NCBI GenBank assembly: GCA_033549065.1
Contig: JAWSUE010000011.1
Location: 1-64,000, forward strand
DNA from: Bacillota bacterium
Lineage (GTDB): Bacteria > Bacillota > Dethiobacteria > DTU022
Length of the DNA: 64,000 nt
Direction: 5' to 3'
The notes under the pieces are model-generated. The model was not told the DNA's origin. It ran no database searches and saw only the letters and a list, made by a program, of their open reading frames with translations. Made by a program: the position numbers and the translations under genes. Below, piece after piece: positions 1-64,000 of the stretch (its first letter is position 1; every line of letters begins with the position of its first letter).

Positions 1-80
1 GTGTTCCCCTGGCTGTAGAGTACTTCAACTTCTCGTAAATGGATGATAACTTGTTCCGGTGAATACTTCTTCCTGCTCAT
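1..80 (-). CDS. IS3-family transposase OrfA, N-terminal fragment
   Basis: Only the first 26 codons are inside the window. The ATG at 80-78 follows a good ribosome binding site (AGGAGCGG). The start, MSRKKYSPEQVIIHLREVE, matches the typical opening of IS3/IS911-type OrfA proteins, in which a basic N-terminus is followed by helix 1 of a helix-turn-helix that binds the terminal repeats. The gene runs off the left edge, so whether the element is intact cannot be judged. Confidence 0.6.
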   Translation of the reverse strand, partial: MSRKKYSPEQVIIHLREVEVLYSQGN

Positions 81-158
81 CTCTGCCGCTCCTTTTAAGT
101 TAGTTTATCCTTTTTCCAACTAACTTAAAATCTGGACTAGTTTTCGGGGGGCAGGACA
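1..158 (-). mobile_element. End of an IS3-family insertion sequence (partial)
   Basis: The stretch reads on the minus strand as the left end of an IS3-type element: an end beginning TGTCCTGCCCCCCGAAAA at 158, a short leader, then the first codons of an OrfA-type transposase. The leader holds a perfect 13-bp inverted repeat (93-105 with 118-130, arms TTTTAAGTTAGTT), which may form a hairpin just upstream of the transposase ribosome binding site. The rest of the element, including its other terminal repeat and any target duplication, lies outside the window, so the exact boundary is inferred from the leader layout only. Confidence 0.6.
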
Positions 159-194
159 ATCTAATTCATTTCCCAAATAAAGATTTCCAATCTA

Positions 195-223
195 TTGACA
201 TATTGAGTTAGTTTATATATTAT
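195..223 (+). promoter_or_regulatory. Sigma-A-type promoter of the chorismate mutase-shikimate kinase gene
   Basis: TTGACA (195-200), a 17-bp spacer and TATTAT (218-223) form a near-consensus promoter about 70 bp upstream of the ATG at 294. The spacer holds GAGTTAGTTTA, and closely similar AAGTTAGTTT words occur at 97-106 and about 259-268, so the motif may be an operator. No terminator hairpin is evident between promoter and gene. Confidence 0.6.
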
Positions 224-293
224 TTAGAAACAATTTTAAGGTAAGTTATGCAAATTAAATAAGTTAGTTTCCTATTCGAAAGAGGGTAGTTCG

Positions 294-1127
294 ATGGATA
301 AGTTAATCAGACTAAGGCAAGAAATAGATGAGTGTGATAAAAAATTATTAACTATATTTCAAAAGCGATTGAATCTTGTAAAAGAAATCCTTATAGTAAA
401 ACGTGAACGTGGACAAGCGATCCTCAAACCAGAAAGAGAAAGAGAAATCATTGAACGAGCTGTTAAAGCGATTAAAGATGCTGATTATAGTGAAGAAGCA
501 GAGAAATTTATTGAACAAATATTAAAAATCAGTAGAGGTTATCAATCGAGAAAATTATTTCCATATAACATATCTTTAATTGGATTTATGGGATCGGGAA
601 AGACAAGAGTTGGAAATGAACTAGCAAAAGTGCTTGAAATGAGTTTTGTTGATTGTGATGATATTATCGAAGAAAGTTGCGGAATGCCTGTTAGCAAAAT
701 TTTTGAAATCCATGGTGAACAGTATTTCAGAAATATTGAAAATAATACTATACGTATCTTAAGTAAAAGACAGAACACCATTATTATTACCGGTGGTGGC
801 GCTGTTATAAACCCAGAAAATGTAGAACATTTAAAGAAAAATGGTGTTATAATATTTTTAAAGTCTAGTCCTGACATTGTTTACGATCGAATTAAAAATG
901 ATTGTTCTAGACCAGTTCTTGATGGTAAAATGACGGTAAAATACATCTCCGAGTTATATGGAAAGCGGTTTCCGGCATACCATAGCGCTGCTGATATTAT
1001 AGTTAATTCTGAAGATACTTTAGAAGTAATAACAAATGCTATTATCAATCAATTATATAGTATGGATGATGATTTTTTTGAGAGGCTTTCTCTAGGTTCA
1101 AAGTATCATATCTCAAATAGTAATTAA
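294..1127 (+). CDS. Chorismate mutase (AroQ type) fused to shikimate kinase
   Basis: A 277-residue fusion. Residues 1-85 form an all-helical AroQ chorismate mutase domain (LRQEIDECDKKLL start, later KPERE), which converts chorismate to prephenate. Residues 92-265 form a shikimate kinase: Walker A GFMGSGKT at 97-104, DCDD near 120, FRNIE at 145-149 for shikimate binding, the TGGGAV loop near 166 and a C-terminal RFPAY lid segment. Both steps belong to aromatic amino acid synthesis but are not consecutive, so the fusion probably serves co-expression. The gene stands alone next to an IS end, with its own promoter, and is visibly more AT-rich than its neighbours, which may mean transfer. The ATG follows GAGGG. 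Function is well supported; whether it is the organism's main shikimate kinase is unknown. Confidence 0.9.
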   Translation: MDKLIRLRQEIDECDKKLLTIFQKRLNLVKEILIVKRERGQAILKPEREREIIERAVKAIKDADYSEEAEKFIEQILKISRGYQSRKLFPYNISLIGFMGSGKTRVGNELAKVLEMSFVDCDDIIEESCGMPVSKIFEIHGEQYFRNIENNTIRILSKRQNTIIITGGGAVINPENVEHLKKNGVIIFLKSSPDIVYDRIKNDCSRPVLDGKMTVKYISELYGKRFPAYHSAADIIVNSEDTLEVITNAIINQLYSMDDDFFERLSLGSKYHISNSN

Positions 1128-1193
1128 CGTATGCCATCATTGCTAAGTCTTAATTAAATATTTCTATTATTTATAAATGTCAACAAATGTTTG

Positions 1194-1361
1194 TTAACCT
1201 GCTTTACCGATATCTTCAGATTTCAAATCATGGATCAGGACCATAACCGCATCTTCGGGGCAATTAACCGTACTTACAACTGCCTTAGTTACCTCCTGCA
1301 CCAGGGCCCTTTTTTGCTCCACTGTCCTTCCTTCTCTTAAGCTGACTGTAACAACTGGCAT
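1194..1361 (-). CDS. 4-oxalocrotonate tautomerase family protein (55 residues)
   Basis: This short gene starts at ATG 1361-1359 behind AGGAG. The product begins MPVVTVSLREGRTVEQKR: after removal of Met the N-terminal proline is the general base of the tautomerase superfamily, and the length of about 60 residues is typical for small hexameric members. These enzymes move protons in enol/keto substrates. It is the last gene of the molybdenum hydroxylase operon, 34 bp after the YqeC-MocA gene, which suggests it acts on a keto/enol product of ring degradation, but the substrate cannot be told from sequence. The second arginine usual in the true 4-OT active site is not obvious here. Confidence 0.8.
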   Translation of the reverse strand: MPVVTVSLREGRTVEQKRALVQEVTKAVVSTVNCPEDAVMVLIHDLKSEDIGKAG

Positions 1362-1395
1362 ATACCATGCTCCTTTCTATTAATTTAGATGATTG

Positions 1396-2769
1396 TTATT
1401 TCTCCAGGATTGCTCTTACTCTTTCAAAGTCTTCAGGCTTATCCAGATCGATACTTACCCCCGGATCATCTGTGGCTACTATGTCGAGATCTTTCTCCGG
1501 AAGTCTGCTGCTGACCTGCTTGCCACCGTTGTCTCCCCTTAATTGCATCAAATCGGGCCAGGTTCTCCGGTCATGAATTGTTGGGTTAGCCTTACGCCCC
1601 TCGTAAACCGGGTATGTAACTAATTTAAGGTTTTTACGGTAACGATTGATCAGTTTCCGGTAAATTTCATTACTGATGAGCGGTTGGTCAGCCAGGGCAA
1701 TAATTACTCCCTGCGGAGTTCCCTGTAAAGCTTTTAAACCTTCCTGTATCGAGCTTGCAATCCCCTGACTGTGGTCGTGATTTTCTACAATTCTATACGT
1801 CAGCCCCTGAATCTCCGGTAAATTGGTACTACCGGGTCTTGTAACAATAATCAGCTCATTAATATCAAGATTTGCTAGATTGCCCAAAGTATGTTCAAGA
1901 ACTGTTTTACTTTTGATTATCATGTTCAGCTTATCAGCTTTCATCCTGGTTGAAGAACCGGCAGCAAGCAGGATGCAAGAAATCTGTATTACAGGCTTTC
2001 CTGAACCGATGTCGATCACGATTTTGGCCGGGTTAATATTAATTCCCTCAGCAGCAATCAATTTGACCGACCATCTACCCAGGCCTGGTGAATCTACAAT
2101 CTTTTTCAGGGTAAATGCTTCATCTTTTAAAAGATCGCATTTATTTAGAATACAGCAAAAATCAGCCTGCGGAACCTGTTTAATGCCTAAATTAACCATC
2201 ATGCCGAAAGTTAATCTGATAATCTCCTCGCTGATGGTCATGTTGTAATCTGTGTCTGTGCTCTCTATAAACCTTTTAACCCTATGAACATTAAGTTCAT
2301 TAATTGTTAAACCCAGTGAATCTGCGCCTATTACCGCAAGAGCATGATCAGTGGAAGCGGGCAAAACAGGTTCATATTCTTCGTAGCCCTTTATTGAAAA
2401 ACCTCTTGCGCCGTCAGCTTCAACCACGACAGTTAAACCAAGCGTGTCTCTCAGTTCATTAATCAAAGCCGGATCAAGAGCGTCTACCTTCCCGTTTTTG
2501 AGTAATCTTTTTCCAACAGCAGCAATACTGTTACTTTGAAAGTAATGACTGAGATCTTTTAGTAAATTATTTGTATTTTCGGAGAGGAAAAGTTTAATTC
2601 CAATTGGTTCGGACATTTTTGTAGTTGTAGTAATAACAGCTTTATGGCCGCTGGTTTTAAGCTCCCGGGCTATACGATGGGCAATTGTCGTTTTACCTCC
2701 TGCGCCGTAGATAGAAACGATTGCAGGAGGTCGAATATCAAAGGCTTTGATTAGTTGTAAAATTTCCAT
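1396..2769 (-). CDS. YqeC-MocA fusion for (selenium-dependent) molybdenum hydroxylase cofactor
   Basis: A 457-residue two-domain protein. Residues 1-255 match the YqeC family, a P-loop-like protein linked to selenium-dependent molybdenum hydroxylases (SIYGAGGKTTIAHRI at 19-33; VVVEADGARGFSIKGY at 114-129). Residues 263-457 are a MocA-type nucleotidyltransferase that links CMP to molybdopterin (LLAAGSSTRM at 267-276, DKLN after it, ALADQPLIS further on). MocA makes the cytosine dinucleotide cofactor used by xanthine-dehydrogenase-family enzymes. Elsewhere YqeC and MocA are usually separate genes. It sits 31 bp after the cysteine-rich gene in the operon carrying YqeB and the hydroxylase subunits. 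The start is ATG after AAAGGAA. Confidence 0.85.
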   Translation of the reverse strand: MEILQLIKAFDIRPPAIVSIYGAGGKTTIAHRIARELKTSGHKAVITTTTKMSEPIGIKLFLSENTNNLLKDLSHYFQSNSIAAVGKRLLKNGKVDALDPALINELRDTLGLTVVVEADGARGFSIKGYEEYEPVLPASTDHALAVIGADSLGLTINELNVHRVKRFIESTDTDYNMTISEEIIRLTFGMMVNLGIKQVPQADFCCILNKCDLLKDEAFTLKKIVDSPGLGRWSVKLIAAEGININPAKIVIDIGSGKPVIQISCILLAAGSSTRMKADKLNMIIKSKTVLEHTLGNLANLDINELIIVTRPGSTNLPEIQGLTYRIVENHDHSQGIASSIQEGLKALQGTPQGVIIALADQPLISNEIYRKLINRYRKNLKLVTYPVYEGRKANPTIHDRRTWPDLMQLRGDNGGKQVSSRLPEKDLDIVATDDPGVSIDLDKPEDFERVRAILEK

Positions 2770-2800
2770 CCATGGTTTCCTTTTAAATTATTTCAAGCTG

Positions 2801-3061
2801 TCAAACCCTGAAGAAGCAGCGATCTAGACAATCATAACCATGTAGATCCCTGATAATTCCTTTCCCAGCCCTGGGGCACTTTACGGCTGACACCTTCTGG
2901 TGAGGACAAACGACCCACCCGGACTGATCAAAATCCGATCCACCACATACTTTACAGCGCAAACCCTCTGCGGTCATTTCCAGTTCATGATCTGCCCTGA
3001 TCCGTTTACAGTTGTGGCAGTAACAATACTCTGTTTCTTCTCCATGTAAAATATGACTCAA
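2801..3061 (-). CDS. Cysteine-rich zinc-ribbon-like protein of unknown function
   Basis: An 86-residue protein with nine cysteines. One group, CYCHNC at residues 13-18 and CKVC near 36-39, has the spacing of a zinc ribbon; a second half carries VVCPH, VKCPRAGKG and a terminal CLDRCFF. There is no signal peptide and no transmembrane segment, so it is probably cytosolic and binds metal. I do not recognise the family. It lies between YqeB and YqeC-MocA in the same orientation with gaps of 59 and 31 bp, so a part in maturation or metal/selenium delivery to the molybdenum hydroxylase is plausible, but this is inference from position only. Confidence 0.6.
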   Translation of the reverse strand: MSHILHGEETEYCYCHNCKRIRADHELEMTAEGLRCKVCGGSDFDQSGWVVCPHQKVSAVKCPRAGKGIIRDLHGYDCLDRCFFRV

Positions 3062-3120
3062 CTATTTCACCTTATTTCTATATTTCCTTCTTCAACTATA
3101 TCATATTAGCATCATAAGTT

Positions 3121-3921
3121 TTATCCGATAAAAAAGTAACGATGTAAAATAACTTCCAGGACTGAACCGCCAAGAGACCGTGCTTTGTCTGATATAGTCC
3201 TGAAATCGACCCGTTCCCCTCGGGGATCTATATCTCCGACTTTCATTCCTTTTGAGACAGTCAGCTCAGGGAAAAGCATTCCACGGACAATTCCATCCAT
3301 TGCGGAATGAATCGGCACTTCCTCAACAGTGGCAATTATCTCACCTGTCATTACGCTGTCACCTATTTTCTTCAGCGGTATGAATTTCCCGTCAGTTGGG
3401 GCGCGCAGCAATCTTTCCTTGGCGTATCCAGCCACTGCCCCCGGTTCACCTGTGTCAGCTGCAGCCTTACCCTTATAGATGACTCTTCCCAGATTGTGTC
3501 CGCGTTCTGTCTCTATAACAACATGACAGTCCACACCTGCAGTAAATCCGGGGCCAATGGCAATTACCAGTTCTGCATCATTTTTACTGGTCAGATCATT
3601 GGCTTTAGTCATCCGGGCATCAATCAAAATTGTTGGATTTAATTTCTGCATTGTTATTGCTTCCGGGTCAACTAAAACAGGTATATATTTTTCGCTTAGA
3701 TAAGAATCGATCATTTCAACAGATGGGCATAGTTTCGCTGTTACCGATTCAACCTCAATACTTTTTTCATATACTGCCGATGCAAAAGACACTGTCCGTC
3801 GTACTGCAAGAGGCTTGGCCAGCTCCAGCATAACTGGATCAAACCCTGCATTCCAAAGTCTGTGAGCAATTCCTGTGGCTAGATCACCGGCACCTTTGAA
3901 CAGAACCATACGGGGTATCAT
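3121..3921 (-). CDS. yqeB: YqeB, selenium-dependent molybdenum hydroxylase system protein
   Basis: A 266-residue protein of the YqeB/EF2563 family, found with SelD and YqeC in genomes with selenium-dependent molybdenum hydroxylases, and thought to help install or keep the labile selenium ligand. Visible marks are the N-terminal nucleotide-binding-like FKGAGDLATGIAHRL, VDPEA near residue 85, the central IGPGFTAG..D.CHVVIETERGH block, and a C-terminal barrel-sandwich-like part (DGKFIPLKKIGDSV). A longer frame begins at 3969, but the ATG at 3921-3919 has AAAGGAG at the right distance and opens directly into the conserved MIPRMVLFKGAGD, so I use it. It stands 70 bp downstream of the molybdopterin subunit. 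SelD and selenium insertion genes are not in the window. Confidence 0.85.
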   Translation of the reverse strand: MIPRMVLFKGAGDLATGIAHRLWNAGFDPVMLELAKPLAVRRTVSFASAVYEKSIEVESVTAKLCPSVEMIDSYLSEKYIPVLVDPEAITMQKLNPTILIDARMTKANDLTSKNDAELVIAIGPGFTAGVDCHVVIETERGHNLGRVIYKGKAAADTGEPGAVAGYAKERLLRAPTDGKFIPLKKIGDSVMTGEIIATVEEVPIHSAMDGIVRGMLFPELTVSKGMKVGDIDPRGERVDFRTISDKARSLGGSVLEVILHRYFFIG

Positions 3922-3991
3922 CTTTATTTCTCCTTTTAACATGAAAATCGGGGATACACTTGAATGCATCCCCGACTCATAGCTTAACTAC

Positions 3992-6289
3992 TTATTTTTT
4001 ATCTTTTATTGCCTGCCAGACTCTTTCGGGAGTCAATGGGAATGTATTAAAATCAACACCGAGAGCATCACAAACAGCATTAGCTATAGCGGGTGCCACA
4101 CCAATCATTGGCTGTTCACCAATCCCTCTTGCACCATATGGACCTTTTTCTTCAGGAGTTTCAATAACAAAACTCTCAATATGTGGAACATTATCGATGG
4201 TTGCTATCTTGTAATCGGTAAAATTACGGTTAAGAATAACTCCTTTATCGAAACGGACCTCTTCATAGAGTGCAGTTGATAATCCCATGATCGTTCCACC
4301 GTGTAGCTGGACATGGCAAAGCTGTGGATTAACGGCTTTACCGGCATCGATCGAACTCGCCAACTGCAGGACTGTAACCACGCCGGTTTCAGGGTCGACT
4401 TCGACCTCGGCAGCGGTAGCCCCGAAGCAGTAAAAGAGCCCCGGATTTCCCTGGCCGGTTTCAGGATCAAGGTTGGTCATATTAGTTGGAACAAATGAGC
4501 CTCTGCCGATAATCGGGCCGGCAATCCCTTCGCCGGTGCATTTTTTACAGCTGTCGGCGATTTCCCTGATTGTTGCTTTAATATTCGGATCTTTTTTCGA
4601 GACTACTTTTTTACCATCAAAGGTCAGTTCTTCTTTCGGTACCTCCAGAAGATCGGAAGCAATAGTGTATATCTGTCCAATGGCATCTTCAGCAGCCCTT
4701 TTAATCGCCGTTCCACAGGTATATGTAACCCTGCTTCCCACGCTTTGCCATTCATATGGAGTGAAATCTGTATCAGGTACCTTGATATCTATGTTTTCAA
4801 CGGGTATGTTCAGTCCCTCGGCTGCGATCTGGCTCATAACAGTCAGCATACCCTGACCCATTTCGGTCGCACCGATCATCACGTGGGCTGTTCCATCTTC
4901 ATTAATGCGAATTATGGCGGATGATGCTGCGTTACTCGGTTGAGCAGGGCATTTAACAAGCCCGGCTATACCTTTACCCCTGAATTTTCCTTCCTTTTTT
5001 CCCCAGCCGATTTGATCGGCAACAACCTTTAGGCACTTGTCGTAAGCAACGTGATTTACGACCTGGCCGGCTGCAGTGGTTGAACCCTCTTTCATACCAT
5101 TAATCAGGCGGACTTCCAGAGGATCCATATTCAATTCCTTTGCGATTGCTTCAATCTGTCTTTCAATTCCCCACTGCATTTCGCACATACCGAAACCACG
5201 GACCGGACCGCCTACTGAATTGTTGGTGTAAACGCAATATGAATCGGTTTTAACGTTGGGTATATCATAAGCTCCGGATGAACTGTATCCCGCGGCACGG
5301 ACGATATTGACACCATATTCCGTGTAGGCCCCGCCATCCCAGATCATTTTATATTCCAGGGCAGTTATCCTGCCATCCTTCCGGACACCTGTTTTCAGAT
5401 GTGAATAAAGAGCCTGCCGGGTAAAAGTGCCCTGCATATCCTCCTCCCGGTTGTAGACGATTCTGACTACATATCCGGGGAATTTTTGAGCAAGTGGTAT
5501 AACCAGCCCTTCCAGAGATGCACCAGCCTTACAGCCGAATCCTCCTCCAATAAAGCTGGAAATGATCCGGATCTTATGCATCGGTATATCGAGCGATTTT
5601 GATAACAGTTGACGCACCACGTTTGGAGACTGAGCGGTGCTCCATACTGTTAGTTTGCCATCCGGACTCCAATGTGCAGCAGCTTTATGCGTTTCGATAG
5701 GGACGTGCTGCATCTGGGGAACCTGGTAATCGCGTTCTATGATCAGGTCTGCTTCCGCAAAACCTTTATCTACATCGCCCTTACGCAGTTTAAAATGGTT
5801 TGCAATATTGGTTCCAGGTTTCGGATAGAAAATCGGGACAATGTCGTAGCTTCCCAAATCTTCATGAATGATCGGAGCATCCGGCTTGATCCCTTCCCTG
5901 GGGTCGAATACACCGGGAAGCTCTTCATATTCAACTTCAATTAACTCCACTGCTTCCCTGGCTATTTTTTCCGTCACTGCGGCAACTACTGCAACCGGTT
6001 CACCCCAGTAGCGAACCTTATCAACTGCCAGGAAAGTCCTATCGACCAGGTAGAGGCCGATTCTGTTCGGAAACTCTTTTCCGGTAAGGACTGCTTTTAC
6101 TCCCGGGTATTCCAGTGCTTTTGAGGCATCAATTTTCTTTATTTTTCCGTGGGCAACAGTACTCTTTTTAATCCTGGCATAAAGCAAAGGCCCCAGGTAG
6201 CGGTCTTCAATAAACTGGGCAGCCCCGGTAACTTTCTCAATTGCATCTTTTCTCTGGACAGATGTCCCTACATAATTTAAATCTGCCAT
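3992..6289 (-). CDS. Xanthine dehydrogenase family, molybdopterin-binding subunit
   Basis: A 765-residue large subunit of a trimeric molybdenum hydroxylase that inserts water-derived oxygen into an N-heterocycle or aldehyde. Sequence marks are GGGFG at 248-252 and GPVRGFG at 361-367, both contacting the cofactor, and the C-terminal GIGEQP with Glu725 as the presumed catalytic base. Length and order fit XdhA-type subunits of bacteria with split genes. The neighbouring YqeB/YqeC/MocA set suggests the selenium-dependent subclass. The exact substrate (xanthine, hypoxanthine or other heterocycle) cannot be fixed from residues I can see; the nearby NCS2 permease and PucR regulator favour a purine. 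The ATG follows AAAGGAGG. It lies 21 bp after the iron-sulfur subunit. Confidence 0.9.
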   Translation of the reverse strand: MADLNYVGTSVQRKDAIEKVTGAAQFIEDRYLGPLLYARIKKSTVAHGKIKKIDASKALEYPGVKAVLTGKEFPNRIGLYLVDRTFLAVDKVRYWGEPVAVVAAVTEKIAREAVELIEVEYEELPGVFDPREGIKPDAPIIHEDLGSYDIVPIFYPKPGTNIANHFKLRKGDVDKGFAEADLIIERDYQVPQMQHVPIETHKAAAHWSPDGKLTVWSTAQSPNVVRQLLSKSLDIPMHKIRIISSFIGGGFGCKAGASLEGLVIPLAQKFPGYVVRIVYNREEDMQGTFTRQALYSHLKTGVRKDGRITALEYKMIWDGGAYTEYGVNIVRAAGYSSSGAYDIPNVKTDSYCVYTNNSVGGPVRGFGMCEMQWGIERQIEAIAKELNMDPLEVRLINGMKEGSTTAAGQVVNHVAYDKCLKVVADQIGWGKKEGKFRGKGIAGLVKCPAQPSNAASSAIIRINEDGTAHVMIGATEMGQGMLTVMSQIAAEGLNIPVENIDIKVPDTDFTPYEWQSVGSRVTYTCGTAIKRAAEDAIGQIYTIASDLLEVPKEELTFDGKKVVSKKDPNIKATIREIADSCKKCTGEGIAGPIIGRGSFVPTNMTNLDPETGQGNPGLFYCFGATAAEVEVDPETGVVTVLQLASSIDAGKAVNPQLCHVQLHGGTIMGLSTALYEEVRFDKGVILNRNFTDYKIATIDNVPHIESFVIETPEEKGPYGARGIGEQPMIGVAPAIANAVCDALGVDFNTFPLTPERVWQAIKDKK

Positions 6290-6310
6290 TATACCATCCT
6301 CCTTTCCCGC

Positions 6311-6778
6311 TTATTTATTGGATGAGGCCTTGATGGCCACCCTAATTTCCTGGTAAGCGCCGCAACGGCACAAATTTCCACTTAAAGCTTCATTGATATC
6401 CTGATCGGTTGGATTTGGATTACGATCCAGCAGAGCCTTTGCTGATAAAACCATGCCGGGAGTGCAGTAGCCACACTGCAGCGCTGCATGATCGATAAAT
6501 GCCTGCTGTACGCGGTCCAATTCACCATTTTTCGATAATCCTTCAATTGTGACCAGATCTTTTCCATCCAGTTCAACAGCCAGTATGAGGCATGAGTTAA
6601 CCGGTTTTCCGTCGAGCAGGACAATACATGCGCCACACTCCCCGATTTCACATCCTTCTTTGGTTCCGGTAAGAAAAAGAACTTCCCGGATAAATTTCAG
6701 AAGGGTTTGATCGCTATAGACTTCACGGGTTTCTTTTTCACCGTTAACCGTAAAGTTGATTGTTATTTTTTCTGTCAT
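6311..6778 (-). CDS. Xanthine dehydrogenase family, 2Fe-2S subunit
   Basis: A 155-residue subunit passing electrons from the molybdenum centre to FAD. The N-terminal plant-ferredoxin-like domain carries Cys43, Cys48, Cys51 and Cys63 (CEIGECGAC then NSC); the C-terminal helical domain carries Cys102, Cys105, Cys137 and Cys139 (CGYC and CRC), the usual ligands of two [2Fe-2S] clusters. A GTG at 6784-6782 overlapping the previous stop is possible, but the ATG at 6778 lies a better distance from GGGGGTG and begins MTEKITINF. It is sandwiched between the FAD and molybdopterin subunit genes, the usual arrangement. Confidence 0.9.
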   Translation of the reverse strand: MTEKITINFTVNGEKETREVYSDQTLLKFIREVLFLTGTKEGCEIGECGACIVLLDGKPVNSCLILAVELDGKDLVTIEGLSKNGELDRVQQAFIDHAALQCGYCTPGMVLSAKALLDRNPNPTDQDINEALSGNLCRCGAYQEIRVAIKASSNK

Positions 6779-6780
6779 TT

Positions 6781-7611
6781 TCACACCCCCATTGTCCTTT
6801 CGAGGCCACGTCTGATCAACACTTCCGCCAGATGAAAACGGTAATCCCGGGATCCTCTCAGATCGGTGATCGGAGATATTTCATCATAAACCAGAGCGGC
6901 AGCTTTTGCCCAGTCTTTTATGTCCTTTTCATTAACAGCTTTTTCTACCGCTACAGCCCTGATCGGAGTAGGAGCAACTGCTCCCACGGCCACTCTAACC
7001 TGATCGCCCCAGTTCTGCACAGCAACTCCGACAGTTGCCAGATCCACTGATCCTGTTCGCGATGCTTTTTGATAGGTTCCCACTCCGGCGGGGTAAGGTT
7101 TCGGGATCAGGACCGATTGGATTAACTCGCCTTTTTCTAAGGCGGTTCTACCCGGACCCGTAAAGAATTCCTCAACGGGTAAAGATCTCTTTCCGCCCGA
7201 TCCGATAATATTCACGATTGCTCCCAGGCAGTAGAGTGGCGCAGCTGTATCAGCAGCAGGTGAAGCATTGCATATATTGCCGGCCAGGGTTGCACGGTTT
7301 CTAATCGAATAACTGCCCACACTGTGAGCGCCTTCTGCTAAAATTGGTACATTTTTTAGAATAGGGCCGAATGTTGCTATCTCATTTAAGGTGACAGCAG
7401 CACCGATGGTAATTCCCTGCTCATCTTCCTTCAGTATTTTTAATTCTTCCAGTTCTTTAATATCGATAAGCAGTTTGGCAGCAAATTTACCGCCCCGAAT
7501 ACCGACCATCAGATCGGTACCACCGGCCAGCAGATAAGCATCTTCCCGTGTTTCAAGCAGTTGAAAAGCCTGGCCCAGATCAGAGCATTTAACATACTCG
7601 CATGACAGCAT
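6781..7611 (-). CDS. Xanthine dehydrogenase family, FAD-binding subunit
   Basis: A 276-residue subunit of the CoxM/XdhB type. The FAD pyrophosphate loop is seen as LLAGGTDLMVGIRGG at 27-41, and the second conserved loop as TLAGNICNASPAADTAAPL. The C-terminal part has the CO-dehydrogenase flavoprotein C-domain layout. It hands electrons to an acceptor such as NAD+ or ferredoxin; the partner is unknown. The gene starts with ATG behind GGAGGTG, 50 bp after the DUF1116 gene, and its stop abuts the start of the 2Fe-2S subunit, so the three subunits are almost certainly cotranslated. Confidence 0.9.
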   Translation of the reverse strand: MLSCEYVKCSDLGQAFQLLETREDAYLLAGGTDLMVGIRGGKFAAKLLIDIKELEELKILKEDEQGITIGAAVTLNEIATFGPILKNVPILAEGAHSVGSYSIRNRATLAGNICNASPAADTAAPLYCLGAIVNIIGSGGKRSLPVEEFFTGPGRTALEKGELIQSVLIPKPYPAGVGTYQKASRTGSVDLATVGVAVQNWGDQVRVAVGAVAPTPIRAVAVEKAVNEKDIKDWAKAAALVYDEISPITDLRGSRDYRFHLAEVLIRRGLERTMGV

Positions 7612-7661
7612 TTTTCCGGTTCACCTCCAATTATTAAGGTCGTTTCAAGTCCACACTCATT

Positions 7662-8963
7662 TTATTTTGCGAGTTCTTTAAGGGCATCGATAAACATTTC
7701 CATCGGTGGTTTTACGATTCCGGCTCCTACCTGGCCGATGCCCGGTTCTTTGTGCGCTATACCGGTATTAATTCTCGGAACAATATTTTTTTCCACTACT
7801 TTACGGACATCAATACCTGTAGGGGTACCTTTAAAATCCATAGCCGGTATATTAAAATTATTATTTTCAGCTACGGTAATTTCATACATTTCATTGGTGG
7901 CATCAAAGGCATCAGCAGGCGAGCCACCGATAAAATTGACAATGGCCGGTGCAGCAGCCATGGCAAATCCACCGATACCGACCGTTTCAGTTATAACACT
8001 GTCACCGATATCCCGGTTTGCGTCAGATGCGTTAAATCCAGAGAAATAGAGACCGTCGGGAACGTTTGCCGGCGCTGTAAACCATTTATCGCCTGTACTG
8101 CTCACCCTTATTCCGAAATCAGTACCGTTACGGGCCAGGGTTGTTACAACGGTCGAGTGTTCAACACCATGTGCAGCCAGAGCCATACTCTTGCAGGCCG
8201 CCATAATTGCATTCAGCGAGGTAAGATCATTGCTATGCATAAAAGCAAGCACTTCTGCAGCAGCCGAAGCCTTTTTATCCTTAAAATACTCTGATACATT
8301 TGCCAGGTTCAACCGCGGGGCATCATATTCCATTTTTTTGCCCCACTGAGTTTCGGCAACAAATGGAGCGATACTGCGGATAAAGAGCGAAGTAGTTGCC
8401 CGGTTACGGTTATGACCGTCGTCACCCATGTGCAAAGCCTGGGCAATAATCGATTTTATATCAAGACCTTTGGACAGGTGGACAGCCTCTTTGATGACAG
8501 GGGCATAAACTTCGTCAAGCCAGTGCAGCCGATTTAATACTTCCTCATCGTAAGCTCCGTAACGCAGTACTTTACCATATCCTTCATTCATGTTGGAATA
8601 AGTATAACCGCCCCATTCTTTATCTTCAATGATAAAAACCATTTGTGACGGAGTTGTAACTCCTGCCATCGGGCCTACAGCATTGTAATGGTGACAGGGA
8701 GCATATTCAATCTCACCTGAAGCAGCCAGTTTTTCTGCCTCTTCTACATTTTTTGCCTTTCCCTCGTACAGGAGACCTCCGATAATCGCACCTTTCAGGG
8801 GGCCACTCATTCTGTCCCAGGTGATAGGCGGACCTGCATGAAGAAATAAATTATCTTTCATACCCGGTATAACGTCCCGGGCTCTCCCCACATCAACCCA
8901 AACCGGTCTTGACATCATCATTCTTTTTACTGCTTCCTGATTCGCCTGATCAATCTTACTCAT
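7662..8963 (-). CDS. allG: DUF1116 protein, AllG-like oxamate carbamoyltransferase subunit
   Basis: A 433-residue DUF1116 (YlbE/YahG-type) protein. Seen blocks include the N-terminal RPVWVDVGRARDVIPGM, LHAGPPITWDRMSGP, APCHHYNAVGPMAGVTTPSQ and ALHMGDDGHNRNRA, all typical for the family. In enterobacteria the FdrA, YlbE and YlbF proteins (AllF, AllG, AllH) together form the oxamate carbamoyltransferase that releases carbamoyl phosphate at the end of anaerobic allantoin breakdown. FdrA lies upstream in the same operon and a DUF2877 (AllH) gene 7 kb away. Here the gene leads directly into the molybdenum hydroxylase, an arrangement that ties the carbamoyltransfer to heterocycle oxidation. The substrate here is inferred, not shown. 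ATG after GGGAGGTG. Confidence 0.75.
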   Translation of the reverse strand: MSKIDQANQEAVKRMMMSRPVWVDVGRARDVIPGMKDNLFLHAGPPITWDRMSGPLKGAIIGGLLYEGKAKNVEEAEKLAASGEIEYAPCHHYNAVGPMAGVTTPSQMVFIIEDKEWGGYTYSNMNEGYGKVLRYGAYDEEVLNRLHWLDEVYAPVIKEAVHLSKGLDIKSIIAQALHMGDDGHNRNRATTSLFIRSIAPFVAETQWGKKMEYDAPRLNLANVSEYFKDKKASAAAEVLAFMHSNDLTSLNAIMAACKSMALAAHGVEHSTVVTTLARNGTDFGIRVSSTGDKWFTAPANVPDGLYFSGFNASDANRDIGDSVITETVGIGGFAMAAAPAIVNFIGGSPADAFDATNEMYEITVAENNNFNIPAMDFKGTPTGIDVRKVVEKNIVPRINTGIAHKEPGIGQVGAGIVKPPMEMFIDALKELAK

Positions 8964-8982
8964 TTAATAAACACCTCCCGGG

Positions 8983-9144
8983 TTATTTTAATTTATCGAG
9001 TAAGCTCAGTAGATCTTCATTGCCCATTGCCGGCGGCTGCCAGCGAACATGAATAACTTTTGCTCCCCTTTCTTTTAATGTTTCAGCAAAACCTTCCAGC
9101 CCTATGTTGATGATTTTAATTTCGCTTTTTAACAAATCATTCAT
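8983..9144 (-). CDS. Small FdrA/DUF1116-associated protein (53 residues)
   Basis: A short gene with a strong ribosome binding site (GGGAGG, 8 bp from ATG 9144-9142) and a stop 19 bp before the DUF1116 gene. The product contains KIINIGLEGFAETLKERGA, then VRWQPPAMGNE, a pattern I recall from a short domain that accompanies FdrA/YlbE proteins and in some species is joined to one of them. It has no membrane segment and no cysteine. Being translated between the presumed AllF and AllG homologues, it is probably a fourth structural piece of the same complex. The family link is from memory; the coding call rests on start, SD, spacing and composition. Confidence 0.75.
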   Translation of the reverse strand: MNDLLKSEIKIINIGLEGFAETLKERGAKVIHVRWQPPAMGNEDLLSLLDKLK

Positions 9145-9199
9145 ATTTAAACCTCCCGACCATATTCATTTACACCTAGAAAATGACCGCTTCCAGTAA

Positions 9200-10756
9200 T
9201 CACTTTAATTTTTTGAGAAGTTCTCGGGTAAAGAAAGCGGCATCCGCATTACTCTCAAATACATGTACTCCTTCATCTTTTAGCTTGGCAACCTGATCCC
9301 CACGTTTCTGCGGATCATCTTCCGTTCCGCACACGTAGGCTGTAAATGTAATCTTTCTTCCATCTTTTTCGGCGATCTTTCTTGCTTCAAGGATTGCTTC
9401 AAGGGCAGATCCTGCCGGATCATGATGAGCGTTGTAGCCGAGAACAATATCAAGCGAGATTACCGCTGTTTCAGGATCGCGGGCTTCGGCAAGAATCCGT
9501 TTATTTCGAAGGGCCGGATCGATCATTGGATGCAAGCGTCCCTGGGTAAATTCATCTTCTCCAAAATCAATTATTGTATTCCCGACGCTCTTGTATACGT
9601 CTTCAAGCTTCAAAGCATCTTTATAACTAAGATTTGTATGCATTTTTTGCGGTAAATCACTGAGAATTAAAAGTGCCTCGTAAGCCAGTGTTCCACCTGA
9701 AAACAGGGCACGGAGACGCTTCTGGCCGCTTTTGTAACTTTTAATTTCCTTATTTATTATTTCTTCCGGAGTTTTATACGGCTCTATTCCGGTGTCAGCA
9801 TCTTTTCCCCGAACAATGTTCACTGCTTTCAGGGAGGCTTCTTTTAATGTTGCCGCTGGAATACACCCTGCTGTCTTTACCTTTTCCTGATCTCCGCCAA
9901 GAAAATTGACAACAACCGGTTTTTTACTTTTCCCAGCTTCGGTGAGGACCTTATCACTGACTTCAGGATCAGGCGGCTTTGAAACAACGACAATAACCTC
10001 TGTGCTGTCATCATTAATCAGCATTTCAAGTCCAAGAAGCATTGTTATGCCACCTACCGATTTCTTTACATCCCTGCCTCCGGTGCCGATCCCGTGACTG
10101 ATCCCTTCTCCCATGTTGCTGATCAGGGATGATACTTCCTGCAAACCTGTGCCGGCAGCAGCAACTATACCGATTTTACCCTGCCTTACTTCATTCGAAA
10201 AAGCCAGGGGTACACCGTTGATAATGGCAGTACCGCAATCGGGGCCCATTACCAGCAGGCCTTTGTCACGGGCTTTTTGTTTCAGGGCGATCTCCTCTTT
10301 GAGGGTGACATTGTCACTGAAGATCATCAGGTTAAGGCCGGCATCCAGAATTTTATCCGCCTCTCTTTTTACGTAAGTGCCCGGTATAGAGATCAGAGCA
10401 ATATTAGCACCCGGAAGGTTCTTTATGGCAGTTTCAAATGTTCGTGGTATAAATTCACTTTGAAGATTTTCTCTTTCGACTGATTTATTCATCTCTGTAA
10501 GTGCATCCTGGATAGCCTTCTCTGCTTTTTCTTCATCCACTGCTCTAACAGCGATTATAAGATCATTTGCTCCCGCATCACGGGCAATTTCATCTGTCAT
10601 TAAACCGCCTGATTCCAAGAACTTTTTATTATGATCTGTACCAATGATTACTTCCGCTTCATCAACACCATCAAATTCTCTGATCGTACTGGATAGACGC
10701 ATCAGGTAAACCGAATCGCGAAATGTATTTTTAGATATATAACTCTTAATAACCAC
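9200..10756 (-). CDS. fdrA: FdrA, AllF-like oxamate carbamoyltransferase subunit
   Basis: A 518-residue FdrA protein with the fold of succinyl-CoA synthetase alpha/beta chains. Marks are an N-terminal ferredoxin-like piece (residues 1-95), a CoA-binding-like domain with VMGPDCGTAIINGVPLAF near 175-192, GIVAAAGTGLQEVSS and GIGTGGRD (a loop like that around the phosphohistidine site), and a C-terminal domain (LFSGGTLAYEA, then DEFTQGRLHPMIDP). FdrA is AllF in the AllFGH oxamate carbamoyltransferase. It is the first gene of the operon reading toward 1194, transcribed away from the PucR regulator. The start is GTG at 10756-10754 with GAGGAGG 7 bp upstream. Confidence 0.8.
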   Translation of the reverse strand: MVIKSYISKNTFRDSVYLMRLSSTIREFDGVDEAEVIIGTDHNKKFLESGGLMTDEIARDAGANDLIIAVRAVDEEKAEKAIQDALTEMNKSVERENLQSEFIPRTFETAIKNLPGANIALISIPGTYVKREADKILDAGLNLMIFSDNVTLKEEIALKQKARDKGLLVMGPDCGTAIINGVPLAFSNEVRQGKIGIVAAAGTGLQEVSSLISNMGEGISHGIGTGGRDVKKSVGGITMLLGLEMLINDDSTEVIVVVSKPPDPEVSDKVLTEAGKSKKPVVVNFLGGDQEKVKTAGCIPAATLKEASLKAVNIVRGKDADTGIEPYKTPEEIINKEIKSYKSGQKRLRALFSGGTLAYEALLILSDLPQKMHTNLSYKDALKLEDVYKSVGNTIIDFGEDEFTQGRLHPMIDPALRNKRILAEARDPETAVISLDIVLGYNAHHDPAGSALEAILEARKIAEKDGRKITFTAYVCGTEDDPQKRGDQVAKLKDEGVHVFESNADAAFFTRELLKKLK

Positions 10757-11024
10757 CCGGCATCCTCCTCACCTTTACCATTAATGTTTTTCGTCATCAG
10801 TACCGTCATTTCATCTGGTTCTTATATTATATCGTTATAAGAATATTTCTTAAAGAAATAATTTGCCTGTACATTTCTAAATATTATACATCATGCATTT
10901 TATTCCTTTAGATTAAGCAACCAAATTGCTGTCACTTCTTTGTAGATATACTACAATTTTATTGAAAATATGATCAAATACTGGTATTGTTTACTTAGCA
11001 GACCTCCGGGAAGGGGTAGCAGAT
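10757..11024. promoter_or_regulatory. Divergent control region between fdrA operon and pucR-like regulator
   Basis: The 268-bp AT-rich gap carries the outward promoters of both units. For the minus-strand operon the best candidate is TTAAGA (10848-10853, read on minus), a 16-bp spacer and TATAAT (10826-10831). A perfect 6-5-6 inverted repeat, TTGTAG-ATATA-CTACAA, lies at 10940-10956 about 70 bp ahead of the regulator's ATG and is a possible operator for the regulator itself. There is no clear riboswitch fold. Promoter choice is a visual match only. Confidence 0.5.
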
Positions 11025-12713
11025 ATGCAAAATCATTACGGAATTACCGTTGCTGAAGCCCTGTCACTCGATACTATCAACCGTTTAACAGTTGTCGGCG
11101 GACATAACGGGCTCGATCGAATCATTAAACTGGTTAATGTAATCGAAGTACCGGACATAATGGACTGGTTGATTGATGGAGAATTCCTTTTAACAACCGG
11201 TTATTCTTTTCGTGAGTATCCGGATCTAATGGAATCACTTATACCCCGGATGAATGAAACGAACAGCGCCGCCCTGGCTATAAAGCCGAAACGATACCTG
11301 ACAGAAATACCGGAACAGATTATTGCCAGCGCCAACCGGTATAATATCCCTCTTTTGGAAGTCCCCTTTGATCTTTCGTTTTCAGAAATAATTGCTCCTG
11401 TCCTGGGTGTGATTTTCAACCAGCAGTATAAAATACTGCAAAAACTTGAACAAGCCCATAAGAATTTGATGGATTTAGCTTTAAATGGAAGTCCCCTCGA
11501 AGAGCTCTGCAAAGAAACCGGTAAACTAATCTCTAATCCAGTAGCGATCAAAGATACTGATGGTTCGTTGATTGTTAACGACGAGTGTCCCGATCAGTAT
11601 AAATTTGATCTTTTCTTTTCTGACCGCAGTGTGGAAATCAAACGAGAAAAACTGCGTTTTGGAAATATCAAGGAAGTTAAATATTCCCTTGAATATACTT
11701 CAGATACTGATAAACCGCTGACTATCAAGGCTATTCGCATCCCCATCATCGCCGATAAATATCAATATGGCCATATAGTCGCTATCCTTAATAACCCTAT
11801 TTATGAGCCGGATATATTAATTATCGAACGGGCAGCAACTATCGCTGCTCTTGAATTTACCAAGAAAAAGGCTATTTTTGAGATTGAAAGAAGTTACTAT
11901 AACGATTTTCTGGAGATTCTTCTTTCAGCAGACTTTACCAACCGGGAGGAAGTAATTAACCGGGGGCGCGTTTTCAATATTGATCTTGATTTCCCAACAG
12001 CTGTAGCAATTATTAATGATGCCGGCTCTACCGATATCGGTAATATGGAAAGCTATATTAATATCAATGCTACACGCAGTAAAGAGGATTTACTTAAAGC
12101 GATAAACTTATTTAGAAAACAGCAGGCTTTTGATAACTACATTGCCGGAATCAAGGGTAATAATGTTGTACTGGTGCTAAGTTTACCCGATAAAAACTCA
12201 TCGATTTTTCTACGAGAAACCATTTCATCACTGGCCGGTTTTATTAGCAGTACTCTTACTGATAACGCCCAGATTAATATTGGTGTAGGCAGGTCTTTTA
12301 ATGATGTAAAACAGATTAAACGCAGCTACTCTGAAGCTCGTGAAGCATTAAAAATAGCGCAGTTATCAGATCATTCACAGGTTGTCTTCTTTGATAACCT
12401 TGGATTTTATAAAATCCTCAGTGAAAAAAGCCGTGATGAGTTAGAGAGTTTTGTTGAAGAATTACTCCAACCGGTTCTTGAATATGATCAACAAAAAAAA
12501 GGAGACCTTATCCGCACCCTGGAGGCATATTTCGAGAATAGCCGTAACCTTAAACATACTTCGGATAAGCTGTTCACGCATTATAATACAGTTCTTTACA
12601 GGATCAAGAAGATCGAAGAATTAATCGGGGTCAGTATGGATAATCCCGATTCAGCTTTAAATTTGGAGTTAGCCATTAATATCTTAAAACTTTTTCGTAG
12701 AGAAAATATATAA
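11025..12713 (+). CDS. PucR-family transcriptional regulator
   Basis: A 562-residue cytosolic regulator. Residues 4-128 form the PucR purine-catabolism ligand-sensing domain (GITVAEALSL start, DWLIDGEFLLTTGY), a central region of about 250 residues contains the GGDEF-like CdaR fold, and residues 490-555 hold the PucR C-terminal helix-turn-helix (LEAYFENSRNLKHTSDKLFT, then HYNTVLYRIKKI). The usual B. subtilis PucR governs purine use. It is divergent from the fdrA/molybdenum hydroxylase operon and therefore its likely controller. ATG follows GGGAAGGGG. The ligand is unknown; family membership is certain, the purine link is inferred from context. Confidence 0.9.
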   Translation: MQNHYGITVAEALSLDTINRLTVVGGHNGLDRIIKLVNVIEVPDIMDWLIDGEFLLTTGYSFREYPDLMESLIPRMNETNSAALAIKPKRYLTEIPEQIIASANRYNIPLLEVPFDLSFSEIIAPVLGVIFNQQYKILQKLEQAHKNLMDLALNGSPLEELCKETGKLISNPVAIKDTDGSLIVNDECPDQYKFDLFFSDRSVEIKREKLRFGNIKEVKYSLEYTSDTDKPLTIKAIRIPIIADKYQYGHIVAILNNPIYEPDILIIERAATIAALEFTKKKAIFEIERSYYNDFLEILLSADFTNREEVINRGRVFNIDLDFPTAVAIINDAGSTDIGNMESYININATRSKEDLLKAINLFRKQQAFDNYIAGIKGNNVVLVLSLPDKNSSIFLRETISSLAGFISSTLTDNAQINIGVGRSFNDVKQIKRSYSEAREALKIAQLSDHSQVVFFDNLGFYKILSEKSRDELESFVEELLQPVLEYDQQKKGDLIRTLEAYFENSRNLKHTSDKLFTHYNTVLYRIKKIEELIGVSMDNPDSALNLELAINILKLFRRENI

Positions 12714-12725
12714 ACTATCAACCCT

Positions 12726-12846
12726 GAAACGGCGACATCCCGGTTTTATAGATAATGTTGAAGCCTCTATTCTATAATGATAATATTTATGCGAGCCGGT
12801 GGCATTATGCTCTCATTTTTTAAACCATGATTTATGTCGCCGCTTC
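12726..12846. repeat. Inverted-repeat-bounded intergenic element
   Basis: Between the convergent regulator and CsbD gene lies a stretch closed by a 13-bp inverted repeat with one mismatch: GAAACGGCGACAT at 12726-12738 and ATGTCGCCGCTTC at 12834-12846. The roughly 95 bp inside include CCCGG/CCGG words that could pair further. It could be a small non-autonomous mobile relic, a large terminator-like fold or a structured RNA. I recognise no known family. Confidence 0.45.
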
Positions 12847-12869
12847 AAAAATTGATGTCCATTAAACAA

Positions 12870-13070
12870 CTACTTTTGACTGTCAAGAAAAGACTTGTAT
12901 TCTTCCTCTGCTTTTTCTTTCGCATATCCGTATTTTGTTTGTAGCACCCCGACCAGTTTTTCCTTCTGCCCTGAAATTACCATCAGGTCATCATCAGTTA
13001 GCTTCCCCCATTTTTTCTTGGCTTCGCCTTTCAGTTCACTCCACTTTCCTTTCAAGATATCTTCGTTCAC
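12870..13070 (-). CDS. CsbD-family stress protein
   Basis: A 66-residue hydrophilic, charged protein with the CsbD pattern: DILKGKWSELKGEAKKKWGK, then LTDDDL and a C-terminal YGYAKEKAEEEY. CsbD proteins are small, largely helical, general-stress-induced proteins of unknown biochemical role (sigma-B regulated in Bacillus). The start is GTG at 13070-13068, with AAGGAGG at 7 bp; the usual reading begins MNEDILKGKW. It lies in a group of small envelope/stress genes with no obvious link to the purine locus. Confidence 0.85.
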   Translation of the reverse strand: MNEDILKGKWSELKGEAKKKWGKLTDDDLMVISGQKEKLVGVLQTKYGYAKEKAEEEYKSFLDSQK

Positions 13071-13117
13071 GACCTTACCTCCTTAAATGTTTACTTAAGT
13101 AGTAGAATACGTTCTAA

Positions 13118-14485
13118 TCATTGACAGGAAAAATGCCTACAGACTGTATCACATTGACCCACATTAGGTTTGCTATGTAGCGTTTCCAATACAAGTGCCA
13201 AATGCGCTTTAACCATCACCCGTTCACGATCAGACCCGATTGTTCGCTCGGCTAATTCATCAATTGCTTCCACATGTTCGCAAATTGCGTTCAGGTGGTG
13301 CTGCCTTACATCTAAGCTGGCGAGAGTTTGAAATGATTCGATCATCCGCAACATAATAGTGAAATCGCCATTGGCATGGTTTCGAATTTGATCAAATGAT
13401 TCACCCAACAAACTTTTAAAACCCGGCACTTTGGCAATCAAACGCAGTTCACCTTCTTCGTAGCGGTAAAGTGATGGAATTTGCCTGGAAATCAGCTGCG
13501 CTGTGATCACAGTGAGGTAGTCCAAACAAATCACGGCTGTTGTTGTTTCAACGACACCGGGGGAGAGTGCTTTTAATGCAATATCCACAATTTGCCTGAT
13601 GCCAAAAGCCGCATCCTTTTTTATTGTCCGGTAGTCATCAATAAAGAAAGTTTCCTGTATGGCGTCAATTGTTTCTTGATCCGGTGGATCATCCAGGGCA
13701 AGAGAGGCCAGTGCGGTATTCCGGACAACAAAGTTACCAACACCGTAATTCATCCGCACGATGGTATCCTTTTCTCGTGCTAAGCTTAGCAGCGCTTTAA
13801 TGTTTACATCCTGGATATAACCGTTTTTCTTAGATGGAACAGCCTGCCAGATCCACTCGTCGAAAGCGTTTTGCATCAGGTCGTTATTATCTTCATCCGG
13901 CCCTTCACCAAGTTGCTATGGAAACAGATGATTTATGGCTTCCTTGGTTTCCCGGGCAGCCGAAGCGATGATTGTAGAGGCCTGGACTGAAATAGCAACA
14001 TGGTGGATAAAAATGACTAGGGCGAAAACACCTCCAAGCGCCATGATAAAACCGAAGAACACTGACAGGCTTGGGACAAAATAACTTTCTTCCCCTCCAT
14101 GGATGACACTCAAAACAATTAGGCAATAGGTAAATATGCCGGCGAAAATTCCGAGCACGATCTGGGTAACATTATTGCGAATGAAATTCTGCAGGATACG
14201 CGAGGTATATTGGCTCGAAGCCAGAGCCAGCACTACTAAAATCATCGAGTACATAACGCCCAAAACGGTTATCATTGAGCCGGCAATTGTAGACATCATC
14301 GCCCGTGCACCTTCAGCCCCAAATCCAAACAGGCGTGGCCACTGGGCTATCCAGCGGTCAGATTCAGCAAAGTGATCTGTTGTAATCAACGCAAGAGCCA
14401 AAGCAATGCTGCTCAAGACTATTAACAGAGGTTTAAACCAAAAACTATCATCAAGATAATACCAGAGTTGTCTGAACCGGTTCAT
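13118..14485 (-). pseudogene. DUF2254 membrane protein interrupted by an in-frame amber codon
   Basis: Two frames together give one DUF2254 protein of about 455 codons. The first part (start ATG 14485, GGAAGG upstream) carries membrane segments typical for the family (LLIVLSSIALALALI, STIAGSMITVLGVMYSMILV, ending HLFP). A TAG codon at 13918-13916 follows directly, and the same frame continues with 13 sense codons into QNAFDEWIW and the soluble C-terminal half to 13118. Because the frame is unchanged, this is a single nonsense change, not a frameshift; the site falls where relatives, as I recall them, have an acidic or amide residue in an LFPE-like motif. Read-through is an alternative. Function of DUF2254 proteins is unknown. 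Confidence 0.8.
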
Positions 14486-14549
14486 GACATATATTCCTTC
14501 CCCGGCTGCCAACCCACAGCAAATCCACCGGTTCGTATAGACATTATCA

Positions 14550-14693
14550 TTACAGAGATTGCGAAATACCCATGATTCCGATGATGATAAGATAGATACC
14601 GATGATATAGTTAAGGATCTTGGGGAAAATCATGACGATAATCCCAAATATAACAGTGATTATTCCGATTAGTAAACCGCCTTCTGGCAACAT
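14550..14693 (-). CDS. Small hydrophobic DUF3096-like membrane protein (47 residues)
   Basis: A short gene with a textbook ribosome binding site (AAGGAGG, 9 bp before ATG 14693-14691). The product is nearly all hydrophobic, with two membrane-spanning stretches (LLIGIITVIFGIIVMIF and LNYIIGIYLIIIGIMGI) joined by a PK turn, as in DUF3096 proteins. It is probably an inner-membrane peptide; no function is known. A 9-bp inverted repeat (TAGACAGTT at 14713-14721 with AACTGTCTA at 14737-14745) lies just upstream and may act on its expression. Confidence 0.7.
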   Translation of the reverse strand: MLPEGGLLIGIITVIFGIIVMIFPKILNYIIGIYLIIIGIMGISQSL

Positions 14694-14712
14694 AGGAGCA
14701 AACCTCCTTATC

Positions 14713-14745
14713 TAGACAGTTATTTTCTCTGAAGTAAACTGTCTA
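14713..14745 (-). promoter_or_regulatory. Inverted repeat upstream of the DUF3096-like gene
   Basis: Perfect 9-bp arms (TAGACAGTT / AACTGTCTA) separated by 15 bp start 20 bp from the gene's initiation codon. This may be an operator or a 5' leader hairpin. The remaining part of the gap up to 14987 is AT-rich, without a gene that I can see; a TATAAT-like word near 14947 may belong to the small gene at 14988. Confidence 0.35.
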
Positions 14746-14987
14746 ATTCAGATGAAATCAAATTTTATCTTGTGATTTATATTATCAACAGGGATGCGCA
14801 TAATTCTATAAGCAAAACCCCCATCTTATAGTTAATTCATACAATATCTGCGCTTTTCATTGGGCGAGCCAAAATCTACATCATCACGTCGCTGTGTAAA
14901 GATCAATAATAGTGTGAATTTTGCTAATAGAATTCTTAGCACTTTTTATAATAGTTTCTAACCAAGATAGGAAAGGGAGATGATCAA

Positions 14988-15071
14988 ATGAGTACTACCA
15001 CGATTATAATTATTGTGATTGTCCTGTTAGTATTGTTTGGTGGGTTTGGTTATAGCCGATATCGGAGATAA
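14988..15071 (+). CDS. Tiny hydrophobic protein (27 residues)
   Basis: ATG at 14988 follows GAAAGGGAGA at good distance. The product, opening MSTTTIIIIVIVLLVLFGGFG and ending YSRYRR, has a single membrane helix with a glycine-rich turn and basic tail, the pattern of DUF3309-type or similar tiny membrane peptides that are often stress-induced. A perfect 12-bp hairpin follows 19 bp after the stop. Coding is supported by start, ribosome site, reading frame and terminator; the function is unknown. Confidence 0.65.
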   Translation: MSTTTIIIIVIVLLVLFGGFGYSRYRR

Positions 15072-15090
15072 TACTGGATTTTTTGACAAT

Positions 15091-15125
15091 GGGGTCATCA
15101 TTCGCAAGTAGCTAATGATGACCCC
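15091..15125 (+). terminator. Hairpin terminator after the tiny membrane protein gene
   Basis: GGGGTCATCATT (15091-15102) pairs perfectly with AATGATGACCCC (15114-15125) across an 11-nt loop. The trailing run ATAATTACTT is a weak T-tract, so termination strength is uncertain. Confidence 0.6.
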
Positions 15126-15209
15126 ATAATTACTTCAGAAAAAGTGAAGCTTTCATACCAAGAAAACTGCACAAAATTTAAGTTATTGAAGAGTGGGAGC
15201 GTGATTTAT

Positions 15210-15458
15210 GTGAGTGACGATGATTATAAAACAGTTGATAAAACAGAGCAACATACGCAAACTCGGAAAAACCCCAGCCTGGTAAGTGCGGTATTTATCA
15301 AATATTTCTTTATTGCTGCCATAACGATAATAATTCTTTACTTCCTCGCTTCCTATATATTGCCAATGTTTGGCCAGGGTGGAGGGACTCAATCGGAAAC
15401 CAACACAGACAGCGGGAGCGTAAATGTTGAGATCGATAGTTCAGGTGATGGCGAATAG
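15210..15458 (+). CDS. Hypothetical single-pass membrane protein
   Basis: The open frame begins with GTG at 15144, but the best-placed ribosome site (GTGGGAG, 15193-15199) fits the GTG at 15210, giving an 82-residue protein starting SDDDYKTVDKTE. It has a charged N-terminal region, one clear membrane helix (YFFIAAITIIILYFLASYIL) and a short glycine/serine/acidic C-terminal tail. I do not recognise the family. It lies in the decayed patch between 12.7 and 16.2 kb and could be a real small envelope protein or a fragment; the start is uncertain. Confidence 0.45.
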   Translation: MSDDDYKTVDKTEQHTQTRKNPSLVSAVFIKYFFIAAITIIILYFLASYILPMFGQGGGTQSETNTDSGSVNVEIDSSGDGE

Positions 15459-15705
15459 ATTCAGAAAAGCATGGGCTGATTTCTGCCCTTGCGCGCAGTA
15501 ATAATCATATAACTCGCAGAACTTTGCCGTAAAAGATATTTGCACAAATTTGAACCAAATAGGCGTTTGCGCACCGGGCAGCTTTATGCTCGACCCGGTA
15601 TTAGCTAATGCAAGAAATCCTGTAGACAACAGGAAGATCCATGGCGACTGGGACATGGCCAATCTGATCCGGGATTTATATGTTACGTTTTTTCAATCGC
15701 TAATG
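15459..15705. other. Gap with no supported gene
   Basis: Several short open stretches exist on both strands (for example a plus-strand stretch ending GDWDMANLIRDLYVTFFQS near 15700), but none has a start with a ribosome site or a family I know. The stretch is probably decayed coding DNA, like the neighbouring nucleotidase remnant. Confidence 0.4.
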
Positions 15706-15731
15706 AAAAAACCTGGATAGAGGTTTTTTTT
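15706..15731 (+). terminator. Rho-independent terminator
   Basis: AAAAAACCT (15706-15714) pairs with AGGTTTTTT (15721-15729) across GGATAG, followed by further T residues. It would stop plus-strand transcription before the nucleotidase remnant, and its A-rich left arm means it could also work in reverse. Confidence 0.6.
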
Positions 15732-15733
15732 CA

Positions 15734-16184
15734 TGAAACAAAACAGGAATATACTCACAATCATTCAACTAAACGACAGCCATGCTTATTTTGATCTGCA
15801 CCAGGAGATGTTCTGGCAATGTGGTCAGGTAGTATAGTTTTAAGGAGATCGGCGGGTTGCGGATTGGTATTGTGGGTATTGCCTCCAACATTATAGACAA
15901 AACCATGCCGCCTTCCTTCAGCGAAGGTCTGAAGTTCACCCTTGGGCGAAAAGAACTCCCTTCCATCCATTATCAATGATCTTCGCACCAAGGAGAAGGT
16001 AGACCTGATCGTTCTCGTCTCGCATCTTGGATTTTCTCAGGATATGAAGCTTTTATCGGAAGTGCAGGGTATAGATGTCTGCCTGAGCGGGCACACCCAT
16101 AATCGGCTGTTTAATCCGGTTCTCCAAGAAAAAACAGTGGTCATACAGTCAGGCTGCCACGGTTGGGAGATATCACTTTATTAA
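15734..16184 (+). pseudogene. Remnant of a 5'-nucleotidase/metallophosphatase
   Basis: The plus strand begins MKQNRNILTIIQLNDSHAYF, the metal-binding N-terminal motif of secreted UshA/YfkN-type 5'-nucleotidases, but runs into TAG after about 35 codons. Sequence further on, in another frame, gives LRIGIVGIASNIIDKT, then IVLVSHLGFSQDMKL, VCLSGHTHNRLF and VIQSGCHGWEISLY, clearly the central metallophosphatase motifs (SHLG, GHTH). The gap between the parts is shorter than in a whole enzyme and the C-terminal nucleotide-binding domain is missing. It is a truncated, frameshifted or deleted gene. Confidence 0.8.
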
Positions 16185-16215
16185 CAGCAATAATTACATA
16201 AGCTACTACAAAGAC

Positions 16216-16241
16216 GGGGGCGGGTAAAATTACCCGCCCCC
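16216..16241 (-). terminator. Strong hairpin after the NCS2 permease gene
   Basis: GGGGGCGGGTAA (16216-16227) pairs with TTACCCGCCCCC (16230-16241). It lies 16 bp beyond the permease stop on the minus strand, followed there by GTCTTTGT, a modest T-tract. On the plus strand it closes the nucleotidase remnant. Confidence 0.6.
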
Positions 16242-16256
16242 GCCCGTCAAGTCTGG

Positions 16257-17645
16257 TTAATTATAGTCCTGATTTATTGATTCCTTCTTCTCACCAAACA
16301 TATGCAGCCCTCTTTCTTCATCAGTCCCTGGAATAATGTTATCAAGAATTAAACCTAAGATTGCAGTTACAGCCATACCCGTCGATCCGATGGATACAAC
16401 GATATTGGACAGCCACTGCGGTTCGAAAGAGACGCCGGCAGTCTGGAAGTAGTATGGAAGGCTGAGTCCCATGAAGAGAATAAATCCCATGATCATCTGG
16501 TTTCGCATCGAACTAAGGTCCGACTTGGCCGAGTTGCTGATTCCAATTGAGGCGATCAGGCCAAACAATGCACAGTAAAGACCGCCAACTATTGGAAGCG
16601 GAATGGTAGCCACCAGACCGCCGAACTTGCCGATGATCCCCATGAGAATCAGTATAACAACACCGACATTTACAACATAGCGGCTGGCAACTTTTGTCAA
16701 TCCAACCAGTCCAATATTTTCGGTATAGCTGGTACTGGCCAATCCGCCAAATAGAGCGCCGACAAAGCAGCCTAAGCCTTCCATTCCGATACCGCGGCTG
16801 ATCTGCTTATCGGTAAGCGGAGGCCCTTCTGCAGCTGCATTTATCGCATGGTAATCACCATAGGATTCGATCATTGAGGCCAGGTAGCCGGCAAGTACGA
16901 TCAGCACAAAACCGAATTCAAATTTCGGCATACCCCAGGGTAAAATCCAGCCTCCCGGACCCCAGGGAAGGCGGATCCAAGGTGCATTTCTCACTGCGTC
17001 AAAACTTACCTCGCCCATAATCAGTGCCAAAAGATAAGCAGCAATAATCGCTAAAAGAATTGGGAAGAGAGCGAAAAACGGCTTCTTCGGACCGAGGATT
17101 AGCGAAAAGACAAAAGCCGCAACTATCACTGTAATGGCCAACCACCAGTTGCCACCAGCCATTGGGGCACCGGCCTGGTAGAGAGCCAAACCGATCATAG
17201 CAATTACCGGACCGATTACTACCGGGCTGACAAATCTTTGCAATTTCCCGATCAGACCGGTAAAACCGACAACCATTTCAACGATTGCGCCAAGTAAAAT
17301 AGCTCCGGCAATATATTGCAATGAAACCTCTGTTCCAGCGGCGACTGTCAGGCCTATAATTGCAAAAAACGGTCCTAAAAATGAGAACGAGACACCCTGA
17401 ATAATCGGCAGACGAGTACCGTAGTTAACCTGGAAAAATGTTGCTATACCTGATGCAAGCATTACAGAAGCTACAAGGACAGCAATCTGCTCTGGTGATG
17501 CACCGAGAGCCGGCGCAATAATCAGAGGTACAGAAACTGTGGCGCCAAACATGGTCAACACGTGTTGAATACCTAAACCTATTGATTTTGTAAAGGGCTT
17601 TGGTACTTCGTCCAGTGTGTAGACCATTTTTCTACCTTCGCTCAT
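16257..17645 (-). CDS. NCS2-family nucleobase permease (xanthine/uracil type)
   Basis: A 462-residue inner-membrane transporter of the nucleobase-ascorbate (NCS2) family with about 14 membrane segments; it brings purine or pyrimidine bases into the cell with a cation. Family motifs are present: GIQHVL in the first segment, ESYGDYHA in segment 8 (Glu side chain binding the base) and the NCS2 signature in segment 10, ENIGLVGLTK. Substrate range cannot be set from this, but closeness to the molybdenum hydroxylase and PucR regulator points to xanthine or a related purine. ATG behind AAAGGAGG. The 5' leader carries a second perfect ribosome site (see 17646-17865). Confidence 0.9.
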   Translation of the reverse strand: MSEGRKMVYTLDEVPKPFTKSIGLGIQHVLTMFGATVSVPLIIAPALGASPEQIAVLVASVMLASGIATFFQVNYGTRLPIIQGVSFSFLGPFFAIIGLTVAAGTEVSLQYIAGAILLGAIVEMVVGFTGLIGKLQRFVSPVVIGPVIAMIGLALYQAGAPMAGGNWWLAITVIVAAFVFSLILGPKKPFFALFPILLAIIAAYLLALIMGEVSFDAVRNAPWIRLPWGPGGWILPWGMPKFEFGFVLIVLAGYLASMIESYGDYHAINAAAEGPPLTDKQISRGIGMEGLGCFVGALFGGLASTSYTENIGLVGLTKVASRYVVNVGVVILILMGIIGKFGGLVATIPLPIVGGLYCALFGLIASIGISNSAKSDLSSMRNQMIMGFILFMGLSLPYYFQTAGVSFEPQWLSNIVVSIGSTGMAVTAILGLILDNIIPGTDEERGLHMFGEKKESINQDYN

Positions 17646-17865
17646 TCATATAATCCTCCTTTAAAATAATTATGCTTATAAATCCAGCCTACCTTCTCCT
17701 CATCACCTCCTTTAAATAAACAAAATTAAAAACTCGCTATAGATAATTCTGACTAAGCAGTAGCGCTTTTTGAAATAATATATTTTTTATTTAATTAAAT
17801 AAATTCAATGTCTTTTTTAAAATTCCTTTAGTGGAATTAAATAATTTTATCCCTGGATCTTTGTT
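17646..17865 (-). promoter_or_regulatory. Leader region between the DUF2877 gene and the permease
   Basis: In minus-strand order this region holds a small hairpin AATTCC/GGAATT (17821-17838), probably a weak terminator of the DUF2877 gene; a very AT-rich stretch around 17770-17815; a possible hairpin CGCTA/TAGCG followed by AGTTTTT; and a perfect AAAGGAGGTG site (around 17705-17715) in front of a micro-frame ATG AGG AGA AGG TAG. The true permease ribosome site lies 50 bp further. I looked for the purine riboswitch core and did not find it. Confidence 0.4.
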
Positions 17866-18780
17866 CTATATCTCTAACTTTTTTACCGAACTTAAGATCC
17901 GGATAAAATATATAATGCCCAGCGCAAGGTCAAATCCGGTTGTAGAACCCACGGCAAGCAGATTATTTAAATATATTTCTGATACACTGCCATCTGCAAG
18001 CGAAATAATATATTTAATAGCAACCTCCGGCGATTTACCACTTCGGCCAAGTTCAATCATATGCCGGCCGAATTCATTTGTTTTAAGATTGATATTAGAT
18101 ATAAAATTCTCCGGTATATCTTTCATGCTGAAATCTTTTATAAAATAGTGAGCACAGATAAATGCACTGTGAATCAGATCGTCACCTGTAGGAGTTAAAC
18201 CCCTGCCTAAACCTGAAAGATTTCGGATGTATTCAACGCTGCCAGTCCAATTTCCTTCAATAATATTTAAAATTACCAACCGAAAATTATCAGCAATTAT
18301 TCTTCTGAAATAAATCTCCCCTCCGGGATAATCCAGAAGTACCGCCGCCGGACTCGGTATTTCAATCCGCTTCAGCATTTCTGCATATAAATTTGAAGAA
18401 CGTAAAAGAGTTCTAAGAGGCGTATTTTTATAAACCGGCGCGAAAGAAACCGGGTTTCCTTCACGCCAGTTAAGTTGAAGTATGTTATTTCCACCGGTAA
18501 TGAAAAGCTGTCGTTCCTTTAAATAAATCCTTTCACTTAATTTTATTATGCGCAGAAACCGCGCAAAATCCTGATTTTTAAGGCCTATTGCAGACGGTCC
18601 CCTGCCGGTTTCCATATCGGTAACCACTAACATAATTGGCCATTCTTCGACCTTAAAGTTAATTGCATGTTTAAAGTAAGAGTGCAGCTCCAATACGTAA
18701 TTTCTGTTAACGTAACAAAGATCAATATCAAACCATTCTGAGTTTAGTTCAATAAATTCATCTAAATTTAAATTATTCAT
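17866..18780 (-). CDS. allH: DUF2877 protein, AllH-like oxamate carbamoyltransferase subunit
   Basis: A 304-residue DUF2877 (YlbF) protein. The family signature GLGRGLTPTGDDLI lies near residue 196, and the C-terminal AVGSTTGFDLALG matches the usual serine/threonine-glycine motif. AllH is the third partner of FdrA (AllF) and DUF1116 (AllG) in oxamate carbamoyltransferase. Here it is separated from them by 7 kb and stands between a CoA-transferase and the permease, all on the minus strand. The gene is more AT-rich than its neighbours. ATG at 18780. The family call is firm; the shared function depends on complex formation, which the sequence cannot prove. Confidence 0.75.
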   Translation of the reverse strand: MNNLNLDEFIELNSEWFDIDLCYVNRNYVLELHSYFKHAINFKVEEWPIMLVVTDMETGRGPSAIGLKNQDFARFLRIIKLSERIYLKERQLFITGGNNILQLNWREGNPVSFAPVYKNTPLRTLLRSSNLYAEMLKRIEIPSPAAVLLDYPGGEIYFRRIIADNFRLVILNIIEGNWTGSVEYIRNLSGLGRGLTPTGDDLIHSAFICAHYFIKDFSMKDIPENFISNINLKTNEFGRHMIELGRSGKSPEVAIKYIISLADGSVSEIYLNNLLAVGSTTGFDLALGIIYFIRILSSVKKLEI

Positions 18781-18824
18781 CGGATAGCGATACCTTTCTC
18801 TGTAAGAAACGCTGCCTGTCAGCC

Positions 18825-20012
18825 TTAAATAATTCCTCTCTCCTTTAAACCGGTTATTTCACCTTCCGAATAACCCATACCTGCGAGGATCTCTCTGGTA
18901 TGCTGACCCAATGTGGGCGGAGCAAGGTATACTTCGCCCGGTGTCAGGGATAGCTTCGTCGGCACACCGGTTAGTTTTATCATTCCTGCTGTCGGATGTT
19001 CTTTTTCAATTACCATCTCACGAACTTCAACATGTGGATCGGTCAAAACCTGATCGATCGTACGAATTCTACCACAGGGAACGCCGGCTTGTTCCATTAT
19101 ATTTACCCATTCTTCTGTTGTTTTCTGCCGGGTAATCTCTTCCAGAATCTCTTTTAATTCAGCTGGATGCTGGTTGCGTCCTTTCATATCAGAAAATCGG
19201 GGATCACCATTCAGATCCGTACGGTTGAGAACTTTAACAAAGCTTTCCCATAATCTCTGGTTACCCACGGCAAAAATTACATATCCGTCTTTTGTTTCGA
19301 AATTCTCATAAGGTGTAATCATTGGATGGCGGTTGCCAACTCTTTGTGGAGCCTGCCCGGTAGCTAAAAAATTGCCTGCCTGATAGGTTAATATTGCAAT
19401 AATCGAATCCATCAGCGATACATCAATAAACTGGCCTTTTCCTGTTTTCCGGTGGACCAGGAGGGACAGAAGTATGCCTTCGACTGCATGGAAACCTCCG
19501 AGGATGTCAGCAATAGCCACTCCAACGCGCTGCGGTGGTCCGTCAGGAAAACCGGTAATGCTCATCAAACCGGCCTCACCCTGGATCATGACATCAAAAC
19601 TCGGCTTTTCCCGGTAAGGACTGTTATGTCCGTAACCGGTAATCGAACAGTATATAATATCTTCTTTTAACTTCTTCACATCTTCATATGTAAAGCCCAT
19701 CTCTTCAGTTACGCCGATCCGAAAGTTTTCAACCAGGATATCAGCATCCCTGATAAGATTTAAAAGGATATCGCGGGCTTCCTTCTCCCGCAGATTCAGA
19801 GTGATACTTTTTTTATTGCGGTTGAACGAGAGGTAATAAGCTGATTCGCCATCAAGAAATGGAGGTCCCAGGGCTCTTGAATCATCACCCTTACCCGGAG
19901 TTTCAACTTTGATCACGTCAGCACCCATATCACCGAGTTTCATGGTGCAGTAAGGTCCGGCAATAAAGCGGCTTAAATCTACAACTTTAATTCCTTCCAG
20001 CGGTTTCTGCAT
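18825..20012 (-). CDS. CaiB/BaiF family (class III) CoA-transferase
   Basis: A 395-residue class III CoA-transferase, moving CoA between carboxylic acids through an aspartyl-CoA intermediate. Seen blocks: GIKVVDLSRFIAGPYCTMKL at the N-terminus, GADVIKVETPGKGDD, RNKKSITLNL, SITGYG and GVAIADILGG, in which the Asp aligns with the catalytic Asp of formyl-CoA:oxalate CoA-transferase. The frame opens at 20045, but ATG 20012 has AAAGGAGGT 9 bp away and starts at the conserved MQKPLEGIK. It lies 44 bp upstream of the DUF2877 gene, so oxalate or oxamate activation is a tempting guess; carnitine, succinate or aromatic acids are equally possible. Confidence 0.8.
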   Translation of the reverse strand: MQKPLEGIKVVDLSRFIAGPYCTMKLGDMGADVIKVETPGKGDDSRALGPPFLDGESAYYLSFNRNKKSITLNLREKEARDILLNLIRDADILVENFRIGVTEEMGFTYEDVKKLKEDIIYCSITGYGHNSPYREKPSFDVMIQGEAGLMSITGFPDGPPQRVGVAIADILGGFHAVEGILLSLLVHRKTGKGQFIDVSLMDSIIAILTYQAGNFLATGQAPQRVGNRHPMITPYENFETKDGYVIFAVGNQRLWESFVKVLNRTDLNGDPRFSDMKGRNQHPAELKEILEEITRQKTTEEWVNIMEQAGVPCGRIRTIDQVLTDPHVEVREMVIEKEHPTAGMIKLTGVPTKLSLTPGEVYLAPPTLGQHTREILAGMGYSEGEITGLKERGII

Positions 20013-20057
20013 TTCTGCTATACCTCCTTTACTGAGCAGAACCATTCGACAGATTCT

Positions 20058-20414
20058 TCATAAATCCCTCCTCTGGTCCAGGCAAATGCCGACAATCTCG
20101 CTCACACTGATTTTCTGCGACTTTGAAAAACCGGTATCTAAAAACAGCGTGCGTAAAGCAAAATCACAACGCCGCACCAGACCGGTATACGTTAAACATC
20201 CCTCTTCGGTCACTATGGTGATCCTGAGAGATCGTCTGCTGTGAAGTGCTTCTTCAAATATCTGCTGCTGCTCTGCCAGGGCCTGTTCGTCGACAGCAGG
20301 CTGTCGGCATCTTTCCGTCCTTTCTTCTGTTCGGCGATGCTGCAGAAGGTTATCGCGATGCTCAGGCAGCATCATTTTGCTGCAGGCAAACTGCTGGCTC
20401 ATCTTTTTGCTCAT
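20058..20414 (-). CDS. YolD-like protein
   Basis: A 118-residue protein with a hydrophilic N-terminal half and a C-terminal YolD-like domain (ITIVTEEGCLTYTGLVRRCD, a beta-rich core). YolD-like genes commonly follow Y-family DNA polymerase genes in Firmicutes (UvrX/YqjW operons) and are thought to modulate them; mechanism unknown. The ATG overlaps the polymerase stop in an ATGA arrangement, giving translational coupling. It ends 45 bp before the CoA-transferase start. Confidence 0.7.
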   Translation of the reverse strand: MSKKMSQQFACSKMMLPEHRDNLLQHRRTEERTERCRQPAVDEQALAEQQQIFEEALHSRRSLRITIVTEEGCLTYTGLVRRCDFALRTLFLDTGFSKSQKISVSEIVGICLDQRRDL

Positions 20415-21667
20415 GAATCGTGACCCCCGATCTTTCCGGCGCGTTGGAAAAGTTGTGCGCCGGGATTCAGTGACGCAGCCCGAAAAATACTCGTTTTGCC
20501 AAATCTTTCGCGCACCATATCGATCGCCATGGTCAGCTTTTCTTCCCGTGTATAATCGGTATAAAACGGCAGCTGCAGCTGACGGTCAGTGGTCAGGCCG
20601 GTAAGGCTTATCCCCACTGCCCGCAGCGGTTTACAATCCCAGTGCCGGCGGAACAGTTGAAGTACTGTCGGAAAAACCTCCAAAGCCCGGTCTGCCGGTT
20701 CCGGCAATTTTTTTTGACGGGAAAATCCGGTGGGATAATCAAAATCGGCCCCCTTGCAGTAGAGATGGACAGTCGAGCCGATTTTACCCTGCCGGCGTGT
20801 TCTGGAACAGACTTCCTCGGTCATTTCCAGGAGGACCAGTTCGATTTCACCTTGCCGGCGATAATCCCTGGGCAGGGTAGCCATATGTCCCACCCCTTTT
20901 TGCTCCCGGTCCAGATCGGGATCGACAGTCGAATAATCGATACCGTGTGCATTCAACCAGAGGACCTCGCCGTTGATACCCCACCGGCGTCGCATCATGT
21001 TGCGGGGCAATCCGGCCAGCTGGGCAATTGTGCGCACCCCAATCCGCTGAAAATTATTTTCCATACGGTGTCCGACGCCGAAAAGAGAACCGATCGGCAG
21101 TGGTCCGGTATGATACATGTAATTATTACTGTTCAGGGCAAAAAATGCGCCGGACTGTTTCTTGGCAAAACAGTCACAGGCCATTTTCGCCTGAAGAGGG
21201 TTTTCACCCATTCCGATCCGGCAGCGAATACCTGTCTCGCTCCAGATCCTGTCAATAATGCTGCGAGCCGCTTCTTCAGGCGAACCTAAAAGTTTTTCCG
21301 AACCGCTCAGATCAAGAAACTGTTCATCGATGGAATAGGGCAAAACCCGGTCGGTGTACTGTCCGAAAATTTTGGTTATCTGCATTGAATAATCTATATA
21401 GGACTGCATGCGGGGGTGGGCAAAAATTACCCAGGGACACATCCGTTTTGCTTCCCATGCCGGTTGCCCCGTTTTAATACCGAAAGCTTTCGCCTCGCGG
21501 CTGGCCGCCAGGATAATTCCGTGCCGCAGTGCCGGATCACCACAAACTGCAACCGGTTTACCCCGCAGCGCGGGATTACGTGCCGCTTCAACACTGGCAT
21601 AAAAGGATTCCATGTCTGCCAGAAAAATAATCTTTTTCTTGAACAATTTTTTCACCGGCCCAAACAA
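20411..21667 (-). CDS. Y-family DNA polymerase (DinB/UvrX type)
   Basis: A 418-residue error-prone polymerase for bypass of DNA lesions. Catalytic motifs are present: FLADMESFYASVEA near the N-terminus (first metal-binding Asp), YSIDEQFLDLSG (SIDE with second acidic pair) near 108, and GMGENPLQAKMACD. The helix-hairpin-helix thumb follows (IGVRTIAQLAGLP). The C-terminal little finger lacks the usual beta-clamp motif that I can recognise. The frame begins with TTG at 21667; the ribosome site is weak, so an internal GTG at codon 5 is possible. With the overlapping YolD gene this is a UvrX-like repair pair. Confidence 0.85.
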   Translation of the reverse strand: MFGPVKKLFKKKIIFLADMESFYASVEAARNPALRGKPVAVCGDPALRHGIILAASREAKAFGIKTGQPAWEAKRMCPWVIFAHPRMQSYIDYSMQITKIFGQYTDRVLPYSIDEQFLDLSGSEKLLGSPEEAARSIIDRIWSETGIRCRIGMGENPLQAKMACDCFAKKQSGAFFALNSNNYMYHTGPLPIGSLFGVGHRMENNFQRIGVRTIAQLAGLPRNMMRRRWGINGEVLWLNAHGIDYSTVDPDLDREQKGVGHMATLPRDYRRQGEIELVLLEMTEEVCSRTRRQGKIGSTVHLYCKGADFDYPTGFSRQKKLPEPADRALEVFPTVLQLFRRHWDCKPLRAVGISLTGLTTDRQLQLPFYTDYTREEKLTMAIDMVRERFGKTSIFRAASLNPGAQLFQRAGKIGGHDS

Positions 21668-21732
21668 ATGTTCGCCTGATACTCATTATACCCCGTTATC
21701 TCTTAAATTGGAAGACCGGCTTTGCGTTTTCG

Positions 21733-21765
21733 AAAAAAAGTGAGGCATACTTGTTAATGCCCCAC
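21733..21765 (-). terminator. Rho-independent terminator of the GYD protein gene
   Basis: Read on the minus strand, GTGGGGCAT pairs with ATGCCTCAC across eight nucleotides and is followed by seven T residues (positions 21739 down to 21733). It lies 36 bp after the GYD stop codon. Confidence 0.85.
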
Positions 21766-21800
21766 CAAAGGTTATGTTAAAAATCTATCCTGAAAACCCA

Positions 21801-22076
21801 CTAAAAAAGCTTGTCAAACTCGTTAACAGTGATTGCCGGTGTTGTTGAAAAATTTATGCCCAGCATGTTGCCCATTTCAACTGATGTTTTAATCACGCTC
21901 GAAATTTTGGGGAAATTAACGACAAATAGTAAATCGTTATCGCCAAGCGTTGCGTAAGCAGCTTTGATTGCACCACCGTTTTCCTGAATTAAATCCATAG
22001 CTTTCTCTGTTCTTTCAGCACTGATCTTGTTCAGTGAATCGCCACTGTATTTGCCAAACATCAGATAAAGACTCAT
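21801..22076 (-). CDS. GYD domain protein
   Basis: A 91-residue protein of the GYD/YciI-like ferredoxin-fold group: LYLMFGKYSGDSLNKIS at the start, GGAIKAAYATLGDNDLLFVVNF in the middle. Proteins of this type are small soluble dimers of unknown function. The open frame starts at 22142, but ATG 22076-22074 has AAGGAGG 8 bp away and starts at the conserved MSLYLMFGKY, so I use it. It has its own terminator and follows the large activase gene by about 80 bp. Confidence 0.75.
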   Translation of the reverse strand: MSLYLMFGKYSGDSLNKISAERTEKAMDLIQENGGAIKAAYATLGDNDLLFVVNFPKISSVIKTSVEMGNMLGINFSTTPAITVNEFDKLF

Positions 22077-22154
22077 GGGAACAGCCTCCTTAATATTTTT
22101 AATATTTTCTTTTATTATACAACTTAGTTTTCCCCATGACAATGATGGGTAAAA

Positions 22155-25100
22155 TCAGGAGACTGGTTGATTATCACTGGAGTCCACAAGCTGCCTGGCC
22201 TGGTAAACCAGGCCTTCCACAAGTTCATCGCGACTTGTATTATCCTTACCGTCATAGTAAATTGTTGTCACCGGTATACCGGTATCCTTTTGCAGTAAAC
22301 GCTGCTGAGCCTCGACTATAGAACCGGGCATACAGGTAAAGGGCGCAACGAATATTGCCCCTGCAACCCTTTCCTTTCCGGCCAGGGCGGCAACCCTTCC
22401 CAATGTCATTGGTGGCTCGCCTCCATAGTGAGATGAAACATAACGGGACGCTTTACGCATAATCTGTAGCGCAGTGGGCTCGTTTAAATTCCCGATCAAA
22501 TATCCGGCAGCACTCTCGAGAGCCGCTTCATTATTCTGAGCAATGTTAAGCAGCAGACGGTAGAGAACTGACCTGGCATAGGTGGAAATTTTATGATTCC
22601 GTTGAAAAGACTCGGCAGCTTCAAGAGAATCGATGAGAATTGTATAGGTGAAAAGCTCGGTCATGGGCGCGAGCAGAACTTCTCCCCCTGATTGCTCGAT
22701 CTTTTCAATTACCTTCTGGTTGCAGCGTTGATCAAACCGGACGTAAAATTCACCGCCAAGCAGGATTTTTGGCTTATCTCTCTTTCTTCTTACCACTTTA
22801 TTAAATTCTGATGCGGCGTCTGCCAATAATTTTTCAAAGTCTCTTCGATGAATCCTGTTTTTGATTGATGTGCGCGATGAATTTGATTTCACCAGGTATG
22901 CTTCCACGCGATCGGCATAACGGCTAAATATCTCTTCTGCCTGCCCGCTTTTTTTCTCGTAGGGGCGAATGCTGTAGAGTAATCTGTATAGAATATCTAT
23001 CGTAACCAGGGCATTATAGAGAGTAATTACGAAACCGAAACCAAAACGCTTATATATATCGGAAAATTTAACGGCGCAAACACGGGCTTCTCCATAGCCC
23101 GATCTGTTCAGTACCAAAGCCTGTGTCGGAGCATAAAGACCATATCGACATGGACCGCAGGCCCAACCCTGGAAGAATACTTCTCCATTTTCTGGTTTAT
23201 CGCCGTTTTTCTTTAAATAAGAAAAAAAGTCCTGCAGGTTTTGGATAAAAGGCAGGCACTCTTCACCATTAACCGATCGTTGAGCAAGCGATATATCACC
23301 GTAGTCGCCGGCAGGCAGAACTTCAGCATCCAGGCCGTATCTTCTGAAAAGAGCAGCAAAGACCTCTGAATGCCTTGTCGGCCCTGGAATCAAAATCTTT
23401 TTCCAGCCCTTTTCGGAAATCTTAGTGGTCCTGGATGATATGACCCGCTTCTGCTCGATCTCCTCTTTCCCCTGACTTGTGTTTTTGAAAGCTTCCAGCC
23501 TGGTAATCATACCGGCTGCAGCAGTATGTTCATCAAGAGTCAACCGCAGGTAGTTGGTCAGATCGCTGAGATAATGGCGCAGCATGGCATTTGGCCCGCA
23601 TTTAAATGGATCAACAAAGATCAGGTATATTTTGGGCAAGCCGGTAATCAATCTTCTTTCATTCAGAAAATTAACCAGTAAGACGGTCGATAATATTTTT
23701 TGCAGTTGCGCAGGGTAGATATTTTCTATCTTTGATACCTCTTCTTGCATAAATTTTTTAAATTCCTCTCGCAACAGGTCAAATTGAGGTGACCATGTTT
23801 CTCCTCTTATCCATGACTGCAGAAAGTAAAAAATATGTTCATAGGGAATTGCGTTTATTCCGCTTTGGCGGGCATAGGTCAAGAATTGCTTCGAAATAAA
23901 CCGGTCATATAAAGTATAGCTTCTGCTTAAAACGAGGGCATTCACATCCTTTTTACGGTTTATCAGATCATGCAGAATATTTTTACCCTCATCTGCTATT
24001 TTTTTACGAAAACTATTCAGGGCTTCAAAGCCTTCCCGTACTGCTTCCCCGTGAATATTCTCGTTGAAAGAATCGCCAAGTATTTTCTCGGTTAAATTCT
24101 TCATCTGTTCTTTGATACATTCATTACCTGAACGGAAATTTAAACGGGCATATAAAGCTTTTTCCGGCAATATGCTGAGTGAATTCATAATAGTACCCCT
24201 TAGCGTTTGCAGGAGAGGACAAACGAAGGATCTGGGCCACTCTAACGCCCACTCTGGGGGCTCCATGTCGACGACTTCCGGTATAAATATATAGTCAGGT
24301 TTTTTATCGGATAGCTCCCTGTAATGACCGACAATAACCTTCATGGGGTAGCACATTTCGGAATCAAGTGCCGATTTTCCCTGATGAAGTATTTTCTCCG
24401 ACGAATGTTCTGAACTTATTATTTTACAGCCCACCCGGTTGAAAAAGGCCGCCCAGAAAGGATAGTATTCGTAATAAAGTCCGCAGCGGGCAATTCCTAC
24501 AGTCGGCCCACTATTATTATCGAGAGGAGCCACAGATTCCATCATTTCCAACCGTCTCTTTTCATACTCGGGAAAATCATTCATGCTTGTTTTTTTGTTT
24601 ATTCCCGAATAGCGTCCGCAGCGATCACCATAAATAAATTTCGAATCGTCACAAAAATTTATTACATTCAGGACACAGTTATGCTCATCTTTACAATCGG
24701 CCTTACATTCCATTTTCTCATTAGAAAAATGCCTTGTCTCAGATAAACCCCGAAAATTATTTACACCCTTAATACCTGCTGAGTCTAATTTTCTGGCCAT
24801 CAGGGCGCTACCTAATGCACCGGTCAATTCCGGTTCAGCAGGGATGATTACTTTCTTTTCCAGTATTGCTGCCAGAGCACTGGCCAAAGCATGGTTTTTT
24901 GCTGTGGCGCCTGTAAAAATAATTTTCCCTTTCAATGGTCTTCGATCTACAGTTTTACTTAGATAATTGCGGGCTGATGAGTAAGCCAGGCTGGCCAGCT
25001 GTTCGTTAAGAGGCAGACCCCGGGCTGAAGCTGAGGCCAGGATTGATTGTGATATAAGGGTACATATATCTCCAAGATCAACGCCGTATTCCGCTTTAAA

Positions 25101-26507
25101 GGCATTATCGGAAAATTCGTTTTTAATGTTGATTCCTAAAAGCTCTGCCAGATTTTCCAAAAAAGTACCCGTCCCGGCTGCACATACCGGGTTCATGCTG
25201 TAATCAGAAAGTATACCATTTTCCAGCTGAATAAACTTTGAATCCTCTCCGCCGATCTCAATTATGGAAAGGGTATCTTCATCTGAGAAATGTGATTTAA
25301 CTCCTTCAGCCTGACAGGTTATTTCATCAACTGCGTATTCGGCATTTAATATTTTTTGTGAAAGAAATCTTCCGGATCCGGTTGTACAGACGATGATCTG
25401 ACTATCTTTAATCAGATTTCCATATTTTTCTTCAAGCAGCCTGATCAATTTCAGTACCTGCAAAGCAGGCCGCCCGGATGTGGGGAGATAGACTCCACCA
25501 ATATCTCTTCCAGCATAGTCAATAAGCATACCTTTTGTTGATACAGAACCACAGTCAACACCAAGATACACTTTTGATAAATCATATTGGCGGATGTTAA
25601 CCTTATGGTTTAGGTAGATAGCAAGAGCAGGATTCAAAGGGGATAGGGGGATTTCCGGATTGAAGGCATCATTACCCGGAATTCTGCTCAACAGTTTGGT
25701 AGCTGAAATCAGATTACCGTTTAATGATGCACCAATTGCATTGATATAGACATGTTCGTCGGGAAGCACTAACTTTAGCCCTGAACTTTTGGTGAATTTC
25801 TTTAAATATTTAATGACAGCCTGATTGTCGGCAACTCCACCGACAGCAACCAGGCTGCCCGGACCTTTTATCCTGTTCCGGGCAACACTGGTCAGGGCAT
25901 TTTCAACCAACGCCTGTGCCATTCCGGCAGATACGGCTCCCAGGGTTGCTCCTTCATTGATCGAATGAGTCATATCTGACTTGGCAAAAACCGCACAGCG
26001 ACCGGAAATAGGGACGGCTATATCTGATTGAACAGCTAATTCAGCAAGCTCCCGGTCGTTATAACCCATTCTCGTTGCCTGTTGATACCAGAAAGATCCA
26101 CTACCCGCTGCACATTGGCCATTGCGGTTGAAATAAGTAAGTTTTCCCGAGCGGTCAATTTCCAGGTAGTAAATATTTTCATGGCCCAATGACAGCACAT
26201 AATCAGGATCAAGATCAAGATATTCGATCCCGGCCTTAAGAGCTTCAATTTCGACAATTCGTTTCAGGCCTAAACTTCCAGCTACAAGTTTTGCATAATA
26301 CCCTGTTAAACCGACCTGAATATCTGATCTCAGAGTCTCATTTACAAGTTTCCTGATGCAGTTAAAAGCAGATTCCACCGGTTTTCCGGCAGTTAACACC
26401 ACAGCTTTTTCTATCTTTCCATCGTTAATAAGGACTCCCTTGACTGCGAAAACACCGACATCGAGGCCAAGGAATGTCCGGATATTCCGTTCTTTACCCT
26501 CAGCCAT
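22155..26507 (-). CDS. Large acyl-CoA dehydratase activase-related protein with two activase domains
   Basis: A 1450-residue cytosolic protein. Domain 1 (about 10-268) and domain 2 (about 313-575) are both ASKHA-fold ATPases of the BadF/HgdC type. Each keeps a cysteine pair at the spacing of the [4Fe-4S] ligands of HgdC: Cys132/Cys171 (CAAGSGSFW, CAVFAKS) and Cys442/Cys482 (CAAGTGTFL, CTLISQS). The rest (about 600-1440) matches the DUF2229 and 2-hydroxyacyl-CoA dehydratase D-like regions, with several cysteine motifs (GIARCGLYYEYYPF, GWACGPCRYG, VAPFTCMPGS). Classic activases use ATP to fire one electron into a dehydratase; what this giant form activates is unknown. It begins 48 bp after ornithine carbamoyltransferase, on the same strand. 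Confidence 0.8.
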   Translation of the reverse strand: MAEGKERNIRTFLGLDVGVFAVKGVLINDGKIEKAVVLTAGKPVESAFNCIRKLVNETLRSDIQVGLTGYYAKLVAGSLGLKRIVEIEALKAGIEYLDLDPDYVLSLGHENIYYLEIDRSGKLTYFNRNGQCAAGSGSFWYQQATRMGYNDRELAELAVQSDIAVPISGRCAVFAKSDMTHSINEGATLGAVSAGMAQALVENALTSVARNRIKGPGSLVAVGGVADNQAVIKYLKKFTKSSGLKLVLPDEHVYINAIGASLNGNLISATKLLSRIPGNDAFNPEIPLSPLNPALAIYLNHKVNIRQYDLSKVYLGVDCGSVSTKGMLIDYAGRDIGGVYLPTSGRPALQVLKLIRLLEEKYGNLIKDSQIIVCTTGSGRFLSQKILNAEYAVDEITCQAEGVKSHFSDEDTLSIIEIGGEDSKFIQLENGILSDYSMNPVCAAGTGTFLENLAELLGINIKNEFSDNAFKAEYGVDLGDICTLISQSILASASARGLPLNEQLASLAYSSARNYLSKTVDRRPLKGKIIFTGATAKNHALASALAAILEKKVIIPAEPELTGALGSALMARKLDSAGIKGVNNFRGLSETRHFSNEKMECKADCKDEHNCVLNVINFCDDSKFIYGDRCGRYSGINKKTSMNDFPEYEKRRLEMMESVAPLDNNSGPTVGIARCGLYYEYYPFWAAFFNRVGCKIISSEHSSEKILHQGKSALDSEMCYPMKVIVGHYRELSDKKPDYIFIPEVVDMEPPEWALEWPRSFVCPLLQTLRGTIMNSLSILPEKALYARLNFRSGNECIKEQMKNLTEKILGDSFNENIHGEAVREGFEALNSFRKKIADEGKNILHDLINRKKDVNALVLSRSYTLYDRFISKQFLTYARQSGINAIPYEHIFYFLQSWIRGETWSPQFDLLREEFKKFMQEEVSKIENIYPAQLQKILSTVLLVNFLNERRLITGLPKIYLIFVDPFKCGPNAMLRHYLSDLTNYLRLTLDEHTAAAGMITRLEAFKNTSQGKEEIEQKRVISSRTTKISEKGWKKILIPGPTRHSEVFAALFRRYGLDAEVLPAGDYGDISLAQRSVNGEECLPFIQNLQDFFSYLKKNGDKPENGEVFFQGWACGPCRYGLYAPTQALVLNRSGYGEARVCAVKFSDIYKRFGFGFVITLYNALVTIDILYRLLYSIRPYEKKSGQAEEIFSRYADRVEAYLVKSNSSRTSIKNRIHRRDFEKLLADAASEFNKVVRRKRDKPKILLGGEFYVRFDQRCNQKVIEKIEQSGGEVLLAPMTELFTYTILIDSLEAAESFQRNHKISTYARSVLYRLLLNIAQNNEAALESAAGYLIGNLNEPTALQIMRKASRYVSSHYGGEPPMTLGRVAALAGKERVAGAIFVAPFTCMPGSIVEAQQRLLQKDTGIPVTTIYYDGKDNTSRDELVEGLVYQARQLVDSSDNQPVS

Positions 26508-26555
26508 AACCGAAACCTCTTTTTAAAGAACCTCTGATTTACAGCTTAGATTTAT

Positions 26556-27488
26556 TTACATTATCAGTGCCATGATTGCTTTTTGAACATGCAAACGATT
26601 CTCCGCCTGATCAAATACTATTGACTGTGGGCCTTCGATAACCTCATCTGTGATCTCTTCACCCCGGTGTGCAGGTAGACAGTGCATTACCAGAACATCT
26701 TCTCTGGCATGTTCCGTCAGTTTACTATTAACCTGGTAACGGGAAAAGCTCTTTAACCTCTGCTCATATTCTTCTTCCATGCCCATACTGGTCCATACGT
26801 CGGTATAGATAATATCGGCATCTTTAACAGCCTCTGCGGGGTCTTCATTTACAGATATTGAAGCTCCTGATTTTACAGCGTCGGCCTTTGACAGCCTGGT
26901 AACTTCCGGGTCCGGTTCAAATCCAGATGGTGAGCATATCACGACATGCATGCCCATCTTCGCACCACCATACATAAGTGAATGGGCCATATTATTTCCG
27001 TCACCGATATAAGCCAGTTTTAAACCTTCCAGATTCTGCTTTTTCTCCTTGATCGAAAATAGATCAGCTAAAACCTGGCACGGATGGAGAAGATCGGTCA
27101 GGCCGTTAATAACCGGTATCGAGCTGTATTCTGCCAGGTCGACAACATCCTGGTGACTGTAAGTCCTGATCATGATACCATCGAGATAACGGCTCAAATT
27201 TCTTGCTGTATCGGCAATTGTTTCACCACGGTTCAATTGAAGATCATTGGCGCTTAAAAAAAGTGCGTACCCGCCGAGCTGCCACATCCCAACCTCAAAT
27301 GATACCCTTGTTCTTGTCGACGATTTTTGAAAGATCATACCCAACGATTTACCTTTAAGCGGATGATATATTTCGCCCAGCTTATTCTTCATTTTCAATA
27401 TATGAGCCGTATCCAGTATCTGATCTACCTCTTCCCTGCTTAAATCATGAATCGAAATTACATCCTTACCTTTCATGCTAACAGCCAT
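26556..27488 (-). CDS. argF: Ornithine carbamoyltransferase
   Basis: A 310-residue transcarbamoylase joining carbamoyl phosphate and ornithine to give citrulline (or the reverse). Carbamoyl-phosphate motif SSTRTR at 56-61, LLHPCQVLAD near 133, the ornithine-side DVWTSMG, and HCLPAHRGEEI near 268 are all present. The start is ATG with GGAGG 8 bp away. It sits alone between a thiolase and the activase, without other arginine genes, so either arginine synthesis or catabolic use of citrulline is possible. It could be linked to the carbamoyltransfer of the purine locus only through a shared pool. Confidence 0.9.
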   Translation of the reverse strand: MAVSMKGKDVISIHDLSREEVDQILDTAHILKMKNKLGEIYHPLKGKSLGMIFQKSSTRTRVSFEVGMWQLGGYALFLSANDLQLNRGETIADTARNLSRYLDGIMIRTYSHQDVVDLAEYSSIPVINGLTDLLHPCQVLADLFSIKEKKQNLEGLKLAYIGDGNNMAHSLMYGGAKMGMHVVICSPSGFEPDPEVTRLSKADAVKSGASISVNEDPAEAVKDADIIYTDVWTSMGMEEEYEQRLKSFSRYQVNSKLTEHAREDVLVMHCLPAHRGEEITDEVIEGPQSIVFDQAENRLHVQKAIMALIM

Positions 27489-27507
27489 TTAATTTTCCTC
27501 CTTCGGT

Positions 27508-28686
27508 TTAAACTCTCTCAACGGTGCAGGCAATACCCTGGCCGCCACCGATGCACAAAGTAGCCAGACCCTTTTTTGAATCTCGTTTTTGCATTTCGTG
27601 AACCAGGGTTACAAATATTCTTGCTCCGCTTGCCCCAATGGGATGACCAAGCGCAATAGCACCGCCGTTGACATTTACGATATCAGGGTTAAAATCAAGT
27701 TCTTTCATCACACTCAGTGCCTGAACTGCAAAAGCCTCGTTCGCCTCTATTAGATCAAGATCACTTACATCCCAACCTGAACGTTCAAGCACTTTAAGGG
27801 TTGCTGGAATTGGTCCGGTTCCCATTACAGCCGGGTCAACTCCGGCCGAAGCGCTGCTCTTGATTACACCCATTTGTATAACACCGAGTTCATCGGCTTT
27901 CTCACGGCTCATTATCAATACTGCCGCCGCACTGTCATTTATGCCTGAAGCATTTCCGGCAGTTACAGTTCCATCCTTCTTGAATGCCGGCCGCAATTTT
28001 GAAAGCGCTTCCAGCGTAGTCGCGCGTGGATGTTCATCGACTTCAAATATTACTGGATCGCCCTTTCTCTGGGGAATCGGAACGGCAACGATTTCGTCCC
28101 TGAAGCGGCCGGAAGCGATTGCAGCCTGGGCCTTATTCTGACTATCCAGGGCGAATTTATCCTGTTCTTCACGGGTTATTCCGTATTTTTCAGCAATGTT
28201 TTCAGCTGTCATGCCCATGTGATAATCACCAAAGGCACACCAGAGTCCGTCTCGGATCATCACATCGATAAAATTTCCATCACCCATACGCATGCCCCAT
28301 CTTGCATTTGGCGCAGCATAAGGCGCTGCACTCATATTTTCCGTTCCACCTGCAATTACAATCTCTACATCGCCGGCAGCAATGGCCGAAGCTGCCATCG
28401 TTATGCTTTTCAGTCCTGACCCGCATACCTTATTAATAGTGGTGCAGGGAACAGTAACCGGTAATCCGGCTTTTATAGCTGATTGGCGAGCTACATTCTG
28501 GCCCAACCCAGCCTGTAGAACACAGCCAAAGATAACCTCATCGATTAATTCCGGTTTTATTGCTGTCTTTTCCAGGAGCGCCTGCATAACTGTCTTGCCC
28601 AGATCTACGGCGCTGACAGCAGTTAGTGAGCCACCAAATGTACCGACAGCCGTTCGCACAGCGCCTACTATAACTGCTTCACGCAT
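27508..28686 (-). CDS. Acetyl-CoA acetyltransferase (thiolase)
   Basis: A 392-residue thiolase II cleaving 3-ketoacyl-CoA or condensing two acetyl-CoA. Catalytic residues: Cys88 in [11 protein letters not shown], the [11 protein letters not shown] His near 348, and Cys378 in CIGGGQG. It therefore has the full classical triad, unlike the second thiolase at 33377. It follows the two CoA-transferase genes by 33 bp and precedes ornithine carbamoyltransferase by 19 bp. A role in butyrate/branched acid oxidation or acetoacetyl-CoA formation fits the neighbours. Confidence 0.9.
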
Positions 28687-28719
28687 CCGGTAATACCTCC
28701 CGTTATTTTAATATTATTC

Positions 28720-29493
28720 TTATTCTCCCCGGCCGATTATATATCGCAGGGGGTCTACAACATTGCGTAAAATGTTTAACTCATCCTTACTCGGTGGTTC
28801 ACTTATACCGAGATCGTCAGCCCAGAGCAACTCGAAACCGGTATTATTAATAATATCTTCCTTTGTTACTCCGGGGTGAATGCTTTCTACTTTCATCCTT
28901 TTCGATTCTTCATCAAAACCAATCACACAGAGATTGGTAATCACCTTGTAAGGCCCACTTCCGGGAGGCAACCCGGCAGTTTCACGTGCCCCCGGACCGG
29001 TTAAATAACCGGGAGTTGTAATAAAATCAATTTTTTCGGTAAACCGACGCTGATCCTGGGGGGTAATCATCATCGTCTTCCAGCAAAGCGAACCGAGATC
29101 ATTCGCTCCGCCGCTTCCGGGGAAACGAACTTTAGGTTTCTGGTGATCTGTTCCGATCATTGTTGAGTTAATGTTGCCGTATTGATCAATCTGTGCCCCG
29201 CCTAAGAATGTATAATCAACCAGACCTCGCTGGCAGGTTTCCATAATTTCAGGCATACTACTCGCTGCAAGAGCCCGGTAAAACGTCCGGGAATCTCCAA
29301 CAGAAATTGGCATCGAGGGAAGCAGCGGACCGATCCCGCCAGCCTCAAACATGATCATCAACCTGGGTGAGTATATTTTTTGAGCAAGCATAGCCGCCGC
29401 ACATGGCGCACCTGTTCCGACAACAACTATACTGTCGTCTTCAAGGTAGCGGGATGCAAGGCAGATCATTAATTCCATATCATTATATTTCAT
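28720..29493 (-). CDS. CoA-transferase subunit B (glutaconate CoA-transferase type)
   Basis: A 257-residue beta subunit of the family I CoA-transferases, with GctB-like order: MICLASRYLEDDSIVVVGTG at the start, MFEAGGIGPLLPS where the glutamate is at the place of the catalytic Glu of the beta subunit, and YTFLGGAQIDQYGNINST. It pairs with the alpha subunit encoded just before it (31-bp gap). The enzyme swaps CoA between acyl-CoA and an acid. Homologues also act as ring-opening hydrolases (IpdAB in steroid breakdown), so transferase function is probable but not proved. ATG at 29493 after GGGGAGG. Confidence 0.85.
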   Translation of the reverse strand: MKYNDMELMICLASRYLEDDSIVVVGTGAPCAAAMLAQKIYSPRLMIMFEAGGIGPLLPSMPISVGDSRTFYRALAASSMPEIMETCQRGLVDYTFLGGAQIDQYGNINSTMIGTDHQKPKVRFPGSGGANDLGSLCWKTMMITPQDQRRFTEKIDFITTPGYLTGPGARETAGLPPGSGPYKVITNLCVIGFDEESKRMKVESIHPGVTKEDIINNTGFELLWADDLGISEPPSKDELNILRNVVDPLRYIIGRGE

Positions 29494-29524
29494 AATTTAA
29501 CCTCCCCTTAGCGATAGATTTGTT

Positions 29525-30556
29525 TTACTTCTCAACCAGGTTCTCCTGACAACGCAGTTCCTGGAGGCGGGCCAATCCGCCAATCGTATCGAGATAATCG
29601 TTAAAATCTTTCACACCATAAATATGCTTATCCAGGAATGCCGCCAGAGTTTCCGGATCATTTTCCGCTTTCATCCATTCCCGAAGATGATCCTCATCAC
29701 TGAAATATTCATAGGCCATAGTTCCCGGGTAACCGCCAAAGGGTACTTCAATTACCGCATCGACAAGATAATATGGTATTACTGTTTTAGTCGGTTCCCG
29801 GCGGATTATTTCGTTTGGTATCAATCGTTCAGTTGTTATGATCAGTTTTTTTGCTGCCCGGGCCAGATCATAGTCAGCCACCATGATACCTTCAATCTGG
29901 CAGTTACCATATACATCTGCCCGGTGAACGTGGATTATCCCTACGTCCGGATAAAGTGCAGGAACTGCCAAATATTTAGAACCGGTAAAGGGGCATTCGA
30001 TTTCCATAGCCGCACTGTATTTCTCCGTGTCGGTTCCAAGCATGCAGCGAACCGGCAGAAAGGAAATACCCATCGCAGCTGCTTTATAGCGCCAGGTAAG
30101 AGCAGCATTTGTCCATTCAGTAAGCTTTATTGTTCCACTCTCTACTGCTTTCCTGGCTACTTTTGATAAACCACGTGCCTCAAGCCCAACAATATAGGCA
30201 ATATCACAGCGGTCAATGCATTTACCTGCGGTCAGGATTTGAAAGTCATGCGTGGCAGTATGACCGGCCAAGCCAATGTTTTTCTTCTTCTGGCGCAGCA
30301 TTTCATGCAAAACTGCTGTCGGTGTACGGTTCGCGCCAAACCCGCCTATACCGATGTAATCACCATCATTAATCAGTTCTGATACGGCCTTTTCCACCGT
30401 GGTTGTCTTTTCCACCATTTTCCGTGGTTTTTCGTCACGAAAGAAAAACCGAGCCTTGTCAGCATCAGGATCAGTAAAAATCTCTCCAACACCGGCGGGT
30501 CTGTAAGTTACTTTTCTCTCTTTGACTAATTTATTATATTCTTCCAAGCATTCCAC
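29525..30556 (-). CDS. CoA-transferase subunit A (glutaconate CoA-transferase type)
   Basis: A 343-residue alpha subunit. The Rossmann-like core shows GDYIGIGGFGANRTPTAVLH near 95-115 and LGTDTEKY, with a lengthened C-terminal helical tail (about 280-343). It stands at the head of a unit continuing with subunit B, thiolase, ornithine carbamoyltransferase and the activase. The preceding 30557-30686 gap is AT-rich and probably carries its promoter, downstream of the terminator of the next operon. Confidence 0.85.
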   Translation of the reverse strand: MECLEEYNKLVKERKVTYRPAGVGEIFTDPDADKARFFFRDEKPRKMVEKTTTVEKAVSELINDGDYIGIGGFGANRTPTAVLHEMLRQKKKNIGLAGHTATHDFQILTAGKCIDRCDIAYIVGLEARGLSKVARKAVESGTIKLTEWTNAALTWRYKAAAMGISFLPVRCMLGTDTEKYSAAMEIECPFTGSKYLAVPALYPDVGIIHVHRADVYGNCQIEGIMVADYDLARAAKKLIITTERLIPNEIIRREPTKTVIPYYLVDAVIEVPFGGYPGTMAYEYFSDEDHLREWMKAENDPETLAAFLDKHIYGVKDFNDYLDTIGGLARLQELRCQENLVEK

Positions 30557-30686
30557 CTCCAGTTATATTTCAGAATGGCAAGGCTCCATAAGCTATTTTA
30601 TCTTCTTTGTTCTATTCTCCAGCTAAATATTTTTCCCTTCAAATAAGGTATAAAATGTTAATCACCTTTGATTATACATAGTGTAT

Positions 30687-30715
30687 AAAAAACAGGGTTA
30701 AGTACTTCAACCCTG
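30687..30715 (-). terminator. Rho-independent terminator of the acyl-CoA operon
   Basis: On the minus strand CAGGGTT pairs with AACCCTG across nine nucleotides and is followed by six T residues (30692 down to 30687), 31 bp after the CoA ligase stop. It separates the SDR-to-ligase operon from the CoA-transferase unit. Confidence 0.85.
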
Positions 30716-30745
30716 CTTCATAAATGTTACAATACTCTTATTAAT

Positions 30746-32407
30746 TTAGTCTAATTTCTCCATTTCCCTTTCTTTTAAAGCTCTTCTCAATACTTTACCA
30801 ACACCTGATTTTGGAAGAGAATCGATAAATTCAACTTCTTTCGGAATTTTATATCCTGCCAGCGATTCCCGACAGTACTCTTCCAACTCCCGTGATGTCA
30901 TCACTTCTCCTTCATGCAGGACTACAAATGATTTAACGGTTTCTCCCCGGTATTGATCTGGAATTCCGATAGTGCAGGCTTCCGCTATCTTCGGATGTGA
31001 AAAAAGAATATCATCAATTTCATTGGGGTAAATATTAAATCCTCCAGCGATGATAATATCTTTTTTACGATCAACAACCGATAGGTAACCTTCCTCATCC
31101 AGGAAACCGATGTCACCGGTAAACAACCAACCATCCTTCAAAACTTCAGCAGTTTCATCAGGCTTCTTATAATAACCTTTCATTACCTGAGGCCCTTTGA
31201 TTATAATTTCACCTTTTTCACCTGCTGCCAGTTCCTTCATTCCGGTTTCGATGTCAACAATTTTTATGTCTGTATTCGGAACGGGAATTCCTTCCGTGCC
31301 TGGTTTAACTTTTCCACCCCAGGGGCTGACAGTTGCTGTAACTGTGCATTCTGTTAATCCATATATACTGATCAGATCAGATCCGTTGATCTGTTTCAAA
31401 CTATTGAAAGTATCTATTGGAAGTGGTGCACCACCTGAAAAATAACCTTTAATAAATGATAAATCCATACTTCTGAATTCCTTATTGTTGAACAATCCAT
31501 TGAATATTGTCGGCACCCCGGGCAGATAATTTGGCTTGAATTTCTTTACGGCACTCAAAACATTTTCAGGATCCGGCCTTGGAACGGTTATGGCTTCCAA
31601 TCCCATCCATACAGGTAAGTTCTGCATCAAAGAAAATCCGGCAGTATGAAAGTATGGTAAATCAGCCAGCATCTTCTCCCCTGTTTCTATACCCGGAAGC
31701 CATGCTGCAAATTGCTGAACGTTAACGGAAAGATTTGCATGTGTCTGCATAACTCCTTTGCTTAATCCCGTAGTTCCTCCTGTATATAAAAGGGCAGCCA
31801 CTTCATCCCATGCAGATTTATCCTCTACAGGTTTTGAAGGATATTTGTTTACAAGGTCTGTAAACTGAAATATATTATCACCTGGTACAATCTTGCGGTA
31901 CATATCCTTTTTAACCAACGGGTAGATCTGTTTCAGGGGGAAAGGCAGGTAATCATTTATATGACAGGTTATAATCTTTTCCAGGTACGTCTCTTTCTGC
32001 AAATTTTGCATCCTCGGCAGTAATAAATCAAGAGCAACAGCAATTTTAGACTCTGAATCATTGAGCTGGTGTTTTAACTCTCTTTCTGTGTATAGTGGAT
32101 TGTTCATCACACTCACCGCACCCAGGCGAAACACTGCGTAGTTTGCTATAACAGTCTGAGGCAGATTGGGTAAAAGCAGCGCAACTTTATCTCCTTCAGT
32201 TACACCCAGATCAGTGAGTGCCCTGGCAAATCTGTTTACCAGATGATCCAGTTCGCGATAGGATATCTTCTTACCCATCCAATTCAATGCAGTCTGTTCC
32301 GGATACTTTTCAGCAGTCCGGCTGAGTACCCGGGGCATGGTAATTCTTTCAAATTCAATTTCCTCCGGAACTCCCGGAGCATATACCTTTAACCAGGGCC
32401 GGGACAT
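30746..32407 (-). CDS. Long-chain/aryl fatty acid-CoA ligase (AMP-forming)
   Basis: A 553-residue ANL-superfamily ligase making acyl-CoA with ATP through acyl-AMP. Motifs: LLYTGGTTGLSKGVMQTHAN (P-loop A3), YGLTECT (A5), GWLFTGDIGFLDEEGY (A7), and the C-terminal KSGVGKVLRR with the catalytic Lys. The frame opens at 32503, but ATG 32407-32405 has AGGGAGG 8 bp away and gives the normal family length; a GTG further upstream also has a ribosome site. It is the last gene of the acyl-CoA operon; the 171-bp gap before it is the largest in the unit. Substrate unknown. Confidence 0.88.
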   Translation of the reverse strand: MSRPWLKVYAPGVPEEIEFERITMPRVLSRTAEKYPEQTALNWMGKKISYRELDHLVNRFARALTDLGVTEGDKVALLLPNLPQTVIANYAVFRLGAVSVMNNPLYTERELKHQLNDSESKIAVALDLLLPRMQNLQKETYLEKIITCHINDYLPFPLKQIYPLVKKDMYRKIVPGDNIFQFTDLVNKYPSKPVEDKSAWDEVAALLYTGGTTGLSKGVMQTHANLSVNVQQFAAWLPGIETGEKMLADLPYFHTAGFSLMQNLPVWMGLEAITVPRPDPENVLSAVKKFKPNYLPGVPTIFNGLFNNKEFRSMDLSFIKGYFSGGAPLPIDTFNSLKQINGSDLISIYGLTECTVTATVSPWGGKVKPGTEGIPVPNTDIKIVDIETGMKELAAGEKGEIIIKGPQVMKGYYKKPDETAEVLKDGWLFTGDIGFLDEEGYLSVVDRKKDIIIAGGFNIYPNEIDDILFSHPKIAEACTIGIPDQYRGETVKSFVVLHEGEVMTSRELEEYCRESLAGYKIPKEVEFIDSLPKSGVGKVLRRALKEREMEKLD

Positions 32408-32578
32408 TTCAAACGCCTCCCTAAAATTATTTGTTTTCTGATTCACTTTATACTCCTCTCTCTCACCTCTTCCCAGGCTGACCAGTAATAAAAACTGCTG
32501 CAAAATGAACGGTTAAAATGCTTTGTCCGATTATGCAGCAGCAATTACTGAATAAAATTTAGGTTACTGATCTATTTA

Positions 32579-33373
32579 CTATTTTCCTTTAAATTCAGGT
32601 TTACGCTTTTCCAGGAAAGCTATTACTCCTTCCCTATGGTCTTCTGTCTGAAAACAGAAGCTCTGAGCATATATTTCCAGTTCCATTACAGCTTCCAGGC
32701 TGAGGTTACTGCTTGCATTGAGTATCTCCTTAGCCTGGGCCAGCGCTACAGACGGACCATCAGCCAGTTTTTGAGCCAGCACTATAGTTTCATCCAGTAG
32801 TTTTTCTTCCGGATATATTCTGTTAACGATCCCGATCCGTACTGCTTCTGCAGCATCGATATTTTCTCCGGTAAAAACCAGTTCTTTTGCTTTTTGCAAG
32901 CCCACCAGCCGGGGAAGAAAATAGAGTGCTCCACAGTCGGGAATGGCCCCTACTTTAATAAACGCCATGCCAAACCTTGAAGATTCAGATGCAATGATTA
33001 AATCACACATCAAAGCCAGGGAAAAACCGGCTCCCACGGCATAGCCGTTTACAGCAGCCAGTACAGGCTTTTTGATTCTTGACAGTTCAAGAATCTGACG
33101 ATAGCCGTCTTTCAACCACTGTCTGCCTTCCAACAGCTCAAACCCCTGCATCAGTTTACCAAGGTCGCCACCGGAAGAGAATACCTTTCCCGTCCCGGTG
33201 ATTACAACGGCTCCGATTTGGTCATCGTCAGCCGCGATCCGGACAGCGTCCACCAGGTCTTTAGCCAGTGCTTCTTCCAATGCATTCATTATTTCCGGAC
33301 GGTTAAGACGGATTAATAAAACACGACCGTTTTTTTCGCATAGGATATTCTCATAATCTTTCACGCTGTCCAC
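32579..33373 (-). CDS. Enoyl-CoA hydratase/isomerase family protein
   Basis: A 264-residue crotonase. The oxyanion-hole part VVITGTGKVFSSGGDLGKL and AAVNGYAVGAGFSLALMCDL are clear, with KVGAIPDCGALYFLPRLVG beyond. The first catalytic Glu of true hydratases appears replaced (AFIKVG), and the second is Asp in IPDCG, as in PaaG-like isomerases, so an isomerase or branched-substrate role is more likely than simple hydration. The stop of the thiolase gene lies 3 bp upstream; the frame starts with GTG and a second GTG three codons later is at a better distance from AAGGGG. Confidence 0.85.
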   Translation of the reverse strand: MDSVKDYENILCEKNGRVLLIRLNRPEIMNALEEALAKDLVDAVRIAADDDQIGAVVITGTGKVFSSGGDLGKLMQGFELLEGRQWLKDGYRQILELSRIKKPVLAAVNGYAVGAGFSLALMCDLIIASESSRFGMAFIKVGAIPDCGALYFLPRLVGLQKAKELVFTGENIDAAEAVRIGIVNRIYPEEKLLDETIVLAQKLADGPSVALAQAKEILNASSNLSLEAVMELEIYAQSFCFQTEDHREGVIAFLEKRKPEFKGK

Positions 33374-33376
33374 CCC

Positions 33377-34582
33377 TTAATCCAATCCAAGTATGCAAAT
33401 ACTGGCTACATTCTGGGAAGGAACACCTCCCAGGTTATGAGTCAGGCCTAATTTTGGATCTTTCACAAGACGATCTTCCGGCCAGCGCCTTAAAAGCTGG
33501 TTGTAAATCTCATAAAGCATCCTCAGTCCCGAAGCGCCGATAGGATGACCGAAACATTTAAGTCCGCCATCAGGTTGAGAAGCAACCTGCCCGTCCAGAT
33601 CGTAGAATCCATCAATGATATCATCAGGTGCCTGGCCGGGAGGTGAAATCTGAAGATCTTCCATCGTTACCATTTCAGTGATTGAAAAACAATCGTGAAC
33701 CTCAATCATACCGATCTCTTCACGGGGATTTTTGATACCTGCTTCTTTATAAGCCAGTTTTGCAGCCTGTCTCGTTGTCAAAAGACCGCTGCCATCCCAC
33801 TGATTGTAGCTTAATTCTTCACCTGAACTTACCGAGATCTGCAGTGCCTTTACTTTTACCAACGACTGGTTCGGCTTAAAATTCGCTGCTATTTCCGGTG
33901 TAGTAACTATTGCCATCGCCGATCCGTCACTCACGCCACAACAGTCGAAAAGGCCTAATGGATAAGCCACAAAAGGAGAATCGGCGATCTGCATTTCAGA
34001 AATCTCTTTGCGCAGATGAGCTTTTGGATTTTTTGCTCCATTTTGATGACTTTTCCATGAAATATGGGTAATCGCCTGCTTTATTTTCTCCATCGGAATA
34101 TCATGTTTTGCCGAATAAGCGGTAGCAAGCTGGGCAAACATCCCTGGTGCAGTAGCATTAGGGCTGAGCAGCCTGGATAGCTGACCAAATATAGGCGAAT
34201 CGGGCAGCCCTCCATAACCTACATCCTTCAGTTTTTCAACACCTGCAGCCAGCACAATGTCATATGCTCCGGAAGCAACTGCATAGCAGGCCCCCCGGAA
34301 TGCTTCTGTCCCTGATGCACAGAAATTTTCCACCCGTGTCACCGGTATTAAGGGCAGGTGCAGTGCATTGGCCAGGTAACAGCCTCCTTTACCGATGCTT
34401 ATTTCATCAATATGATTACCGATCCAGGCCGCCTGAATATCTTTTTTTTCGATTCCCGCATCATCAAGGCACTCCAGAAAAGCCTCAATCAGAAGATCAC
34501 TTGAATCATCTTCCCATCTTTCACCAAAAACTGAACATCCCATTCCCAAAACCGCAACCTTATCTCTGATACCAGCTGCCAT
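33377..34582 (-). CDS. SCP2-type thiolase family protein
   Basis: A 401-residue thiolase of the sterol-carrier-protein/lipid-transfer group. Nucleophile Cys88 lies in VENFCASGTEAF, the SCP2-type block VHDCFSITEMVTMEDL is near 290, and [17 protein letters not shown] carries the His. The second catalytic Cys of ordinary thiolases is missing (HNLGGVPSQN in place of CxGG), as in archaeal thiolases that work in a complex with HMG-CoA synthase and a DUF35 protein, in BbsB, and in Ltp aldolases. The neighbouring gene, one base away, encodes an HMG-CoA-synthase-like/DUF35 fusion, so a stable complex is likely. ATG after AAGGAGGTG. Confidence 0.88.
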   Translation of the reverse strand: MAAGIRDKVAVLGMGCSVFGERWEDDSSDLLIEAFLECLDDAGIEKKDIQAAWIGNHIDEISIGKGGCYLANALHLPLIPVTRVENFCASGTEAFRGACYAVASGAYDIVLAAGVEKLKDVGYGGLPDSPIFGQLSRLLSPNATAPGMFAQLATAYSAKHDIPMEKIKQAITHISWKSHQNGAKNPKAHLRKEISEMQIADSPFVAYPLGLFDCCGVSDGSAMAIVTTPEIAANFKPNQSLVKVKALQISVSSGEELSYNQWDGSGLLTTRQAAKLAYKEAGIKNPREEIGMIEVHDCFSITEMVTMEDLQISPPGQAPDDIIDGFYDLDGQVASQPDGGLKCFGHPIGASGLRMLYEIYNQLLRRWPEDRLVKDPKLGLTHNLGGVPSQNVASICILGLD

Positions 34583-34583
34583 A

Positions 34584-36044
34584 TCAAGACACCTCCTTAG
34601 CAGGTACCGCTTTCCAGAAATAAAAAGTGGTGTCCCTTTTTGGATCTACATATTTTATTCTGAATGAGAAATTCACCTTTATCCCAACTTTCAGATCTTC
34701 AAGTACGCAGTCAGTGAAATCCATCATTAACCTTCCTCCGCCCTCAAAGTCTATATTGCCATAAATAGCAGGAGGATTTAATGTTGCTGCAAGCATATCT
34801 GAAGTAAAGCTGACAATTTTGCCGGTTTTTCCGGACAAAATAATCGGTACCATTTGATCAATTGCTCCGCATTCGGGATTAACACAAACTCTCTGTGGCG
34901 GGTACTGCTGGGTTCCACAGGCTAAACATTTTGTGCCCTGCATGCTGGAAATTGCTTTTCGGTTTCGCCACACCAGGGACCAGCGGGTCAGTCTCTCCTC
35001 TTCGCCCCTCATGCCAATCTCAACAGGTAACATTTCCCTCCATGCCAGATATTTTTGGAAATTATCAAGATCCTGCCTGTTCCTGATGGAATCTGTAACC
35101 CTTAACCTGTTTTTATAGTTTTCTATTTCACCTGTAACCTCGAAGTAGAGCGCATCACAGCCATTGCCGTAACTGATAACTGCTATTTTATCCCCAGGAG
35201 AAGCATCCTCAAGAGAAGCTGCCAACATCAGAAGCGGATGAGCCGAACCGGTATCTCCGGCATCCATCATCAGGTCATCCTGAACCTGTTCAGAATCAAT
35301 TTTCAGTCGACGGTTTATATTCTTCCGGGCTCCCCCGTAATAACAGGGATAAATCACTTTTTTAAAATCAGCTATTTGAAGGCTGTATTTATCGCAGAGT
35401 CCCTGAATAGCCTGAGGAATGAAGCGGTCATAGCCCATATCCCTGATCCATCGTTCTTCCCACTGACGATCATATTTAGAATTTTCACCACGCAAGTGAT
35501 CAACAAAATCGCAAGCCATTGAAAAAGCGCCTTTAAATTCCGCCAGAACATTTTCACAACTGATCAGAAGTGCGGCTCCCCCATCACCAAATACCATTTC
35601 CTGAACTGACCCCACTTTGCCTATCCTGCAGTCAGACGCACAGGCCATGGCGTTTCTGCCACTGCCGGAGGCTACAAATTCAATCGCAGATAACAGCGCT
35701 GCCGTTCCTGATTTTACCGAACCCGAAAAATCTGCTGTTCTGATAGTTTCTCCGGCAGCTAAAGCCCCGGAAATAATATTGGCATTTTGACGTTCACGGT
35801 AAGGGGCTGTGGTTGAAGCAAAGTAGAGCGCTTCAATATCAGCCGGATTGAACCCCTGCATGCATTTCATTCCTGCCGCGACAGCCATTGTAATTGAGTC
35901 CTCATCATAATTGGCTACTGCTTTATCTCCGGCTGCGTTCATGATAATAGCAGGATTCAACCATCCCATGGCGCTAAATATTTGCATTCGATTTATACGA
36001 TAACGGGGGATATACCCCGCAAATGAACTGATACCAACCAACAT
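34584..36044 (-). CDS. HMG-CoA-synthase-like protein fused to a DUF35 OB-fold/zinc ribbon
   Basis: A 486-residue fusion. Residues 1-330 have the fold of 3-hydroxy-3-methylglutaryl-CoA synthase (GISSFAGYIPRYRINR start; FGDGGAALLIS; ISYGNGCDALYFEVT). Residues 345-486 form a DUF35 unit: a zinc ribbon with Cys373, Cys376, Cys387 and Cys392, then an OB-fold. In archaea DUF35 is a separate protein that bridges thiolase and HMG-CoA synthase. Compared with the family from memory, the nucleophile Cys position reads Val110 (ADFSGSVKSGTAAL), the Glu position reads Thr near 78, and the catalytic His region reads YPCYYGGARK, so ordinary condensing activity looks lost. The role may be structural or a different lyase chemistry. 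Stop is one base from the thiolase start. Confidence 0.85.
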   Translation of the reverse strand: MLVGISSFAGYIPRYRINRMQIFSAMGWLNPAIIMNAAGDKAVANYDEDSITMAVAAGMKCMQGFNPADIEALYFASTTAPYRERQNANIISGALAAGETIRTADFSGSVKSGTAALLSAIEFVASGSGRNAMACASDCRIGKVGSVQEMVFGDGGAALLISCENVLAEFKGAFSMACDFVDHLRGENSKYDRQWEERWIRDMGYDRFIPQAIQGLCDKYSLQIADFKKVIYPCYYGGARKNINRRLKIDSEQVQDDLMMDAGDTGSAHPLLMLAASLEDASPGDKIAVISYGNGCDALYFEVTGEIENYKNRLRVTDSIRNRQDLDNFQKYLAWREMLPVEIGMRGEEERLTRWSLVWRNRKAISSMQGTKCLACGTQQYPPQRVCVNPECGAIDQMVPIILSGKTGKIVSFTSDMLAATLNPPAIYGNIDFEGGGRLMMDFTDCVLEDLKVGIKVNFSFRIKYVDPKRDTTFYFWKAVPAKEVS

Positions 36045-36062
36045 CTACCCACTCCTTTCATT

Positions 36063-36908
36063 TTATATGTTCAACCATACAGCAGCATTGGTCAGGCAAT
36101 ATTCGCCGCGTTCGGCTGTTTTCGAACGGATGATTATCTGGTCATCCTTTACCTTCCACATTTCTGTTACGATTGTTTCACCGGGGAATACATGCCTTGA
36201 GAAACGAACCTTAATCGCTTTGAAACGGGATGGATCATTCCCACAATATTCTCTGATCACGGCCCGCCCCGCAAATCCGAAAGTACAAAGACCGTGAAGT
36301 ATCGGTTTTTCAAAACCACCCATCGCAGCAAAGCCTGGATCTGCATGCAGCGGGTTGAAATCACCAGAAAGTCTGTATAATAAGGCCTGCTGCGGCAATG
36401 TTTTCATTTCTACAACCCGATCCGGCTTTCTTTCCGGAGGTTCATTGCCTGGTTCAGGTCCGCGATCCCCGCCGAAACCTCCTTCACCCCTGATAAAAGT
36501 ACTGAACCGATTCATGAAAAGCTCTTCACCCTTTGAATCCCTGGTGGTCACATCAATTTCTACCAGGGCCCCTTTACCCTTGTCAAATATTCCTGATATT
36601 TTGGGATATGAAGTCATTTTGCCTTCTACAGGTATCGTTTTGTAGATCTCAAGATACTGTTCTCCGTGCAGAAGCATGGCCAGGTTAAAATCCATCCCTT
36701 CCATGCCAACTATACCCATCAGCGCTCCAAATGGCGGAATAACCCCATAGGTTGGGATAACCTCAAGTTCATTCTCATAAACAAATTTAAGTTCATCCGG
36801 TTCTGCTCCCGCGCCTATTCCCAGGGCATAAAGGATTATGTCCTTGGTAGAGTAACTGATTTCCAGTGAAGGCAGTTCTTTACCAACCAATTTCGGATCT
36901 ATCGGCAT
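36063..36908 (-). CDS. MaoC-like (R)-specific enoyl-CoA hydratase with double hotdog fold
   Basis: A 281-residue hydratase-2 like that of peroxisomal multifunctional enzyme type 2. The N-terminal hotdog lacks catalytic residues; the C-terminal one carries the signature YRLSGDFNPLHADPGFA, with the Asp/His pair, followed by PILHGLCTFGFAGRAV. It makes (3R)-hydroxyacyl-CoA from 2-enoyl-CoA, often with long or branched chains. The frame opens two codons earlier, but ATG 36908 (MPIDPKLVGKEL) has AAAGGAG at a better distance. The preceding SDR gene supplies the matching dehydrogenase. Confidence 0.88.
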   Translation of the reverse strand: MPIDPKLVGKELPSLEISYSTKDIILYALGIGAGAEPDELKFVYENELEVIPTYGVIPPFGALMGIVGMEGMDFNLAMLLHGEQYLEIYKTIPVEGKMTSYPKISGIFDKGKGALVEIDVTTRDSKGEELFMNRFSTFIRGEGGFGGDRGPEPGNEPPERKPDRVVEMKTLPQQALLYRLSGDFNPLHADPGFAAMGGFEKPILHGLCTFGFAGRAVIREYCGNDPSRFKAIKVRFSRHVFPGETIVTEMWKVKDDQIIIRSKTAERGEYCLTNAAVWLNI

Positions 36909-36948
36909 AACCATTCTCCTTTCTCACGTAACCTTTTATCTTCCAGGA

Positions 36949-37860
36949 TTAACCCATACTCATTTTTGATAGAACTGTGCCGGCCTGTTCCATGGCTGAG
37001 GCAAATTCACTTCCACCTTCAAGATTTTTGATCTCATCGAATTTATCCACAATCATCTCGATTGTTATCGCTTTTTCAGGATTAAAGACCACACCGGGCC
37101 CTTCGACTATTGCAGCCCTGCTAAAATATCCACCACCGGCACTGAACATTTTTCCGCTTTCCTCACATTTTTCAGAGCAGAGCCAGGCAACAATGGGAGC
37201 TACATAGTCAGGCTTAACCTTACCGATAACTTCTTCGGGCATAACGGTAAAAGTTAACCTGGTTCCGGCAGTTGGAACGATTGTATTTGCTTTGATGTTG
37301 TATCTGGCGCCTTCCTGCGCAACACAGTTCATCATTCCGGCAATTCCCATTTTAGCCGCACCATAATTAACCTGTCCAAAATTTCCGTACAAACCTGCTG
37401 CCGATGCTGTTGAGACAATCCTGCCGTATGTCTGGTCTTTCATGCCGGCAAAAGCCGCTTTTGTACAATAAAATGTTCCATCCAGATGCACCGACATAAT
37501 CTTGCGATAATCTTCCATTTCCATCTTTAACAGGCTTTTATCCCTTAAAATACCGGCATTATTGATCAGTATATCGAGGCGGCCGTATTTATCAATTGCC
37601 GTTTCTATTATATTTTGAGCGCTTTCCCACTCTGCTACACTATCGTAATTTGCCACTGCTTCACCACCCGCAGACTTGATCTCATTGACAACCATCTGGG
37701 CAGGAGTAGTGTCAGAACCGCTGCCGTCAAAAGTTCCACCAAGATCATTGACAACGACTTTTGCACCACGTGATGCAAGTAAAAGGGCGTAAGCTTTTCC
37801 AAGACCTCCTCCAGCTCCGGTGATCACTGCTACTTTCCCGTCAAACCTGATTTCTTCCAT
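36949..37860 (-). CDS. SDR (3R)-hydroxyacyl-CoA dehydrogenase, MFE-2 type
   Basis: A 303-residue short-chain dehydrogenase resembling the dehydrogenase part of peroxisomal MFE-2/HSD17B4. Cofactor loop TGAGGGLGKAYALLLASRGA near 15-34, NNAG near 101, catalytic Ser in VSTASAAGLYG, and YGAAK for Tyr/Lys. The C-terminal extension beyond 250 is also as in MFE-2. NAD(H) use is expected. It is the first gene of the operon, 40 bp before the MaoC gene; a good promoter lies directly upstream. Confidence 0.9.
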   Translation of the reverse strand: MEEIRFDGKVAVITGAGGGLGKAYALLLASRGAKVVVNDLGGTFDGSGSDTTPAQMVVNEIKSAGGEAVANYDSVAEWESAQNIIETAIDKYGRLDILINNAGILRDKSLLKMEMEDYRKIMSVHLDGTFYCTKAAFAGMKDQTYGRIVSTASAAGLYGNFGQVNYGAAKMGIAGMMNCVAQEGARYNIKANTIVPTAGTRLTFTVMPEEVIGKVKPDYVAPIVAWLCSEKCEESGKMFSAGGGYFSRAAIVEGPGVVFNPEKAITIEMIVDKFDEIKNLEGGSEFASAMEQAGTVLSKMSMG

Positions 37861-37891
37861 TTACTAAACCTCCCGCAATAAAGTTAATTTA

Positions 37892-37920
37892 ATTTTATGA
37901 GATTGAATGCATTTAATCAA
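37892..37920 (-). promoter_or_regulatory. Promoter of the SDR/acyl-CoA operon with tandem TTGATTAAA words
   Basis: On the minus strand TTGATT (37920-37915), a 17-bp spacer and TAAAAT (37897-37892) form a good sigma-A match 32 bp upstream of the SDR start. The word TTGATTAAA occurs twice around the -35 box with a 13-bp period, a possible regulator site. Confidence 0.55.
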
Positions 37921-37984
37921 TATTTTTAATCAACTATATATTTTGATAATAAATCCTTAGTTTATAAAGATTTCTACTGATCAT

Positions 37985-38016
37985 TTAGAGGAATCGTATA
38001 AATAACGTATAATTAA
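37985..38016 (+). promoter_or_regulatory. Promoter/operator of the MerR-TetR hybrid regulator
   Basis: A tandem direct repeat, CGTATAAATAA (37995-38005) and CGTATAATTAA (38006-38016), covers the TATAAT at 38008-38013; TTAGAG at 37985-37990 is a weak -35 with 17-bp spacing. The overlap with the -10 box is what one expects for an autorepressor site. Confidence 0.45.
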
Positions 38017-38063
38017 TATCTAAACACTGCTCATCATTTTTCATAAATTGCGAGGATAGTTTA

Positions 38064-38927
38064 ATGGAAATCGCCACAGCAGAAAAAGTCATGCGCATCG
38101 GTGAACTTTCCCGGCGTTCAAAAATCAGCAAACAGCTGATTCATTACTACCTGCGAAGAGGCTATCTCCATCCACCTGTATTTAAAAAGAGCAATCAGGC
38201 TTATTATGATCAAACCCATCTTGAACGTCTTCTTTTTCTTCGCAAATGCAATGAAGAAGCTATTCCCCTTTCGCATGCTGCAGCAACATGGGAGAAAGTA
38301 ACTGCCAAAAAGAAAAAATCCGGAACGAAAAGGAAACTAAAAGATAATGTTGAGTCAAAAACCCGCGATAGTATCATCAGGGAAGCATCACAGATATTTT
38401 TACGTAAAGGATACAGCAGCCCCAGTATTGCCGAAATAATGGAGAAAGTAGGTGTTACAAAACCTTCCTTTTATTACTACTTTAGAAATAAAAAAGACCT
38501 TTACCTGACCTGTCTGGACTGTATATTTGACTCCTTTTCCAAAAGTTCACTGGACAGTATTCGTCAGGAAACAAAACCACTAAAACGTCTCGAGCAGCGT
38601 TGGAAAGCCGGACATACATATTCAAAGCGCCTTTCTACTTCTATAAATCTGCTCAAAGATTCTCTCCGTCAGGAGGATCCCGAGGAACGAGCCAGAGCAG
38701 AGTCTATTTTACGAAAATCCTGGGTTGATCCCCTGACGAAAGATCTGGAACGCGGAATTAAAAGCGGAGATATACGTCCGGTACGCAGTGAAATTATCAG
38801 TTTTGCACTTATTTCGCTTCTGGACACCTTCATTTACAGGGAGATCCTTGAAAATAAATACGGATCAGACGCGGTGCTGGAATCAGTTTACGATCTGATC
38901 CTACACGGCCTTCTCCCAAAAAACTAA
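38064..38927 (+). CDS. MerR-TetR hybrid transcriptional regulator
   Basis: A 287-residue protein with two different DNA-binding domains. Residues 8-60 are a MerR-type winged helix (MRIGELSRRSKISKQLIHYY, then GYLHPP). A lysine-rich linker (about 82-96) leads to a TetR-type helix-turn-helix at 103-150 (RDSIIREASQIFLRKGYSS, SIAEIMEKVGVTKPSFYYYF) and a helical TetR ligand-binding tail. It is divergent from the acyl-CoA operon and most likely regulates it, sensing an acyl-CoA. Fusion of the two families in one chain is unusual; the frame is continuous, so it is not an assembly join. Start ATG after GAGGATAG. Confidence 0.9.
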   Translation: MEIATAEKVMRIGELSRRSKISKQLIHYYLRRGYLHPPVFKKSNQAYYDQTHLERLLFLRKCNEEAIPLSHAAATWEKVTAKKKKSGTKRKLKDNVESKTRDSIIREASQIFLRKGYSSPSIAEIMEKVGVTKPSFYYYFRNKKDLYLTCLDCIFDSFSKSSLDSIRQETKPLKRLEQRWKAGHTYSKRLSTSINLLKDSLRQEDPEERARAESILRKSWVDPLTKDLERGIKSGDIRPVRSEIISFALISLLDTFIYREILENKYGSDAVLESVYDLILHGLLPKN

Positions 38928-38929
38928 AC

Positions 38930-39000
38930 ATTGTCAAGGGGACGGGGTTGTTGACAACATTATTGTTAGGAACTAAATTGATAACTGTCCTGTCACGCAA
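38930..39000. repeat. REP-like GGGGACGG sequence
   Basis: The gap after the regulator reads TTGTCAAGGGGACGGGG, then TTGTTGACAAC and later ACTGTCCTGTCACGC. Words of this kind (GGGGACGG with GTCA flanks) resemble the repeats associated with REP-type tyrosine transposases in many bacteria. TTGTTGACAA can also fold back on the first TTGTCAA. There is no transposase gene nearby. Confidence 0.4.
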
Positions 39001-39045
39001 AATAAAAGCCACCTGCTGAAAAATATTTAAGATCAACAGATGGCT
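38998..39045 (-). terminator. Terminator of tRNA-Leu
   Basis: On the minus strand AGCCATCTGTTG pairs with CAGCAGGTGGCT (two G-T pairs) across an AT-rich loop and is followed by TTTATTTTG. It begins 8 bp after the tRNA CCA end. Confidence 0.7.
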
Positions 39046-39052
39046 AATTATT

Positions 39053-39139
39053 TGGTGCGAGCGAGAGGACTTGAACCTCCACGGGCGTTAAGCCCACTAG
39101 GTCCTGAACCTAGCGCGTCTGCCGTTCCGCCACGCTCGC
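39053..39139 (-). tRNA. tRNA-Leu (CAG)
   Basis: The 87-nt minus-strand sequence has a 7-bp acceptor stem GCGAGCG/CGCTCGC, an anticodon stem CTAGG/CCTAG with loop TTCAGGA (anticodon CAG), a long variable arm (GGGC..GCCC) as in class II tRNAs, a T-loop TTCAAGT, and an encoded CCA. The long variable arm and anticodon define tRNA-Leu reading CUG. Confidence 0.95.
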
Positions 39140-39220
39140 CCGAAAAATACCTGCCCTGTTATTATAACTACTCCTGGAGCGATAATCAATAACCAAAGAA
39201 ATAATTTAAGATTATTAATT

Positions 39221-40138
39221 TTAAATCGAAGGTGGCGTCAACAGTTTTAGAGCTTTCGGATGCACTTTTATTCTAACAGGCAGATTCCCTATAACTTCTC
39301 CGTCTACATGTACAAGAACAGGATGATCAGCTCCGACGGTTATCTCTTTACCGACCATGGAGAGTACACCATCATGTGTTAAATGTTTTTTCATCAGAGC
39401 TTTTACGGCTATAACTGTAGTTTCCGGATTAGTTTTCCCTTTGACCAACAGTAAATCCAGATTGCCGTCAGTAATTGAAGCATTCGGAGCGATCGATAAT
39501 GCTCCACCATAAAATCTGCCATTGGCAATTACAACCAGAAGTGTATTATCTTCTTTCAAGATTTGACCATCACAGGATAACTCTGCCGCAAAATGTTCAA
39601 AATGCAATAATTCATTAAAAAAAGCGGCCAGGTAAGCCATATAGCCTTTTATAAATCTGTACTTGTGCGAGGCCATCTCGGCAACTGCTGCATCAAACCC
39701 TATTCCGACTACATTTAGAAAGAACGTTTCGTTTATCGAGCCAATATCTACATTCTGAGGCTCCCAACTGTTCAAACCGTAAAGCGCTTCTTGCCATCTG
39801 CCCGGAATACCCGTGGATCTCCTGAAACCATTTCCGGTTCCCAGGGGTAGTATACCCAGTATAATCTTACCGAGATCAATTCCATTGACAACTTCCCGGA
39901 GAGATCCATCGCCTCCAACCGCAACTACCAGTTCAGCGCCTTTTTTGACTGACTTTGCCGCAAGGATAGTACCATCGCCCGGCCTATCAGTAAAATATAC
40001 AGTGTAGCGTTGTCCAGCTTCATTTAACAGTTGTTCTATCTGCTGCCATACCCGGCCTGCCTTACCACCCCCGGCTTCGGCATTGACAATAAATGCTGTG
40101 TTATAGCGCAGTTTCAGTGTTCTATCGTAATGGTTCAT
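39221..40138 (-). CDS. Diacylglycerol/lipid kinase family protein (YegS/DagK type)
   Basis: A 305-residue lipid kinase. The nucleotide-binding part shows FIVNAEAGGGKAGR near 16-29, VVAVGGDGSLREVVNG near 70 and LGILPLGTGNGFRRSTGIP (the GTGN/DFAR loop), followed by the beta-sandwich C-domain with VDIGSINETFFLNVVGIGFD and the DGE motif near the end (LVHVDGEVIG). It phosphorylates diacylglycerol or a related lipid at the inner face of the membrane. It follows the slipin gene by 29 bp on the same strand. Confidence 0.88.
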   Translation of the reverse strand: MNHYDRTLKLRYNTAFIVNAEAGGGKAGRVWQQIEQLLNEAGQRYTVYFTDRPGDGTILAAKSVKKGAELVVAVGGDGSLREVVNGIDLGKIILGILPLGTGNGFRRSTGIPGRWQEALYGLNSWEPQNVDIGSINETFFLNVVGIGFDAAVAEMASHKYRFIKGYMAYLAAFFNELLHFEHFAAELSCDGQILKEDNTLLVVIANGRFYGGALSIAPNASITDGNLDLLLVKGKTNPETTVIAVKALMKKHLTHDGVLSMVGKEITVGADHPVLVHVDGEVIGNLPVRIKVHPKALKLLTPPSI

Positions 40139-40167
40139 AGTACTGACTCCGGGTTGTTCTGCTTAGT

Positions 40168-40965
40168 TTATTCTTCTTTTTCTTTAGCCGCTTCGCCTTT
40201 ATTGGACAGCGGAAGCAGATGTCTTAGTTCGATCGGTAACGGGAAAGCGATGATCGAACCCTGTTGACCGGCGATTTCCGGAAGTGTTCGTAACAAGCGG
40301 ACATAGAAACCGCCCTCCTGGGAGTTTAAAATTTTTGCTGCCTCTGCGATCTTACCGGCTGCCGCTTTTTCACCCTCTGCCTGTACGATGACTGCCCTGC
40401 GCTCTCTTTCAGCAGTCGCCTGGCGCGAAATCGCTTTCTGAAGAGCTTCGGGTATTACAACATCCTTAATTTCAACGGCAGTGACTTTAATTCCCCATGG
40501 ATCTGTCGCTTCATCGAGGATCGACTGGATCTTCTGGTTAAGTTTATCTCTTTCCGACAGCAATTCATCCAATTCAGCCTGTCCGGCAACACTTCTCAAA
40601 GTTGTCTGAGCCAACTGGGCAGTCGCCATTTTATATTCTTCAACATTGTTGACAGCCCGGTTGGGATCAACAACCCGGTAATATACAACGGCATTAACAC
40701 TTGTGGTTACGTTATCGCGGGTAATGACCTCCTGGGTGGGTACATCAAGGGTGATGATCCTGAGAGAGATCCTGATTGTCCGATCGACCAGCGGTATCAC
40801 AAAGACCAAACCAGGCCCTTTTTGTCCGATCAGGCGTCCAAGTCTGAATACTACCAGCCGCTCATATTCACGGACAATTTTAATTGCTGAGGTTATAAAC
40901 AAAAATAAAACGATTATAATCGGTATAAACAAACCGCCTCCGCTTATAATTTCAATCATTCTCAA
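40168..40965 (-). CDS. Slipin (stomatin/prohibitin-like, SPFH domain)
   Basis: A 265-residue membrane-anchored protein: N-terminal hydrophobic hairpin (FIPIIIVLFLFITSAI), SPFH/Band 7 domain (REYERLVVFRLGRL, then GPGLVFVIPLVDR and TSVNAVVYYRVVDP), and a helical tail (AISRQATAERERRAVIVQAEGEK). Slipins form rafts or ring scaffolds and are usually paired with an NfeD protease. The NfeD gene is 56 bp upstream on the same strand. Confidence 0.92.
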   Translation of the reverse strand: MRMIEIISGGGLFIPIIIVLFLFITSAIKIVREYERLVVFRLGRLIGQKGPGLVFVIPLVDRTIRISLRIITLDVPTQEVITRDNVTTSVNAVVYYRVVDPNRAVNNVEEYKMATAQLAQTTLRSVAGQAELDELLSERDKLNQKIQSILDEATDPWGIKVTAVEIKDVVIPEALQKAISRQATAERERRAVIVQAEGEKAAAGKIAEAAKILNSQEGGFYVRLLRTLPEIAGQQGSIIAFPLPIELRHLLPLSNKGEAAKEKEE

Positions 40966-41021
40966 TCCACCTCCGCTTTATTAATAATCAATAGATACCC
41001 TGCTTACATTTTCAATTTCAC

Positions 41022-42380
41022 CTATTCAACGCTGTTGTCTTTCTTATCCTTTTCCGCTCTTCTGACCCAAAGCATAAGAGTTTCTGCCTTTACAACTTCA
41101 ACTTCGGTTCCGGCCGGTATGTTCTTACCGTCTTGGCTCCTCGCTTTCCAAAGTTCTCCACGCGCTTTGATCATCCCTTCAGGATTTAATTTCGATACAG
41201 TAATTCCTTTTTCAGGGGGCAGAAAATAAGTGCTGCCCTCATGCCACTGTCGTCGGCTTTGAATCACTCTCTGGGCAACAAAAATGATGATAATAAGTAA
41301 ACCGATAACCGTTCCTACAACTGTTATCAGGAAAGTTGCATACCACTCCCTGGCCATTAAAGGTTCCATTGGTAACAAAATTGCACCTGCAACCATAGCA
41401 GCTGCGCCTCCTATTCCAAAAATTCCAAACCCGGCTGTAAAAATTTCGGCAACGATCAACCCGGCTCCTAAAAGAAGCAAAATCAAACCTGTTGTATTGG
41501 TATCAAATAAACCTATTCCGTAAATGCCCAGGATCACCAGGATTACACCGGTTACTTCAGGGACAAAAGTACCTGGTGCGTTAATACCGAAATAAATCCC
41601 GAGCAATCCGAGCATAAGGATTAAAAACGATATCTGGGGATCACTGAGCCAATTTTGCAGACGCTCCCTGATATTCATCTCTTCCATGTAAATTGGAGCA
41701 TCTGCCGTATTGAGATTATAGGACACTCCCTGTTTTACGACCACTGTTTCGTCAACTGCTTCCAGAAGCTCATTAATTCCCGGTACTATATAATCGATCA
41801 GGCCGGAATCCAACGCTTCCCGAGAAGTTAGGGTCAAATTTTCTGTAACAAATCTCTCGGCTATATCGGGGGGTCTTCCTTTTTCTTCGGCCATGCTTCG
41901 CAGGTGATTGGCATAAAATATAACTGTTTTTTCATCTGCTGTGTCTGTGCCTTCCGGAGAAAAGGTGATCGGCTGAGCTGCTCCCACAGTAGTTCCCGGA
42001 GCCATTGCCGCTATATCAGAAGAAATAAGGATGAATGCCCCGGCAGAACCTGCTATTGCCCCTGATGGCGCTACCAGCACTGCAACAGGTAGATTCGCAT
42101 TCATAAAGAGCTGGTTTATCTTCAGCGTGGCGTCAACCAGACCACCCGGCGTATCCATAATCACAACTACTAACTGCGAATCACGTTCCAGGGCTATTTC
42201 AAATTGTCTTTCAAGGTAGTTGCCCTGCCCGGCGGTAATTGCTCCTTCCAGCTCAATGACATGTATGGGTCGCTCCGCAGCGCTGCCCTGCGCCGGCATG
42301 TTCAATAATAAAATCATGATTATAAAAGCAGAAGCAATTATTTTATAATTTAAGTAGTTTCTTTTTATCATCGCAATCAC
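41022..42380 (-). CDS. NfeD family membrane serine protease with OB-fold tail
   Basis: A 452-residue membrane protein. A signal-like N-terminal helix (IIASAFIIMILLLNM) leads to a ClpP-like protease domain (VVVIMDTPGGLVDAT, then VAPSGAIAGSAGAFI with the nucleophile Ser and a later general-base Lys), four or more membrane helices (250-370) and a C-terminal NfeD OB-fold (GMIKARGELWKA). Long NfeD proteins cleave the C-terminus of their slipin partner, here the next gene. The frame starts with GTG at 42380; the in-frame ATG three codons later is an alternative as no clear ribosome site decides. Confidence 0.9.
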   Translation of the reverse strand: MIAMIKRNYLNYKIIASAFIIMILLLNMPAQGSAAERPIHVIELEGAITAGQGNYLERQFEIALERDSQLVVVIMDTPGGLVDATLKINQLFMNANLPVAVLVAPSGAIAGSAGAFILISSDIAAMAPGTTVGAAQPITFSPEGTDTADEKTVIFYANHLRSMAEEKGRPPDIAERFVTENLTLTSREALDSGLIDYIVPGINELLEAVDETVVVKQGVSYNLNTADAPIYMEEMNIRERLQNWLSDPQISFLILMLGLLGIYFGINAPGTFVPEVTGVILVILGIYGIGLFDTNTTGLILLLLGAGLIVAEIFTAGFGIFGIGGAAAMVAGAILLPMEPLMAREWYATFLITVVGTVIGLLIIIIFVAQRVIQSRRQWHEGSTYFLPPEKGITVSKLNPEGMIKARGELWKARSQDGKNIPAGTEVEVVKAETLMLWVRRAEKDKKDNSVE

Positions 42381-42495
42381 TACCAGTCCAATTTAATTAC
42401 CTACATTAATATTACTTTAATTATATAACAATTCTGACCTTTTTCAAAGTGCTGGCTGTTGCAGTATATTTGCATTTTAATTAACTTTGTTGACG

Positions 42496-42543
42496 TTGAC
42501 CTAAATTTCATTTCGCTTTATAATATAACCAATTAAGTTATAT
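42496..42543 (+). promoter_or_regulatory. Promoter and operator of the Rrf2-family regulator
   Basis: TTGACC (42496-42501), a 17-bp spacer and TATAAT (42519-42524) form a near-consensus promoter. A perfect inverted repeat, ATATAAC-N7-GTTATAT (42523-42543), overlaps the -10 box and start region, where an Rrf2 protein would repress its own gene. The ribosome site AAAGGAG follows at about 42547. Confidence 0.75.
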
Positions 42544-42560
42544 ATAAAAAGGAGCAAATC

Positions 42561-42974
42561 ATGATAACCAAAAAGGCAGAATATGCAATTATCATTTTAA
42601 CGGAACTCGCTTCTCGTCCGGCCGGAACTACCATAACCAGTAAAGAAATTGCTGCTAATCGTTCAATACCGGTTAATTTGGTGGTTCAGCTTCTGGCTCT
42701 ACTGAAAGAAGCGGGATGGACTGTAGGAACCAGGGGCCCTTCCGGCGGGATTCGCCTGAATAGCGATCCTCGTTATATAACCTTGAAAGAGGTTATTGAA
42801 AAAATTGATGGACCGATCGGAATAACCCGCTGCCTTTTCAGTGAAACTCCCTGCCGTGATCAAACACACTGTTCCCTGAGGGGAATCTGGTCAAAAGCTC
42901 AGCAGGCTATGTTATCTGTTCTGGAAGATGTGACAATTCAGGATCTAACAGAAATGGCGGCAGTAGAATGCTAA
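42561..42974 (+). CDS. Rrf2-family (IscR/NsrR-like) Fe-S regulator
   Basis: A 137-residue regulator. The winged helix-turn-helix covers residues 1-65 (KKAEYAIIILTELA, SKEIAANRSIP, GTRGPSGGI), a dimer helix follows, and three cysteines (Cys91, Cys98, Cys104) lie in the loop that holds an Fe-S cluster in IscR and NsrR, with similar spacing. It probably senses iron-sulfur status, oxygen or nitric oxide. Its operator is visible upstream, and the convergent ferredoxin/zinc-ribbon operon behind it is a likely target. ATG behind AAGGAG. Confidence 0.88.
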   Translation: MITKKAEYAIIILTELASRPAGTTITSKEIAANRSIPVNLVVQLLALLKEAGWTVGTRGPSGGIRLNSDPRYITLKEVIEKIDGPIGITRCLFSETPCRDQTHCSLRGIWSKAQQAMLSVLEDVTIQDLTEMAAVEC

Positions 42975-43009
42975 ACTAACTGACGCCATCAATTTATTCT
43001 TCCAGTCGC

Positions 43010-43750
43010 TTATTTGGTTTTTATCTCTCCGTCGACCCCGATAATCACTTCATTTAAAGGAATTTCAACTCCTGCAGTTTTCATCGCTGATTTAACCAAC
43101 TGAGACATACCGAAACAACATCCAACTTCCATATGAGCTAGAGTTACGCTCTTCAATTTATTGTTTTTAAATATTGAAGCCAGTTTCTGATGGTAGGCAT
43201 TAACATCATCAAGTTTCGGACAGCCGACAAGCAGGGATCGACCAGCCAGAAATTTTCGGTGAAAATCGGCATAGGCAAAGGGAACACAATCTGCAGCGAT
43301 CAGGAGATCAACATCTTTCATGAAATGCGAATCAGGATTAACCAGGTGGATCTGGACCGGCCAGTGACTTAACTCTGCTTCAGGTATATAGCCATTTTCT
43401 TCAGTTTTTTTGTCAATAGATATTCTTTCATGACTTATGTCCCGGGCTACGCTGCTTCCACAACAGACGGAACACTCTTCTTCTTCTAACAGTTCCCCCT
43501 TTAAATTCTTCAGGTGTTCTTCAACAGCTTCCTCATCAAACGGTTCTGCCTCTCTTTCAATGATGTCGATAGCACCCTGGGGGCACTCACCAAGGCAGTT
43601 TCCGAGACCATCGCAGTAAATATCTTTTACAAGCCTGGCCTTCCCGTCAACTATCTGCAGTGCACCTTCTTCACAGGATGGAATACATAAACCGCATCCA
43701 TCGCATTTACTTTCATCGATTGAAATAATTTTACGAACTACAGTGTTCAT
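43010..43750 (-). CDS. Two-cluster ferredoxin-domain protein with cysteine-rich tail
   Basis: A 246-residue protein. The N-terminal ferredoxin domain has Cys16, Cys19, Cys22, Cys26 and a second group Cys46, Cys52, Cys56 (CDGLGNCLGECP), fit for two [4Fe-4S] clusters. After a linker with ECSVCCG comes a domain with LLIAADCVPFAYADF, LVGCPKLDD and MEVGCCFGMSQLV, a pattern known from anaerobe ferredoxin-like proteins of unknown function. It probably passes electrons in the cytosol, perhaps in stress defence. The next gene upstream (39-bp gap) encodes a zinc-ribbon protein of the same unit, and an Rrf2 regulator lies next to it. Confidence 0.8.
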   Translation of the reverse strand: MNTVVRKIISIDESKCDGCGLCIPSCEEGALQIVDGKARLVKDIYCDGLGNCLGECPQGAIDIIEREAEPFDEEAVEEHLKNLKGELLEEEECSVCCGSSVARDISHERISIDKKTEENGYIPEAELSHWPVQIHLVNPDSHFMKDVDLLIAADCVPFAYADFHRKFLAGRSLLVGCPKLDDVNAYHQKLASIFKNNKLKSVTLAHMEVGCCFGMSQLVKSAMKTAGVEIPLNEVIIGVDGEIKTK

Positions 43751-43788
43751 CTGCTCAGCACCTTCCTTTCTAAATTAATTATTATTAA

Positions 43789-44370
43789 TTAGTGCAGGAC
43801 TTCTTCCGCCAGTGCTTCCACAATAATTTTTTCCTGAATGCCGGATGATTTTCCCTGCAGGATATTTTCCGTAAGTTCAAACACCTCTTTCACGGCCTGT
43901 TGGGGAAGTGTATTTTCCTTGCCTACCTGATCAATAAATTCTTTGCTATCTTTAACCCGCTCAAGTCTTATTAAGGTCAACAAGACGATAGAAGCTATTA
44001 CCGGAAGCATATCAACCAGTTCTTCTTTACACCTTTTTTCAGCTCTTTCAATAGCATCTTTTGTTTTCTGTAATTCATCGGGTAAATCACTAATTATTTT
44101 TTCCAGTTCATCTTCAAAAACCGTTCTCAGCGATTTTCCTTTTAGCCCCCTTGCTGCCGGACCAAGGCACTGTTCGGCATAAGCGCACCATTCTGCACAT
44201 CCCATGTCAAAACGGGGATTTGCAACCCTTGTCTTACAATTAGGACAACGCAATCGGATATCGGTCTTGAAAAACTCAATTAATTCACCGCATTGAGGAC
44301 ATTTTATCTCATGCACATCATCCGCCGTCCAATACCGCATATCCTGTCCCGGACATTTTGTTGCAAACAT
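43789..44370 (-). CDS. Zinc-ribbon protein, conserved in anaerobes, function unknown
   Basis: A 193-residue protein. It opens ATKCPGQDMRYWTADDVHEIKCPQCGELIEFF in pieces typical for a group annotated as phosphohydrolase-associated; the cysteines CPQC and CPNC form a zinc ribbon, and a second group GCAEWCAYAEQCLG may bind another metal or cluster. The C-terminal half is helical and charged, possibly a degraded or divergent HD-like part, without a clear HD pair. A GTTATA palindrome lies 36 bp ahead of its start. It is cotranscribed with the ferredoxin protein. Confidence 0.7.
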   Translation of the reverse strand: MFATKCPGQDMRYWTADDVHEIKCPQCGELIEFFKTDIRLRCPNCKTRVANPRFDMGCAEWCAYAEQCLGPAARGLKGKSLRTVFEDELEKIISDLPDELQKTKDAIERAEKRCKEELVDMLPVIASIVLLTLIRLERVKDSKEFIDQVGKENTLPQQAVKEVFELTENILQGKSSGIQEKIIVEALAEEVLH

Positions 44371-44405
44371 ATCTACCCACCACCCTTTTAATACTAACCA
44401 TCTTG

Positions 44406-44419
44406 GTTATAATTATAAC
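44406..44419 (-). promoter_or_regulatory. Palindrome at the zinc-ribbon/ferredoxin operon promoter
   Basis: GTTATAATTATAAC is a perfect 14-bp palindrome containing TATAAT on the minus strand at the right distance for a -10 box. Its half-site GTTATA also forms the operator arms of the Rrf2 gene (42523-42543), in the opposite order. Confidence 0.5.
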
Positions 44420-44441
44420 GCAGATTATTTTCTTTTGCAAC

Positions 44442-44469
44442 AAAAAAAACGGCATAAAGCCGTTTTTTT
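44442..44469 (-). terminator. Rho-independent terminator of the speD-speE-ndk operon
   Basis: ACGGC (44449-44453) and GCCGT (44459-44463) with A7 before and T7 after make a symmetrical hairpin, 42 bp after the ndk stop on the minus strand. It can work in both directions. Confidence 0.85.
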
Positions 44470-44511
44470 CTTATTAATTACTGTAATGAATTACTGATTC
44501 AAAAATCAAAC

Positions 44512-44970
44512 CTAATCGTATAACCAATCCTCCTGGTTATATTCATAACTACAGAGTTCGTCATTATTAAAAAATAACCCGATTTCCCTTGCAGCGCTTT
44601 CTGCCGAATCAGATCCATGTACAATATTTTTTCCGGTAAAAACAGCAAGATCACCACGGATAGTTCCCGGTGTTGCCTTAACCGGATCTGTGGCACCGAT
44701 CAGCGTTCTGACCAGTTCAACTGCGTTGTCGCCTTCCCAGACCATGGCTACAACCGGCGAAGAAGTGATGAAGCCGATCAGTCCTTCATAAAATCCTTTT
44801 CCTTCATGCTCTCCGTAATGACGTGCCGCCAGTTCAGGCGAAATCAACATCATTTTCATTGCAACCGGTTTCAGTCCCTTATTTTCCAGACGGTTGATCA
44901 CATTTCCGATCAACCCTCTCTGAACTCCATCAGGTTTAACCATTAAAAATGTACGTTCCCGGTTACCCAT
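44512..44970 (-). CDS. ndk: Nucleoside diphosphate kinase
   Basis: A 152-residue enzyme transferring phosphate between nucleoside tri- and diphosphates. The N-terminal TFLMVKPDGVQRGLIG and the active-site NIVHGSDSAESAAREI with phosphohistidine His118 are standard. The length fits the family. It is the last gene of the speD-speE-ndk unit (21 bp after speE). The ATG follows AAGGAGG. Confidence 0.97.
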   Translation of the reverse strand: MGNRERTFLMVKPDGVQRGLIGNVINRLENKGLKPVAMKMMLISPELAARHYGEHEGKGFYEGLIGFITSSPVVAMVWEGDNAVELVRTLIGATDPVKATPGTIRGDLAVFTGKNIVHGSDSAESAAREIGLFFNNDELCSYEYNQEDWLYD

Positions 44971-44991
44971 CTTTACCTCCTTGGTTTACTT

Positions 44992-45900
44992 TTAGTAAGT
45001 TGTAAGCAGGTTACTGTCGTCAATTACAGTAGTTTCTTGATCAAGTCGATCTCTAATATTTTTTGACAGTGAGAACATACTTTTTGCACACTCTCCATCA
45101 AAATATTTCAATTCAAGCTCACGATCCTTAATTATATGATCTATCACATCAGGTTCCGGCAGCTTGCTCTTCCCGGGAGCAGCAAGTATAAAACCCCATT
45201 CAGTATTGAAAGATGGGATAAATGCCCGGTAAGACTTAACAAAGGGCATAACCTGTCGAACAGTATTGAATATTGCGCCGTGAGCTTCGAAGAAAGGAAG
45301 TCCATAGTCTCCAGCCTGCAGTGAAAGCACGCCTCCGTCATTCAGACGGGTTTTAACAAGATTAAAATACTGGGAAGTAAAAAGTTTCAGTGCCGGACCC
45401 TGTTCGACTGGTTCCGGGACATCACTGATGATCACATCAAATTTTTCATCATTATTTTCAAGGCATTCCCTTGCATCCATGTAATAAAGTTCAAGCCTCG
45501 GGTCTTCAAAACTGCCCTGGTGCCATTTGGCCAGGTATTCACGGCAGAGATCAACTACTTCCTTATCCAGATCAACCATTACCAGCTTTTCAACCATGGG
45601 ATGTCGGAACACTTCACGTAATGTTGCCCCTTCTCCCCCGCCAATGACCAGTACACGTCGAGGCGCCGGACAGGCCAGCATAGCCGGATGGACCAGCACC
45701 TCATGATAAATATATTCATCAAATTCAGATGACTGAATTTTACCGTCGAGGATTAAAATTCGACCGTAAGTAGTCGTGTCGGCTATTTCCACCTGCTGAT
45801 AGCGGGTATGAAAACTCCTGAGAAAATTTGTAACCCCAAACATGTGGGCTGTATCAGGAGAAGTATGTTCAATAAACCATTTATGATCCTGAAATGACAT
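44992..45900 (-). CDS. speE: Spermidine synthase (polyamine aminopropyltransferase)
   Basis: A 302-residue aminopropyltransferase using decarboxylated S-adenosylmethionine to convert putrescine to spermidine. Motifs: TTYGRILILDGKIQSSEFDEY near 41-61, VLVIGGGEGATLREVFRH (methyltransferase-like glycine loop), YMDARE, and ISDVPEPVEQGPA with the catalytic Asp. It follows speD by 20 bp, so both steps of the pathway are made together; putrescine synthesis is not in the window. Confidence 0.95.
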   Translation of the reverse strand: MSFQDHKWFIEHTSPDTAHMFGVTNFLRSFHTRYQQVEIADTTTYGRILILDGKIQSSEFDEYIYHEVLVHPAMLACPAPRRVLVIGGGEGATLREVFRHPMVEKLVMVDLDKEVVDLCREYLAKWHQGSFEDPRLELYYMDARECLENNDEKFDVIISDVPEPVEQGPALKLFTSQYFNLVKTRLNDGGVLSLQAGDYGLPFFEAHGAIFNTVRQVMPFVKSYRAFIPSFNTEWGFILAAPGKSKLPEPDVIDHIIKDRELELKYFDGECAKSMFSLSKNIRDRLDQETTVIDDSNLLTTY

Positions 45901-45920
45901 TCAAAAACCCCCATCAGCAA

Positions 45921-46304
45921 TCAATAGTTGGCTGCCGGTTTATGTTCAAGCTGGACATCAAAGATTCCGCGCTTGATTTCCCTTGCCGACATATTCTGGG
46001 CTGAAAAGACCTGTTTCAAGTAGTTGCAGGATACCCATGGATTAACGGTTTGACCACAGGTAAAGACATCAACTGCGGCATATCCGAATTCCGGCCAGGT
46101 ATGAATAGCCAGATGCGATTCAGATATTACGACCACTCCGCTGACGCCCTGGGGACAGAACTGGTGAAATACAGTTTCTCTCACTTCAGCCCCAGCTTCA
46201 ACAGCAGCTGCCACCATGTGCGATTTTATCTCTTCTAAGTCGCTCAAAATCTCAGGTGGACAACCGTAGAACTCAGCCAAAACATGACGGCCTAAAGCGC
46301 TCAT
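45921..46304 (-). CDS. speD: S-adenosylmethionine decarboxylase proenzyme
   Basis: A 127-residue class 1B AdoMet decarboxylase. It cuts itself at [14 protein letters not shown], where Ser63 becomes the pyruvoyl cofactor; His68 and Cys83 (DVFTCG) are the usual processing and proton-donor residues. The frame opens at 46358, but ATG 46304 has AAGGAGG 8 bp away and begins [15 protein letters not shown] as in relatives, so I use it. It heads the speD-speE-ndk unit. Confidence 0.94.
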
Positions 46305-46356
46305 CTTTAATGCCTCCTTGTATCCAGATTTTTTCAGATGAAAAGCGTCAAGATAC

Positions 46357-46384
46357 ATTTTAACAAAATTAGATTAAAAGTCAA
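46357..46384 (-). promoter_or_regulatory. Promoter of the speD-speE-ndk operon
   Basis: On the minus strand TTGACT (46384-46379), a 16-bp spacer and TAAAAT (46362-46357) lie about 50 bp upstream of the speD start. Confidence 0.55.
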
Positions 46385-46428
46385 TGCAGTTGTAAACTTT
46401 TATCGCAATCTTTATTGTATTGCTAAAT

Positions 46429-46477
46429 GTGAAACATTTCACTTTTGATTGCAACCGGAATGATTTTTATATAAAAT
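46429..46477 (+). promoter_or_regulatory. Promoter of the ADP-forming acyl-CoA synthetase with upstream inverted repeat
   Basis: TTGCAA (46449-46454), a 17-bp spacer and TAAAAT (46472-46477) form a fair promoter. Directly upstream is the perfect repeat GTGAAA-CA-TTTCAC (46429-46442), a possible activator or repressor site, 110 bp ahead of the ATG. Confidence 0.5.
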
Positions 46478-46552
46478 AGTGTATACTGAAAGCAGCGAAC
46501 TTAAATTATCTTTATTTCTCGCAGCTTATTAAATAGATAAGGGATTGTTGAA

Positions 46553-48673
46553 ATGAGCGAATTAAATTTTTTATTCAACCCGGCACAAATTGCCGTTGTT
46601 GGTGCCTCCCGTTCGCCGCAGAAGATTGGCAATGCCATATTGAACAATATCATTAACAGCGGCTATAAGGGAACGATTTACCCGGTAAACCCCAAGGAAG
46701 ATGAGATTTTGGGCCTGAAAAGTTACTGTTCAGTAAAGGATATCGGTAAGCCTCTTGAACTGGCCGTAATTTCCGTTCCTTCTGCTCATGTACTAAAAGT
46801 TGCCGAAGAATGCGGTGAATCCGGTGTAAAAGGTTTGGTCGTTATTACGGCTGGTTTTAAGGAAATCGGACGGGAAGGATTACTCCAGGAACGTAAACTA
46901 ACCGAGATATGCCGAAAATATAACATGCGGATGGTCGGGCCTAACTGCGTTGGCGTAATGGATACTCACACACCTGTTAATGCCTCTTTTGCCAAAGGTT
47001 TTCCCAATGAGGGAAACATCTCTTTTATTTCGCAGAGCGGCGCCATGCTGGTTTCAATACTCGACTGGAGTTTCCAAATGGGTATGGGTTTCTCACGCTT
47101 TGTAAGCCTTGGTAATAAAGCTGATTTGAATGAAATTGATTTTATTGAGAGCTGTGCCGACGACCCCCAGACCAATGTTATCCTCTGTTATGTCGAAGAT
47201 ATAACAGACGGCGCCAGGTTTATCGAAGTCTGCTCAAAAGCCAGCAAAAAAAAGCCAATTATTATTCTAAAATCCGGAACCAGTACTGCCGGCGCCCAGG
47301 CTGCAAGCTCTCACACCGGAGCTCTGGCCGGGAGCAACCGTGCTTATGATGCAGCTTTCAGACAAAGCGGCGTACTTCGTGTTGAGTCAATGAATGATCT
47401 TTTTGACCTGGGCCGTGCTTTTTCCACTCAGCCATTGCCAAGGGATTCAAGGGTCGCGATTGTAACCAACGCCGGAGGAGCTGCTATCGTCACCACGGAT
47501 GCTGTAGAGAAATATGATCTGAAGATGTCTAGGTTTACCAAGTCAACGATTGACAAGCTTCGTGAAAACCTCCCAAAAGAGGCAAATCTTTATAACCCCG
47601 TAGATATTATCGGCGATGCCATGAATGACCGGTACCATTTTGCGCTGGAAACTGTTCTGGCAGATGAAAATGTGGACAGCGCACTTGTTCTTCTCTGCCC
47701 TGCCGCACTTACAGAACCTGAAAAAACCGCTGAAACAATAATAGAGTTAAGCGCCAAACACAAAGATAAACCTGTTATGGCCTGCTATATGGGTGGTAAA
47801 ACTCTCGCCGAAGGTAAACGAATTCTAACCGCTAACGGTATTCCTGATTTCACCTTTCCGGAACCTTCGGTTAAGGCCCTGAAAGGCATGGTCAGTTATG
47901 CCGAATATATCATGGAAAAACCTTCGGTAAAAGCAGTCGAACTTACCGGAATTAACCGGGTTGAAGTACGAAAAGTTATTGATAGTGTTATAGCTGATAA
48001 CAGGGTGGTTTTACTCGGACATGAAGCTGCAGACGTCATGTCTGCCTATGGAATAGCAGCCAGCCGAACTATTTTAACTACATCTGACGATGAAGCAGCA
48101 GCTGTGGCGGCAAAAATTGGTTTCCCGGTTGCTTTGAAGATTTCGTCGCCGCGTATAGCTCATAAAACCGATGTCGGCGGTGTTGAAATCGGGGTTTATA
48201 ATGAAACCGAAGTTAAGAATGCTTACCGCCGGATTATGGAGAAAGTAACCTATTATCTGCCGGATGCTCCTATTCATGGGATTGAAGTTCAAAATATGAT
48301 TGATGACGGTGTCGAAGTAATCGTCGGAATGTCGAGAGATATTCAATTCGGTCCTCTAGTTGTATTCGGTTTAGGTGGTATCTATGTTAACCTGATGGAA
48401 GATGTCACCTTCCGTCTTGCTTCTGCGCTTGACAATATTGAGGAAGTTAAGCAAATGATCACTGAAACAAAGGCTTATACCCTTTTGAAAGGATATCGAG
48501 GTAATAAACCGGCTGATATCAATGCTCTGACCGATACCATTCTCCGAACTGCCCAATTAGTTACAGATTTTAACGAGATCACTGAAATGGATATCAACCC
48601 GGTCAGGGTTCACCATAAAGGAGCAACAGCTCTTGATGTTAAGATTACTATTGAAAAGAAAGAAGATATTTAA
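46553..48673 (+). CDS. Acetate/acyl-CoA ligase (ADP-forming), alpha-beta fusion
   Basis: A 706-residue NDP-forming acyl-CoA synthetase that makes ATP from acyl-CoA, or the reverse. The N-terminal CoA-binding domain reads AVVGASRSPQKIGNAILNN, the succinyl-CoA-ligase-like core carries SQSGAMLVSIL and SSHTGALAGSN with the presumed phosphohistidine, and the C-terminal ATP-grasp domain reads GFPVALKISSPRIAHKTDVGG and ends EMDINPVRV. Fused forms of about 700 residues are common in anaerobes that save energy by substrate-level phosphorylation. The next gene (27-bp gap) is a DRTGG protein. Confidence 0.92.
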   Translation: MSELNFLFNPAQIAVVGASRSPQKIGNAILNNIINSGYKGTIYPVNPKEDEILGLKSYCSVKDIGKPLELAVISVPSAHVLKVAEECGESGVKGLVVITAGFKEIGREGLLQERKLTEICRKYNMRMVGPNCVGVMDTHTPVNASFAKGFPNEGNISFISQSGAMLVSILDWSFQMGMGFSRFVSLGNKADLNEIDFIESCADDPQTNVILCYVEDITDGARFIEVCSKASKKKPIIILKSGTSTAGAQAASSHTGALAGSNRAYDAAFRQSGVLRVESMNDLFDLGRAFSTQPLPRDSRVAIVTNAGGAAIVTTDAVEKYDLKMSRFTKSTIDKLRENLPKEANLYNPVDIIGDAMNDRYHFALETVLADENVDSALVLLCPAALTEPEKTAETIIELSAKHKDKPVMACYMGGKTLAEGKRILTANGIPDFTFPEPSVKALKGMVSYAEYIMEKPSVKAVELTGINRVEVRKVIDSVIADNRVVLLGHEAADVMSAYGIAASRTILTTSDDEAAAVAAKIGFPVALKISSPRIAHKTDVGGVEIGVYNETEVKNAYRRIMEKVTYYLPDAPIHGIEVQNMIDDGVEVIVGMSRDIQFGPLVVFGLGGIYVNLMEDVTFRLASALDNIEEVKQMITETKAYTLLKGYRGNKPADINALTDTILRTAQLVTDFNEITEMDINPVRVHHKGATALDVKITIEKKEDI

Positions 48674-48700
48674 GAATAAGATCCTTAAGAGGTGAATATG

Positions 48701-49762
48701 ATGAAAGCTATTTATTTTTCAGGAAAGGCCGGCGGAGGCCAAACTGCAACAGCTTTGGGCATTGGTTTAAAACTTCGCAAGGAGGGTTTGAAGGTTTCTT
48801 ATTTCAAACCACTCGGTTTCCGTAAAGGATCGGTAAGAAAAGATGATGAAGATGTAATCCTGATGCGTGAAGTCTTTGGGCTTCCCTTTGCAAGTGACAT
48901 AATTTCACCGGTTACAATCAATCGCAACTATCTGACAGCACACTTCCCTGGAGATAAAGATAATGTTTTAAACAAACTGAAAAGCGCCTACAAAACCTTA
49001 TCCGATGGATATGATGTAGTTTTGATCGATGGAATCATTGAGCCCTATGTCGGCCATAACCAGGGTCTCGATGATTTTAACCTGGCTAAAGTATTTGATT
49101 CTGTTGTCCTGCCGATTATCAAGGCTGATGATGATTTTCAACTCGATTTGAATATGTTATACCTCGATTTATGGAACATCAACAAACTGAAGATCCTGGG
49201 TACTGTTTTTAGTAACGTTTCGCAAGTTCAGATGAATAAGTGCACCAGTGTTTACAAGCCGATGCTTGAAGGCAAGGGCATATCTGTTCTGGGCATCACA
49301 CCATATCAACCTATATTATCCGCGCCAACAGTTACAGAATTCTATGATGTCTTGAATGGTGAAATTCTTGCTTCTCCCGATCACATGAACAGAATAGTAG
49401 AAGAAGTTGTCGTTGGAACAATGACTATTGAAAGCGCTCTCGGTTACCTTCGCCGCGCCCCCAATAAAGCACTCGTAACCGGTGGTGACCGCAGCGATCT
49501 TGCTTTAACCGCCCTTGAAACCAGTACATCGGTTATTATCTTCACCGGCGGCCTTTATCCCGATGTTCGAGTGCTATCAAGAGCTGAAGAAAAAGGTGTT
49601 CCGGTAATCCTTGTTCATGAAGATACATTTTCAACCCTGGAAAACCTGCACCGGGTATACTGGAGCATTAATCCCGATAACAAGGAAGCAATCAAACTTG
49701 TTGAGGATACTATCGATAAATATGTAGACTGGAAAAGCATTCTTAAATATCTGAAGAAGTAG
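48701..49762 (+). CDS. Phosphotransacetylase-related protein: BioD-like ATPase plus DRTGG domain
   Basis: A 353-residue protein. Residues 1-200 form a dethiobiotin-synthase-like P-loop domain (SGKAGGGQTATALGIGLKLR, VVLIDGIIEPYVG), and residues 205-325 a DRTGG regulatory domain (GVITPY-like, VTGGDRSDLALTALET). This is the N-terminal half of long phosphotransacetylases without the catalytic half. The frame opens with GTG 48692, but ATG 48701 is best spaced from AAGAGG and starts MKAIYFSGKAGG. Always near ADP-forming acyl-CoA synthetases in such genomes, it may sense or control acetyl-CoA flux; a mechanism is not known. Confidence 0.8.
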   Translation: MKAIYFSGKAGGGQTATALGIGLKLRKEGLKVSYFKPLGFRKGSVRKDDEDVILMREVFGLPFASDIISPVTINRNYLTAHFPGDKDNVLNKLKSAYKTLSDGYDVVLIDGIIEPYVGHNQGLDDFNLAKVFDSVVLPIIKADDDFQLDLNMLYLDLWNINKLKILGTVFSNVSQVQMNKCTSVYKPMLEGKGISVLGITPYQPILSAPTVTEFYDVLNGEILASPDHMNRIVEEVVVGTMTIESALGYLRRAPNKALVTGGDRSDLALTALETSTSVIIFTGGLYPDVRVLSRAEEKGVPVILVHEDTFSTLENLHRVYWSINPDNKEAIKLVEDTIDKYVDWKSILKYLKK

Positions 49763-49788
49763 TAAGCTGTTCACACTGCAATTAATAA

Positions 49789-49834
49789 GTAACAAGGGAA
49801 AAGGGACCGCGAAAGGTCCCTTTTCCCTTGTTAC
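49789..49834. terminator. Perfect 20-bp hairpin between convergent genes
   Basis: GTAACAAGGGAAAAGGGACC pairs with its full complement across GCGAAA. It lies between the stop of the DRTGG gene (49762) and the stop of the KamA-family gene (49846) and has no T-run beyond its own arms (TTTTCCC). It is probably a bidirectional terminator, unusually long and perfect. Confidence 0.7.
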
Positions 49835-49845
49835 AAAATCAAATA

Positions 49846-51084
49846 TTAATTTTCGTAGCGCAAAACTTTATTTTCCCAGGTTCGAATCATTATATAGTCT
49901 TTGCCACTGCTGACCAGGTATTCAGGCAGCATCGGTGTTTTACCGTTTCCAAGGGGAGCATTTACCACAAATGTCGGTATGGCCAACCCCGATGTATATC
50001 CGCGTAATTTTTCCATAATTTCGATGCCCTCTTCAACCTTTGTGCGGAAATGAGAGGTCCCTTTTACCGCCTTGGCGTGAAAAATATAATAAGGGCGAAC
50101 CATAATTTTCAAAAGTTCCTGGTTCAGTTTGCGGATAACAAATGGATTGTTATTGACACCTTTTAAAAGAACTGTCTGGTTACCTAAACTTACTCCGGCT
50201 CTGGCCAGTTTAAAACAGGCATCACGCGATTCAGGAGTTACTTCAAGGGGATGGTTAAAGTGCGTATTAACATAGACCGGCAGGTGTCGTGATAAAAGCT
50301 CACAAAGCTCATCATTAATTCGTTGTGGCATTGTTACCGGGGTGCGAGTCCCAAACCTCTTAATTTCCAGGTGGGGTATTGTTTCGAGTTCGCTTAAAAT
50401 CCACTCCAGGGTTTTAGTATCAAGCATAAACCCGTCACCGCCGGTTAGCAAAACATCTCTGATCTCCTCGTTTCGGCGCACATAATCAATTGCTTCTGCA
50501 ATATATTTTTTCGGAGTTGTAAGATCCCGCTCACCGATTGATCTTCTTCGCTGGCAGTGACGGCAATACATGGCACATTGATTGGTAACTTTAATAATCA
50601 GGCGATCCGCATAACGACGGGTTACAGCATGAACGGGCGATGTATATTCTTCACCCATGGGATCCTCATATCCACCGTGGTCCAGATATTCATTTATTGA
50701 AGGTATACATTGCATCTTAACCGGATCATTTTTTACTTCCGGGTCAATCAAACTTAGATAATATGGTGAAACAGCCCAACGATTCCTGGTGCCTGTAGTC
50801 GCTATATCCTTAATTTCCTGCTCGTCCAGCTTTAAAAGCTTTTTCAACAAACCCGTTCCGGTTATCCGGTTCTTTAACTGCCACCGCCAGTTCTTCCAGT
50901 CTTCATCGGATGCCTTGAAATAAGCTTTTATTCTCTCCTGATTTTCCCTGATCCTTTCCCACTGGTTAAAACCGGTTTGAATTGTTTTTAATGCTTCCCG
51001 GTAGTCGGCTATTGCATTTTTTAATTCCTTCGCTCTTTTTTCAGCAATTTTATGTTTTTTTTCTGCAATTCCTTCTTCATTCAT
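49846..51084 (-). CDS. eam: KamA-family radical SAM aminomutase, probably glutamate 2,3-aminomutase
   Basis: A 412-residue radical SAM/PLP enzyme. The [4Fe-4S] motif is Cys170, Cys174, Cys177 (CAMYCRHCQRRR); the PLP lysine is Lys382 in GNGKTP. Lysine 2,3-aminomutase binds the substrate amino group with two aspartates 37 residues apart; here those places read Lys338 (YYIFHAKAVKG) and Asn375 (FVVNAPLGNG), the pair I know from glutamate 2,3-aminomutase. So the product is probably beta-glutamate, a compatible solute, not beta-lysine. The N-terminal helical extension (1-60) fits EAM. It has its own promoter with a palindrome in the spacer. Assignment depends on recalled residues. Confidence 0.8.
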   Translation of the reverse strand: MNEEGIAEKKHKIAEKRAKELKNAIADYREALKTIQTGFNQWERIRENQERIKAYFKASDEDWKNWRWQLKNRITGTGLLKKLLKLDEQEIKDIATTGTRNRWAVSPYYLSLIDPEVKNDPVKMQCIPSINEYLDHGGYEDPMGEEYTSPVHAVTRRYADRLIIKVTNQCAMYCRHCQRRRSIGERDLTTPKKYIAEAIDYVRRNEEIRDVLLTGGDGFMLDTKTLEWILSELETIPHLEIKRFGTRTPVTMPQRINDELCELLSRHLPVYVNTHFNHPLEVTPESRDACFKLARAGVSLGNQTVLLKGVNNNPFVIRKLNQELLKIMVRPYYIFHAKAVKGTSHFRTKVEEGIEIMEKLRGYTSGLAIPTFVVNAPLGNGKTPMLPEYLVSSGKDYIMIRTWENKVLRYEN

Positions 51085-51130
51085 TATTCTTTCATCCCTC
51101 CAGTTCTTTTTCTCAATTTATATTAATAAT

Positions 51131-51159
51131 AGTATACTTTTTATAAAAAGTGCTGTCAA
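51131..51159 (-). promoter_or_regulatory. Promoter of the KamA-family gene with palindromic spacer
   Basis: On the minus strand TTGACA (51159-51154), a 17-bp spacer and TATACT (51136-51131) form a near-consensus promoter. The spacer is filled by the perfect 14-bp palindrome CTTTTTATAAAAAG (51137-51150), a likely repressor site. Confidence 0.7.
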
Positions 51160-51193
51160 AAAGGACTCGCAATATTCTTATTACGAGTCCTTT
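51158..51193 (-). terminator. Rho-independent terminator of the secreted protein gene
   Basis: On the minus strand AAAGGACTCG pairs with CGAGTCCTTT across 14 nucleotides and is followed by T residues, 29 bp after the stop of the gene at 51222. Its T-tract meets the -35 box of the next promoter. Confidence 0.8.
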
Positions 51194-51221
51194 ATTATGC
51201 CCAGTAAAAGCTCAAAATTAA

Positions 51222-51827
51222 TTAGCGGTTTATATCCCACCAGCCGGTTTTTGTGCCACCCTTATCTACGGTAGTGCTCTGCCAGACTTCAGCATATCCA
51301 TCAACACGCATTCTCTCATTCAGGTAGCCATCAATAGCGATTTCATTTTTGGTTACTCCGCCAGTGTTGCCGTAATGATTGTCAATCTTTACATATTCAC
51401 CGCCATCATCCTGGCTGTAGGCAATTGTTTGCTTGATGTATCCTTCCTCGCCCGGATCCATTTCCACTCCGGTGTTAACTGTATGATCGCTGCCCATCGT
51501 GTTGGAAGTAAGGATCCGCATATTCCGGTTTAAGCCGGCGTTGGGAGCAGTTGCACCGTAAAATTGTGCGCTCAGGTTAGCGGTAAAGAGACCATCGGTA
51601 TCTTTAGTTCTGATTTCATGACTGCCCTGGGCTGTTCCCACTCCGGCAACCTGGTAAGAACTTTTAAAAGGAGATACTTCTACAGTCTTTTCATGAAATA
51701 CATCTCCCCTGTAAAAGAATCCCGTCCTGGTCAGTGTATATTCTGAGTTCGCTGCCAGTGATGTTAATGCCATTGCAGCAATTAGGATTAAAACAAGTAA
51801 TGATGTTATAATAATGCTTTTCTTCAT
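51222..51827 (-). CDS. Secreted protein of unknown function
   Basis: A 201-residue protein starting MKKSIIITSLLVLILIAAMALTSLAA in two pieces of a classical signal peptide, with cleavage expected after SLAA near residue 26. The mature part is beta-rich, without cysteines, with repeated glycine/asparagine turns (TLTRTGFFYRGDVF, GVEMDPGEEGYIKQTI, GTKTGWWDINR at the end). The start at 51827 has AAAGGAAG 9 bp upstream; a longer frame adds eight residues before the signal. No family recognised. It lies between tRNA-Pro and the aminomutase. Confidence 0.6.
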   Translation of the reverse strand: MKKSIIITSLLVLILIAAMALTSLAANSEYTLTRTGFFYRGDVFHEKTVEVSPFKSSYQVAGVGTAQGSHEIRTKDTDGLFTANLSAQFYGATAPNAGLNRNMRILTSNTMGSDHTVNTGVEMDPGEEGYIKQTIAYSQDDGGEYVKIDNHYGNTGGVTKNEIAIDGYLNERMRVDGYAEVWQSTTVDKGGTKTGWWDINR

Positions 51828-51905
51828 AAGCAGACACTTCCTTTCGATCATGATAACCGCGCAAACATTTTTCCTGATTCAGCACCTCCGATCCGGTTAA
51901 AATAA

Positions 51906-51982
51906 TGGTCGGAGCGACTGGATTTGAACCAGCGACCTCTTGACCCCCAGTCAAGCGCGCTACCAAGCTGCGCCACGCCCCG
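51906..51982 (-). tRNA. tRNA-Pro (GGG)
   Basis: The 77-nt minus-strand sequence folds as a class I tRNA: acceptor CGGGGCG/CGCTCCG (one G-T pair), D-arm GCGCAGCTTGGTAGCGC, anticodon stem CTTGA/TCAAG with loop CTGGGGG (anticodon GGG), T-loop TTCAAAT and encoded CCA. Anticodon GGG and the C1-G72 pair suit tRNA-Pro. Confidence 0.95.
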
Positions 51983-52187
51983 ATGTCATAGAAACCAATT
52001 TCGTTAGTGCATATGCAATTCTTAAATCATTTTAAAGCAACCCCCGTGAAAAGTCAACATGAGCAGTCGCCGGCTTCACAGGCTCAACCTGTCCATTTAA
52101 AGGGACAATAACAGGCTGTGCAGAACTTATAATTAGCTGGTTTCGCATGTTTCAGCCTGTCTCAAATTTCATGGAGGGTAACTTATT
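51983..52187. other. Intergenic region upstream of the PlsY-like gene
   Basis: It contains a TGTCC/GGGACA hairpin near 52088-52108 and several CAGGCT/AGCCTG words (52079, 52112, 52153) that can pair in more than one way, then TATAAT-like sequence near 52128 and the ribosome site GGAGGG. The folding may matter for expression; no known riboswitch is recognised. Confidence 0.35.
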
Positions 52188-52766
52188 ATGCCCTATTTAA
52201 TATTGCTTTTCTCTGCCTATACAATCGGTTCAATTCCTTCTGCCTATATATTCGGTCGAATATTCGGAAAAATTGATATTCGCAGCGCCGGCTCGGGTAA
52301 TGTTGGCGGAATGAATGCGTATCGTGTCGCCGGATTAACCCCCGGGATTTTGACTGTAATTACAGATATTGCAAAGGGCATTCTTGTTGTAGCCATTGCT
52401 CAATCATTTACTTCCGATCTGCTGGTTGTTTTAGCCTGTGCTTTTTTTGCAGTGGCAGGTCATAATTACAGTATTTTTATCGGTTTCAAAGGCGGTAAAG
52501 GTCTTGCTACGGCTTTGGGAGTCTTTCTTATTCTTTCACCATTTACGATCATCTACCTGCTGCTATTTACATTCACTTTATTAGTCCTGATGCGTGATAC
52601 TAATACTGCCTTCGGAAGCTCTGTTGTTCTGCTTCCAATTATACTGGCCATTCAATATAGTGAAATTACCTGGATTTTATTCGGGCTGGCGCTTGCTGTA
52701 ATCATAACAGCCAAGCATCTTAATGATTTTCGCGCTTACAGGCAAGGTCGACGCAAAATAAAATGA
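52188..52766 (+). CDS. PlsY-like glycerol-3-phosphate acyltransferase (divergent paralogue)
   Basis: A 192-residue membrane protein with five or six helices. PlsY motifs are partly kept: IGSIPSAYIFGRI, GSGNVGGMNAYRVAG (the family usually reads GSGNIGATN) and GHNYSIFIGFKGGKGLATALG. PlsY transfers acyl from acyl phosphate to glycerol 3-phosphate. The altered first motif and separate location suggest a paralogue with changed role, because a regular PlsY is encoded 1.3 kb further on. ATG behind GGAGGG. The stop lies 13 bp from the stop of the convergent HD gene. Confidence 0.85.
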   Translation: MPYLILLFSAYTIGSIPSAYIFGRIFGKIDIRSAGSGNVGGMNAYRVAGLTPGILTVITDIAKGILVVAIAQSFTSDLLVVLACAFFAVAGHNYSIFIGFKGGKGLATALGVFLILSPFTIIYLLLFTFTLLVLMRDTNTAFGSSVVLLPIILAIQYSEITWILFGLALAVIITAKHLNDFRAYRQGRRKIK

Positions 52767-52779
52767 TTAAGAACGACTG

Positions 52780-53985
52780 CTAAACTTTGAAATAGCTGAA
52801 AAACTGTCCAAAATTTATTCCGGCTATTGTTTTATTGATATAGCGGCCGTACAACAGCCTGTTGCCTTCTTCCAGGTGATAAGATTTAATGCCGTGAGAA
52901 ATCGAAAGAAATGTTTCAATGTAGGCGGCCAATTGATCACAGGCTTTGATTATTTCACCATCAAGAGGAGAAAATTGATCTTCGTTATACTTCTGATTTA
53001 TCTGATCCGAACTGACTGTTCGGCATAAATCATTTTCAATAATTTTACTTTCAAACTCATTTTCGGTAAAATACTTAAGTTCACTGTGCCAGGCTGTCGG
53101 CAGCAGGGGGAATATCCTCTCTTCAAGCTGCCTGTGCTCGATTTCTTTGATAATCTCATCAATGCCGGTAACCGATTTTTTAACCGGTGATACAATATCC
53201 TTGGTAAGCACTTCCGGCAAATCATGAAAAAGGGCTGCAAAGTAGTTATTATAGATCCGCTTCGGGCAGGCGTCCAACTCAATTGAACAGAGATAACTCA
53301 TCATGGCCACGATCAACATATGTCCCATTACAGAAGTTTTTGGCACTCTCGGAGATTGAGCCCATCGTTGCTGAAACCTGAGCTGACCAACCAGATCCAG
53401 AAAATTGCTTGTTTTTTTACCCAGGGTGAGTTTTTGCACACCGGCTAAATCGAAATGCTCTTCAATTTGGTTGGCAATGGCAGCCCTGGTTTCATCCAAC
53501 CCGTATAACCCTTCATTTAAACGATAAATTATCTTAAATTCCCAGTTTGTCGCAAGGTAATGAGCCGCCTTTAAGATCCTTTTCTCCAGGGTTGATTCAT
53601 CTGTCTGGAGGTAATACTGTTTCATTTGTGCCAGAAGATCGACCCTCAAATCGGTAACTTTATCAACCAAAACATCTTCGATAACCCAACGGTTAAGCTG
53701 TTCTCCCTTCTCGGCCATTAACGTGTAGTAGATAGGAGGCTTAATATCGGTCAGGACAATGCGGTGTAGAAACTCATATAATCCTCCTTCTATCAGCAGA
53801 CGCCAGTTGATCTCAGCTCCGTGATCCGCTTCCTCGATTTTAGCCAGCACATAGGCATAAACCATCTTATGCGCCTGTTTGTCGAGTTCCGTGAAATGCT
53901 CCGGCCTGATATGGTCGTTCCACCGTTGAATACTGGCCGCTTCAAACAGCAATTCCAGCAGTTCTTTTCTGATCAAAGGTCTCAC
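52780..53985 (-). CDS. HD-domain phosphohydrolase-like protein
   Basis: A 401-residue cytosolic protein. The metal-binding HD pair lies in AALFHDLPEVLTKDIVSPVKK near 245-265, with the first His in RVPKTSVMGHMLIVAMMSYL and a late Asp in IKACDQLAAYIE, as in YfbR/HD-superfamily hydrolases of nucleotides. The N-terminal 180 residues are helical and of unknown function. The frame begins with GTG at 53985; a TTG three codons later is also well placed from AGAGGTG, so the start is uncertain. It follows PlsY in transcription direction order but has a gap of 45 bp. Confidence 0.75.
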   Translation of the reverse strand: MRPLIRKELLELLFEAASIQRWNDHIRPEHFTELDKQAHKMVYAYVLAKIEEADHGAEINWRLLIEGGLYEFLHRIVLTDIKPPIYYTLMAEKGEQLNRWVIEDVLVDKVTDLRVDLLAQMKQYYLQTDESTLEKRILKAAHYLATNWEFKIIYRLNEGLYGLDETRAAIANQIEEHFDLAGVQKLTLGKKTSNFLDLVGQLRFQQRWAQSPRVPKTSVMGHMLIVAMMSYLCSIELDACPKRIYNNYFAALFHDLPEVLTKDIVSPVKKSVTGIDEIIKEIEHRQLEERIFPLLPTAWHSELKYFTENEFESKIIENDLCRTVSSDQINQKYNEDQFSPLDGEIIKACDQLAAYIETFLSISHGIKSYHLEEGNRLLYGRYINKTIAGINFGQFFSYFKV

Positions 53986-54030
53986 CTCTTGTGTGCAGAA
54001 TCGAGGTAAATAAAATATTTAACGGTTGAT

Positions 54031-54618
54031 TCATTTCTTTCTGCTTATTTTTGACTCATGGCCTTTCAGCAGCCTACCGATATTCTCATGATGTCGACCG
54101 ACTATCAACGCTGCCATTATCACTCCGAATAATATATAAAGCGGATCGAATCCCAGTAGCCAAAAAAGCAGTGGAGTTGAAAGAGCACCGATGATCGAGC
54201 CCAGCGAAACATAACGGGTTAAAGCAACTATAATTACAAAAAGGGCCAGAAGTATAATGGCTACCCATCCTGATAGCGCAACAACCGCTCCGACACCGGT
54301 TGCCACTGCTTTCCCACCTTTAAAGCGTAGAAAGACTGGAAAGCTATGGCCGATCATTGCCAGCAACCCAGCTGATAGATAGACAGCAGGCTGGTCGCTA
54401 ACGGCTCTGGCCAATAGTACGGCAAAAAACCCTTTTGCAAAGTCGAGAAGAAATACCGGTAGCGCTGCCTTCCAGCCCATCACTCTCAGGACATTTGTTG
54501 CCCCTATATTTCCGCTCCCGTGGGCCCGGATATCGGTTTTACCGATAATTTGTGCCAGTAAATAACCAAAGGGTATTGAACCGAGTAAATAAGCAGCAAT
54601 TAATATAAAAAAGATCAC
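54031..54618 (-). CDS. plsY: Glycerol-3-phosphate acyltransferase PlsY
   Basis: A 195-residue membrane enzyme of the PlsX/PlsY route. Motifs: YLLGSIPFGYLLAQIIGKTD, HGSGNIGATNVLRVMG, GHSFPVFLRFKGGKAVATGVG, and VGRHHENIGRLLKG at the end. The open frame starts further up at 54705, but that would overlap der; GTG 54618-54616 has GGGGAG 6 bp away and lies just after the der stop. It makes lysophosphatidic acid at the inner membrane. Confidence 0.92.
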   Translation of the reverse strand: MIFFILIAAYLLGSIPFGYLLAQIIGKTDIRAHGSGNIGATNVLRVMGWKAALPVFLLDFAKGFFAVLLARAVSDQPAVYLSAGLLAMIGHSFPVFLRFKGGKAVATGVGAVVALSGWVAIILLALFVIIVALTRYVSLGSIIGALSTPLLFWLLGFDPLYILFGVIMAALIVGRHHENIGRLLKGHESKISRKK

Positions 54619-54619
54619 T

Positions 54620-55951
54620 TTATTCTCCCCTTCTCTGCCGTTTTCTGAATTTAATAATGATGGGGGTTCCCGTAAAATCAAAAGATTCTCGAAGTCTGTT
54701 TTCAAGATAGCGCTTGTAAGAAAAATGTATCAGATCCGGTTCATTGGCAAAGAATACAAATGTCGGCGGTTTTACTGAAGGTTGGGTGACGTAATAAAAT
54801 TTCACGTTTTTCCCCTTCACTGACGGAGGTGGGTTGACGGCAACTGCATCCTGTAATAACTCATTTAGGTAAGAGGTGGAAATACGTTTATACTGTTCCT
54901 GCCATACTTTTATAATTACCGGAAACAATCTGTCCAATCTCCAGCCGGTAAGGGCTGATACAAATACAACCGGCGCATACGGCACAAAGTTAAGATAATC
55001 TTTTATCTTATCCAGATATTCGGACCTGCTGTTTTCTTCGCCACGAACCAGATCCCATTTGTTCACAACAATGATCAGACCCCTGCCTGCCTGGTCAACA
55101 TAGCCGGCCAATCTTTGATCCTGTTCTGCTATCCCACTTTCGCCATCAAGCAGCAGCAGCGCCAGATCTGCTCTCTGAACTGCTTTTAATGAACGCAAAA
55201 CACTGTAGTACTCCACAGCATTTTTAACTTTGCTCTTACGGCGCATCCCTGCCGTATCAATAAGTATACATGGAGTATCGTTGTAGATAAAATGAGTATC
55301 GACCGCTTCCCGGGTTGTGCCCGGAATCTGACTGACAATTACCCTATCTTCGCCTAAAATAGTGTTGATCAAGGATGATTTACCCACGTTTGGTCGACCT
55401 ATTACAGCTACTTTAACTGCTTCATTTTCAGCAGCATCTTCAACACCTGGGCCTTCCGGCAGAAGGCTGCATATCCTGTCAAGAAGATCGCCCGTTCCCC
55501 GGCCATGTGCAGCGGCAATCAACTGCGGATCTCCGAAACCCAGACTGTAAAAATTATACTTCTCGGATTCAAGCTCCATGTAATCAATTTTATTGATAAC
55601 AGGGATAACTGTTTTGCCGCTTCTTCGCAACAATTCAGCGACCTCTTCATCAAGTGCGGTAATCCCTTCTCTTCCATCAAGGAGGAAAATGATCAAATGA
55701 GCTTCATCAATAGCGAGGTCAACCTGACGTTTTACCTGCACGGAGATCTGATCTGTCTCACCAAAGGTAATACCGCCGGTATCTATAATAACTATCGAGC
55801 GGCCGCACCATTCAGAAATTCCGTAAAGGCGGTCTCTGGTAACCCCCGGTACTTTTTCTTCAATAGCGGTTCGGGCTGAGGTCAAACGGTTAAAAAGGGT
55901 TGATTTACCCACATTTGGTCGGCCGACTATGGCAACTACATTACCGGTCAA
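54620..55951 (-). CDS. der: Ribosome biogenesis GTPase Der
   Basis: A 443-residue protein with two G domains and a C-terminal KH-like domain. First P-loop GRPNVGKSTLFNRL near 9, with VPGVTRD and DTGG; second P-loop GRPNVGKSSLINTI near 185, with IPGTTRE, DTAG and NKWD. Der helps 50S subunit assembly. The start is TTG 55951-55949, which overlaps the stop of the DUF512 gene; GGAGG lies 9 bp upstream, so this unusual codon is well supported. Confidence 0.95.
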   Translation of the reverse strand: MTGNVVAIVGRPNVGKSTLFNRLTSARTAIEEKVPGVTRDRLYGISEWCGRSIVIIDTGGITFGETDQISVQVKRQVDLAIDEAHLIIFLLDGREGITALDEEVAELLRRSGKTVIPVINKIDYMELESEKYNFYSLGFGDPQLIAAAHGRGTGDLLDRICSLLPEGPGVEDAAENEAVKVAVIGRPNVGKSSLINTILGEDRVIVSQIPGTTREAVDTHFIYNDTPCILIDTAGMRRKSKVKNAVEYYSVLRSLKAVQRADLALLLLDGESGIAEQDQRLAGYVDQAGRGLIIVVNKWDLVRGEENSRSEYLDKIKDYLNFVPYAPVVFVSALTGWRLDRLFPVIIKVWQEQYKRISTSYLNELLQDAVAVNPPPSVKGKNVKFYYVTQPSVKPPTFVFFANEPDLIHFSYKRYLENRLRESFDFTGTPIIIKFRKRQRRGE

Positions 55952-57297
55952 TTAATTTTTCCTCCACTCTTCTCTCTATAAAAGTCCAGCTTACTGATAT
56001 GGGATAACAGTTCCTTCGGCCCTCGTGCAGTCAGGACAGGCACTCCCAGATCAGCTTCCAATTTTTTTAATAAAACTCCATCCAGAAATTTTGACGTTTT
56101 TTCGTTAACCAGATGATTAGATATAAATACAACATCCCCCGGGTTATTTCCTTCCATGGCCTTCAGCAGATCACTTGCTGTCAAAAGACCGGCGACTGTC
56201 ACTTCTTCTCCAAAATATTTATTTGTGGCGATTATCAGGCTAACCCTGATTCCCTTAAACTCAGTCAGCCAGTCGGCCATTTTTTTTAAAAGAGGACCTG
56301 CACTTTGACCGGTAATGATTGTTACTGACATTTCCCCCGTTCTTAAATCCAAATCATTTTCTGAAAGCCGGTTCAGTTCATCAAGAAATATCCTGGCCAT
56401 TCCTATTCCATTTTCAAGTTGTGGAAAACCTTCATATTCCTCTTCGTCCGGAATTTCAGAACCGGCAAGCATATAGAGTTCATCAGCAGCAAAAACAAAT
56501 CTGCTGTCTCTCTTTTCCAGATATTCTTTCTGGATTTTCTCTACTTGTTCAAGTAGAGTCCGGGCACTAATTCCATTAAATTTTTTTAATTTTACCAGGC
56601 CACTCCTGTGGACTGTCAGACCAACAGGAACTAAAGCAACCGACAAAATTGCCGGGCCCATTGAGTCGAGATCACTGATCGTCCTCAGCATTTCATCCCC
56701 TGTATTGAAACCGGGGCATAATACAATCTGGGAGTGAATCTGGATACCACCATCGATTAATTTTTGCAGTACATCGAGACCACGCTCCGCAAGTTTATTG
56801 CCAAACATTAACTGGCGCAGCTTGCGGTTAGTCGTATGAACTGAAACGTAAAGAGGACTCATCCTCAACCTGATTATCCGATCTACTTCCGCATCGGTGA
56901 GTCTGTTTAAAGTTATAAAATTTCCATAAAGGAATGAAAGCCTGTAATCATCATCCTTAATAAAGACCGTCGATCGTATCTCTTTCGGGTTTTGATCAAC
57001 AAAACAGAAGATACATTTATTACCGCATCGTTTCATCTCCGACAGTGTAGGGGGATCAAACTGCATCCCCAAAGAGGTATCAGCTGCCTTCTGAATCTTG
57101 ATCCGTTTTAGCCTTCCATCGTCTGTCAACATTAAAAGTATAAGACTTTCATCCGCTTCAAGTATTTTATAATCGATTATATCGGCTGGAACACTGCCGT
57201 CAATTCTCAGCAGACGCCACCCGACCCTGATGCCTGCTTTTTCGGCAGGTGAATTTTTCTTTACATGATCTACCAGGTAACCTTTATTTTCTTTCAT
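55948..57297 (-). CDS. PDZ/radical SAM-like DUF512 protein
   Basis: A 449-residue protein common in Clostridia and cyanobacteria, usually next to der. Residues 5-50 are PDZ-like (VKKNSPAEKAGIRVGWRLLRID), residues 75-280 a radical-SAM-like barrel with CGNKCIFCFVDQNPK holding the cysteine motif, and residues 285-440 the DUF512 tail (VTIITGQSAGPLL, VFISNHLVNEKTSKFLDGV). The function is unknown. The ATG follows GGAGATC; the stop overlaps the TTG of der, so the pair is translationally coupled. Confidence 0.85.
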   Translation of the reverse strand: MKENKGYLVDHVKKNSPAEKAGIRVGWRLLRIDGSVPADIIDYKILEADESLILLMLTDDGRLKRIKIQKAADTSLGMQFDPPTLSEMKRCGNKCIFCFVDQNPKEIRSTVFIKDDDYRLSFLYGNFITLNRLTDAEVDRIIRLRMSPLYVSVHTTNRKLRQLMFGNKLAERGLDVLQKLIDGGIQIHSQIVLCPGFNTGDEMLRTISDLDSMGPAILSVALVPVGLTVHRSGLVKLKKFNGISARTLLEQVEKIQKEYLEKRDSRFVFAADELYMLAGSEIPDEEEYEGFPQLENGIGMARIFLDELNRLSENDLDLRTGEMSVTIITGQSAGPLLKKMADWLTEFKGIRVSLIIATNKYFGEEVTVAGLLTASDLLKAMEGNNPGDVVFISNHLVNEKTSKFLDGVLLKKLEADLGVPVLTARGPKELLSHISKLDFYREKSGGKIN

Positions 57298-57426
57298 TAG
57301 TGATCTCCATACTTTATGTTCATTCCACCTGTGAGCCGACTACCACGGGCAGGACGCAATAGCCTGTTACCTGGGCAAGTCCGTAATTAATGCGGTAAGC
57401 AGCTTCTGGTTTCCAGTAATAGCATT
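57298..57426. other. Intergenic region between ispH-rpsA and the DUF512 gene
   Basis: After the terminator at 57427 the region holds a 34-codon stretch on the minus strand (AAYRINYGLAQVTGYC, then PVVVGSQVE and stop) lacking a start codon. It may be the tail of a lost gene or chance. The promoter for the DUF512-der-plsY unit should be here, but no good match stands out. Confidence 0.35.
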
Positions 57427-57457
57427 AAAAAACAGGGGCGAACCTGTTGTTCGCCCC
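57427..57457 (-). terminator. Rho-independent terminator of the ispH-rpsA operon
   Basis: On the minus strand GGGGCGAAC pairs perfectly with GTTCGCCCC across five nucleotides and is followed by TGTTTTTT, 36 bp after the ispH-rpsA stop. Confidence 0.9.
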
Positions 57458-57493
57458 GGGTTCGCTCAATCGACCAGATATGTGCATTTAAAC

Positions 57494-59554
57494 CTATTCA
57501 CCTTCCGGTATTTTTTCCTCTCCGGGTTCAGTTTCATTATCTTTGTCATTCTTTTTGAAATCACCCTCGTCGAAGAGATCACCGAAGACATCTCCCAGTG
57601 TAACATTCCCTTCATCCATGCCATTCCCAGATATACCTTCCATTGAAACACTAATCCCACCAGCTTCTTTAATGCTGAGACTTATCCGTTTAGATTTCGG
57701 TTTTATTTCAAGTATTTTAACCTCAACATTTTCACCTTCAGCCAATACTTCAGCCGGATTGTTTACATGGAAATCAGCAAGCTGCGATATGTGAGCCAAA
57801 CCTTCCACCCCGGGCATTATTTCTATAAAAGCGCCAAAATTAACAAGTCGGGTTACTTTTCCGGTAACTATCTGACCGTTTTCGAGTTCCTCTACCGCTT
57901 TTGTCCACGGATCGGTCTGGGTATGCCTCAGTGAAAGGCTTATGCGATCTTTTTCAGGAATTATTTCAATCACTTTAACTTCTACTTCCTCACCAACCTT
58001 CAGAACTTCAGAAGGATGACCGACACGTTCCCAGGATAATTCCGAAATGTGAATCAGTCCGTCAATCCCTCCGATATCGACAAAAGCACCGAAATTGGTC
58101 AACCTCTTAATTACCCCTGATATGGTTGAACCGGCTTCCAAAGTATTGAAGATTTCTTCTTTTTTCCTGTTATTCTCTTCCTCAACAACTTTCTTCCTGC
58201 TCAGTATCAACTTGCCCTTTTCTTTATCATATTCCTGAACTTTAAACTCAATTTCCCTGTTTTGAAATTCGTTAAAATCGGGAATATAGCGTACATCAAC
58301 CAGCGAGCCGGGCATAAATCCATCTATCCCGTGACCCAGGTCAATAATCAATCCGGCAGGAATAACCTGCTTAACCCTTCCGGTTATAATTTTTTCATCT
58401 GTCATTGCTGCTTCAAGCTCATTCAATCTGGAATCCCGGGCTAATCTCTTGTGCGATACCGTTATCTTCCCTTCCTGGTCATCAACATCAAGGACAGTTA
58501 CTTCAATACTTTCTTCAGGCACGAACAGATCAGTAAGTGATTTATTATCTTCAAGATATACTTCCTCAGCAGGAAGTATGGCCTCAGTTTTCGATCCAAT
58601 ATCAACAAAAACCTCATCAGCAGTAACCCTGGCAATTTTACCGGTAACCTGTTCACCAACCTGGGCTACCCTTAGTTCACCTTCAAATTCAAAACCCTCT
58701 TCGTTGTTAACTTCCAGACTCTCGTTCTCCATTTTCTCCACGACCTCCTTAATCGTCCAGGAAGGAGTTGAAGCTCCCGCTACAACTCCAAATCTGTTGT
58801 ATCCTTTCAAAAAAGAATTTTTCAACTCCCCTGCATTTGCTATTCGACATGCCGGTTTTAATTGCCGGCATTTATCATAAAGGGCTTTCGTATTCGCGCT
58901 CATTTTACTGCCAACAACTATCAGCGCCTCTACCCTTCTTGCCAGTTCTGTTACTTCTTCCTGCCTGAGCCCCGTCTCGGGACATAAAGTATTATAGACA
59001 GCCCCTTCAGGAAACTTATTCATAAAACTTTCAATTACTTTTTCAAAGAGTTCCTTGTTTCCCGTAGTCTGTGAGATTAATACTATTCCATTCTGCTTTT
59101 CAATGTTTTCGAGATCATCCGGGTGAGTTATCACCTCGGCTGTACCTCCCGACCATCCAACTATTCCAATAACTTCAGGGTGATTTCTGTTACCAAATAC
59201 TATTATTTTATAGCCTTTCTTATGATAATCTTCCGCCAGCTTTTGAACTTTGCGCACACGTGGACAGGTCAGATCAATCATTCGCGGCGTGGACATCGTT
59301 TCGAGTTTTTTTAGGATTTCCGGGGTAACTCCGTGAGTTCTGATAGCGATGAAGGCGCCGTGAGCTTCTTCAGGCAGTTCAACAACATCTACTCCGTGAT
59401 CGCTTAAATAACTTATAACCTCTTCGTTATGGACCAGAGGCCCCAGTGTCACACCTGCTCCATACTTTTCAGCATTATCTAACAGGAAACTAACAGCCCT
59501 GTTAACCCCGGAGCAAAAACCGGCTTTACCGGCTACAATGATTTCCAATATCAA
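57494..59554 (-). CDS. ispH: IspH (HMBPP reductase)-ribosomal protein S1 fusion
   Basis: A 686-residue fusion known from Clostridia. Residues 1-280 are 4-hydroxy-3-methylbut-2-enyl diphosphate reductase, the last step of the MEP isoprenoid pathway; the cluster cysteines are Cys14 (AGFCSGVNRAV), Cys97 (LTCPRV) and Cys191 (NTLCPETG). Residues 305-640 hold four S1 RNA-binding repeats (for example GTISGVIKRLTNFGAFVDIGG-like blocks near 480 and VTRLVNFGAFIEIMPG near 565), and the tail is acidic. The frame begins with TTG at 59554, or a second TTG two codons on, behind AAAGGCAGG. The reason for joining the two functions is unknown. Confidence 0.93.
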   Translation of the reverse strand: MILEIIVAGKAGFCSGVNRAVSFLLDNAEKYGAGVTLGPLVHNEEVISYLSDHGVDVVELPEEAHGAFIAIRTHGVTPEILKKLETMSTPRMIDLTCPRVRKVQKLAEDYHKKGYKIIVFGNRNHPEVIGIVGWSGGTAEVITHPDDLENIEKQNGIVLISQTTGNKELFEKVIESFMNKFPEGAVYNTLCPETGLRQEEVTELARRVEALIVVGSKMSANTKALYDKCRQLKPACRIANAGELKNSFLKGYNRFGVVAGASTPSWTIKEVVEKMENESLEVNNEEGFEFEGELRVAQVGEQVTGKIARVTADEVFVDIGSKTEAILPAEEVYLEDNKSLTDLFVPEESIEVTVLDVDDQEGKITVSHKRLARDSRLNELEAAMTDEKIITGRVKQVIPAGLIIDLGHGIDGFMPGSLVDVRYIPDFNEFQNREIEFKVQEYDKEKGKLILSRKKVVEEENNRKKEEIFNTLEAGSTISGVIKRLTNFGAFVDIGGIDGLIHISELSWERVGHPSEVLKVGEEVEVKVIEIIPEKDRISLSLRHTQTDPWTKAVEELENGQIVTGKVTRLVNFGAFIEIMPGVEGLAHISQLADFHVNNPAEVLAEGENVEVKILEIKPKSKRISLSIKEAGGISVSMEGISGNGMDEGNVTLGDVFGDLFDEGDFKKNDKDNETEPGEEKIPEGE

Positions 59555-59595
59555 GCCTGCCTTTCTTAAGGACCTGAAAATAATTTATTATTTAT

Positions 59596-60195
59596 TCAGG
59601 ATTTAAGGTTTTCTATATACTGCATAATTGTATTACTCATTTCTTCAAGCCTGGCTTTCTTTTCTTCCTTATTTTCATAAACCAAAGGCGGAAGGACAAA
59701 TGGTTTGCCTATATGAATATGCAGCGGTTTAAATAACCTGTAAGGCCCGGGTATTGCAACTGGTAAAACAGGAACACCACTGCGCACGGCAATTAAAGCA
59801 GCTCCATTGTAGGCTTTTTGCAGTTGACCATCTTTGCTTCTGGAACCTTCCGGAAAAAGGCCGAGCACTTCACCCTCCTGTAATAATCTATAGGCTGTTT
59901 TAATTGCCGAATAGTCAGCTTCCTGGCGATTAACCGGAAAAGCGCCTACTTTTCTTAAAAGATATGCAAATATTGGGTTGCTGAAAACCTCTTTTTTGGC
60001 CATAAAGTTAACCCTGATTCTGGAAGGGATTGCCGCTCCGACTGTCATCGGATCCAACCATTTTATATGATTCGAACAGACTATATAAGGTTTACGGGTC
60101 GGTAAATTCTCTCTGCCGTGAATTCGCAGACAGTAAAATATTTTGAGATAAAGATAAAATATATTTCTCCCAAATTTGTAAAACAATATACTCAC
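59596..60195 (-). CDS. plsC: 1-acyl-sn-glycerol-3-phosphate acyltransferase
   Basis: A 199-residue membrane-bound acyltransferase making phosphatidic acid. The HX4D motif is NHIKWLDPM near 42-50 and the second motif FPEGSRSKDG near 117; an N-terminal hydrophobic stretch anchors it. The frame starts with GTG 60195, 12 bp after cmk, behind a weak ribosome site, so a coupled start is likely. PlsY in this window supplies its substrate. Confidence 0.92.
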   Translation of the reverse strand: MSILFYKFGRNIFYLYLKIFYCLRIHGRENLPTRKPYIVCSNHIKWLDPMTVGAAIPSRIRVNFMAKKEVFSNPIFAYLLRKVGAFPVNRQEADYSAIKTAYRLLQEGEVLGLFPEGSRSKDGQLQKAYNGAALIAVRSGVPVLPVAIPGPYRLFKPLHIHIGKPFVLPPLVYENKEEKKARLEEMSNTIMQYIENLKS

Positions 60196-60207
60196 CCGTT
60201 CGCCTTA

Positions 60208-60897
60208 TCAGGATGGATCACTGGTAATAATTCCGGTTATTTTTTCAACCACTTCTTCAAAGGAGAGGTTTGTAGTGTCAATAATTATGGCGTCATTTAC
60301 AATTGTCAGCGGTGAATCTTCCCGGCTGGAATCTATTTTATCACGATTTGTAATTTCTGCGGCAACTTCCTTTTCATTCAGGTTTATACCCTTTGCCTGC
60401 TGCTCCTTCATCCGCCGCCTTGCTCGCTCTTCCACCGATGCGTCCAAATAAAACTTGTAATCGGCATCGGGCATCACTATTGAAGCAATATCTCTCCCTT
60501 CCATAATTATCCCCACCGATTCCGCAGCAATCTGCTGCTGCATTTTAACCAGCCGCCTGCGTACTTCTGATATGCAGGATACCGGGGAAACCATTTTATT
60601 AACGTTAGTATTACGAATTTCTTCCGTTACATCTTCTCCATCCAGGAATACCCTGTTATCATTATTAATCTGAACCAAAGTAGAGGCCAGCATTCGGGCA
60701 AGGGCATCAGAATCTGATATATCAACATCCTTACGGATTACTTTTAAAGTTATTGCCCTGTACATTGCCCCGGTATCCAAATACTTTATTTTAAGCCGTT
60801 TCGATATTTCTCTGGCCACCGTGCTTTTTCCGGCACCGGCCGGACCATCAATCGCTATTTTCGGTTTTCTATTTTTGGGGGGGTTCTTTATTTCCAT
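60208..60897 (-). CDS. cmk: Cytidylate kinase
   Basis: A 229-residue kinase phosphorylating CMP and dCMP. P-loop IDGPAGAGKSTVAREI near 16-31, KYLDTGAMYRAITL near 38, and the IMEGRDIASIVMPDADYKFYLDASVEERARRR region (given here as blocks) with the CMP-binding Arg and Asp are all present. It precedes plsC, as in many Firmicutes. Confidence 0.96.
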   Translation of the reverse strand: MEIKNPPKNRKPKIAIDGPAGAGKSTVAREISKRLKIKYLDTGAMYRAITLKVIRKDVDISDSDALARMLASTLVQINNDNRVFLDGEDVTEEIRNTNVNKMVSPVSCISEVRRRLVKMQQQIAAESVGIIMEGRDIASIVMPDADYKFYLDASVEERARRRMKEQQAKGINLNEKEVAAEITNRDKIDSSREDSPLTIVNDAIIIDTTNLSFEEVVEKITGIITSDPS

Positions 60898-60939
60898 GTT
60901 ATTTCTTTACCCTTTTCTTATAATTCAATGGTTACTGTT

Positions 60940-61314
60940 CTATGTGTCCCGTAGATTGACTGCTTTTTTAAGATAGACATGTTTAACCTGGGCTTGGGTC
61001 AGATCAGTGTTGACCATCAGCATTACCCTGATACATGCGGGTAAGGCTCCGGGCACATTTATCTCAGAAGCACAGAAAAGGGGAACTTCACTCCAACCCA
61101 TATTTCTGGCTGCTTTAGCTGGAAAGGCAGCATTAAGATCCGGGGTAGCGGAGAAAAAAACTGCAGCAATTGACTTCGAATCCAGTTTATTCTCTTCCAC
61201 CATTGCCGCTAATAATTCAGCTGTAGCTTCATAAATAGCCGAAGGTTCATTAGCTTCAACGGTTGTAGCGCCTCTTATTCCACGTACATGATAAAATTCA
61301 GTCAAAACAACCAT
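60940..61314 (-). CDS. aroH: Chorismate mutase, AroH type
   Basis: A trimeric AroH-type chorismate mutase of about 121-124 residues, unrelated in fold to the AroQ domain at 294. Marks: VRGIRGATTVEANEP, VFFSATPDLNAAFPA, and ASEINVPGALPACIRVML with active-site residues. The ATG at 61314 lies too close to GAAGG; a TTG three codons later (LTEFYHVRGIRG) is better placed, so the start is open. It lies between rluB and cmk on the same strand. Confidence 0.92.
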   Translation of the reverse strand: MVVLTEFYHVRGIRGATTVEANEPSAIYEATAELLAAMVEENKLDSKSIAAVFFSATPDLNAAFPAKAARNMGWSEVPLFCASEINVPGALPACIRVMLMVNTDLTQAQVKHVYLKKAVNLRDT

Positions 61315-61378
61315 CCTTCTTTTTGCAGCATTCCTATTCTCTCATTAATTGCGGCTTTTTGCAAGCAATAGTGCCTGA

Positions 61379-62098
61379 CTAAAGTCCTGTGAGATGTTTT
61401 AACACATTGATTTCCTGTTCAGTCAGGTGACGGTATGACCCTTCCAAAAGATTTTCAGTATTAAGACCGGCAAAACTGATCCTGGTCAACTCTATCACAG
61501 GGTGATTTATTTCCAAACACATTTTTTTTACCTGTCTCTTTCTGCCTTCGGTTAGTGCTATTTCAAGCAGTGATGTTTTAGAATCCGCGCCTACCTTGAC
61601 TATATTTACTTTGGCAGGCGCCGTTTTTTCCCCTTCCAGGATTAAACCTTTCTTCATTCTACTCAGTTCTTTCGGCCGTGGCACTCCCTTGACCCAGACC
61701 CTGTATATTTTCGGTATGTTGTATTTCGGGTGAGTCAGCCTGTATGCCAGTTCACCATCATTAGTCAGCAGTAGGACACCGGTTGTATCAGCATCCAGCC
61801 TGCCAATGGGGAAAATACGCTCGTTAATATCCTCTAAAAGGGCCATTATAGTCGGCCGGCCATGTGTATCTTTAACAGTGCTGATAAATCCCGAAGGTTT
61901 ATTTAAGATAATATATATTTTCTTCTCAACCAGGCTGATCTGTTTTCCGTCAACGGTAACCAGATCTTCGGGATTAACCTGCTGCTGTGGTAACCCGGCT
62001 ATTACATTGTTAACCTGCACTTTTCCCTGTCTGATTAACTCTTCAGCTTTTCTGCGGGAAGTTACTCCCGCTTTGGCCAGGTATTTTGCAAGGCGCAT
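61379..62098 (-). CDS. rluB: 23S rRNA pseudouridine synthase (RluB/RsuA family)
   Basis: A 239-residue enzyme: an S4 RNA-binding domain at the N-terminus (MRLAKYLAKAGVTSRRKAEE), then the catalytic domain with GRLDADTTGVLLLTNDGELA, carrying the nucleophile Asp near 103. It makes pseudouridine in 23S rRNA. The start lies 11 bp from the scpB stop, within the scpA-scpB-rluB unit usual in Firmicutes. Confidence 0.93.
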   Translation of the reverse strand: MRLAKYLAKAGVTSRRKAEELIRQGKVQVNNVIAGLPQQQVNPEDLVTVDGKQISLVEKKIYIILNKPSGFISTVKDTHGRPTIMALLEDINERIFPIGRLDADTTGVLLLTNDGELAYRLTHPKYNIPKIYRVWVKGVPRPKELSRMKKGLILEGEKTAPAKVNIVKVGADSKTSLLEIALTEGRKRQVKKMCLEINHPVIELTRISFAGLNTENLLEGSYRHLTEQEINVLKHLTGL

Positions 62099-62108
62099 CC
62101 TGGTTACC

Positions 62109-62690
62109 TCATTCTGCTTCTATTTGAGCTTCGCTCTGGATTACCGTTTCAGTTTTATGATCATTATCATCGCAGGGTTTATCTATTTCCAGCGGGGGTA
62201 GTTCATTTAGTTCTTTCAGGCCAAAATATTTCAGAAAATCTATAGTTGTACAGTATAACAAGGGTCTGCCTGGCCCTTCTTTTCGACCGCTGATCCGGAT
62301 CAACCTTCTTTTCAAGAGATTTTCCAGGACATGCTCGCTTCTGACACCCCTGATCGATTCAATTTCTATTCGTGTAACCGGCTGCTTGTAAGCAATAATT
62401 GCAAGAGCTTCCAGTGCAGCATTTGAAAGGTTACTAGATACATCTTCGCTAAAAGCCTTCTCCATGTAGGGAGCCAGTTCCGGTATAGTACCTAATTGAA
62501 ATCCTCCGGCTGTCTCGAATATCTGCAGTCCCCGGTTACTTGTTTTTAAATCATTTTTCAGCTCAATTATCAACTGCTCGGCTTCTTCAGCAGATACTGT
62601 TAAAATTAATGCAACCTTATCCGTTTTGATCGGTTCCTCGCTCAGAAAAAGGTATGCTTCAATTACTTTTTTCTGCTCTGATTTCTCCAC
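62109..62690 (-). CDS. scpB: Segregation and condensation protein B
   Basis: A 193-residue ScpB, a winged-helix kleisin-interacting subunit of the SMC condensin. Visible are VIEAYLFLSEEPIKTDKVAL at the start, the central NAALEALAIIAYKQPVTRIEIE in blocks and RKEGPGRPLLYCTT at the end. The GTG start (62690) lies inside the 3' end of scpA, giving coupled translation. The C-terminus is acidic and variable. Confidence 0.95.
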   Translation of the reverse strand: MEKSEQKKVIEAYLFLSEEPIKTDKVALILTVSAEEAEQLIIELKNDLKTSNRGLQIFETAGGFQLGTIPELAPYMEKAFSEDVSSNLSNAALEALAIIAYKQPVTRIEIESIRGVRSEHVLENLLKRRLIRISGRKEGPGRPLLYCTTIDFLKYFGLKELNELPPLEIDKPCDDNDHKTETVIQSEAQIEAE

Positions 62691-63468
62691 CGTCTTCCTC
62701 CTCTTCGGGTTCCCCCGCTTTAAGGGTTACCAGAATTGCACCAAAAGGTTTCTCCTGTAATAGAATTACTCTTCCCTGACGGGCCATCTCCAGCAGCGAT
62801 ATAAAGGTTATTATAACTTCCCATAAACCATCTGTCGTGATAAATTCTTTCATCGGCAGGGGACGGTTTCTGCTTTTAAGCATATTCTGGATATAGCCTG
62901 CTTTTTCTGCGAGAATAAAATCCTCAACAGCACTGAAAGTCGGCACGTAATTATCTGTTAAGGTTCCCTGTGCAAAGCGGTGCATAATATCACTCAAATG
63001 GTATGCACCTTCCCAGATCGTATAGACAGACTCCTGCGAAGTGAAAACCATAATTTTCTGCCCACCGGTGGAACGAAGAAAAATCTTCTGCTGTTCATCT
63101 TCTTTTCTCTGAAGAATACGGGCAGCATCTTTAAAGAATTTATACTCTTCAAGTCGCTGAAACAGTTCTTCTGCGCTGTTAATCTCAAAGAGGGCTTCGT
63201 CGTCATCTTCTTCTTCAGGTCTGGTTGGACGGGGCAGCAATAATTTTGATTTAAGACGCAGTAATGTTGCCGCCATAACTAAAAATTCGCTGGCTATATC
63301 AAGATTTAACTCTTTCATCGACTGAAGGTAGGCAAGGTATTGTTCAGTGATTTCGGCAATTGAAATTGACCATATATCTACTTCTGCTTTTTTTATTAAA
63401 TGAAAAAGCAGATCGAATGGCCCCTCAAATGTGGGCAGCTTAATTTTGTATTCAGCCTGCTGTAACAT
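62659..63468 (-). CDS. scpA: Segregation and condensation protein A
   Basis: A 269-residue kleisin of the SMC-ScpAB complex. Family blocks: FEGPFDLLFHLIKKAEVDIW near 14, ITEQYLAYLQSMKELNLDIA, SEFLVMAATLLRLKSKLLLP, and the C-terminal winged helix (VIITFISLLEMARQGRV). It acts on the nucleoid in chromosome segregation. It ends 32 bp inside the scpB gene, as is common. Confidence 0.96.
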   Translation of the reverse strand: MLQQAEYKIKLPTFEGPFDLLFHLIKKAEVDIWSISIAEITEQYLAYLQSMKELNLDIASEFLVMAATLLRLKSKLLLPRPTRPEEEDDDEALFEINSAEELFQRLEEYKFFKDAARILQRKEDEQQKIFLRSTGGQKIMVFTSQESVYTIWEGAYHLSDIMHRFAQGTLTDNYVPTFSAVEDFILAEKAGYIQNMLKSRNRPLPMKEFITTDGLWEVIITFISLLEMARQGRVILLQEKPFGAILVTLKAGEPEEEEDGGEIRAEKSN

Positions 63469-63495
63469 CCCTGGATGCCTTTCATGCCTGAATTT

Positions 63496-64000
63496 TTAAC
63501 GCAGACCCATGCTGTTCAGCACTTCCTGATATTTATTACCTGCATGAACACGAGCACGCTCGGCGCCCCTGGCCAACATTTCGTCCAGGTAATTCTCTTC
63601 ACCGGTAAGTTCTTTATACTTTTCCTGCAGCGGGCGCAACTTTTCAGCTATTACTTCAGCCAGTTCATCTTTCAGGTCTTTATAAGACTTTCCGGCAAAA
63701 TAGTCTTCAATGTCCAATCTTTCCTTACCTGTCATCAATTGATATATAGTCAGCAGGTTATTAATTCCCGGTCGCTTCTCATCAAATTTAATTTCTCTCA
63801 GGGAATCGGTTGTTGCCCGTCGTATCTTTGCTCTTATCTCATCAGGAGAATCGAGAAGAAATATCGCATCCTCTTTTCTCTCTTCACTCTTACTCATTTT
63901 TTTCTCAGGATTGAAGAGACCCATTACCCTGCCTCCGACCGGAGGGATATAAACATCCGGCAGCACGAATATATCACCATAGCGATAGTTAAATCTCTGG
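63496..64000 (-). CDS. trpS: Tryptophanyl-tRNA synthetase, C-terminal part
   Basis: The frame stays open to the window end, giving 167 codons of the C-terminal part; the N-terminal HIGH half lies outside. The KMSKS loop is intact (MGLFNPEKKMSKSE), preceded by RFNYRYGDIFVLPDVYIPP, and the C-terminal helical domain ends NKYQEVLNSMGLR. It charges tRNA-Trp. It precedes scpA by 27 bp, as in other Clostridia. Confidence 0.95.
   Translation of the reverse strand, partial: QRFNYRYGDIFVLPDVYIPPVGGRVMGLFNPEKKMSKSEERKEDAIFLLDSPDEIRAKIRRATTDSLREIKFDEKRPGINNLLTIYQLMTGKERLDIEDYFAGKSYKDLKDELAEVIAEKLRPLQEKYKELTGEENYLDEMLARGAERARVHAGNKYQEVLNSMGLR

Follow-up and report, generated by a model that had tools for sequence, protein, structure and literature searches.

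The protein encoded by FUS, a pseudo-HMG-CoA synthase (HMGCS) with a C-terminal DUF35 domain, is probably a non-catalytic scaffold for the SCP2-type thiolase encoded next to it (THL), in a two-component thiolase-DUF35-HMGCS assembly that would carry out the final reaction in a (3R)-specific β-oxidation. Both genes belong to a minus-strand operon with the order SDR, MaoC, FUS, THL, crotonase, CoA ligase, two CoA-transferase subunits and second thiolase (Table 1). This operon lies in the window, i.e., the whole stretch of 64,000 nucleotides that was analysed. An earlier reading of the sequence alone (hereafter, the sequence-only reading) had placed the SCP2-type thiolase one base away from FUS, and the ORF ends, with that of THL at 34582, confirmed this distance. 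The FUS ORF was kept in 20 public MAG loci, with 56-75% identity.

Table 1. Features of the FUS-THL locus, with positions in the window
Feature	Position	Strand	Basis
FUS: pseudo-HMG-CoA-synthase with C-terminal DUF35, 486 aa	34584..36044	-	Pfam, phmmer, fold matches
THL: SCP2-type thiolase (PRK06157), partner of FUS	33377..34582	-	NF004810, 628 bits versus a cut-off of 403
MaoC-type (3R)-enoyl-CoA hydratase 2, MFE-2 family	36063..36914	-	PF22622 and PF01575; 1S9C, E 3e-74
SDR, MFE-2-type (3R)-3-hydroxyacyl-CoA dehydrogenase	36949..37860	-	2ET6, 463 bits; HSD17B4/MFE-2 1GZ6, 310 bits
Crotonase-family enoyl-CoA hydratase/isomerase	32579..33373	-	PF00378
Acyl-CoA ligase (AMP-binding)	30746..32503	-	PF00501 and PF13193
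CoA-transferase subunit A, glutaconate CoA-transferase-like	29525..30556	-	1POI_A, 135 bits
CoA-transferase subunit B	28720..29493	-	1POI_B, 164 bits
Second thiolase, canonical acetyl-CoA C-acetyltransferase-like	27508..28686	-	ORF; family by sequence reading
MerR-TetR double regulator, divergent	38064..38927	+	PF13411 and PF00440

Domains, fold and catalytic residues

Residues ~1-340 of FUS were assigned to an HMGCS-like fold and residues ~360-484 to a zinc-ribbon/OB DUF35 domain. The DUF35 assignment rests on Pfam (PF12172 and PF01796, both above their curated cut-offs) and on a phmmer match to 6ESQ_E, the structural search bearing mainly on the HMGCS/KAS III half. The zinc cysteines C373, C376, C387 and C392, spaced as CX2C...CX4C, were invariant in an alignment of 20 sequences; Pfam and this alignment thus agreed with the earlier description of a DUF35 with these four cysteines fused to a synthase-like domain. 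In the fused relatives L041, L042 and L051, from plasmids of Sphingomonas, Variovorax and Sphingopyxis, at least one of the zinc cysteines was missing, which argues that zinc is not required for assembly in all fused relatives.

The N-terminal domain of FUS showed full-length homology to the HMG-CoA synthase profiles TIGR00748 and NF003274, with scores below the cut-off in both cases (168 versus 353 bits and 219 versus 244 bits, respectively). The AlphaFold model was of moderate confidence, with a mean pLDDT of 71 and values below 50 at residues 18-48, 181-195 and 328-361. Its comparison with archaeal HMG-CoA synthase, which the sequence-only reading had proposed, gave a VIA-align Z of 36.8 over 316 residues with 6ET9_I, and the next fold matches were CsATase, PhlA and MucA; the nearest folds (6ESQ/6ET9, PhlABC, CsATase, MucABC) thus all came from assemblies of the thiolase-DUF35-HMGCS kind. 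Relatives found by phmmer included 6ESQ_I, PhlA and MucA.

The catalytic columns were located in an alignment that combined 23 fused proteins and, among others, 6ESQ_I and PhlA; they rest on mutually agreeing sequence alignments, as the fold comparison gave no residue pairs. With respect to archaeal HMGCS (6ESQ), Cys114 was replaced in FUS by Val110, Glu82 by Thr78, and His238 (HQPN) by Pro233 (YPCYYGG). In the phmmer alignment to the bacterial MvaS 5HWQ, Val110 was found opposite the Cys of HACYGG. These are the replacements named in the sequence-only reading (Val110 for the nucleophile, Thr near position 78, YPCYYGG in the His region), whose claim that the synthase-like domain has lost all catalytic residues was upheld, the triad being gone relative to 6ESQ.

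Among 32 fused members, drawn from Bacillota, Actinomycetota, Desulfobacterota-labelled MAGs and Pseudomonadota plasmids, none carried the nucleophile Cys or the catalytic Glu (Thr or Ser in all 32), and the column of the active-site His held a His in a single one (L051). At the nucleophile column, the fused relatives carried V, I, L, A, Q, G or R. The search for an alternative active-site Cys or His, also proposed earlier, identified none conserved family-wide in the synthase domain of these 32 proteins (C61 in 24, H269 in 20 and C234 in 14 of them), and Cys234, which is next to the former His site, was invariant in the 20-sequence Bacillota/Actinomycetota/Desulfobacterota set. Since the fused members lack the triad and conserve no other Cys or His in its place, the alignments indicate a genuine, ancient and general loss rather than the defect of one gene; on the same basis, it is not peculiar to FUS, but marks the whole fused clade and its nearest unfused kin. 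We propose that the synthase domain of FUS would be unable to run the HMG-CoA-synthase reaction or a Cys-based condensation. Two other residues, E196 and R198, were invariant in all 32 fused members. At the E196 site, HMGCS, PhlA and the unfused set have a Gly; R198 is present in HMGCS as well, though not in PhlA. The invariance of these residues suggests a family-specific constraint on the domain that would not be required of a plain scaffold.

The catalytic residues of THL are intact, namely Cys88 (NFCASG), His296/Cys298 (HDCF) and His346 (GHP), and Cys88, HDCF and GHP were kept in 35 out of 35 partner thiolases. The best solved relative of THL was the archaeal thiolase 6ESQ_A (E 9e-55); comparison with BbsB and PhlC gave E values of 5.5e-37 and 1.9e-23, respectively. 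A search for the pair in other genomes, as the sequence-only reading had suggested, revealed that FUS and THL recur as neighbours, in constant order, in every locus with sufficient DNA. In the main set, 3-47 nt separated the aligned ends, and in a few pairs from other Bacillota the two mechanical ORFs overlapped slightly. As FUS is always found beside an intact thiolase, it is most likely the built-in scaffold of that enzyme. Moreover, mean pairwise identity was 44% for the HMGCS-like domain versus 60% for THL, which was higher in all of the 595 comparisons; this lower conservation would fit a catalytic THL with a structural partner, but alone is no proof of it.

Related complexes and origin of the fused family

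A role for FUS as a fused scaffold of THL is supported by precedents. In PhlABC, the HMGCS-like subunit PhlA is non-catalytic and lacks the Cys and the Glu; only PhlC contacts the substrate, yet the enzyme works only with all three components (PMC6392133). At the catalytic columns of PhlA, the Cys corresponds to Gly115 and the Glu to Cys83 (our alignment; PMC6392133). One thiolase-superfamily partner in phlABC has already been called inactive (PMC2954200), and the C88S substitution abolished the activity of CsATase (PMC12955522).

PhlABC and CsATase (5M3K, 9SKH) resemble FUS-THL in combining a dead HMGCS-like subunit, a DUF35 and an active thiolase-fold subunit with Cys88, and the part set of the PhlABC/MucABC type is complete in FUS-THL, with two parts fused. 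However, PhlABC and CsATase are made of three separate proteins and perform CoA-free aryl acylation in antibiotic biosynthesis, whereas FUS-THL is encoded by two genes of a catabolic operon, the dead synthase carrying the DUF35 and the partner resembling a CoA thiolase. The archaeal complex 6ESQ/6ET9 has the same three kinds of parts and includes both the best fold match and the best solved thiolase relative, but its HMGCS is active (Cys114, Glu82; PMC6392133), its three subunits are separate and it belongs to the mevalonate pathway. In MucABC of Streptococcus macacae (9VBO, 9VBT), the HMGCS-like subunit lacks the Cys and the Glu, as in FUS, although the proteins are unfused and serve reutericyclin/mutanocyclin biosynthesis. 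Another catabolic enzyme, the benzoylsuccinyl-CoA thiolase BbsAB (7PXP), also pairs a DUF35 partner with an SCP2-type thiolase and has, to our knowledge, no HMGCS-like domain. Finally, peroxisomal MFE-2 and SCPx share with the operon a hydratase 2, a (3R)-dehydrogenase and an SCP2-type thiolase; in the operon, these are encoded by separate bacterial genes and a pseudo-HMGCS-DUF35 partner replaces the SCP2 domain.

A maximum-likelihood tree of the HMGCS-like domain, from which the three catalytic columns were left out and which was rooted on a single active sequence, united all fused proteins in one clade (100/100). The group nearest to it (96/93) was made up of unfused proteins of Bacillota, encoded in three-gene sets, and PhlA and MucA lay outside. 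Those unfused Bacillota proteins that were aligned lacked the Cys and the Glu, and most of them kept the His. Unfused three-gene sets, in the order thiolase, HMGCS-like protein and DUF35, were observed at Bacillota loci L066-L070, L073 and L074. The simplest reading would be that catalysis was lost first and that the HMGCS-like and DUF35 genes fused later, an order that we only infer because the root of the tree is a single active sequence.

Of 299 genomes drawn from the whole phylum, 11 encode the full-length fused protein, and an at least partial match was found in 18 out of 35 other genomes of the host's family. Plasmid-borne fused proteins were identified in Sphingomonas, Variovorax, Niveispirillum, Azoarcus, Novosphingobium, Sphingobium, Tistrella, Rhodococcus, Mycobacterium avium and Sphingopyxis, with an acetyl-CoA acetyltransferase gene alongside in each case. 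The family thus spans no fewer than three phyla (Bacillota, Actinomycetota and Pseudomonadota). The only annotations in the records examined were "OB-fold domain-containing protein", "hypothetical protein" and "3-oxoacyl-ACP synthase III C-terminal domain-containing protein". Our literature search found no account of a fused HMGCS-like/OB-fold protein paired with a thiolase; DUF35 proteins fused to "members of the thiolase superfamily" had been noted earlier (PMC2954200).

Operon neighbours and pathway context

Among solved proteins, MaoC was closest to human MFE-2 hydratase 2 (1S9C), with YRLSGD-NPLH-DP kept, and the SDR to the (3R)-hydroxyacyl-CoA dehydrogenase 2ET6, followed by HSD17B4/MFE-2. 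The SDR-MaoC-FUS-THL block was found again in Bacillota, Sphingomonas and Variovorax, and at other loci acyl-CoA dehydrogenases, hydratases, CoA transferases or ring-hydroxylating dioxygenases adjoined FUS-THL. Outside the operon, the host genome encodes several acyl-CoA dehydrogenases. Together, the MFE-2-type MaoC and SDR, the recurring neighbours and the host acyl-CoA dehydrogenases point to a (3R)-specific β-oxidation ending in THL, and the operon reads as an MFE-2-like (3R) β-oxidation module with THL as its putative terminal enzyme. The earlier view of crotonase, MaoC, SDR and CoA ligase as a coherent unit can thus be refined to one with (3R) enzymes of the MFE-2 type. In peroxisomes, 2-methyl-branched chains and bile-acid precursors are degraded by the MFE-2/SCPx route; by analogy, FUS-THL might plausibly act on a bulky or branched substrate. 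The earlier "branched or ring-derived" is still a guess.

A crotonase gene follows THL in the relative loci L008, L010, L011 and L019 as well, with a CoA ligase gene downstream of the pair in L010 and L019. In L002, L004, L007 and L012, a gene for CoA-transferase subunit A adjoins FUS-THL and the second thiolase has an equivalent position; in the window, this thiolase is a neighbour outside the operon core. The MerR-TetR protein, found at the equivalent divergent site in L007, L008, L010 and L019, is likely the controller of the SDR-MaoC-FUS-THL operon. We rejected an IpdAB-like ring hydrolase as the identity of the CoA-transferase pair: 1POI was the closest solved structure, IpdAB (6CO6) and AibAB (5MZW) scored lower, and in the printed alignment the Glu of MFEAGG in subunit B matched that of GctB (IVESG).

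Other genes were observed around these clusters. An ornithine-carbamoyltransferase-like gene (26556-27488) follows the CoA-transferase and second thiolase genes, and has retained this position in L002, L004 and L012. The gene at 22155-26507 encodes a 1450-aa protein in which BadF/HgdC-type 2-hydroxyacyl-CoA dehydratase activator and dehydratase-like parts were putatively recognized by eye; a relative lies behind the corresponding cluster in L012. In L008, L010 and L019, unlike in the window, the crotonase gene is followed by genes for an FAD amine-oxidase-like protein and an FAD/NAD/2Fe-2S reductase. Elsewhere in the host genome, contig C15 (locus L076, 4314-8890) carries an acyl-CoA dehydrogenase gene, two thiolase-like genes, both without the nucleophile Cys and the second with YDPF at the HDCF site, and two tandem DUF35 genes. 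This second DUF35 system looks like an aldolase-type, Ltp/Sal-like set.

Proposed role of FUS and its alternatives

In the scaffold model, the substrate would be activated by the CoA ligase or the CoA transferase, oxidized by an acyl-CoA dehydrogenase encoded elsewhere, hydrated by MaoC, oxidized by the SDR and cleaved by THL-FUS. The two proteins would form a physical complex, in which the DUF35 half would dock FUS onto THL, and the pseudo-synthase wall and a DUF35 loop would complete the acyl/CoA cavity of THL. The chemistry would be carried out by THL alone, in the thiolytic direction, with Cys88 taking the acyl group, HDCF and GHP acting as acid/base, and CoA as the acceptor.

It is unlikely that the pseudo-HMGCS pocket has instead gained a new Cys-independent activity (lyase, hydrolase or enolisation) via the fused CoA site, acting on the product or substrate of the thiolase. 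The invariant E196 and R198, the Thr/Ser at the former Glu site and the Cys234 invariant in the 20-sequence set would suit such a step, but no catalytic-type Cys or His is kept family-wide, the nucleophile site drifts, the synthase domain is less conserved than THL, and the solved homologue PhlA is inert (PMC6392133). We regard as similarly improbable a biosynthetic complex, whether for CoA-dependent Claisen condensation or for C-acylation as in PhlABC/MucABC. Thiolases are reversible and the nearest folds include these acyltransferases; however, THL is far closer to the archaeal CoA thiolase than to PhlC, its neighbours are catabolic across phyla, and no polyketide synthase or NRPS was annotated near FUS-THL in the loci of relatives across phyla. 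Rather doubtful is a rebuilding of the HMGCS domain, with E196 and R198 among its invariants, into a Cys-free second site that would act in sequence with THL through a shared CoA site, as a two-step channelling lyase on a hindered acyl-CoA.

The sequence-only reading had offered either a scaffold or a different reaction, for example a retro-aldol one. Its first option gained support from the absence of the triad in fused relatives without replacement, from the intact THL and from the PhlABC/CsATase precedent; its second did not. With Ltp2-ChsH and Sal-Shy, FUS-THL has in common the pairing of a DUF35 with a thiolase fold and an adjoining MaoC (PMC12329534). An Ltp2/Sal-type retro-aldolase, such as those known to act on the side chains of bile acids and sterols, is nevertheless very unlikely here: these aldolases have YDHF or YDCY in place of HDCF (PMC12329534), whereas THL has HDCF and, like all 35 partner thiolases, the nucleophile (NFCASG) and GHP; the (3R)-dehydrogenase upstream would also be superfluous for that route. 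Lastly, despite the full-length homology of its N-terminal domain, FUS is most improbable as a genuine if unusual HMG-CoA synthase, given its scores below both curated cut-offs, the loss of all three catalytic residues, and a host genome with DXR in which neither HMG-CoA reductase nor an HMGCS above the cut-off was found, which also led us to reject a mevalonate role.

FUS-THL is thus most likely a two-part version of a complex so far known in three parts. If the scaffold reading is true, annotations of the fused family would need to be corrected to an obligate thiolase scaffold, the PhlABC/MucABC antibiotic acylases would be tied to a widespread catabolic enzyme, and the loss of HMGCS catalysis with retention of assembly would be common in the bacterial set sampled. 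FUS-THL would also offer a small, two-gene system in which to ask why a thiolase needs a dead sibling, as has been asked for PhlABC.
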